From a virus: a stretch of DNA of 27,987 bases. Positions 1-27,987 of the stretch are shown here, piece by piece. Location of the stretch: positions 1-27,987 of the IMG/VR virus record IMGVR_UViG_3300035698_003246; one strand, given 5' to 3'. The notes below the pieces were generated by a model that saw only the letters and a program-made list of their open reading frames with translations, was not told the origin of the DNA and searched no databases. Made by a program: the position numbers and the translations under genes. The stretch's first letter is position 1. Each line of letters opens with the position of its first letter.

Positions 1-220
1 ACCTCCGTTTTTATTGGTCAGTTGCGGCAGGCTACCATTACTTTTAATATCCATCCCACTCAGACGTTACCAAGTCTTCATTTGTCGTATCCGACACGTT
101 CGGCGTAGTGGCCCCGTCGAATATGTATAAAGGATAAAAATCTCAATGAGAAGCCCAGATAACTCCCAGAAGCCCTGTGCTTGACTAGACGCATGGCAAA
201 TTAGTAGTCTGGGAGGTGGC
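1..220. other. Short non-coding stretch left of the methyltransferase
   Basis: I find no convincing gene here. Reading leftward, the first eight bases give a good SD sequence (ACGGAGGT), so another leftward gene probably starts just outside the window. An inverted repeat of 8 bp lies at 163-170 (CTCCCAGA) and 208-215 (TCTGGGAG), six bases past the methyltransferase stop, and a direct repeat AGAAGCCC lies at 149-156 and 168-175. There is no run of T, so a classical terminator is not supported. A leftward open frame from 142 to a TAA at 44-46 lacks any usual start codon and may be a gene remnant or chance. Base composition is more GC-rich than in the neighbouring genes. Confidence 0.4.
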
Positions 221-1291
221 CTAGAGTTCGTCTAAAACGGTCTGATCTTCTAATTTTCCTAGAATAAAGACTCTTTCTCGTGAATGGGTTAGTCCAAAGT
301 TGAGAGAATTGACTAATTCGAAGGTAGTTGAGTAACCTAACTTACTTAATTCTCTGAGGATGAATAAAAGGCTCTCACCTTTCTCGTGGGATAAAAGTCC
401 CTTAACATTTTCTAAGATAAAAAACTCAGGCCTGGTTTCTTCCAATATTCTAAAAACATGGAAGATTAGTTTTCCTCTAGGATCTTTCATTCCTTCTCGA
501 TTTCCTGCTATTGAGTAGCTTGGGCAAGGGAATCCTCCGAGAAATAGATCAAAAGGTGGTAGAGTAGATGAGTCAATTGCAGTTATGTCTCCAAAATTAG
601 GAATGTTTGGATGATTGTAATCTAAAACTGCACTTGCATGTTTGTCGATTTCACTGTGGCCTATGACTTTAAACCTTGGATCTAGAAGAGCTTCTGTTCC
701 TCCACAACCGGAGAAAGTAGACATGACTCTAATCTCTCCTGGCCCAATGAAACTTTCAATAATGGTCTTGGCCACTGGAGAAGAGATACCATTTCCGCAC
801 ATTTTGTATCTCTGCCTAGCAGTTATTTCATATTTCCCACCGTGGGGATTCTTTCCAAATTTAGTCATATTGTCTGGATATCCTTGAAGCCTTTCACACT
901 CAATAGGAGTTAATCTTCTAATAATTGGGCCAGGAACAATAAGGCCATGAGAAAGTGCGCAGGTCAAAGTTCTGCAAAAGGTAGAAGTTAGTCCTCCATT
1001 CTGAGTAAAATGATTAGTTTGAATAAAAGATCCTACCTTATTACACATCGGAGAGTTGGGAGGCATTTTGATAGTTCCCCTTGCAACTTCTTTTCTCGTG
1101 CTGTTTGGGAGCTCGGCAAGCTGAAGGATTTTATCGCTTTGAGCTTTGTCGAATAAAAATTTAATATCAATTACTTTCTGAGGATTGAAAACAGCAGGAA
1201 GACCGTTGTCAGTGGGGACTTTAAACACAAGACTATTGATAGAAAGGTCATGCGCGGATTTTATTTTAAGATCGTTAACCATCTTACTCAT
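221..1291 (-). CDS. DNA (cytosine-5)-methyltransferase, circularly permuted
   Basis: This 356-residue enzyme should transfer a methyl group from S-adenosylmethionine to carbon 5 of cytosine in a specific DNA sequence. The usual motifs are present but in a rotated order. Motif IX (RRLTPIECERLQGYPD) is at residues 125-140 and motif X (GNGISSPVAKTIIESF) at 167-181. They come before motif I (FSGCGG, 193-198), motif IV with the catalytic cysteine (GGFPCP, C256), motif VI (ENV, 294-296) and motif VIII (HSRERVF with R338 and R340). The chain ends shortly after motif VIII. The target-recognition region must therefore be the N-terminal 120 residues. M.BssHII is a known permuted relative. The start has a GGGAGAAA SD. 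No restriction enzyme gene is adjacent, so it is probably a solitary protective methyltransferase. Its target site cannot be read from the sequence. Confidence 0.95.
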   Translation of the reverse strand: MSKMVNDLKIKSAHDLSINSLVFKVPTDNGLPAVFNPQKVIDIKFLFDKAQSDKILQLAELPNSTRKEVARGTIKMPPNSPMCNKVGSFIQTNHFTQNGGLTSTFCRTLTCALSHGLIVPGPIIRRLTPIECERLQGYPDNMTKFGKNPHGGKYEITARQRYKMCGNGISSPVAKTIIESFIGPGEIRVMSTFSGCGGTEALLDPRFKVIGHSEIDKHASAVLDYNHPNIPNFGDITAIDSSTLPPFDLFLGGFPCPSYSIAGNREGMKDPRGKLIFHVFRILEETRPEFFILENVKGLLSHEKGESLLFILRELSKLGYSTTFELVNSLNFGLTHSRERVFILGKLEDQTVLDEL

Positions 1292-1309
1292 CTATATTTC
1301 TCCCTTTTT

Positions 1310-1519
1310 TTATGTTTTATTTAATCGAGATCGAGATCTAGAACCAGCCCCAGACCCAGACCTAGACCAAGAACCAGAACCAGCCCCAGACCTAGACCAA
1401 GCCCCAGCCCCAGACCTAGACCAAGAACCAGAAACAGAAACAGAACCAGACCCAGACCAAGAACCAGAAACAGAACCAGAACCAGACCCAGCTTTTCCAT
1501 ACCCTTTACCTCTAATCAT
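1310..1519 (-). CDS. Glycine/serine dipeptide-repeat small protein
   Basis: This is a 69-residue reading frame starting MIRGKGYGKAGSGSGS. After the first ten residues, almost every second codon is TCT (Ser) and alternates with GGT, GGG, TGG, GTT or AGG. The result is a low-complexity G/S-rich chain with scattered W and R, ending SRSRSRLNKT. The ATG overlaps the stop of the upstream gene by eight bases, so translational coupling is possible; its own SD is poor. The repeat is hexameric in DNA, so several frames stay open. The leftward frame is preferred because it fits the operon spacing and direction. I recall Gly-rich repeat microproteins near pentapeptide genes in other phages, but the function is unknown. 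Confidence 0.5.
   Translation of the reverse strand: MIRGKGYGKAGSGSGSVSGSWSGSGSVSVSGSWSRSGAGAWSRSGAGSGSWSRSGSGAGSRSRSRLNKT
1321..1497 (-). repeat. Imperfect hexanucleotide tandem repeat
   Basis: The stretch is built of imperfect six-base units: CCAGAC, CCAGAA, CCTAGA and CCAAGA-like on the plus strand, GGTTCT, GGGTCT, TGGTCT on the coding strand. Higher-order blocks recur, for example the unit reading TCTTGGTCTAGGTCTGGG. The array codes for alternating serine and variable residues in the small G/S protein. Such arrays are prone to slippage, so length may vary between relatives. Confidence 0.85.
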
Positions 1520-1790
1520 TTTTATTGCTCATTACACCAAAAGATTCTATAGCTCCCGTTTGGATAAAAAACTCTTCGCAACCGAGAGATTGTGCGTCTT
1601 TAAATCCACTATCTGAAAATTTACCTGTTTCATAAACTATCTTTGGATTCTTAATCAATATATTTTGCTCATTAACTCCTATCAACTCTCCATGATAAAT
1701 ATAGTTAAGACAAAAGATTGTCAATTGCTCGCCCATTAAGCTTTCAAAGGCTGATTCGTTTGTTTCTACTACTGTTACTAATTTTTTCAT
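1512..1790 (-). CDS. Small conserved phage protein, function unknown
   Basis: This 92-residue protein starts MKKLVTVVET and ends VMSNKND. Its central part (LTIFCLNYIYHGELIGVN, then KNPKIVYETGKFSD, then QTGAIESFGVM) looks like a small beta-rich fold. From memory it resembles a family of uncharacterised phage proteins that share the IESFGV ending. There is no signal peptide, membrane segment or metal site. The start is preceded by GGAGAAACA and directly by one of the repeated hairpin leaders. Its stop overlaps the next start, so it is co-translated with the G/S-repeat gene. No function can be assigned. Confidence 0.8.
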   Translation of the reverse strand: MKKLVTVVETNESAFESLMGEQLTIFCLNYIYHGELIGVNEQNILIKNPKIVYETGKFSDSGFKDAQSLGCEEFFIQTGAIESFGVMSNKND

Positions 1791-1801
1791 TGTTTCTCCA
1801 G

Positions 1802-1818
1802 TGCCTTACTAGGCTTTA
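1802..1818 (-). promoter_or_regulatory. Repeated hairpin leader element, copy 1
   Basis: Read leftward, the sequence is TAAAGCCTAGTAAGGCA, followed at once by CTGGAGAAACA and the start codon at 1790. GCCT and AGGC can pair around an AGTA loop, placing a small hairpin just before the SD. The element also supplies the TAA stop of the pentapeptide gene upstream. The same core occurs at three other sites in the block. Confidence 0.8.
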
Positions 1819-2268
1819 ATTAATCTTTGCATCAAACTCTAATATAGCTATCTGTCTAGCATCAAACTTAGCTTCACGAAGATCAGCTTCACGAAGATCA
1901 GCTTCACGAAGATCAGCTTCACGAAGATCAGCTCCACGAAGATTAGCTCCACGAAGATCAGCTCCACGAAGATCAGCTTCATAAAGATCAGCTTCATAAA
2001 GATCAGCTTCACGAAGATCAGCTTCACGAAGATCAGCTTCACGAAGATTAGCTTCACGAAGATCAGCTCCACGAAGATTAGCTCCACGAAGATCAGCTTC
2101 ACGAAGATCAGCTTCATAAAGATCAGCTTCACGAAGATTAGCTTCACGAAGATCAGCTTCACGAAGATTAGCTCCACGAAGATCAGCTTCACGAAGATTA
2201 GCTCCACGAAGTACGTCACCATCAACTTCTTTTAATACGTAACGTGTAAATATGTGTTTAATTTTCAT
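1816..2268 (-). CDS. Pentapeptide-repeat protein
   Basis: The protein has 150 residues. After about 18 leading residues (MKIKHIFTRYVLKEVDGD) it consists of more than twenty near-perfect pentapeptides of the form A(D/N)L(R/Y)(E/G), ending DARQIAILEFDAKIN. Such repeats fold as a right-handed four-sided beta helix. Some family members (Qnr, MfpA) mimic DNA and bind gyrase, so interference with or protection of a DNA-acting host enzyme is a reasonable guess but is not shown. The repeats are almost identical at DNA level, which indicates recent expansion. The start has a GGAGAAAGAA SD and the hairpin leader directly upstream. Confidence 0.9.
   Translation of the reverse strand: MKIKHIFTRYVLKEVDGDVLRGANLREADLRGANLREADLREANLREADLYEADLREADLRGANLRGADLREANLREADLREADLREADLYEADLYEADLRGADLRGANLRGADLREADLREADLREADLREAKFDARQIAILEFDAKIN
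1869..2211 (-). repeat. 15-bp tandem repeat coding pentapeptides
   Basis: About 23 copies of a 15-base unit of the type CACGAAGATCAGCTT (plus strand) run head to tail without spacers, each coding one pentapeptide. Variant positions are few (CAC or CAT, GATC or GATT, TTC or TCC) and recur in blocks, which suggests expansion by unequal recombination. Confidence 0.95.
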
Positions 2269-2280
2269 TTCTTTCTCCAG

Positions 2281-2297
2281 TGCCTTACTAGGCTTTA
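2281..2297 (-). promoter_or_regulatory. Repeated hairpin leader element, copy 2
   Basis: The same 17 bases as copy 1, TAAAGCCTAGTAAGGCA leftward, are followed by CTGGAGAAAGAA and the pentapeptide gene start at 2268. The stop codon of the gene upstream lies six bases before this copy rather than inside it. Confidence 0.8.
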
Positions 2298-2302
2298 ATA
2301 TT

Positions 2303-2551
2303 TTATTTAATCTCTAAGACCGTTGCTATTATGTACGGCAAACCAGCCCACTTGTTTAATAGCTGCATATTGCCGACGCAATCAATTTCTATTTCAGCAA
2401 ATCTTTGTTTTCTAGGTTGAACTATATCTAAATAGCATTTCTTTTCATCAATATCATGAGCGTAGCTAACTGGTATATTACGTGCATCGGGAACCCCCCA
2501 CTCTTCTAAAAAATCTTCAACACAGTTATATTTTTCATAAAAACTACTCAT
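2303..2551 (-). CDS. Small protein of unknown function
   Basis: This 82-residue acidic protein starts MSSFYEKYNCVEDFLEEWGV and ends YIIATVLEIK. It has a short helical N-terminal part and a likely beta-rich C-terminal part, with no recognisable motif, membrane segment or zinc site. The start is well supported: ATGGAGAATGG immediately precedes the ATG, and a hairpin leader lies just upstream of that. It sits in a run of small genes that all read leftward with short gaps, typical of phage early host-takeover genes. No function can be assigned. Confidence 0.75.
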   Translation of the reverse strand: MSSFYEKYNCVEDFLEEWGVPDARNIPVSYAHDIDEKKCYLDIVQPRKQRFAEIEIDCVGNMQLLNKWAGLPYIIATVLEIK

Positions 2552-2562
2552 CCATTCTCCAT

Positions 2563-2579
2563 TGCCTTACTAGGCTTTA
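2563..2579 (-). promoter_or_regulatory. Repeated hairpin leader element, copy 3
   Basis: TAAAGCCTAGTAAGGCA leftward is followed by ATGGAGAATGG and the start at 2551. The element also codes the final Lys-Ala and TAG stop of an 18-residue reading frame upstream, in a different frame from that used in copy 1. Confidence 0.8.
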
Positions 2580-2626
2580 TTTTCTATATACTCAGCAATA
2601 ATCTTATTAGCCTCTTCGTTAGTCAT
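2570..2626 (-). CDS. 18-residue microprotein
   Basis: A short leftward frame, MTNEEANKIIAEYIENKA, has a good SD (GTGAGGG, about five bases before the ATG). Its start overlaps the stop of the upstream gene as ATGA, the coupling pattern seen elsewhere in this block. It looks like a single amphipathic helix. Its last codons and stop lie within leader element copy 3, and the neighbouring gene at 3061-3354 also ends NKA for the same reason. Whether it makes a functional peptide or only couples translation is unknown. Confidence 0.5.
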   Translation of the reverse strand: MTNEEANKIIAEYIENKA

Positions 2627-2802
2627 AATTCCCTCACACTTTCTCTCAACACCATCTCCAATCTTTCAATCTTCTCACGTTGTAATTGATACAACTCTTT
2701 CATATTAATAATTATATTTTCCAGTTTTATTTCTTTAGCTGTTTTAGCCTCAGTTATATTTGAATATTCGAGATACATTTTATCTAAGTTTTCCATGCTC
2801 AT
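2623..2802 (-). CDS. Small coiled-coil protein, function unknown
   Basis: The start at 2802 (MSMENLDKMYLEY) is preferred to the GTG at 2817 because GGAG lies six bases before it. The 59-residue product is almost entirely helical, with a heptad-like stretch toward the C-terminus (LYQLQREKIERLEMVL). It has no cysteines and no membrane segment. The stop TGA overlaps the ATG of the 18-residue frame downstream. Upstream is a small hairpin, ACCG-TTATG-CGGT, in the same position relative to the SD as the repeated leader elements. Function unknown; a small oligomeric regulator or adaptor is possible. Confidence 0.65.
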   Translation of the reverse strand: MSMENLDKMYLEYSNITEAKTAKEIKLENIIINMKELYQLQREKIERLEMVLRESVREL

Positions 2803-2815
2803 TTCATTCTCCATC

Positions 2816-2828
2816 ACCGCATAACGGT
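2816..2828 (-). promoter_or_regulatory. Hairpin of similar layout but different sequence before an SD
   Basis: Leftward the sequence is ACCGTTATGCGGT, a 4-bp stem with a 5-base loop, then GAT and the SD GGAGAA of the gene starting at 2802. Position and design match the repeated leader elements although the bases differ. A 4-bp stem alone could be chance. Confidence 0.4.
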
Positions 2829-2835
2829 TAGTTAA

Positions 2836-3042
2836 TCACCAGACGTAAGTCGCGTCACCTTTTATGTCTAGATGCACTTCTAAATTTCCATATATTTCAA
2901 TGTCCATATGATTTAAATCTTCTTTTTTTATTAAAGTGTCGTATCTTACAGGTGCGCCGTTTTCAATTAGAGAGTCTATAAAATCTGAATAGTTCATTCT
3001 TTGAAAATCGACTTCCAAAAAGTGCAACATTCCTTTACTCAT
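2836..3042 (-). CDS. Small protein of unknown function
   Basis: This 68-residue acidic protein starts MSKGMLHFLEVDFQRMNYSD and ends LDIKGDATYVW. The sequence suggests a compact alpha/beta fold, with strands near DIEIYGNLEVHLDI. There is no recognisable catalytic or metal motif. The start is set by AAAGGAGAAAGA directly before the ATG, with hairpin leader copy 4 immediately upstream. The gene downstream begins after a short gap that holds a second, different hairpin. Function unknown. Confidence 0.75.
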   Translation of the reverse strand: MSKGMLHFLEVDFQRMNYSDFIDSLIENGAPVRYDTLIKKEDLNHMDIEIYGNLEVHLDIKGDATYVW

Positions 3043-3053
3043 TCTTTCTCCTT

Positions 3054-3070
3054 TGCCTTACTAGGCTTTA
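3054..3070 (-). promoter_or_regulatory. Repeated hairpin leader element, copy 4
   Basis: TAAAGCCTAGTAAGGCA leftward is followed by AAAGGAGAAAGA and the start at 3042. The element overlaps the end of the upstream gene and supplies its final Lys-Ala and TAG stop, as in copy 3. Confidence 0.8.
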
Positions 3071-3354
3071 TTATCCATATACTTATGTTTGTATTGTCTA
3101 GCTCTCTTGCCGACAACATCTACGCCTATGTTTGCAGCTATATCTACACAACTAAAATCATCACACAAGCCATACTGTTCGAACAAATCACCCATTTCAG
3201 CATAGAACTCAATAACCTTCTCTGCTTCTGCTAGTCTTTTCTGTAACTCTTCAAAAAGTCTTGCTTTTTTAACTGTGTTGGTATTTCTGTGGCCAGCTAC
3301 GCACTCACGAACATCCCCAGTTTCTCCACAAATTCTACATTCTATTCCCGACAT
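3061..3354 (-). CDS. Small protein with N-terminal zinc-binding-like motif
   Basis: The 97-residue protein starts MSGIECRICGETGDVRECVAGH: Cys6, Cys9, Cys18 and His22 could bind one zinc ion. A helical middle follows (ARLFEELQKRLAEAEKVIEFY), then a region with two more cysteines (LCDDFSCVD), and a basic tail (KRARQYKHKY). The layout suggests a DNA- or protein-binding adaptor, but no family is recognised. The SD is TAGGTAGG four bases before the ATG. It lies just after the cysteine-rich frame that ends at 3364. The last residues, NKA, are coded by a repeated leader element. Confidence 0.75.
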   Translation of the reverse strand: MSGIECRICGETGDVRECVAGHRNTNTVKKARLFEELQKRLAEAEKVIEFYAEMGDLFEQYGLCDDFSCVDIAANIGVDVVGKRARQYKHKYMDNKA

Positions 3355-3363
3355 AAAACCTAC

Positions 3364-3743
3364 CTATTCTTCTACAATAACATCATCGCAGTTTTTAACA
3401 TTCTTATATCTGTTGCAATTGTTCTTTCCTACAGATTCGAAGTTCTCACATTCTACATTAGCACAGGGAACTACTTTGAATATACTGTCGTGATTCTTAT
3501 TATACTTCTTAAGATCTTTTCTTAAATTAGCTACTTCTTTAAATAATTGTGCGATATGTCACCTCCGGTTAAATCTACCACTGCCAGGGCAGTACGGACT
3601 ATAGATCGCATTGCCTCCACATCCTTAACATACTCTCTAGAATTTCCAATATCAAACTCCAGTACATTTACAATGTCCAAAGCTTTCTTCATTACTTGAA
3701 AATCCTGATAGAGTTTCTCGCATTTCTCAACATAACTGCTCAT
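3364..3743 (-). CDS. Putative -1 frameshift fusion protein with cysteine-rich C-terminus
   Basis: The 70-codon gene at 3531-3743 overlaps a second frame that runs 57 codons further to a TAG at 3364-3366. The second part is clearly protein-like: a charged helix (EVANLRKDLKKYNKN), then a knuckle with four cysteines (PCANVECENFE, then NNCNRYKNVKNC). This frame opens after a TGA and has no ATG, GTG or TTG start. At its junction with the upstream frame lies T TTA AAG, a standard -1 slippery heptamer, six bases before the upstream stop. Slippage would give a 126-residue fusion. The alternative is initiation at ATC (3551-3549) six bases after a perfect GGAGGTGA SD, which would make a free Cys-rich protein. 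I favour frameshifting but cannot exclude rare-codon initiation. Confidence 0.55.
3531..3743 (-). CDS. Small helical protein, frameshift parent frame
   Basis: This 70-residue protein starts MSSYVEKCEKLYQDFQVMKK and ends DISHNYLKK. It is mostly helical and has no recognised family. Its ATG overlaps the stop of the upstream coiled-coil gene as ATGA. Near its 3' end the message contains GGAGGTGAC, a perfect internal SD, and TTTAAAG, a slippery heptamer. Normal termination gives this short form and a -1 slip gives the longer Cys-rich form. In known cases internal SD-like sequences upstream of a slippery site promote -1 shifts, although the 18-base spacing here is longer than the usual 10 to 14. 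Confidence 0.75.
   Translation of the reverse strand: MSSYVEKCEKLYQDFQVMKKALDIVNVLEFDIGNSREYVKDVEAMRSIVRTALAVVDLTGGDISHNYLKK
3537..3543 (-). other. Candidate -1 frameshift site TTTAAAG
   Basis: In the parent frame the codons read TAT TTA AAG AAG TAG, so the heptamer T TTA AAG is correctly phased. Downstream, TTAAGA and TCTTAA can pair around a five-base loop, beginning about 11 bases after the heptamer. The stem is all A/T except one G-C pair per side and so is weak. The perfect GGAGG lies 18 bases upstream. Confidence 0.5.
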
Positions 3744-4093
3744 AGGCTATATCCTTTAAGGTACTTGTAATTGTTTTTTAGAGTTTTTATTTTTGTAGTC
3801 AAAGCTGCTATAGCAGCGGACTTTTTTCTACATCTAAATCCAGGGTAGATCTTCTTCAGGCTTTCTAATTCATTAACTATGGCATATCTTTTAACTACCA
3901 ACTCTTCTATGTCCCTGTCTAAAGCAGTACTTATAGACATCCTGACTTTAGAAGGCAGTCTCAAAGACTTTCTAAGAAGATCATTCTCTTTCTGTAATTC
4001 AGAAACCTTTGCCTCAAGAATAGAAACTTTCTCTTCCGACTTTAAATGTTTCATTGCGGTGTAAATTGCCGCTTCGTTAGTAGTCTCACTCAT
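3740..4093 (-). CDS. Coiled-coil protein, function unknown
   Basis: The 117-residue protein has a clear heptad region near residues 15-45 (EEKVSILEAKVSELQKENDL). A second helical region (ELVVKRYAIVNELESLKKIY) and a lysine-rich C-terminal helix (KIKTLKNNYKYLKGYSL) follow. It is basic toward the end, so nucleic-acid contact is possible, but no family is recognised. The SD is AGGGATATTTAGAA, inside the end of the upstream gene. The stop overlaps the next ATG by four bases, indicating translational coupling. Confidence 0.75.
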   Translation of the reverse strand: MSETTNEAAIYTAMKHLKSEEKVSILEAKVSELQKENDLLRKSLRLPSKVRMSISTALDRDIEELVVKRYAIVNELESLKKIYPGFRCRKKSAAIAALTTKIKTLKNNYKYLKGYSL

Positions 4094-4095
4094 TT

Positions 4096-4761
4096 CTAAA
4101 TATCCCTATTAAATATATGTTCTGGGCCAAAGTACTCTAAGAAGTTTTCTTCTCTATTAATAAACCTAATCCAAAACTTGCTGTCTAAGTCTTTCAACTG
4201 TAACCACAATATGTTTTTAGCGCTAGTATTGTCTTGGGACACTGTACTTATTACATATAGATAAAACATGAAAGTCTCAAATATACTTGTGTCCTGGCCA
4301 GAGACAGATTTAACATAATATCTGTCGTGCCAGAAAAGTCTGAAAACTATTGGGTAAGCAGGAAGTATTTTATTCTGCCAAACATGGTTTCTATGCTTCC
4401 CCTTCAAACTCCAAACTTCTTTAAGCTGATGTATTAAAGGATATTTAGTTTGGCTATATCCGTAAAATCTCCAGTCGAAGTGATCTAGCCATTTCCAATG
4501 TAGAAATCCTAAACTCACCATTCCTATAATTTCATCTCTGGACATAGGAGGCTCTTGCATACCTGGTAGTCTATTAAGTTGCTCATAGTTAGAAGGAATT
4601 TCCAAACATCCCTTGTAAGTTTCAAATAATAACTGCCTATTTGTCGGAAGTCCTAGTTGATTAGCGTAAGATGAGTAGATCCATCCATTGTTCGAGCTAG
4701 GCTCATTATTCGTAGACGGCTTGTCGTGATACATGCCGTATTTGCAAACGTAGTTATTCAT
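4096..4761 (-). CDS. Conserved phage protein of unknown function (221 aa)
   Basis: This aromatic-rich protein starts MNNYVCKYGMYHDKPSTNN. A central stretch, EPPMSRDEIIGMVSLG, resembles a phrase I associate with uncharacterised phage proteins of similar size (MSxDE followed by a Gly-rich helix). Tryptophans and tyrosines are abundant (LHWKWLDHFDWRFYGY; LKDLDSKFWIRF). There is no signal peptide, and the hydrophobic stretch FETFMFYLYVISTV is probably a buried helix rather than a membrane anchor. The start overlaps the stop of the small membrane-protein gene as ATGA, with AAAGGAAA as SD. It could be structural or a host-takeover protein; the sequence does not decide. Confidence 0.75.
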   Translation of the reverse strand: MNNYVCKYGMYHDKPSTNNEPSSNNGWIYSSYANQLGLPTNRQLLFETYKGCLEIPSNYEQLNRLPGMQEPPMSRDEIIGMVSLGFLHWKWLDHFDWRFYGYSQTKYPLIHQLKEVWSLKGKHRNHVWQNKILPAYPIVFRLFWHDRYYVKSVSGQDTSIFETFMFYLYVISTVSQDNTSAKNILWLQLKDLDSKFWIRFINREENFLEYFGPEHIFNRDI

Positions 4762-4856
4762 TGTTTTCCTTTAAAAAAGTTTAGTATAAGTACTGCTGCC
4801 GTAAAAAATCCGAAAAATCCTACATAGAAGAGTATCTCTTCGACTATCTGTTTCAT
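4758..4856 (-). CDS. 32-residue single-pass membrane microprotein
   Basis: A short leftward frame starts MKQIVEEILFYVGFFGF and ends ILNFFKGKQ. It has one strongly hydrophobic segment (residues 8-26) and a positive C-terminal tail. An AGGGAT SD lies four bases before the ATG, and the stop overlaps the next ATG (ATGA). The pattern TAAVL followed by N, then KG, matches the C-terminal membrane helix of the 65-residue protein at 5158-5355, including a shared DNA stretch around AAGTACTGCTGC. The two may be duplicates of one small membrane protein. A role in lysis or membrane modification is possible but unproven. Confidence 0.65.
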   Translation of the reverse strand: MKQIVEEILFYVGFFGFFTAAVLILNFFKGKQ

Positions 4857-4865
4857 CTCTATCCC

Positions 4866-5156
4866 TTATGTAGTGCAAGGAATTTCATTCCCGTCCACTA
4901 AATTGCTTTCTCCACATCCTTTACAAGATCCGGTTTTGTTATATTTCTTCCAAGTAATTAAACAGCAACTCTGACATTGCCAGTAATCTCCTGGATTTTT
5001 ATCCATTAAAATCTCTTTCTGATCGTGCCTAACCCTACTCGAATGGCATTTCTTACATACTGGGCGATACTGTTGTCTGCCTTTGGATGTCATGCCACAC
5101 TTAATTCTAAGGTCTTCAGTAATTTCGCAAGAGCAGTTTTTACAAAAGACTACCAC
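4866..5156 (-). CDS. Zinc-ribbon protein, function unknown
   Basis: This 96-residue protein uses a GTG start supported by AGGGAT eight bases upstream. It contains several Cys pairs: CKNCSC near residue 5, CKKC near 33, CQSCC near 58 and CKGC near 75. The first two pairs and the last two pairs could each hold one zinc ion. Basic residues between them (KGRQQYRP, SSRVRHDQK) suggest nucleic-acid binding. There is no HNH catalytic signature. It starts one base after the stop of the membrane-protein gene and is probably co-expressed with it. A small transcription or nuclease-accessory factor is possible. Confidence 0.75.
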   Translation of the reverse strand: MVVFCKNCSCEITEDLRIKCGMTSKGRQQYRPVCKKCHSSRVRHDQKEILMDKNPGDYWQCQSCCLITWKKYNKTGSCKGCGESNLVDGNEIPCTT

Positions 5157-5157
5157 T

Positions 5158-5355
5158 TTAAAATCCCTTAACTATTCCATTTACAAGTACTGCTGCAGTT
5201 GACAAGGCAAACAGAATACCAAATATAGTAGTTCCTATAATGTCTAGCTTGCTTCCAGGTTCTACATTAAACTGAGAAGCTCCTATTATGTATAGTGTTA
5301 ATAGTGCGTAGATAGAAATCTCACAGTCTAATAAAAATTGTATAGTTGAGTCCAT
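5158..5355 (-). CDS. Small two-helix membrane protein
   Basis: This 65-residue protein has two hydrophobic segments, near residues 10-26 (ISIYALLTLYIIGA) and 38-61 (LDIIGTTIFGILFALSTAAV), and ends VNGIVKGF. The size and two-helix design fit holin-like or other phage membrane microproteins, but no lysis enzyme is adjacent, so holin is only a guess. The last helix resembles the 32-residue protein encoded at 4758-4856. The SD AGGAG stands just before the ATG, which shares its A with the TAA stop of the upstream gene. Confidence 0.7.
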   Translation of the reverse strand: MDSTIQFLLDCEISIYALLTLYIIGASQFNVEPGSKLDIIGTTIFGILFALSTAAVLVNGIVKGF

Positions 5356-5657
5356 TATTTCTCCTCCTTATAAATATTAAATTCTTTAACTACAGTCCCA
5401 CCGATTTCTATATTTCTAATCGGGGCCTGGCCTTTGAAGTTCACTACAGTTCCCAGTACTGGGAGAGTTCTTCTAGCTTCTGAAAAGGAAATGTTCCTAG
5501 CGAAAGCCAGTCCCTCTAGTACTACTCTAGGGCTAATATCAGAAACAACTCTAAGTTTGGTGTCGTAAACCACAGTTCTAGGTTTCTTGAAAGACAGGGC
5601 CTCTGTAATTACTATGAGGCCATCCATATTCCAGTATCCATACGTATTAGTTTTCAT
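5355..5657 (-). CDS. Small protein of unknown function
   Basis: The 100-residue protein starts MKTNTYGYWNMDGLIVITEA. It looks beta-rich, with alternating hydrophobic strands (RTVVYDTKLRVVSDI, APIRNIEIGGTVVKEF) and a helix (LEGLAFARNISFSEARRTL). There are no cysteines or membrane segments, and no family is recognised. Its ATG overlaps the stop of the helicase gene (ATGA), so it is translated with the helicase and may be a replication accessory, but this is only an inference from position. Confidence 0.7.
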   Translation of the reverse strand: MKTNTYGYWNMDGLIVITEALSFKKPRTVVYDTKLRVVSDISPRVVLEGLAFARNISFSEARRTLPVLGTVVNFKGQAPIRNIEIGGTVVKEFNIYKEEK

Positions 5658-7312
5658 AAATCATCGTCCCCTATAGTCTCTTCTGTAGATACTTTCCCTA
5701 CTATCTGTCTGTATAAAAAACTCGTATAAAATTCTTTAGTTGGCCTGAAGAATGTTTTAGGCCTGGTCTTATTAGAACTCCTCCCAATCATACCTCCAGA
5801 AGACTCTCCTCCACTATACGAAGTGCTGTTCCACGATGTTTCCAAAGCAGAAGTAGCTAATTTAACACTCCCCTCTAGTAGAAAGTTATCTATAAATCTT
5901 CCTATAGTCTTATGCGTCATTACCAACTCTTTAAATCCTGTATCTTTCGCACATCTCTTAGCTATATAGTCAGCTCCTACTCTCTCCCCAAATTTCATTT
6001 CAGCGAAAATATCTAAAACTATAACTTCCCAGTCTTTTCTAAAACTAAGAGAGGCCGCATAAAAAGCGTCTTTCTTCCAAGCCGTATTGGGAGTTATGCT
6101 CACGTTTCTTTTCATGTGTCTAGTGACATACTGCCCAAACTGAGCTATCATAGGACTGCCTACTTCTCCCATTTCAGACTTAAACTGTATTAATTCTTCG
6201 GTACTCATAACTTCAAGAAGTGGAGTTGATCCCAATTCTAGGATAGAATACCTTCTATCGTCTGGAGTAACTGATGACTTATCATAGTGATTAGAAGTCA
6301 GACAGAAACTAACCCAGTTATTCTGAAGGCCGGAAGTAATACCTTTATCCTCCATATTAACTCTATCATTGAAGTAGTTCTTAACAACGTCTGCTCTTTT
6401 CTCGTCATGGATGTCCATCTCGTCCATTAATAAAAGTCTTCTGTCTTTCATTTCCGAGTTAAATTCTTTATCTAAGAAGGAGTTCTTAACTTTAGTAGCG
6501 TAAGATTTCCCAGGAGCTTTAAATAGATTAAATAGAACATCCTCAAGTAGAATACCTTTTCCAATCCCTTTACCACCAATCAACATAAGCATAGTCTGAC
6601 ATCTGCTAGTTAAAGCGTGATATACCCAATTCATAAAGTATTCTCTAGTATCTTCTCTAGGGAATAAATGCTTAATTAGCTTGTCTATTTTCTCTGGTAT
6701 CTCAGCAGGATAGGAGTCTTCTACGTCTATTTCCCACTTAGGAGGTATATAAGTATTGAATTTCTTTAGATTAGATCCGTCCGAAGTAACCTCTTCTACT
6801 ATTGCTCCAACATTAGGATCGAAAAATACAGTTCCTAAAACAAAGGCGTGGGCCTTCAACTCTTTTAGAGGAACTCCGTCAATTAGAGACTTTGCCTCAA
6901 GGAAATTATCTGCAGATAGTGGAGAAAGTGTTTGTTTAGTAGTGTTGAAAACATAGCAACTAGGCATACCTCTGGCCACTTCCTTAAATTCTCGCACTGC
7001 AACTAAATCCGGCATTACGCTCTCTAAGACTGTAAATCCCGATTCTAAACTTCCCAGTTCAAGTGTCTTTGTGAAATTTTTAAGGTGTTTAGAAAGAGTG
7101 GTAGTGAGTCTACCGAATCCAGACTCCCCTAAAGACATAGCCCACGCAAATAAAGGCTTGTCTTTATGTAGGTCAGCTTCCGTAATAAGGGCCATAAATC
7201 CTGAGAAGTTTGTAACGGGATCTGACAGGTTCTCATCTGAGATATATTTACTAGATATTACAGGATCTTCAAAAAGATCTAATATCGTTTTTTCAAATTT
7301 ATTTAGAGACAT
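5654..7312 (-). CDS. SF3 (P4/D5-like) replicative helicase
   Basis: The 552-residue protein carries the superfamily 3 helicase core: Walker A GGKGIGKG at residues 246-253, Walker B LLLMDE at 293-298, motif C ending TSN at 339-341, and an arginine-finger-like PDDRR at 350-354. The Walker A Lys is followed by Gly where Ser or Thr is usual; I recall GKG in some phage members of this group. The N-terminal 240 residues do not show recognisable AEP-primase metal motifs. It should unwind the phage origin as an ATP-driven hexamer. The C-terminal part has a Ser/Gly-rich linker (near residues 495-512) before a helical end. It overlaps the upstream regulator by 14 bases. I am confident of the helicase call and unsure about primase activity. 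Confidence 0.9.
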   Translation of the reverse strand: MSLNKFEKTILDLFEDPVISSKYISDENLSDPVTNFSGFMALITEADLHKDKPLFAWAMSLGESGFGRLTTTLSKHLKNFTKTLELGSLESGFTVLESVMPDLVAVREFKEVARGMPSCYVFNTTKQTLSPLSADNFLEAKSLIDGVPLKELKAHAFVLGTVFFDPNVGAIVEEVTSDGSNLKKFNTYIPPKWEIDVEDSYPAEIPEKIDKLIKHLFPREDTREYFMNWVYHALTSRCQTMLMLIGGKGIGKGILLEDVLFNLFKAPGKSYATKVKNSFLDKEFNSEMKDRRLLLMDEMDIHDEKRADVVKNYFNDRVNMEDKGITSGLQNNWVSFCLTSNHYDKSSVTPDDRRYSILELGSTPLLEVMSTEELIQFKSEMGEVGSPMIAQFGQYVTRHMKRNVSITPNTAWKKDAFYAASLSFRKDWEVIVLDIFAEMKFGERVGADYIAKRCAKDTGFKELVMTHKTIGRFIDNFLLEGSVKLATSALETSWNSTSYSGGESSGGMIGRSSNKTRPKTFFRPTKEFYTSFLYRQIVGKVSTEETIGDDDL

Positions 7313-7634
7313 TTCTCACCACCTTGTAATATTTACTAACAAGAGCAGCAGATATTACAGTACTCGCAGGATATACTTCTGGATTACCAGACTTATGTAC
7401 TATCTCTTCGTATATTTCTAGTGGGAATGGAATACTTCTTTTATCGTTAATTCCGTATTTTAAATTAACAGATCCTATCTTTGCCATGTCCAGATCTCTC
7501 ACTGCTTCAAGTATTAAAGCATATTTTCTCTTTCCAGAAAGTACTGAATCTTTGGCCAATTCTGCCAAAACTTCTTTAGATGCTCTAAATCCTAGAGTCT
7601 TCCTTCTCTCGACTTTCGTCCTAGTTTCGCCCAT
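7299..7634 (-). CDS. Protein with two ribbon-helix-helix-like units
   Basis: This 111-residue protein is the first gene of the leftward block. Residues 11-47 have a ribbon-helix-helix pattern: a strand (RKTLGFRAS) followed by two helices (KEVLAELAKDSV, KYALILEAVRDL). Residues about 66-105 repeat the pattern: strand RSIPFPL, helix EIYEEIVHKSG, helix ASTVISAALVSKYY. One chain may therefore contain a complete RHH pair and bind DNA as a pseudodimer. Its place at the divergent control region, directly upstream of the helicase, fits a repressor/autoregulator or an origin-binding protein. GGAGGG three bases before the ATG sets the start. Confidence 0.65.
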   Translation of the reverse strand: MGETRTKVERRKTLGFRASKEVLAELAKDSVLSGKRKYALILEAVRDLDMAKIGSVNLKYGINDKRSIPFPLEIYEEIVHKSGNPEVYPASTVISAALVSKYYKVVRNVSK

Positions 7635-8188
7635 TTTCCCTCCATTTATGTTTTTTTCGAAGCTATCATCGAAATACTTGCGAAGTCTACTATAAAAGCA
7701 ATTGAGGTAAAAAATACATTGAATGTCGAAAAAGGGTAAAAAGGGGGCAAAATAGGCTAAAAACGCCTAAAACGAAAAGTAGTCAAAATAGCTAAAAAAT
7801 GGTGTTTTTGGGTGTTTCTTGACGACATATCATAGACTTATTAGCTTTTACGCGGAGCGCGTGTGGTTTCACTAGTTACATCGTACTGTTATTTACTTTT
7901 TCTTTTATTTTTAAAGTTTTTCTCGACAAGTGCAACAAAAAAAAGGTTCTTGATTTGACGTTGCGTTAGGATTATTTACCTACTCGAAGAGAAAAACTTT
8001 GACCTGGCCTCGATAATTATTGTTTTGAAAGTTTGAGGTGGTCGGGTGATATGGCCTGATGAATTGTTTAGGCTTTCCTAGTATGAGTGATCTCTCGTTC
8101 GGAATATTACAAAATGTAGAATTTAAGATTATGCTAGGCATCTCATAAAGTAAATAGTAGATTTAAAAAATACATGGAGGAGTCGGAA
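7635..8188. other. Divergent intergenic control region
   Basis: No gene is seen in these roughly 550 bases between the leftward and rightward blocks. The left part is A-rich, with two related tracts (ATAGGCTAAAAA and ATAGCTAAAAAA); the first is part of a stem TAGGC/GCCTA at 7753-7769. A palindrome ACGCG-GAG-CGCGT lies at 7850-7862. A possible promoter for the small terminase gene is TTACAA (8107-8112), 17 bases, TATGCT (8130-8135), but the -35 is weak. The region should hold promoters for both directions and could hold the replication origin, because the helicase and a likely DNA-binding protein flank it. Confidence 0.6.
7819..7862 (+). promoter_or_regulatory. Possible rightward promoter with palindromic operator
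   Basis: TTGACG (7819-7824) is followed after 17 bases by TAGCTT (7842-7847), which keeps the TA and final T of a -10 box. The predicted start falls inside the 5-bp inverted repeat ACGCG-GAG-CGCGT, an unusually GC-rich spot in A/T-rich surroundings and a natural place for a repressor to bind. The -10 is weak, so this is tentative. Confidence 0.25.
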
Positions 8189-8524
8189 ATGAAACTAACT
8201 AAGCAAGAGAAAGTCTACTGGGATATTTACTACGAAGATATTTCTATCAGAGAAAACTTTAAAAAGAGTCATGAGCAACAATTAAAGGTATTGTGTGAAC
8301 TCCACGTGGAGGCAGATGAGCTCCGAGGGATTATATCCTTAGTTGGGTATACCTTTTCAACTGGAGATGGCAGAAACGGAGATCAAGAGAAGCTCAGACC
8401 TGAAGTAGTTCAGCTTAATAAGGTTAGAGCAGAGATTAGGGGATACCATAAGATCCTAGGCCTAGTTCTATACAAGGATGTCAAAACTAATGAAGTCGAA
8501 GAAGAGGAAGAAGATTGGAGTTGA
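8189..8524 (+). CDS. terS: Terminase small subunit, P27-like
   Basis: The product should recognise phage DNA and hand it to the large terminase for packaging. The start at 8189 (MKLTKQEKVYWDIYY) is chosen over the ATG at 8174 because GGAGGAG lies six bases before it. The 111 residues match the P27 layout: a helical region with LKVLCELHVEADELRG, a glycine-containing turn, the segment RPEVVQLNKVRAEIRGYHK, the phrase ILGLV near the end, and an acidic tail (EVEEEEEDW). It is the first gene of the rightward block with the large subunit two genes downstream, as expected. The sequence match is moderate. Confidence 0.75.
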   Translation: MKLTKQEKVYWDIYYEDISIRENFKKSHEQQLKVLCELHVEADELRGIISLVGYTFSTGDGRNGDQEKLRPEVVQLNKVRAEIRGYHKILGLVLYKDVKTNEVEEEEEDWS

Positions 8525-8684
8525 GTTAAAGACTCTTGAATATGGAGAGTTAGAGCTAATTGTGGAGATTGGTAAGAAGATCTTCCACATAAATGGTTTT
8601 AGTAAAGAAGAGCTCTTTGAGGAGCTTGGTAAATATGTCTCTCAAGAAACTGCGGAGACTGTCAAAAAGGAATTATATGAATAA
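8478..8684 (+). CDS. Small protein of unknown function
   Basis: This 68-residue reading frame overlaps the end of the small terminase gene by 47 bases and the start of the lipoprotein gene by eight. It starts with a basic stretch (MSKLMKSKKRKK) followed by a strand (LELIVEIGKKIFHI) and acidic helices (SKEELFEELGKYVSQ). No SD is well placed: AAGG directly abuts the first ATG, and a second ATG four codons later (8490) is equally possible. Translation may be coupled to the upstream gene. Function unknown. Confidence 0.6.
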   Translation: MSKLMKSKKRKKIGVELKTLEYGELELIVEIGKKIFHINGFSKEELFEELGKYVSQETAETVKKELYE

Positions 8685-9243
8685 GTTAATACTAGCTCTT
8701 GTGGCCCCTCTAGGCCTGGCCTCATGTCTTACATCATTTAAGACAAAGAAACCTATTGTAGTTGATCCTGTGATAGATCCGGTGGTTATTATTGTAGAAG
8801 CTCCGGTATCAGAAACATTCCACACAGAAGTTAGTTCTGAATGGGCCAATGAGACAGTCAGAGTTTCTAATTGTGTTTTAAATCATCCAGAATTTAAGAA
8901 GAAAGTTGAATCTATTGAGAAATTTGATTACTCAGATCTTAATGGAGTTCAAGTTTATGCGAAATATGCCAATGGGAGTAAATGTGGCCTACGACTATAT
9001 AAGACAAAAAATCCTTGGAGTTCAGCAATTGCAACTACATACGGAAGTGACAAAGAGTTTTTTTACTTAAACAGTAGAAGAAATCCTAGAACTTATGGAT
9101 CGATGGTTAATACGAGTATTCATGAGTGCGGGCATCTTAAAGGTTTTTCTCATGGAGATAATAGTCCAAAAGGAAAAGAGAACTCAGTTAATTATAAAGT
9201 TGGCTCAATTGCTCAGGATGTTTCTTCAAAATGTCTAAAATAG
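8677..9243 (+). CDS. Lipoprotein with metzincin-type zinc-protease motif
   Basis: The start at 8677 (MNKLILALVAPLGLASC) is chosen because AAGGAATTAT precedes it and because it gives a clean type II signal peptide with lipobox LASC and lipid-anchored C17. A proline/valine-rich linker follows (residues 26-43). The mature part carries HECGHLKGFSH at residues 149-159, an exact HExxHxxGxxH zinc-binding signature with E150 as the catalytic base. Four further cysteines could form disulfides. The protein should be exported and membrane-anchored in the infected cell. An outer-surface or periplasmic peptidase acting on a host protein, on peptidoglycan cross-bridges, or in superinfection control would fit. 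Its place between the terminase genes is unusual for such a protein. The zinc motif is certain and the substrate unknown. Confidence 0.8.
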   Translation: MNKLILALVAPLGLASCLTSFKTKKPIVVDPVIDPVVIIVEAPVSETFHTEVSSEWANETVRVSNCVLNHPEFKKKVESIEKFDYSDLNGVQVYAKYANGSKCGLRLYKTKNPWSSAIATTYGSDKEFFYLNSRRNPRTYGSMVNTSIHECGHLKGFSHGDNSPKGKENSVNYKVGSIAQDVSSKCLK

Positions 9244-10928
9244 ATAAGAAGAAATACCCATTTTGTGCGATCGGCCATCAGTATGCTCTAGATGTTGTAT
9301 CTGAGGAAATTACTGCGAACATCTACATAATAGGTTCTTGTAAAAGATACTTGGAGCATTTCAGAGTTTGGAGTGAAGCCCCAGTCCTGGCAAAGTACTA
9401 TCTAGATTTAGATAGAGCTGAGAAGTATTTAAGAATAGTCCAGAAGTTCGAACATGTAATCGGTAAGTGGAATCCGAAGCATATTAAATACGAGCCTTGG
9501 CAGAATTTTACATTCTTAAATATAATAGGTTGGTACAATAGAGATACAGGTTATCGTAAATACAGGATAGCCCATGTCGAAGTTGCCCGTGGGTGCGGTA
9601 AGTCATTGATGGCATCTCAGGCAGGACTTTACTTTCTGTCCTTCGACTCTCCGCTTGGAAATAAAGTGGCCTGTGTCGCTTCAAGAAAAGAACAGGCTAG
9701 AATTGTTCTAGACTCTTCAAGGGCAATGGCCAAGAAATCTAAGGCGTATTTAAAAAAGACAGGAGTTCAAGTCCTGGCCCATAAAATAGTTAATGATTCT
9801 ACATTCTCAGAGATGCGAGCTCTATCTGCAGATAGTGATGGACTAGACGGACTTAACGACATTCTAGCAATATGTGATGAGTTACATGTAATGAAGAAAG
9901 CAGTCTTTGACGTTATCTACTCAGGGATGTCAAAAAGAAAAGACTCACTAACTCTGTGCATAACTACTGCAGGTTTTGATATGGAGAGTGTTGGATATAG
10001 TCAGTCAGTTTATGCAAAGAAAGTTGCCACTGGGGATTACGAAGACGAGCAATTCTTCTCACTTCCGTATACTTTAGATAAAGACGACGACATTTTTGAT
10101 CCGAGTGTTTGGATCAAGGCCAATCCAAATTACGGAGTTTCTGTAGATCCTTTGACTTTTGAGGCCAAGGCCAAGAAAGCTAAAGTCACTCCAAGTGATG
10201 TGGGAAACTTCAAAGTAAAGCATTTAAACATCTGGCTTTCAGAGGCCAATGCGTTTTTTAATATGAGCAAATGGGATAAATGTGCAGATCATACTTTAAA
10301 TCAAGAAGACTTTCAAGGACTTAGCGGATACATCGGATTAGACCTCGCGTCTAAAATAGATTTAACTGGATTAGTTTCGATGGTAGAGAAAGACGGTATC
10401 TACTATATTTTCGAGAAAGCATACATTCCAGAAGAAAGAGTAAAAGAACTTAACATGCCGCTCTATACTGATTCTGTTGGAGATGGGTTCTTGGTGTCCA
10501 CTACAGGTGAGGTAATTAATTATCCAAAACTTCAGGAAGACTTTAAAGAGCTATGTTTTAAGAAGTTAAAAGTTAAAGAAGCTTTTTACGATCCCTGGAA
10601 CGCGACAGAGTTTTCTCAGAGAATGTTGGCCGAGAGAATTAATATGGTAGAGTTTAGAATGAATGTCGCCAATCTGTCTGAGGCCATGAAGTGGCTAGGT
10701 GCGAAAATAATAGAGGGCAAAGTTCGCCATAACGGAAGTCCTCTATTAAGATGGTGTATGTCGAATGTTGTGGCCAAAGTAGACGGAAATGATAATGTAT
10801 ATCCAAGAAAGAGCCATGAGAAACTTAAAATCGATTTAGCGATTGCTTTAATTATGGCCAGTGCAGGGTATATGCAGGAGTCCCAAAAGAAGTCTGTTTA
10901 TGCCACAAGAGGAATAAGAGTTCTTTAA
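9231..10928 (+). CDS. terL: Terminase large subunit
   Basis: The 565-residue motor pumps DNA into the prohead and cuts it. The ATPase domain shows Walker A VARGCGKS at residues 118-125 and Walker B ICDE at 214-217, followed by a coupling motif region (LTLCITTAGFD). The nuclease domain has its first acidic residue in GLDLASKIDLTGL, a second acidic segment at EAFYDPWNATEF, and a third in LKIDLAIALIMA. This is the HK97/lambdoid Terminase_1 arrangement. The gene overlaps the lipoprotein gene by 13 bases. The length is normal for the family. Confidence 0.95.
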   Translation: MSKIDKKKYPFCAIGHQYALDVVSEEITANIYIIGSCKRYLEHFRVWSEAPVLAKYYLDLDRAEKYLRIVQKFEHVIGKWNPKHIKYEPWQNFTFLNIIGWYNRDTGYRKYRIAHVEVARGCGKSLMASQAGLYFLSFDSPLGNKVACVASRKEQARIVLDSSRAMAKKSKAYLKKTGVQVLAHKIVNDSTFSEMRALSADSDGLDGLNDILAICDELHVMKKAVFDVIYSGMSKRKDSLTLCITTAGFDMESVGYSQSVYAKKVATGDYEDEQFFSLPYTLDKDDDIFDPSVWIKANPNYGVSVDPLTFEAKAKKAKVTPSDVGNFKVKHLNIWLSEANAFFNMSKWDKCADHTLNQEDFQGLSGYIGLDLASKIDLTGLVSMVEKDGIYYIFEKAYIPEERVKELNMPLYTDSVGDGFLVSTTGEVINYPKLQEDFKELCFKKLKVKEAFYDPWNATEFSQRMLAERINMVEFRMNVANLSEAMKWLGAKIIEGKVRHNGSPLLRWCMSNVVAKVDGNDNVYPRKSHEKLKIDLAIALIMASAGYMQESQKKSVYATRGIRVL

Positions 10929-11000
10929 ACTATTAAAAAAATAACGCGAAACTTTACATAGTGTTCTTTTTTTATGACTATTTAGTGAGGAGGCAATATT

Positions 11001-11726
11001 ATGTCTAAACTATTAAGCTTAAATACAAAAGTTAAGCCGGAATTAACGTATACTGCCAAGTCTTCGGACGTTGCAGAAATAGTTCTTTACGGAGCGATTG
11101 GTGACGATATGTGGGACGATACTGCTATCTCAGCAACTTCATTCCATAAACTGTTAAAAGAGTTACCTACAAATACTAAAGAGATTCATCTTAGAATCAA
11201 CTCTCCAGGTGGGAGTGTATTCGACGGAATTACAATATACGAAAGACTTAGGCAACATTCTGCTAGAGTAATTGTATATATTGACGGAGTTGCAGCTTCT
11301 ATCGCAAGTGTTATTGCACTAGCAGGAGACGAGATTCATGTTGGGAATGGAGCATTTTTTATGATCCATAGACCGATGGCAGGAGCTCACGGAAATACTT
11401 CAGAATTAGAAAGAACAATTGAAATCTTAGATAAGATCGAAAGACAAATGACTGCTATCTATGCAAAGAAAACTTCTATGTCTACAACTGAGATCACTCA
11501 GATGTTAACAGGAGATTTCTGGATTGATGCTGACATGGCACTTGAGATGGGATTCGCAGATTACAAAACAGAGGAAGAGAATAGTCTTAAAGCAGTCGCT
11601 TCAATGATCGACAATGCTTCATGGATTAAGTCTAGGCCAGAAGGTTATAAGGACGCTAACCAGATCGCAAGAGAACGGGTAGTAGAAATGCAAAATACAA
11701 TGAAAGGATTTTTAGCTCGTGACTAA
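11001..11726 (+). CDS. Prohead protease, ClpP-like
   Basis: The 241-residue protein is a ClpP/crotonase-fold serine protease that trims the N-terminal scaffold part of the capsid protein during head maturation. The ClpP signatures are clear: RINSPGGSV near 65-73, catalytic Ser100 in DGVAASIAS, catalytic His123 in FMIHRP, and Asp172 in TGDFWIDAD as the third residue. A GAGGAGG SD stands before the ATG. It lies directly before the capsid gene, as in many HK97-like phages, but here the portal is not between it and the terminase. Confidence 0.95.
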   Translation: MSKLLSLNTKVKPELTYTAKSSDVAEIVLYGAIGDDMWDDTAISATSFHKLLKELPTNTKEIHLRINSPGGSVFDGITIYERLRQHSARVIVYIDGVAASIASVIALAGDEIHVGNGAFFMIHRPMAGAHGNTSELERTIEILDKIERQMTAIYAKKTSMSTTEITQMLTGDFWIDADMALEMGFADYKTEEENSLKAVASMIDNASWIKSRPEGYKDANQIARERVVEMQNTMKGFLARD

Positions 11727-11777
11727 ACGCAGCAAGTACCTTTTTATAAACAACCAAATTATAGTAGGAGAAGAACT

Positions 11778-13037
11778 ATGAATTTAGTACAAATGAGAGA
11801 AAGACTAGCTGCGATCGTATCTAAGTTAGGTGAGTTTTCAGCTTTAGAAATGTTTTCTGATGAGCAATTAACAGAAGTTAACACTTTAAACGCAGAATTT
11901 GAAAACCTTAAGAAAAACATTGAAGCAAAAGAAACTTTAGAAGCTATCACTGCTTCAGTTACAGCTTCAAGCAAGAAGACTTCTGTTACTGCTGCAGCTC
12001 CAAGAGTTGAAGTAAGAGCTTCTAAAAAAGAAAAGAACGGCGGGTTTGACTCAACTGGTGACTTTCTAATGGCAGTTAAATCAACTGGTCAAGGAAATGT
12101 TGACAAGAGATTTCAAAACACAATGTTTGAAAAAAATGGAACTGAAGGTGGTTTTTTAGTACCTGAAGACATGATGAATGAGATCACTAAAAAGATCACT
12201 TCTGACGAGTCTTTACTTGGTAGAACTAAACAATTTACTGTTTCAGGAAATGCTCTATCTCTTCCAACTGATGAGAAGCAACCTTGGAATGGCGGTATTC
12301 AAGCATACTGGACTGCAGAAGGTTCTCCAATTACACAAAGTGGAGCTGAGTTTGGTAGAGCATCTTGGAGACTTAATAAGTTAGCTGCATTAGTTCCAAT
12401 GACTGATGAATTAGCTGAAGATTCAAGAGCACTTGAAAGCTATATTACTGCAATGGCCCCAGAAGCTATCATGCACAAGATCAACGAAGCTATCCTTACT
12501 GGAAACGGTGTTGGCAAGCCTCAAGGTATCGTTAACTCTGACTTCAAAATCAAAGTTCCTAAAGAAGTAGGTCAAGCTGCTGATACTATCGTATCTAGAA
12601 ATGTTATCAAAATGTATAACAGAATGATTCCTGCTTCTAGAGGAAATGCTGTATTTTACATCAACCCTCAATGTGAAGATCAATTAAGAACTATGGTAGA
12701 CGATAACGGAAACTTTATCTATCTTGCTGCAGGTTCTCAAATGAATCAAAGCCCATACGCAATGTTACTTGGAAGACCTGTATTCCCTCTTTTAGGTGGT
12801 ATGCAAGCTCTTGGTAATGAAGGTGATATTATATTCGCTGACCTTTCTTACTACTACACTATCTTAAAAGCTAGTGGAATGAAGAACTCAATCTCAACTC
12901 ACTTATTATTTGATAGAGATCAGTCAGTTTATAAATTCACAATGAGATTAGATGGTAAATGCCCATTCAAAACTCCAGTAACTACTCAGTACGGTAATTA
13001 CGAAATGTCTGCTTTCATTACTTTAGAAGATAGATAA
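11778..13037 (+). CDS. Major capsid protein, HK97 fold
   Basis: The 419-residue protein forms the icosahedral shell. Residues 1 to about 60 are a charged coiled-coil delta domain (MNLVQMRERLAAIVSKLGEF, then LKKNIEAKETLEAIT). An Ala/Ser/Lys-rich linker follows, and the mature protein probably begins near GGFDSTGDFL (88-97) after protease cleavage. The rest has the HK97 features: an N-arm with EGGFLVPEDM, an E-loop region, a long spine helix, and an A-domain around AMLLGRPVFPLL. Codon choice differs from flanking genes (more ATC, ACT and GAA; almost no GGCC), as expected for a very highly expressed gene. AGGAG precedes the start. Confidence 0.95.
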   Translation: MNLVQMRERLAAIVSKLGEFSALEMFSDEQLTEVNTLNAEFENLKKNIEAKETLEAITASVTASSKKTSVTAAAPRVEVRASKKEKNGGFDSTGDFLMAVKSTGQGNVDKRFQNTMFEKNGTEGGFLVPEDMMNEITKKITSDESLLGRTKQFTVSGNALSLPTDEKQPWNGGIQAYWTAEGSPITQSGAEFGRASWRLNKLAALVPMTDELAEDSRALESYITAMAPEAIMHKINEAILTGNGVGKPQGIVNSDFKIKVPKEVGQAADTIVSRNVIKMYNRMIPASRGNAVFYINPQCEDQLRTMVDDNGNFIYLAAGSQMNQSPYAMLLGRPVFPLLGGMQALGNEGDIIFADLSYYYTILKASGMKNSISTHLLFDRDQSVYKFTMRLDGKCPFKTPVTTQYGNYEMSAFITLEDR

Positions 13038-13046
13038 TAGTTAACG

Positions 13047-13064
13047 AGGGGATGAAAATCCCCT
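13047..13064 (+). terminator. GAAA-tetraloop hairpin after the capsid gene
   Basis: AGGGGAT and ATCCCCT pair over 7 bp around GAAA, a stable GNRA loop. It stands nine bases after the capsid stop. Only a short T/A stretch follows, so it may be a partial terminator or an mRNA-stabilising 3' end rather than a full stop. Confidence 0.6.
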
Positions 13065-13099
13065 TACTTAAATGATAATCACTAATAGGAGAATATATC

Positions 13100-13579
13100 A
13101 TGGAAAATTTTTTAGCAGAAGGTAAGGCAATCAAAGTTGCAGTAGAGCCTCAAGACCTTAACGGTGGTGTAGCAGGATCAAGAATCGATCTTAGAAACAT
13201 CCATAGAGTTGGTATCTTAATCAACATCGCAGCAGGATCAGCAGCAGTTCTTAACGTAGAGTTTAAGCAACATGATGCTATCACAGCAGGTGTTTCTAAA
13301 GACATCAGTCTTGAAAACAGATACTTCTATAAGAAAGCTTTAGAAGTTTCTTATACAGAAGTTAAAAAAGAAGGAAGCCCTTACATCGCTCAAGATCTAA
13401 TCTCTGAAGTTGGAACTGATAAAGCAGTAGTTTTATTTGAAATCCTTCCTGAAGATTTAGATGTTAACGGTGGGTTTGGATTCATTTCGATCAACGTAAA
13501 CGGAGACGCAGGAAGAATAGCTTCAGCTTCATATATTTGCGAATCTAAATGTTTACCTGCTTACGAAGTAGCATTGTAA
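13100..13579 (+). CDS. Probable capsid decoration or head-associated protein
   Basis: This 159-residue protein starts MENFLAEGKAIKVAVEPQDL. It is beta-rich with many Gly and Ala (IAAGSAAVLNVEFKQ; GGFGFISINVNGDAG), and has no signal peptide or coiled coil. It stands just after the capsid gene, has a good SD (TAGGAGAA), is flanked by strong hairpins, and shares the codon bias of the capsid gene. These signs indicate an abundant virion protein. The best guess is a shell decoration protein, although a minor tail or spike protein is possible. No family is recognised with certainty. Confidence 0.6.
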   Translation: MENFLAEGKAIKVAVEPQDLNGGVAGSRIDLRNIHRVGILINIAAGSAAVLNVEFKQHDAITAGVSKDISLENRYFYKKALEVSYTEVKKEGSPYIAQDLISEVGTDKAVVLFEILPEDLDVNGGFGFISINVNGDAGRIASASYICESKCLPAYEVAL

Positions 13580-13615
13580 TATCAGAATTTAAAGTTTAAT
13601 ATCTGAGTTAATTAG

Positions 13616-13650
13616 AGGGGACAAACGTCCCCTTTCTTTTTAAAGAAAGG
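13616..13650 (+). promoter_or_regulatory. Terminator hairpin overlapping an SD-masking hairpin
   Basis: Hairpin 1 is AGGGGAC-AAAC-GTCCCCT (13616-13633), followed by TTCTTTTT, a good intrinsic terminator. Hairpin 2 is CCTTTCTTT paired with AAAGAAAGG (13631-13650); it includes the T-tract and the AAAGG SD of the gene starting at 13658. The two share three bases and so compete. The arrangement could lower or regulate expression of the next gene. Confidence 0.6.
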
Positions 13651-13657
13651 ATCTCAC

Positions 13658-13924
13658 ATGAAAATAAAATTTATTCAAGACGCATTTTATAACGGTAAAT
13701 TAGTGCATAGCATTGGATCTACTAAAGAAGTTTGTAATAAACTTGGAGAAGCTGACAGATGGCTTAGAAGAGGGATCGCTGTAGAAGTTGATTCTATCGA
13801 AGAAGTAAAAGAAGAAATCAAAGAAGAAATCAAAGAAGAAATCAAAGAAGAAATCAAAGAAGAAGTAAAACCTCTTACTAAGAAAGAACTTGCAGCTAAG
13901 AAGAAAGCCGAAAGAGATCTCTAG
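13658..13924 (+). CDS. Small phage protein with EEIK repeats
   Basis: The 88-residue protein begins MKIKFIQDAFYNGKLVHSIG, continues with a short domain ending RRGIAVEVDS, and then has six four-residue units EE(V/I)K before a lysine-rich end (PLTKKELAAKKKAERDL). The first half has the layout of small phage head-cluster proteins that place a 'xxGxAxEV' phrase before a charged tail; I cannot name a family firmly. The EEIK array would form a highly charged single alpha helix that can act as a rigid spacer. Expression may be controlled by the overlapping hairpins upstream. Confidence 0.7.
   Translation: MKIKFIQDAFYNGKLVHSIGSTKEVCNKLGEADRWLRRGIAVEVDSIEEVKEEIKEEIKEEIKEEIKEEVKPLTKKELAAKKKAERDL
13799..13870 (+). 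repeat. 12-bp tandem repeat in the EEIK gene
   Basis: Six in-frame 12-base units are present: GAAGAAGTAAAA, then four identical copies of GAAGAAATCAAA, then GAAGAAGTAAAA. The four perfect copies imply recent duplication, and the copy number is likely to vary among relatives. Confidence 0.95.
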
Positions 13925-13982
13925 TGGACAAATAGTTCCAAAAAAAGGACACTAGGTTATATTATAGTAAATGAGGTTTTAG

Positions 13983-15269
13983 ATGGGTTTTAAACTGCCA
14001 AAGATATTCATGAAGCGAAAGACTGCTGAGAGACAATATCTCTATAGTGGTGTCGGGTATAATGAGTTCGCAGGAAGTACTGTTACTCCAGAGGGATCTA
14101 AGAAAGTCGCCGCTTACTACAGAGGACTTACTTATATTTCTACTCAGATAGCAAAGCTTCCTTACGAAATAAAGAATAGAAAAAATGAAGTACTTGAAGA
14201 TCATCCAATAGCTATTTTAATGAATCTAGCCCCGAATGATTTTATGACTTCTTTCGACTTCAAAGTATATTTAGTTCAGCAAGCCATAAGCTACGGTAAC
14301 GGATATGCAGAAATAGAGAGAGATGTTCTAGGAAGACCTATTGCTTTACATCCTCTAAGATCTACTACGATACAGCCTATGTTTGTTGAAGAGAGACTTT
14401 GGTACAGAGTAAGTGATGGACTAGCTCCTGGAGCTGACTCTTATATCCCATCTAAAGATATGTTCGTACTAAAGAACTTCTCCACAGATGCAGGGTTCTC
14501 AGGTATTGGCCTGGCCGAGTATGCTTCTAATGTTTTAGGAATATCTCTAGGCGCAGATCAGATGGCAGGGAATCTCTACAACAACGGCGGTATGCCAAGT
14601 GGAGCTCTAACTACTGCAGGTGAGTTAACGGACGAGCAATTCGAGAGATTGAAATCTTCTTGGAACGCAGCACATACTGGTAAGAGAAGCGGAGGAACTG
14701 CAATTCTTGAAGAAGGGGTAAGTTTCGAGCCTATCTCTTTCTCTCCAGACATTCTACAATTTTTAGAAAGTAGAAAGTTCGGAGTTCTTGAACTTGCTAG
14801 ATTCTTAGGACTTCCTCCAACAAAACTATTTGACGGAGACAGTGCAACTTACAACAATATAGAACATGCTAACCTGGAAGTAGCTACGGATACTTTAGAC
14901 GCATGGTCTAGATCAATAGAAAACGAATCAGATGTTAAACTTTTAAATATGCGAAAAGGTGGCCTTAAAACTCATCTTGATATTTACGCAGTGTTTAGAG
15001 GAGACATGGAGACACGTTCTAACTACTTCAATAAAATGATGCAGAATGGGGCAATGACTTCAAACGAGATACGAATTAAAGAAGGACTTTCTCCATACGA
15101 AGGTGGGGACAGATACTTTATAGCGACTAACAACTTCACTCCTATCGATAGAATGGATGAGGTTATTGACTCGCAAGTAGCTCCTAAAGAAACGGTAAAG
15201 AGCCCAGAAGATAAAAAGACAGAGAAAGATCTTAATGAAGCTGCTTTAGCTTTATTGAAGAAAAACTAA
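13983..15269 (+). CDS. Portal protein, HK97 family
   Basis: The 428-residue protein forms the dodecameric ring at one capsid vertex through which DNA enters and leaves. Family signs include the early helix YRGLTYISTQIAKLPYEI (about residues 46-63), the segment GNGYAEIERDVLGRPIALHP, the phrase GIGLAEYASNVLGISLGADQ, and FLGLPPTKLFDGDSATYNN near two thirds of the length. The lysine-rich C-terminal tail (PEDKKTEKDLNEAALALLKK) is typical. It lies after the capsid gene rather than before the protease, an uncommon order. Confidence 0.95.
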   Translation: MGFKLPKIFMKRKTAERQYLYSGVGYNEFAGSTVTPEGSKKVAAYYRGLTYISTQIAKLPYEIKNRKNEVLEDHPIAILMNLAPNDFMTSFDFKVYLVQQAISYGNGYAEIERDVLGRPIALHPLRSTTIQPMFVEERLWYRVSDGLAPGADSYIPSKDMFVLKNFSTDAGFSGIGLAEYASNVLGISLGADQMAGNLYNNGGMPSGALTTAGELTDEQFERLKSSWNAAHTGKRSGGTAILEEGVSFEPISFSPDILQFLESRKFGVLELARFLGLPPTKLFDGDSATYNNIEHANLEVATDTLDAWSRSIENESDVKLLNMRKGGLKTHLDIYAVFRGDMETRSNYFNKMMQNGAMTSNEIRIKEGLSPYEGGDRYFIATNNFTPIDRMDEVIDSQVAPKETVKSPEDKKTEKDLNEAALALLKKN

Positions 15270-15305
15270 ATACTAAAATCGTTACTCACGCATTAGGTGG
15301 CTTAG

Positions 15306-17087
15306 TTGAAGCAAGAAATACTACTAGCACTTGTCAAAAAGATTGTTGACAGGTCAATTACAGATATACAGCTATCCCCAGGCCCACGTGGTTTGAGAGG
15401 ACATGCAGGTTTAGACGGAAGTAATTTCGATCTGTCTGAACACATAGAGTCTATCCTAGCTTCAATCCCACCTTTAAAATTAAGTGAAAAACAAATAGAA
15501 GAGTTGACCGGAAGGCCAGGCCCAGAAGGTGATGTAGGTCAAGACGGGTCTCGTGGCCCAAGAGGTTATAGAGGAGAGGACGGAAACGATTTCTACCTCC
15601 AAGATCATATTCAAAATATAATAGACGCTCTCCCTCCAGTAGAACTTTCTGAAGAACAAAGACAGTCCTTGATTGGCCCACGTGGTAAACAAGGAATAGG
15701 ATTTCTATGGGAAGAGAATAGCGAAGAGATAACTTCAATACTAAATTCGTACCTAATAGAAAATAAAGAAGACCTCAAACTTAAATTTTCAGATCTTAAT
15801 GAAGAAGAGATATTCACTTTAAAAGGTGAGCGTGGCCCACGTGGTCAAAGAGGTAAGAGCGGAGATGACGGACTAAAAGGTACAGACGGAAAAGACTTCT
15901 CTTTCGAGGAATCAAGAGAAAACATATCTGCCTTGGTAGTTGAGAATAAAGAAGACCTAAAACTAAAGTTCAAAGATTTAAGTAAAGAAGAGATAGAAGA
16001 ACTTAAACTTAAATTCGATCACCTAACTGAAGACGAGAGATTCTTACTTAGAGGTTCTCGAGGACAGAAAGGTAGTCGCGGAGATAAAGGCGACAACGGA
16101 GATAAGGGAGAGACTGGATCTATCGGGATGCGCGGTATTCCAGGAGTCCAAGGAGTTCGAGGTTTAAAAGGCCAAGACGGAAAAGACGGAAGAGATGGAA
16201 GAGATGGTAGAGACGCGGCAGAAGTAGAAGAGATCTCACTAGATAAAAACAAAGATGAAATATCCTTAGAGTTCGAGTTCACAGACGGTACTCGTATAAA
16301 AACCAATTCAGTAAAACTTCCTAAATCTACAAACAATACTTTCGCACCAATGTCGGGAGGCGGCGGTGGTGGGGGAAGTGGGAGCGGCGGCGGCATATCT
16401 GAAGTAGGTATAGAGAAAGACGGAGTAGTAGTAGGGGGATCTGAGAACATAAACTTTGTTGGAGACAACATAGATGTTTCTTACGACGAGACTACAAAAA
16501 CTTCAAGCGTTTCAGTAGAAACTTGTATTCCAGTTTTTGACGAAGGACTCGCAGTAACGGATTGTCTAAAGTCAGTTAACTTTGTCGGAGACTATGTAAC
16601 AGTACAAAGTCTAACCAAGATGGCAGACTGGCTATCGCTAGATGACGTAGTTCCTTCAATCGGTGCTTACGAAGTTACTAGCCCAGGATATGTAGAAGTA
16701 TCTGTTTCTAACCCTGTAGATGTTCCAGTACCGAAGCTTTCAGTAAATAAAATATATGGAGAGTCTATATCGGCTCTTAAACTAGTAGTTGCCTCTAGTC
16801 CTACAGAAGTAGTTCTAGGAGACATAGACTCGTATACAAACTCTAGGGTTCTAGGGTTAAGCACAGAAGCGGGACTTATATCGGAAACACATCCAATTCT
16901 CATTTTAGGAATAGCGGACGATATTTCTTTTAACTATCCAGTAAATACGCCCTTGTTTCTTGGAAGCGGTGGGGATATAACAGATACTCCAACAACTATC
17001 TCGGGAGAGTTTATAACTGAAATTGGGTACTCTCTAGGAGCAGGATCTATTTTCATTAGCATTTCCGAGCCAATGGAGATCTTATGA
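15306..17087 (+). CDS. Large collagen-like fibre protein
   Basis: This 593-residue protein starts at TTG with AGGTGG as SD. It alternates short helical modules with the pattern KLS-E-I-L-G (IPPLKLSEKQIEELTGRPG; LPPVELSEEQRQSLIGPRG; LKLKFSDLNEEEIFTLKGERG) with blocks of Gly-X-Y triplets. The longest triplet block, near residues 250-305, contains GDKGDNGDKGETG and GKDGRDGRDGRD. A Gly/Ser linker (GGGGGGGSGSGGG, about 352-364) precedes a beta-rich C-terminal half. It should form a trimeric triple-helical stalk with a C-terminal domain. Because it stands between portal and connector genes, a head or neck fibre is as likely as a tail fibre. Confidence 0.85.
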   Translation: MKQEILLALVKKIVDRSITDIQLSPGPRGLRGHAGLDGSNFDLSEHIESILASIPPLKLSEKQIEELTGRPGPEGDVGQDGSRGPRGYRGEDGNDFYLQDHIQNIIDALPPVELSEEQRQSLIGPRGKQGIGFLWEENSEEITSILNSYLIENKEDLKLKFSDLNEEEIFTLKGERGPRGQRGKSGDDGLKGTDGKDFSFEESRENISALVVENKEDLKLKFKDLSKEEIEELKLKFDHLTEDERFLLRGSRGQKGSRGDKGDNGDKGETGSIGMRGIPGVQGVRGLKGQDGKDGRDGRDGRDAAEVEEISLDKNKDEISLEFEFTDGTRIKTNSVKLPKSTNNTFAPMSGGGGGGGSGSGGGISEVGIEKDGVVVGGSENINFVGDNIDVSYDETTKTSSVSVETCIPVFDEGLAVTDCLKSVNFVGDYVTVQSLTKMADWLSLDDVVPSIGAYEVTSPGYVEVSVSNPVDVPVPKLSVNKIYGESISALKLVVASSPTEVVLGDIDSYTNSRVLGLSTEAGLISETHPILILGIADDISFNYPVNTPLFLGSGGDITDTPTTISGEFITEIGYSLGAGSIFISISEPMEIL

Positions 17088-17518
17088 GTTACAAGATTAT
17101 AGGGCAACGCCCTTCAGGAAATAAAGTACTGGTAGATCCTTCAACTATTGGCGGTGCTAATGTTGTAATACCTAATGTGCCATGCCTCTCAAGCGTTTAC
17201 GTAGGAGCGGCAGTTCACATGGATGTAGGAGGAACGGCCACAAATTCTCTGGCCAACTCACTTTTGACTTCAAATATAATAGGAATAGTAGAATCTAAGA
17301 GTTCTCTAAACCTCTGTAATATCAGAGTGATAGGAGTTTCTTTGGCGGTGTTCGCAGGACTAGATGTTGTAAAAGAGTATTATTTAAGTGACTCTATACC
17401 TGGGCTAATTACGACTGTAATACCTACGGCATCGGGAAGTATAATGTTAAAAATAGGACAACCTTTTAGCTCGACAGAGTTTTTAGTAAACAAGGGACAA
17501 GCAGTAGTGAGGCTATAA
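17084..17518 (+). CDS. Virion beta-domain protein, fibre-associated
   Basis: The 144-residue protein starts MSYKIIGQRPSGNKVLVDPS. The C-terminal half reads EYYLSDSIPGLITTVIPTAS then IMLKIGQPFSSTEFLVN. I recognise this pattern from small beta domains attached to phage fibres and capsid-fibre proteins (YLS..pG..tt.p...G.i....G...s...l). There is no signal peptide. It overlaps the stop of the collagen-like gene as ATGA, so it is translated with the fibre and probably packs on it or caps it. Confidence 0.65.
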   Translation: MSYKIIGQRPSGNKVLVDPSTIGGANVVIPNVPCLSSVYVGAAVHMDVGGTATNSLANSLLTSNIIGIVESKSSLNLCNIRVIGVSLAVFAGLDVVKEYYLSDSIPGLITTVIPTASGSIMLKIGQPFSSTEFLVNKGQAVVRL

Positions 17519-17519
17519 A

Positions 17520-17843
17520 ATGACTAAGGTAACTAAGAAGAAAGTAGTTAAGAAAAAGAAAGCTGAAGAGCCTAAGATAAAAGCTCTTAGTGAAGTGGAG
17601 ATGTTGACAATAGAATTAGCTAATAAAGATATGCGACTAGTCGAGTTAGAACTACTTGTCATGTCTCATAAAAAGAAGATACTAGACTTAGAGTTTGAAT
17701 CTGAAGTTAGTAAGAAAAGGGTAGCTCATAAATCTCTTGTAGATAAGAAAGCAACTCTTCTAGAAGGATTGTCAGACAAATACAAACTAAAATCGAGCTT
17801 GAATGGATATGACTCGATAACAGGAGAGATCAAGGATGAGTGA
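17520..17843 (+). CDS. Lysine-rich coiled-coil protein, function unknown
   Basis: The 107-residue protein has a very basic start (MTKVTKKKVVKKKKAEEPKI), followed by a long helix with heptads (EVEMLTIELANKDMRLVELEL) and more basic helical sequence. It may trimerise and act as an adaptor or chaperone for the fibres on either side, or bind DNA or the capsid. It begins two bases after the preceding stop, with GAGG as SD, and overlaps the next gene by eight bases. No family is recognised. Confidence 0.65.
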   Translation: MTKVTKKKVVKKKKAEEPKIKALSEVEMLTIELANKDMRLVELELLVMSHKKKILDLEFESEVSKKRVAHKSLVDKKATLLEGLSDKYKLKSSLNGYDSITGEIKDE

Positions 17844-19209
17844 AAAGTTTTTAAAGGTAGGCCCGAACGGGGAATACGAAGAGGCCCTGGGGTTTCTAAC
17901 AAGTGAGTTTGTTGACGCAAGTACAGGAGTTGCAGATGCAGGTAAACCAGTAATTTTAGATGCTGCAGGGTTAATTGATAGCTCAATGGTAAACTTAGGA
18001 TCTATAGACCACGGAGGTCTTTCAGGATTACTAGACGATGACCATACTATCTACTCTTTAGCAGACGGATCTAGAAATTATTCAGCAGTGGTGAGCTATA
18101 CGGCACATCCTGTTTTTAATGATGATTTACAAATAGTAGACAAGAAGTATGTTGACGAAGTAGCGGCTAATCTTGAGTGGCAAGATTCTGTAATCAGCGC
18201 GACTGTCTTAAATCCTACTGCACTTACTCCGTCTTTAGGTGATAGATACCTAATCAATGGTGTTGGAGCAGGAGCTTGGGTTGGACAAGATAATAACATT
18301 GCTGAATGGGATGGATCTGCTTGGGTTTATACTGTTCCTGATACTGGAACTAGAGTAGGATCTGATGCAGAGCCTAATACAGCTTTCTACCTTTTTGGAG
18401 GTGTTACTTGGGAAGCAAAACTTCTAGAGAGTACTACAGCTTCAACAGGTCTTGTTAAAGTTGGAAACGACATTAGACTAGACGCATCTTCAGCAGGAAA
18501 CGGTTTAGGTTTCGCGGCAGGTGTTTTAGCAGTAAATGTTGACGATAGTTCAATCGAGATTGATACAGACATCCTAAGAGTTAAAGCTTTAGGAATCACA
18601 GACGCTATGCTTTCAGGATCTATCAGCGATGGTAAATTACTACAAGACTACATCCAGACTTCTGAAGTTGACGATGTTTCTATTGAGTTCGCAGGCGGTT
18701 CTTTAAATGTTAAAGACGACGGAATAAATGCTCTTAAAATCGATTTCGGTTTAGGTGCTAGCCAAGTATCAGCTTCGGATCTTCCGATTGCAGACGCAGG
18801 TTCTTTCACATCTGAAACTAGTGTTGAAGGTTCTCTACAAGAACTTTACGGTCTAATCAGCGAGAGAGGAGTAGAGTTAATTTCAGCAGGTGTTTCTAAA
18901 GGTGATCTAATGTACGTAAGTGCTTCGGAAACTTTAGCAACGTACAGCACAATAACTACTTTTCATAAAGCTGTTGGTTTAGCTAGTGCAACTGTAGGAG
19001 CAGCTTCTCCAGTTAAATCTTTATCTAACGATACTAGACTAGACGGAGTTCTTTCGGGAGCTACGGCAGGGGATGTTTACTACTGGGATGGTACAAGTCA
19101 TGTTGCTTCTATTCCTTCTGGATCTGGATCTTATGTAATACAAACAGGTGTGGCTATAAACGCGACAGATCTGTATGTTGAAGTAAGGTCAGTGAAGAAA
19201 AATATTTAA
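17836..19209 (+). CDS. Fibre protein with DUF2793-like domain
   Basis: The 457-residue protein has a fibre-type N-terminal half, including SGLLDDDHTIYSLADGSRNYS, a phrase common in phage fibres, and a YVDEVAANLEW link. Residues about 115-195 resemble DUF2793: WQDSVISATV, then LGDRYLINGVGAGAWVGQDN and IAEWDGSAWVYTVPDTGTRV. This domain is often linked to carbohydrate binding on tail fibres. The rest is repetitive beta sequence ending in a knob-like region (GDVYYWDGTSHVASIPSGSG). It is probably a receptor-binding or surface-adhesion fibre. A strong hairpin follows the gene. Confidence 0.75.
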   Translation: MSEKFLKVGPNGEYEEALGFLTSEFVDASTGVADAGKPVILDAAGLIDSSMVNLGSIDHGGLSGLLDDDHTIYSLADGSRNYSAVVSYTAHPVFNDDLQIVDKKYVDEVAANLEWQDSVISATVLNPTALTPSLGDRYLINGVGAGAWVGQDNNIAEWDGSAWVYTVPDTGTRVGSDAEPNTAFYLFGGVTWEAKLLESTTASTGLVKVGNDIRLDASSAGNGLGFAAGVLAVNVDDSSIEIDTDILRVKALGITDAMLSGSISDGKLLQDYIQTSEVDDVSIEFAGGSLNVKDDGINALKIDFGLGASQVSASDLPIADAGSFTSETSVEGSLQELYGLISERGVELISAGVSKGDLMYVSASETLATYSTITTFHKAVGLASATVGAASPVKSLSNDTRLDGVLSGATAGDVYYWDGTSHVASIPSGSGSYVIQTGVAINATDLYVEVRSVKKNI

Positions 19210-19228
19210 GAGTAATAATAATAAAACT

Positions 19229-19252
19229 GGAGGGGCCAGCCCCTCCTTCTTT
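19229..19252 (+). terminator. Intrinsic terminator-like hairpin after the fibre gene
   Basis: GGAGGGG and CCCCTCC form a 7-bp G/C-rich stem around CCAG, followed by TTCTTT. It stands in the 53-base gap before the next gene, whose SD GAGGA lies just downstream. It probably reduces read-through or marks an mRNA end. Confidence 0.65.
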
Positions 19253-19262
19253 GAGGATACTA

Positions 19263-19769
19263 ATGGCAAGAAATCCTAAATTCGCAGTTCTACAAATCGA
19301 CGGAGAAGAGTTAGAAACTCCTAGCGAATACGAGGCTTTGTCTGAAGACATCTACTACGATGTAAATAAGACTGAAACTGTTTTCGACAAACTAGACGAA
19401 GTTGGGGCTAGTGCGTCTCCAGGTTTCTCATTCGGAAGGGCGGCAAACGTAGGTAGTGGGACATGGCTACAGATTACAGGCGGTGTTCCTTCAAATAAAA
19501 CAGGAGTACCTGTTGCAATAAACAATCCAGAATTAACTCTCATATCTGTAGGGAATGAGAAACTATCAACATTCGATGTAGGAATATACGAGCACGAAGG
19601 TGGGGGAGTAAACATGACACTACTGACAACTGTAAGCTTGGTATCAAGTAGGACAGATAATTTTAATGTTTCCATTAATGTTTCCAGTGGGAAGCAGTTG
19701 GCCGCAAGGATTACAAGCGGCAGGGGTAAAAATGTAGGGGTATCCCTACAACTTAAAGGTAGTAATTAA
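19263..19769 (+). CDS. Beta-sandwich fibre/knob protein
   Basis: The start ATG at 19263 (MARNPKFAVLQIDGEEL) follows GAGGA. The 168-residue protein has a short N-terminal attachment part and, from about residue 54, a beta-sandwich of the type seen at phage fibre tips: FGRAANVGSGTWLQITGG, then PSNKTGVPV, then TFDVGIYEHEGG, then GKQLAARITSGRGKN and VSLQLKGS. This looks like a head-fibre or tail-fibre knob. It overlaps the next gene by one base. The receptor or partner is unknown. Confidence 0.6.
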   Translation: MARNPKFAVLQIDGEELETPSEYEALSEDIYYDVNKTETVFDKLDEVGASASPGFSFGRAANVGSGTWLQITGGVPSNKTGVPVAINNPELTLISVGNEKLSTFDVGIYEHEGGGVNMTLLTTVSLVSSRTDNFNVSINVSSGKQLAARITSGRGKNVGVSLQLKGSN

Positions 19770-20464
19770 TGAGTAAAATAATAAAGAACACAACTAATTC
19801 AAATATAGAGGTGGGGGATACTGGAGTCACTATTTCAGCTAACTCCAACTACACGATCCCTCCTCAAGAATATAACCTATGGTCGGCGAGTGATGACGTA
19901 ATATTGCCGATAGCAACAGGATCTTTCATCATCAATGACGGAATTGAAGATCTTGGAATATCCAGTGGGACTGCATACATACAAGGAAAGTTTCAAACAG
20001 TACTCGACCTTGGGGGATCTACAGTAGTTGGGCCACAAGGAATACCTGGCGAGCAAGGAATACCTGGCGAGCAAGGAATACCTGGCCCATCTTCTTCGAT
20101 ATTCGGAACTGAATATGGGTATACAGAGAGCGAGTCCCAAAGTTCAACTACTTCTAATACGTATCAAAACAAAGCCAATCTAGTTACGACAAATCTACCA
20201 CTAGGTAATTATAGAATAAGTTTCAATTGCGAAGCTAGATCCAATAAGGATGAAGTTCCTGAAGTGAGACTACAGCTAAATAACAGTACTACCATTAATG
20301 AAGTACTGGGAGCTAAACTCAAGAAGGATATTTGGATTTCAGTATCTCAATACAAGAATATGTCTTTAAGCGGAGTTCAGAGTATTGATTTAGACTACAG
20401 GGATTCCAAGGATGCAACAGCATCTATAAGAAGAGCAAGAATAGAAATATGGAGGATATCATAA
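19769..20464 (+). CDS. Short collagen-like fibre protein
   Basis: The 231-residue protein has a small N-terminal beta part (residues 1-85), a short Gly-X-Y stalk with three near-identical units (GPQGIPGEQG, IPGEQG, IPGP, near residues 89-107), and a C-terminal beta-sandwich that ends SIRRARIEIWRIS. The final RARIEIWRI phrase is typical of trimeric phage fibre ends. It probably forms a second, shorter fibre or a side domain of the larger one. The stop overlaps the next start by one base, and GGAGGATA near its end serves as the SD of the next gene. Confidence 0.7.
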   Translation: MSKIIKNTTNSNIEVGDTGVTISANSNYTIPPQEYNLWSASDDVILPIATGSFIINDGIEDLGISSGTAYIQGKFQTVLDLGGSTVVGPQGIPGEQGIPGEQGIPGPSSSIFGTEYGYTESESQSSTTSNTYQNKANLVTTNLPLGNYRISFNCEARSNKDEVPEVRLQLNNSTTINEVLGAKLKKDIWISVSQYKNMSLSGVQSIDLDYRDSKDATASIRRARIEIWRIS

Positions 20465-21102
20465 TGATTTATACTTATACGGTATCTGTTTCAATAACCT
20501 CATCTAAGATTGACTTGGATAGACTAACTAATGAAATAGCAACTAGCGTTCTAACTCCTACTCTCGACAGACTAGACCTAGACGGAGATATCCTTACGGT
20601 TGTATTCGCCTCGGAAGTTCCCGTTGAAGAGGTTGTTATACTTACGTCTATCATTACTAATCATTCTGGAGAGCCCCTGCCAGAAGTAGTCGAGTTGGCC
20701 AAAGTCAGCATAACTGAAGAGCCAACATTCTCAAACAATATGCTAGAAGATGGGACTTTATTGTACTTAAAGATACATGGAATGATGGCAGTGATACCTG
20801 CACTAGGTACGCACGAGTTCTTATTCACAATACCCTATGCAGAAGTATATATGCAGGGTGCAGAGATATTCAGCGATATACTAGCTCAAACAGATATGAG
20901 TGTTAGACATCCTACACTAGGAGTTTTGGAACAGTATGGATTCCAAGTTTGTACAGGTAGAATTATATATGAGAGAGAATCTAAATATGCCGCTAGATTA
21001 CCAATGGGGATACAAATATCCCTAGAGGTTCACAACAAAGAAAACGTAGAGCAAGAGATGGGTGTTAACTTTTTATTACATGAAATAAGAGAGAACGTAT
21101 AA
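20464..21102 (+). CDS. Virion-region protein of unknown function
   Basis: The start at 20464 (MIYTYTVSVSITSSKIDLDR) is preferred because GGAGGA stands seven bases upstream. The 212-residue protein has an N-terminal alpha/beta part of about 70 residues (ILTVVFASEVPVEEVVILTS) and a larger second domain (TLLYLKIHGMMAVIPALGTH; HPTLGVLEQYGFQVCTGR; MGIQISLEVHN). No family is recognised. It lies at the end of the fibre module, just before the connector genes. It may be a structural protein that helps attach the fibres, but this is based on position only. Confidence 0.65.
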   Translation: MIYTYTVSVSITSSKIDLDRLTNEIATSVLTPTLDRLDLDGDILTVVFASEVPVEEVVILTSIITNHSGEPLPEVVELAKVSITEEPTFSNNMLEDGTLLYLKIHGMMAVIPALGTHEFLFTIPYAEVYMQGAEIFSDILAQTDMSVRHPTLGVLEQYGFQVCTGRIIYERESKYAARLPMGIQISLEVHNKENVEQEMGVNFLLHEIRENV

Positions 21103-21374
21103 TGCAATATCTATTCAACCTATTCTTAGCAGTAGATCAAGCATCGAATACAATACTTCTAGGACATCCGGATGAGACTATTTCAAGTAGACTTGGAAGA
21201 ACTATAGGAAAGGAGAGACATTTCTTTGTTAAACCTTTAAGATTGACAGTAGATGCAATATTCTTCTTCGATACAGACGGAGATATGAAGCATTGCGAGA
21301 AATCTATAATGCCGCTAGAGCAGCAGAATTTTAGAGAAATGGCAGACTACGAGATATGGTCTTGGAATATATAA
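21102..21374 (+). CDS. Small conserved phage protein with DETISSR motif
   Basis: The 90-residue protein begins MQYLFNLFLAVDQASNTILL and carries the phrase HPDETISSRLGRTIGKERHF. I recall the (D/H)PDETISSR phrase from small phage proteins of unknown role, often near structural or lysis genes. The first 20 residues are hydrophobic and could form a membrane helix. The rest contains aromatic strands (TVDAIFFFDTDGDMKHCEKS). It overlaps the gene upstream by one base. No activity is known to me. Confidence 0.7.
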   Translation: MQYLFNLFLAVDQASNTILLGHPDETISSRLGRTIGKERHFFVKPLRLTVDAIFFFDTDGDMKHCEKSIMPLEQQNFREMADYEIWSWNI

Positions 21375-21389
21375 AAACAGGAGTTACTT

Positions 21390-22019
21390 ATGTCATTAGT
21401 TAGTTTAGCGGACATGAAAGTATTTTTAGAAATACCCGTGATAGACACTACTCAGGATGTTTTCTTACAGGATCAGTTAGATGTTGTAAGTGCTGCAGTA
21501 GAGGGATATTGCGCTAGAAAGTTTGAGGTAGGATCTTACGTTCAGACTTTCTACAAAGATGAATTAGAGAAACCTCAGAAAGAGTTATTACTATATCATT
21601 ACCCAGTTCAGTCAATTACTTCAATATTTGAAAGTGGTACTGAGGTCACTGATTACAGAAGGATAGATAGCGTAGGTAAAATAGTACGTCCTCTAAAATT
21701 TCTATGGTCTTATGACTCTGAGCTAGTAGTTACTTATGACGCAGGGTTTACAGCTATACCTCTTCCAATAGTTTCCACAGTAAGGACTTTAGTAGAAGAG
21801 AGATACAATAAGAAAATGGCAGGGGTTTCATTGAACTTTGGAAGTGACATCCAAGGTATTTCAATCCCAGGAACTATATCAATCCAGTATGACTACACTC
21901 TTCAAAGCAATGAAAGAGCTACTGCATACGGAATGATAATAGGTAATCATGCCAATGTTCTAGATCTTTTTAGAAGTGAAAGAGCAGTTATCGGAACTAT
22001 AGGGAATAAATATGTCTAG
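21390..22019 (+). CDS. Head-tail connector, gp6-like
   Basis: The 209-residue adaptor binds the portal ring and begins the neck. The family pattern is visible: SLADMKVFLEI, then DVFLQDQLDVVSAAVEGYCARKFEV (helical core of the DNA-packaging/connector fold), then YPVQSITSIFESG and LVVTYDAGFTAIPLPIVSTV, a signature of HK97 gp6-like connectors. AGGAG stands before the start. It overlaps the next gene, which should be the head-closure protein. Confidence 0.85.
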   Translation: MSLVSLADMKVFLEIPVIDTTQDVFLQDQLDVVSAAVEGYCARKFEVGSYVQTFYKDELEKPQKELLLYHYPVQSITSIFESGTEVTDYRRIDSVGKIVRPLKFLWSYDSELVVTYDAGFTAIPLPIVSTVRTLVEERYNKKMAGVSLNFGSDIQGISIPGTISIQYDYTLQSNERATAYGMIIGNHANVLDLFRSERAVIGTIGNKYV

Positions 22020-22338
22020 CCTCAACAACGCTTTCAAAGCAGCACTAAAACTAGCAGCAAGTGACTACCTCTGGGAGCGGCCAGGCCAAGTGGACACATT
22101 CACTATTAAAGTAGCTAAATCAAATTACAGTAGGAATCTGCAAGGGCCTGAAGAAGTGGTTATGAGTGGGCGAGAATTTGTCCTCGAAAAAACACAAATG
22201 CAAGACCTAAGTCTATACCCTCCAAAACGAGGGGATAGACTTGTAGATCAAATTAATACAGTTTATTCAATAACAGAAATAAATCAGATGACTGGCCTTA
22301 AGGGAGAGTTGATAGGATTTAGGGTAAGGGTAGATTAA
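22012..22338 (+). CDS. Head closure / head-tail joining protein
   Basis: The 108-residue protein is in the size range and position of SPP1 gp16/HK97 gp9-type head-closure proteins. It is predicted to be a small beta barrel: VDTFTIKVAKSNYSRNLQGP, REFVLEKTQMQDLSLYPPKR, GDRLVDQINTVYSITEI, then a last strand GELIGFRVRV. The phrase PPKRGDRLVDQINTVYSI is the recognisable core. It overlaps the connector gene by eight bases and shares one base with the next. Confidence 0.75.
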   Translation: MSSLNNAFKAALKLAASDYLWERPGQVDTFTIKVAKSNYSRNLQGPEEVVMSGREFVLEKTQMQDLSLYPPKRGDRLVDQINTVYSITEINQMTGLKGELIGFRVRVD

Positions 22339-23144
22339 TGGCGATACTAAATTTTTCTATTGAAGAGTCTGGGAAAAGTAAACCTGTCTACGATGTAGAA
22401 GGAGCTCCTAGTGGAACAAATTTAGCAGACCTTCTATCATTTACAAAAGAAGCTCTTATCTCAGTTACTAATACTGTACTTAAAGATGAGCAGAGCAGAG
22501 GGTTCGATAAAGATCCTCTAATCCTGGTAGACAATAAAAAGAACAGGCCTTTAGAATTAGTAAAGCCTCTAGGTAAAATAGAAATTTATTCAAAGATAAA
22601 TGACATCGCAGGGCCTCTTCTAGATCTTTACGAAGGTATTAGAAGAAGATCTCCAAAGGTAAGCGGTAACTACGATAAATATAACGCAGTTTATTATAAT
22701 GGATCTCTTATAGGAGATGACTACAACGAAGTAAAAGCTTGGATGGATTCAAACTCTTCTAGAGTAAAGCAAGGAGATAGATTTCGTTTCGTAAATAGAG
22801 CTCCTTACGCCCTGGCCCTAGAATTAAAAGGGGTTACTAGAGGAAATATAAAAGGAAGGTCTGCAAAAGTTGGGAAGAAAGGCCAAGAGAAAACTACAGT
22901 TAGAAAGCCAAACGGAACTTACTATCTAAGCTACTTAGCTGCACGAAAAAGAATAGGGAAGAACGTAAAACTTAAATTCGAGATGCTTCCCGGAAGTTAC
23001 TTCGGGTTCACTAACCCTATCACTCCGTCTGGAGGGAGAAGTTTTAGAACTACTTTCCACGAAAAAAATACAAAACATAAAGGTTATTATGTATACCCTT
23101 CAATTACAGTAGGGATCTTTAAAGAAGGGGTGGTACTGCAATGA
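22338..23144 (+). CDS. Tail completion / neck protein, HK97 gp10-like by position
   Basis: The 268-residue basic protein starts MAILNFSIEESGKSKPVYDV. It contains a helical part (ADLLSFTKEALISVTNTVLK), the segment RFRFVNRAPYALALELKGVT, typical of gp10-like neck proteins (a strand followed by 'ya..le.G'), and a C-terminal strand (YYVYPSITVGIFK). Its middle is longer than in HK97 gp10, suggesting an added domain. The position between head closure and tail terminator fits. The call rests on context plus the short motif. Confidence 0.6.
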   Translation: MAILNFSIEESGKSKPVYDVEGAPSGTNLADLLSFTKEALISVTNTVLKDEQSRGFDKDPLILVDNKKNRPLELVKPLGKIEIYSKINDIAGPLLDLYEGIRRRSPKVSGNYDKYNAVYYNGSLIGDDYNEVKAWMDSNSSRVKQGDRFRFVNRAPYALALELKGVTRGNIKGRSAKVGKKGQEKTTVRKPNGTYYLSYLAARKRIGKNVKLKFEMLPGSYFGFTNPITPSGGRSFRTTFHEKNTKHKGYYVYPSITVGIFKEGVVLQ

Positions 23145-23593
23145 GTTCACAATCAGTAGTTGACCGAGTTACTACATTTATAAATACAAACTTTCCTGCC
23201 GAGCCTTTAGTAGATCTAACTGCAGAGTTTAGAAATCTTCAAGATTTATTAGACTCTCACGGAGTAGGGAGAAACGATGCTTGGCTAGGGATACAGTTTA
23301 TCGGAAACGACGAACTACCTATTTCACTTTCAGCAACTAACAACTCCGGTAAGTACCGAGAGTTAGGAGCAATTTACATTCATGTTGTCGGAGTAGCTGC
23401 CATCAATGCAGCTTCGGGAATAAGAGCAAGAGCAGATGCTTTACGAGTAGGACTTCGTGGGCAGAACATTTCAGGAGTGAGAATAGAGTCAGTAACTCCT
23501 GCCAACTTCAATGCAGGAGCAACTCTCCAATTTGAAGGAGGTTGGACTGGGGCCAGCGTCATAGCTGCTTACGAGTCAGACATTGACTTATAG
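23141..23593 (+). CDS. Tail terminator protein
   Basis: The 150-residue protein should form the hexameric ring that stops tail-tube growth and joins tail to head. It has the expected layout: an N-terminal helix (VVDRVTTFINTNFP), a strand with WLGIQFIG, a central strand-rich region YRELGAIYIHVVGVAA followed by the helix GIRARADALRVGLRG, and a last strand GGWTGASVIAAYESDI. This matches DUF4128/gpU-like terminators. ATGA overlap with the preceding gene indicates coupling. Confidence 0.75.
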   Translation: MSSQSVVDRVTTFINTNFPAEPLVDLTAEFRNLQDLLDSHGVGRNDAWLGIQFIGNDELPISLSATNNSGKYRELGAIYIHVVGVAAINAASGIRARADALRVGLRGQNISGVRIESVTPANFNAGATLQFEGGWTGASVIAAYESDIDL

Positions 23594-23636
23594 AGAATAA
23601 AAATAAAAAATAATAATAACAATCAAGGAGAAGGTT

Positions 23637-24812
23637 ATGAGTAGTTCAAATTTAGTTAGACTGGCATATATAAAAGAGTCAGTTCTTGGGGAAACTCCAG
23701 GGGCAGGAGACTTCGACACATTTCGTTTTATAAGTGAGTCTTTATCTGGAACTCCAGATACTACAGAAAGTCAGCAAATACGTACAGACAGAATGTCTAG
23801 TGGTCAAGTAGTTACAGGACTTCAAGTTCAAGGGGACAAGTCTTTTGAATTAGCAAAAGAGAGTCAACTAGAAGATTTTATGGAAAGTGCTATGCAGTCT
23901 TTATTCGCTGCAGGAGCTTCACTATCTGAAACTTTCACTATCGATAATGTCTCTAAGACTATCGTTAGAGGGTCAGGAGATTATCTTGCAGACGGAGTTA
24001 AAGTTGGAGACATCGTAGTAGGAACTGGATTTACAGATCCTCTAAATGCCGAGCCAGTAATGGTTAGACTAGTAGACGCTACAACAATTACTTATGTTGG
24101 AGAGTTAGTAGATGTTTCTGAAGTTGCTCTTCTAGATGTTTCTTCTAATGTTGGGATCGGAATTGACAAACATTCTTTCTCAATCGAGAAAACATTCCTA
24201 GACTTAACTGACAAAGCTATTCTTTATAGAGGTATGTTAGCAAACACTATGCAACTTTCAGTTTCATACGGAGAAATTATAAACGGATCTTTCGGTCTAG
24301 TAGGAACTAAATATGAAGCTGTTTCTGGTGCTGCTAATTTTATTACAGATGGCAGGACTATTCTGCCTCCTGCGACTACTCAGTCATTAAATGGTTCTAT
24401 TGATATGCCATTCTTAGCTTCGAGTGCCGTAGGTACTTTAGACGAAGTTTCTTTCTGTATTCAGTCAGTAGAGCTTAACTTAAATAACAACCTTATCGCT
24501 CAAAACTGTATCGGGGAAGCCGCTGCAGTAGACTATAGTGCAGGAACAGCTCAGATAGAAGTTTCAATCTCAGCTTACTTAAGTGATGAGAACTGGGCAA
24601 TACTAGGGAAGAAATTGACTCAAGAGTCTTTCTCTCTTGGATTCATGGTTAAGAACTTAGACGGATGGTATTATTTCTACCTACCTGCAGTTCAGGTTTC
24701 TTTTGACGATCCTGCAAGTGGTGGTGCTAACCAAGATGTTATTCTTGATATGAGCGGAACTGCGAAAGTAGGATCTCTTGGTGAGTCTGCTTTAAGAATT
24801 TATAAATCATAG
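23637..24812 (+). CDS. Major tail tube protein
   Basis: The 391-residue protein is a phage tube protein of the Phage_tube_2 type. The N-terminus SNLVRLAYIKESVLGETPGA, the phrase SQQIRTDRMSSGQVVTGLQV and the helix ESQLEDFMESAM are typical. It has an inserted domain around residues 97-165 (SETFTIDNVSKTIVRGSGD and following) and the final strands GGANQDVILDMSGTAKV. Rings of it stack to form the hollow tube around the tape measure. A strong AAGGAGAAGG SD and a following terminator fit high expression. No sheath gene is adjacent, supporting a non-contractile tail. Confidence 0.85.
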   Translation: MSSSNLVRLAYIKESVLGETPGAGDFDTFRFISESLSGTPDTTESQQIRTDRMSSGQVVTGLQVQGDKSFELAKESQLEDFMESAMQSLFAAGASLSETFTIDNVSKTIVRGSGDYLADGVKVGDIVVGTGFTDPLNAEPVMVRLVDATTITYVGELVDVSEVALLDVSSNVGIGIDKHSFSIEKTFLDLTDKAILYRGMLANTMQLSVSYGEIINGSFGLVGTKYEAVSGAANFITDGRTILPPATTQSLNGSIDMPFLASSAVGTLDEVSFCIQSVELNLNNNLIAQNCIGEAAAVDYSAGTAQIEVSISAYLSDENWAILGKKLTQESFSLGFMVKNLDGWYYFYLPAVQVSFDDPASGGANQDVILDMSGTAKVGSLGESALRIYKS

Positions 24813-24899
24813 CAGTGCTGATTGGGACTCCGAGCCCGTATCTATAAGCACTAATAGTAGGCAGAGATACCTCCATGTCTCTGCCTTTCTTTTTTATTT
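24813..24899 (+). terminator. Structured intergenic region with strong terminator
   Basis: GGCAGAGA and TCTCTGCC (24860-24885) form an 8-bp stem, followed by TTTCTTTTTTATTT, a good intrinsic terminator. Upstream, AGTGCT and AGCACT can close an outer stem around an imperfect inner palindrome (GGGACTCCGAGCCC). The region lies between the abundant tail tube gene and the tail chaperone gene and should reduce read-through, setting the ratio of the two. Confidence 0.75.
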
Positions 24900-24950
24900 G
24901 CCATATTGTGAAGTAGTTTATACGATCTTTTTATAACTCGGAGGTTATTC

Positions 24951-25349
24951 ATGAAAACAAATTTAGACAAAATGTTTAAGACAAGTTCAGATTTAGAGCT
25001 AGAAGGTATCTGGTTTGAGATAGACGATACTATCGCTTTCAAATTAAAGAGGTTCGGAGGCAGAAATGCTAAAGCAGCTAAAGCAGCCACAGCAAAGCAT
25101 TACAAGCCTTTTGCAAAGAAAGCAGAGTTCGGTGGCTTAACTCCAGAAGAAGATTTTATGATAGTTGCCAAAATGTTTATAGACACTTCCCTAACAGAAT
25201 GGAGAGGAGTTGAAGTAGACGGAGTTCCTTTAGAACTTAATCACGACAACGCTCTTAAACTTTTTACAGAACTACCTGAGTTATTCAATGCGTTATATAG
25301 CAATGCGCAAAGCGTAGATAACTACAAAGAAGTTTTGGGAAACGACTAA
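24951..25349 (+). CDS. Tail assembly chaperone G
   Basis: The 132-residue short form coats the tape measure with its longer GT form during tail assembly and is not in the virion. It is small and acidic-helical, starting MKTNLDKMFKTSSDLELEGI. It includes TIAFKLKRFGGRNAKAAKAA, the phrase KAEFGGLTPEEDFMIVAKMF common in phage chaperones, and a C-terminal helix (ALKLFTELPELFNALYSNAQ). A CGGAGG SD stands eight bases before the ATG. The final codons contain a -1 slippery site. Confidence 0.85.
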   Translation: MKTNLDKMFKTSSDLELEGIWFEIDDTIAFKLKRFGGRNAKAAKAATAKHYKPFAKKAEFGGLTPEEDFMIVAKMFIDTSLTEWRGVEVDGVPLELNHDNALKLFTELPELFNALYSNAQSVDNYKEVLGND

Positions 25350-25681
25350 GATCCTATATTAAATGGTGCTGCACTTGGCAGGGCCGAGAGGACTTCTATA
25401 GGATGCTCTCAGAGAAAGGAAGACTTAGGGACGAAGACGCTTGTCCCAATGTCGAGTATCTGGAGTTCTATATAGAAGCTTTTCATGAGTTAGGAACTTG
25501 TAGAAATTCAGGAATGGGGCTCGCTCCTATTCCCTTTTTGGCAATATTAGAATACGCTAGACTATATGATATAGAAGGGGAATCTTTAGATGACCTCCTT
25601 CATATCGTTAGAGCAATGGACAGTGCTTTAATGGAACATGAATCCAAGAAGGGAAGCAATAAAAATGCCAAAGCAAACTGA
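24951..25681 (+). CDS. Tail assembly chaperone GT, -1 frameshift product
   Basis: Slippage at GGGAAAC joins residues 1-131 of G to 112 codons of the -1 frame (25343-25681), giving 243 residues. The new part starts RLRSYIKWCCTWQGREDFYR and continues through YIEAFHELGTCRNSG and APIPFLAILEYARLYD, the usual style of GT domains, which bind the tail tube protein. The second frame is open back through the overlap, and its first ATG at 25403 has no usable SD, so it is not made alone. The stop overlaps the start of the tape measure gene. Location between tail tube and tape measure is the rule for G/GT pairs. Confidence 0.85.
25337..25404 (+). other. -1 frameshift signal: GGGAAAC plus stem-loop
   Basis: The heptamer G GGA AAC (25337-25343) is in phase with G. 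After a 7-base spacer, ATCCTATA (25351-25358) can pair perfectly with TATAGGAT (25397-25404). The loop contains a smaller stem CTGC/GCAG. Slippery sequence, spacer and downstream structure agree with known phage G/GT signals (lambda uses GGGAAAG). Confidence 0.85.
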
Positions 25682-27987
25682 AACTAGAGTAATTAAAATA
25701 AAAATAGATACTCAAGGCGATAAGTCTTTACAGAACATCGCACGAGGTATGGATAAAATATCTAAGAGCACTAAGAAAACTGCAAGCAGTGTCAGTTATT
25801 TGAAAAATGCTTTTAACGCAATCGCAGGATTCTCTTTTGCAGGAGTAGGGATTGCTTCAGTAATCCAACTTGCAGATAGTATGCAGTTACTAGAAGGGCG
25901 AATCGCTGCCTTGACTGGAGAAGCTGACAAGGCATCTGAGATAATGGATAGCCTTGCCCAAGTAGCAAACAACGTGGCAGTACCTATTCAAAGTGCTGCA
26001 GAAGTGTATAACAGATTAGGACTCTCTCTTGGAGATATTGGTATCAGTACTCAGGAAGTTTTAGATGTCACAGAAAATCTATTTAAGACATTCCGTTTAG
26101 CAGGATCAAGTACGGCAGAGATGACCGGAGCTGTAATCCAACTATCTCAAGGTTTAGCTTCAGGTCAATTACGTGGCCAGGAATTAAGATCTGTTCTAGA
26201 AGCCAATGCGGTAGTCGGGGGAATTTTAGCTAAGTCCCTCGGAGTAACTAGAGGAGAGCTACTTAAGTTCTCTGAGAAACGTGGTGGGATAACTGCAGAC
26301 GAAGTTCTTCTAGCGTTATCTGAAAACACTGAATCCTTAGATGCTCAAATGGCGGCACTAGGCCTTACTATCGGGCAGAGAGTTATTGTAGAAGTAAACA
26401 AAGCGCAGATAGCTTTCAATAACTTAAATAAAGAGTTAGGACTTACTACTAAAGTAGTAGGTACAATAGACTTCCTATCAAATAATATAAAAGCTCTAGG
26501 AGCTGCAGCGGCAGGAATAGCCGGAGCTGCAGGTATCGGAGCTATAAAAGGTCTGATAGCTTTCTTCGGAGGAGCGGCGGTAAGTGCTGCTGCAGTGGCC
26601 TTCGGTATTTTATCTTTAAAGATAGCTGCTGTTACTGCGGTAGTGGTATACCTTGACGAAATAATGAGATCTTTGAGCAAGATAATTCTAGCAATTCCCA
26701 TAGCATTTCTCTCTGCTGCTGAAGCAATGGATAGGTTTATAACTGGGGGAACTATTCTAGGTAGACTAGCAGGAAGCATTGCAGATGACTTGTTACATGT
26801 TTCTACAGCTATGGATGACGTAGAGAAGTCTAACCCTTTCAATAACTTTGTACTTCAAGCAAGAAAGTCTGAAGTAGTTATAAAGTCGGTGGGAGATCTA
26901 TTCGAGGCAACTTTCGGAAAGTTCGAAGCTCCTAAGATAGTAACTGCAGAAGATACTTTCAATGAGGTAAAAACAGTTCAGGCCTTAAACCTGGCATACC
27001 GTGACTCACTAATAACTCTGGGACAGTATAACTCCAAGTTATTAGAGATAAGAACTGCTAATATAAATAAGCAGTGGACAGACGGAACTATAAGCATAGA
27101 AGAGCAAGAGAAGAAACTGAGAGATCTAAACAGACAAGTAGATCAATACGCAATAACTCTTCAAAGAGTGGAAGAGTCTTTCTCTAGAACAGGAAACATA
27201 GAGAAATATATAAACTCTCTGGCAAGTCTAAGAGACAATGATGTTCTTAAGTCTTTCGGCCAGGCCTCTAAAGAAGTAGAAAACCTTAACTCTAAATTAA
27301 GAGATGCTCAGACAATTCAATACAGACAAGCCCTTGAAGGAGCTAGGATCTCTCTAGAGCAGTTCGAAGACTTGACGGTATCTCTTAGGTTACAGGAACT
27401 AAACGAGCAGTTTAGGAGAGGTACTATAGACATCTACACATACAACGCTGCCATGAACGCAACGCAACAGTCTTTCAACGGAGGAAGAGCTCTTGCTGAA
27501 GGTGCGAAGCAGTACATAGATAGTGTTGGAACAATATCTACTCAAGTGGCAGGTGCTATAAATAATACTTTCAAAGCAACTGAAGACGCTTTCATATCTT
27601 TTATTAAAACAGGTAAAGCTTCTTTCAGCGATTTCGCTCAAGGGGTTTTAGATGACCTACAGAGAATTATAATAAGATCTAAGATCATAGCTCCACTTGC
27701 TCAAGGATTACTAAACGCTACTGGAAGCCCAGGAGTGCAGACTACTGCCACTGCCACTACTACAGGAACAGGATCTTTCGTCCCCATCGCAGCAAACGGA
27801 AGAGCATATAATTCTTCAGGAGTTAACTACTTCGCAAATGGAGGAGTTTTTGACTCTCCCACTGCCTTTGGTTACTCAGGTGGTTTAGGGGTTATGGGAG
27901 AAGCAGGGCCAGAGGCCATCATGCCTTTGAACAGAGACAGTCAAGGTAAACTTGGTGTTAAAGCAGTTCCTTCAAATGTAATAGTAA
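25665..27987 (+). CDS. Tape measure protein, lambda type (3' end cut by window)
   Basis: The protein starts MPKQTETRVIKIKIDTQGDK at an ATG 17 bases inside the GT frame and runs 774 codons to the window edge without a stop. The N-terminal part (about residues 50-230: MQLLEGRIAALTGEADKASE, then QGLASGQLRGQELRSVLEAN) is the conserved tape-measure N domain. Residues about 278-330 are very hydrophobic, probably membrane-active during DNA injection. Long helical repeats follow. Near the edge comes GYSGGLGVMGEAGPEAIMPL, then NRDSQGKLGV, the lambda gpH-type C-terminal motif, so the end is probably near. It sets tail length and helps DNA entry. Confidence 0.95.
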   Translation, partial: MPKQTETRVIKIKIDTQGDKSLQNIARGMDKISKSTKKTASSVSYLKNAFNAIAGFSFAGVGIASVIQLADSMQLLEGRIAALTGEADKASEIMDSLAQVANNVAVPIQSAAEVYNRLGLSLGDIGISTQEVLDVTENLFKTFRLAGSSTAEMTGAVIQLSQGLASGQLRGQELRSVLEANAVVGGILAKSLGVTRGELLKFSEKRGGITADEVLLALSENTESLDAQMAALGLTIGQRVIVEVNKAQIAFNNLNKELGLTTKVVGTIDFLSNNIKALGAAAAGIAGAAGIGAIKGLIAFFGGAAVSAAAVAFGILSLKIAAVTAVVVYLDEIMRSLSKIILAIPIAFLSAAEAMDRFITGGTILGRLAGSIADDLLHVSTAMDDVEKSNPFNNFVLQARKSEVVIKSVGDLFEATFGKFEAPKIVTAEDTFNEVKTVQALNLAYRDSLITLGQYNSKLLEIRTANINKQWTDGTISIEEQEKKLRDLNRQVDQYAITLQRVEESFSRTGNIEKYINSLASLRDNDVLKSFGQASKEVENLNSKLRDAQTIQYRQALEGARISLEQFEDLTVSLRLQELNEQFRRGTIDIYTYNAAMNATQQSFNGGRALAEGAKQYIDSVGTISTQVAGAINNTFKATEDAFISFIKTGKASFSDFAQGVLDDLQRIIIRSKIIAPLAQGLLNATGSPGVQTTATATTTGTGSFVPIAANGRAYNSSGVNYFANGGVFDSPTAFGYSGGLGVMGEAGPEAIMPLNRDSQGKLGVKAVPSNVIV

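Follow-up and report, generated by a model that had tools for sequence, protein, structure and literature searches.

By analogy, the closest functional precedent for the gene described here is the phage-derived Mtz/Tim pair of Listeria, in which Mtz cleaves the lipoprotein Tim, and the expression of which increases phage-mediated lysis in a manner dependent on Mtz proteolysis (PMC8235301). Two further systems may be taken as precedents for its two halves, i.e. an exclusion lipoprotein and a lipoprotein-depleting HExxH peptidase: receptor-blocking lipoproteins have been described in phages, with T5 Llp blocking FhuA by binding (PMC9586334), and the C-terminal peptidase of the type VI effector VgrG2b carries an HExxH motif, is periplasmic and depletes lipoproteins from membranes (PMC6899460). 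No description of both halves in one phage lipoprotein was found in searches of an open-access library.

The locus studied here encodes a predicted lipoprotein that, like Mtz/Tim, combines a phage-derived, putatively exported peptidase bearing HExxHxxGxxH/D with an accessory gene, a presumed action at the envelope and the involvement of a lipoprotein; Mtz itself has a plain signal peptide, the Met-turn AIMLD, a Gram-positive host, a gene downstream of the holin-lysin genes and a separate lipoprotein partner (PMC8235301), whereas here the peptidase and the lipid anchor would reside in one protein and no paired partner was seen. Like T5 Llp and other exclusion lipoproteins, the product is a small phage-encoded lipoprotein predicted at the host envelope, but Llp is without an enzyme motif (PMC9586334). 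With VgrG2b it shares an HExxH peptidase predicted at the periplasmic side, while VgrG2b differs in its secretion-spike delivery, DUF4157 annotation, cognate immunity protein and toxicity to prey cells (PMC6899460).

The window, i.e. the whole stretch of DNA analysed, is an entire IMG/VR virus record of 27,987 bases, and from our reading of its gene content the record ends within a tape-measure-like gene. The features at the locus are the following:

8174..8524, + strand: TerS, small terminase subunit (PF05119, E 2.4e-5, 25.1 bits versus a cut-off of 24.7)
8478..8684, + strand: putative gene of 68 aa between TerS and the peptidase, from the ORF list
8667..8671, + strand: Shine-Dalgarno sequence AAGGA, 5 nt ahead of the ATG at 8677
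8677..9243, + strand: predicted exported, lipid-anchored zincin-like peptidase, 188 aa, from the sequence, homologues and a structure model
8677..8727, + strand: type II signal peptide, MNKLILALVAPLGLASC, with lipobox LASC at residues 14-17 and predicted lipidated Cys17
8728..8838, + strand: tether, residues 18-54, of low AlphaFold confidence over most of its length
8839..9240, + strand: peptidase domain, residues 55-188 (AlphaFold pLDDT 88.7, pTM 0.83 for the trimmed domain)
8872..8874, + strand: Cys66, one half of a cysteine pair found in 6/6 exported and 0/3 non-exported members
9121..9153, + strand: HECGHLKGFSH, residues 149-159, with predicted zinc ligands H149, H153 and H159 and predicted catalytic E150
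9232..9234, + strand: Cys186, the other half of the pair, with the same distribution (6/6 exported, 0/3 non-exported)
9231..10928, + strand: TerL, large terminase subunit (PF03354, E 2.1e-27; PF20441, E 1.2e-48)

The genes are ordered TerS, small ORF, peptidase and TerL in a tightly overlapping operon, followed downstream of TerL by Clp-type head protease, capsid and portal genes. The placement between the terminase genes given in the original prediction thus stood, with a TerS call only slightly above the PF05119 cut-off, except that the 68-aa ORF, which matched nothing in PHROG or Pfam, also lies in that interval. This ORF shares 8 nt with the start of the peptidase gene, and the TerL start shares 13 nt with its end; a longer peptidase frame from the ATG at 8593 would leave the signal peptide buried. 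A consensus scan of the + strand from TerS to the start of TerL revealed no sigma-70-like promoter, so that, given the overlaps on both sides and the AAGGA before its start, the peptidase is probably produced as part of the packaging operon, which is probably a late one. There is no tRNA in the window.

Elsewhere in the window, a C5 DNA methyltransferase gene (221-1291, - strand) has an apparently permuted motif order, in that the motif IX/X-like RRLTPIECERLQGYPD and CGNGISSPV precede motif I STFSGCGG, PC, ENV and the QxRxR-like SRERVF, and Pfam aligns its residues 187-351 with profile positions 1-166. A low-complexity repeat, GSGSGSWSRSG / LGLVLVLGLG, is open in two frames at 1310-1519 (- strand); a 150-aa pentapeptide-repeat protein (ANLREADLRGADL...) is encoded at 1816-2268 (- strand), where a second frame of the same strand is also open; and a 593-aa protein with collagen-like GxY repeats and a TTG start follows the portal gene (15306-17087, + strand).

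The window protein has the n-region, h-region and lipobox with its Cys that are expected of a bacterial lipoprotein, although its match to the Pfam LPAM_1 model was weak and below the cut-off, and a lipobox is likewise present in three relatives (L064, L051 and L054). The peptidase is therefore predicted from its N-terminus to be lipid-anchored at Cys17, behind which the blocks of the tether as far as residue 50 have a pLDDT of about 47-68. The zinc motif recurred once in 200,000 shuffles of the protein, and HExxHxxGxxH was unchanged in 9/9 homologues compared; together with it, Asn162, Val171 and Tyr173 were kept across all members. Both the LASC signal peptide and HECGHLKGFSH, with E150 as the motif Glu, are as originally described, and they point to an exported, membrane-anchored, protease-like protein rather than a packaging protein.

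Scans of viral contigs, genomes, phages and plasmids with the window protein alone returned nothing, since the family is too divergent for single-protein scans. Relatives were therefore sought in viral contigs by a degenerate DNA pattern for HExxHxxGxxHGD, which led to six IMG/VR records with true exported relatives (L031, L051, L054, L057, L064 and L065; phmmer E 2e-30 to 8e-44 within this small hit set), encoding five distinct proteins, as L054 and L057 yield one and the same protein, at 34-44% identity to the window protein (alignment A1). A second pattern without the HGD letters recovered the same set plus one chance match (L079), and three motif matches in genome contigs were also due to chance. 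No member convincingly matched any Pfam, PHROG, NCBIfam or PADLOC family, the last being a library of defence and not counter-defence genes; by sequence comparison, the putative peptidase belongs to a small phage protein family unlisted in these four collections. Weak matches to SprT, WLM, M54, YbeY and DUF6782 were confined to single members, and a match of one member, over residues 46-96, to superinfection exclusion gp17 (E 0.09-0.12) was at chance level. Family-profile searches found no match in 198 genomes from the phylum of a Desulfatibacillum or in 398 from the phylum of a Nevskiaceae genome, samples that may not include the host phylum; Bdellovibrionota hosts are only our guess, suggested by the lipobox style, a GC content near 38% and the use of Shine-Dalgarno sequences.

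Within the family, export varies while the predicted catalytic motif is conserved: an export signal occurs in 6/6 close members (from our reading of the N-termini, a lipobox in four and a plain signal peptide in two) and the motif in all nine. A 144-aa homologue in L097, L098 and L099 (E 1e-21 to 1e-22), at the site syntenic to that of the exported relatives, starts directly with the first helix of the domain, without a signal peptide, and the homologue in L113, from a different phage context, again lacks one. An unrooted tree split exported from non-exported members at 100/100 support, and in the same unrooted tree the window protein grouped with L064 (87/96). The restriction of the cysteine pair to exported members fits an oxidising compartment. 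The lipid anchor claimed for the window protein is thus not shared by two of the six exported members or by the distant ones, whereas HExxHxxGxxH occurs in every homologue.

AlphaFold2, with six sequences as input, modelled the domain with confidence as helices and short strands followed by an active-site helix (140-154) that carries HExxH, with the third His soon after it and a C-terminal helix at 171-183. The predicted helix 140-154 bears H149-H153 and lies after strands 103-108, 119-121 and 128-132, the zincin arrangement of an HExxH helix behind a small sheet, and on this model the domain is zincin-like.

The genomic context of the family was read from five carrier records taken whole (G003-G007, 32-36 kb), which have some 25 gene families in common and so represent one phage group, and from which the TerL_ATPase family of the window is absent. 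In these carriers, by our reading, the peptidase gene comes after ERF-like, SSB and exonuclease genes, near a RusA-like gene, i.e. in a recombination/replication region and not at the terminase, and it lies outside and convergent to a cassette of endolysin and lipoprotein genes on the opposite strand. The terminase locus is particular to the window phage. The window and G003-G007 share only the peptidase and the window gene at 4096-4761, a relative of which stands two genes upstream of the peptidase in G003. Since the G003-G007 records had been found through the peptidase, a second search used the neighbouring exonuclease, and of the records found in this way, L093 has no peptidase at the syntenic site, while L097, L098 and L099 have the 144-aa homologue there. 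Two small Cys-containing lipoproteins recur in the carriers (in G004 at 29248-29448, - strand, and 23400-23729, + strand, with relatives in other carrier records), one of them close to the recombination genes, the other next to an M15-like endolysin; each could be an exclusion protein, a spanin or a peptidase substrate.

Among ten records with a TerL 49-59% identical to that of the window, several of them short fragments, none gave a peptidase match, while six controls did. Where TerS was visible, the TerS-TerL interval varied: in L002/L003 it holds a DNA methyltransferase together with two small ORFs, and in L009 no gene of appreciable size. The absence from the ten related-TerL records and the carriage by a different phage group indicate, at the level of sequence, that the gene is accessory cargo common to unrelated phages. 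A classical moron would have its own promoter and terminator; the moron-like insertion proposed for this gene agrees with its accessory distribution and the variable interval, but the gene overlaps both neighbours and the consensus scan found no promoter of its own. Several TerL relatives (L006-L009 and L011, 855-917 aa) carry an intein-like insertion at Walker A (RGNGK then AHPLDEIVPTPQG...), which the TerL of the window lacks, and L006 (644-1582, - strand) and L007 (135-1073, + strand), the TerL genes of which are almost identical, share a 312-aa methyltransferase-like gene that lies upstream of TerL in both but is inverted in one relative to the other.

Our preferred though tentative reading is that the gene encodes a lipid-tethered peptidase which cleaves host envelope proteins and alters the surface of the infected cell, for superinfection exclusion or envelope takeover. 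The accessory gene, common to an unrelated phage group, would here be translated within the packaging operon; the product would leave the cytoplasm through Sec, receive a lipid at Cys17 and stay at the host envelope on the flexible tether; and the domain, as a zinc peptidase with ligands H149, H153 and H159 and catalytic E150, would probably cut at least one host envelope protein and thereby change the cell surface, the outcome being exclusion through a damaged receptor or lipoprotein, or some other takeover of the envelope. This reading is placed first, ahead of lysis assistance and then counter-defence, because in the other phage group the gene sits with recombination genes and at a distance from the lysis cassette, and because of the export signal; the invariant motif, the cysteine pair confined to exported members, the absence from the ten related-TerL records and the confidently modelled zincin-like domain on a disordered tether also support it. 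Early action fits as well, given that in the other group the gene comes after SSB- and exonuclease-type genes and away from the endolysin cassette. Against it stand the probably late operon of the window, the lack of a significant fold match and the homologues without a signal peptide that occupy the equivalent syntenic site in related phages, the last of which indicate that an envelope target is not family-wide.

The same probably late operon would suit a lysis helper that weakens the envelope late in infection or activates another lysis protein, as Mtz does in cleaving Tim, and the proteolysis-dependent rise in phage-mediated lysis sets an example (PMC8235301). We consider this unlikely, in that the gene of the other carriers lies beyond the endolysin cassette and converges on it, and no partner gene recurs beside the peptidase; the lysis genes of the window lie outside the record, which ends inside the tape-measure-like gene.

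A peptidase for counter-defence or host takeover, destroying a host defence or regulatory protein, with its exported and non-exported forms hitting different compartments, would account for the non-exported homologues with the same catalytic residues at the syntenic site in recombination-gene operons, and for the accessory distribution. It has no known defence target and no PADLOC match, the latter weak evidence given the contents of that library, and we judge it slightly less likely again.

The original prediction had named the protein a metzincin, and the spacing of HExxHxxGxxH/D at residues 149-159 is that of metzincins; matches below threshold, each confined to a single member, to reprolysin, matrixin, M54 and a metzincin lipoprotein model, and a weak match to a PDB metzincin (E 0.12), lean the same way. 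This identity was not supported, because the Met-turn is missing, no Met following the third His (H159) in 8/9 members, the window protein among them, and no match to metzincin models or structures was significant. Fold searches with the predicted domain also gave no significant match: the top one was the aspzincin 1ge6, the peptidyl-Lys metalloendopeptidase of Grifola frondosa (prob 0.95, TMq 0.53, E 0.13), and the other nearest folds, equally not significant, were IrrE and abylysin, with SprT- and IrrE-type models the best from viral proteins. In aspzincins, Asp is the third zinc ligand, within the motif GTxDxxYG. An aspzincin (M35) identity was rejected as well, GTxDxxYG being absent and D161 not conserved, whereas His159 is invariant in the family. 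The protein is accordingly termed here a predicted zincin with metzincin-like ligand spacing, and not a metzincin. A true metzincin taken from a bacterial host and retained for the benefit of a lysogen is very unlikely, there being, besides, no integrase in the window or the carriers and no bacterial homologue in the sampled genomes, which may not include the host phylum. A chance or decayed ORF without phage function is scarcely credible for an intact frame with a Shine-Dalgarno sequence and overlaps on both sides, a motif invariant across strongly diverged homologues and a confident domain model.

The feature is real, with good support both as a protein family and as cargo of phages; the surprise is moderate, given that phage-derived peptidases with export signals are already known. 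It is possible, if doubtful, that this is a new peptidase family that switches compartment, cytoplasmic among recombination genes in some phages and, in others, a disulfide-bearing, exported, lipid-anchored remodeller of the envelope that acts by cleavage, e.g. excluding superinfection by destroying a receptor. The small size of the domain would permit direct assay, and the exported and non-exported subfamilies at a syntenic place offer a natural comparison for target finding. An enzymatic lipid-anchored peptidase, if true, would be another way for a phage to change the host envelope than the binding of Llp.
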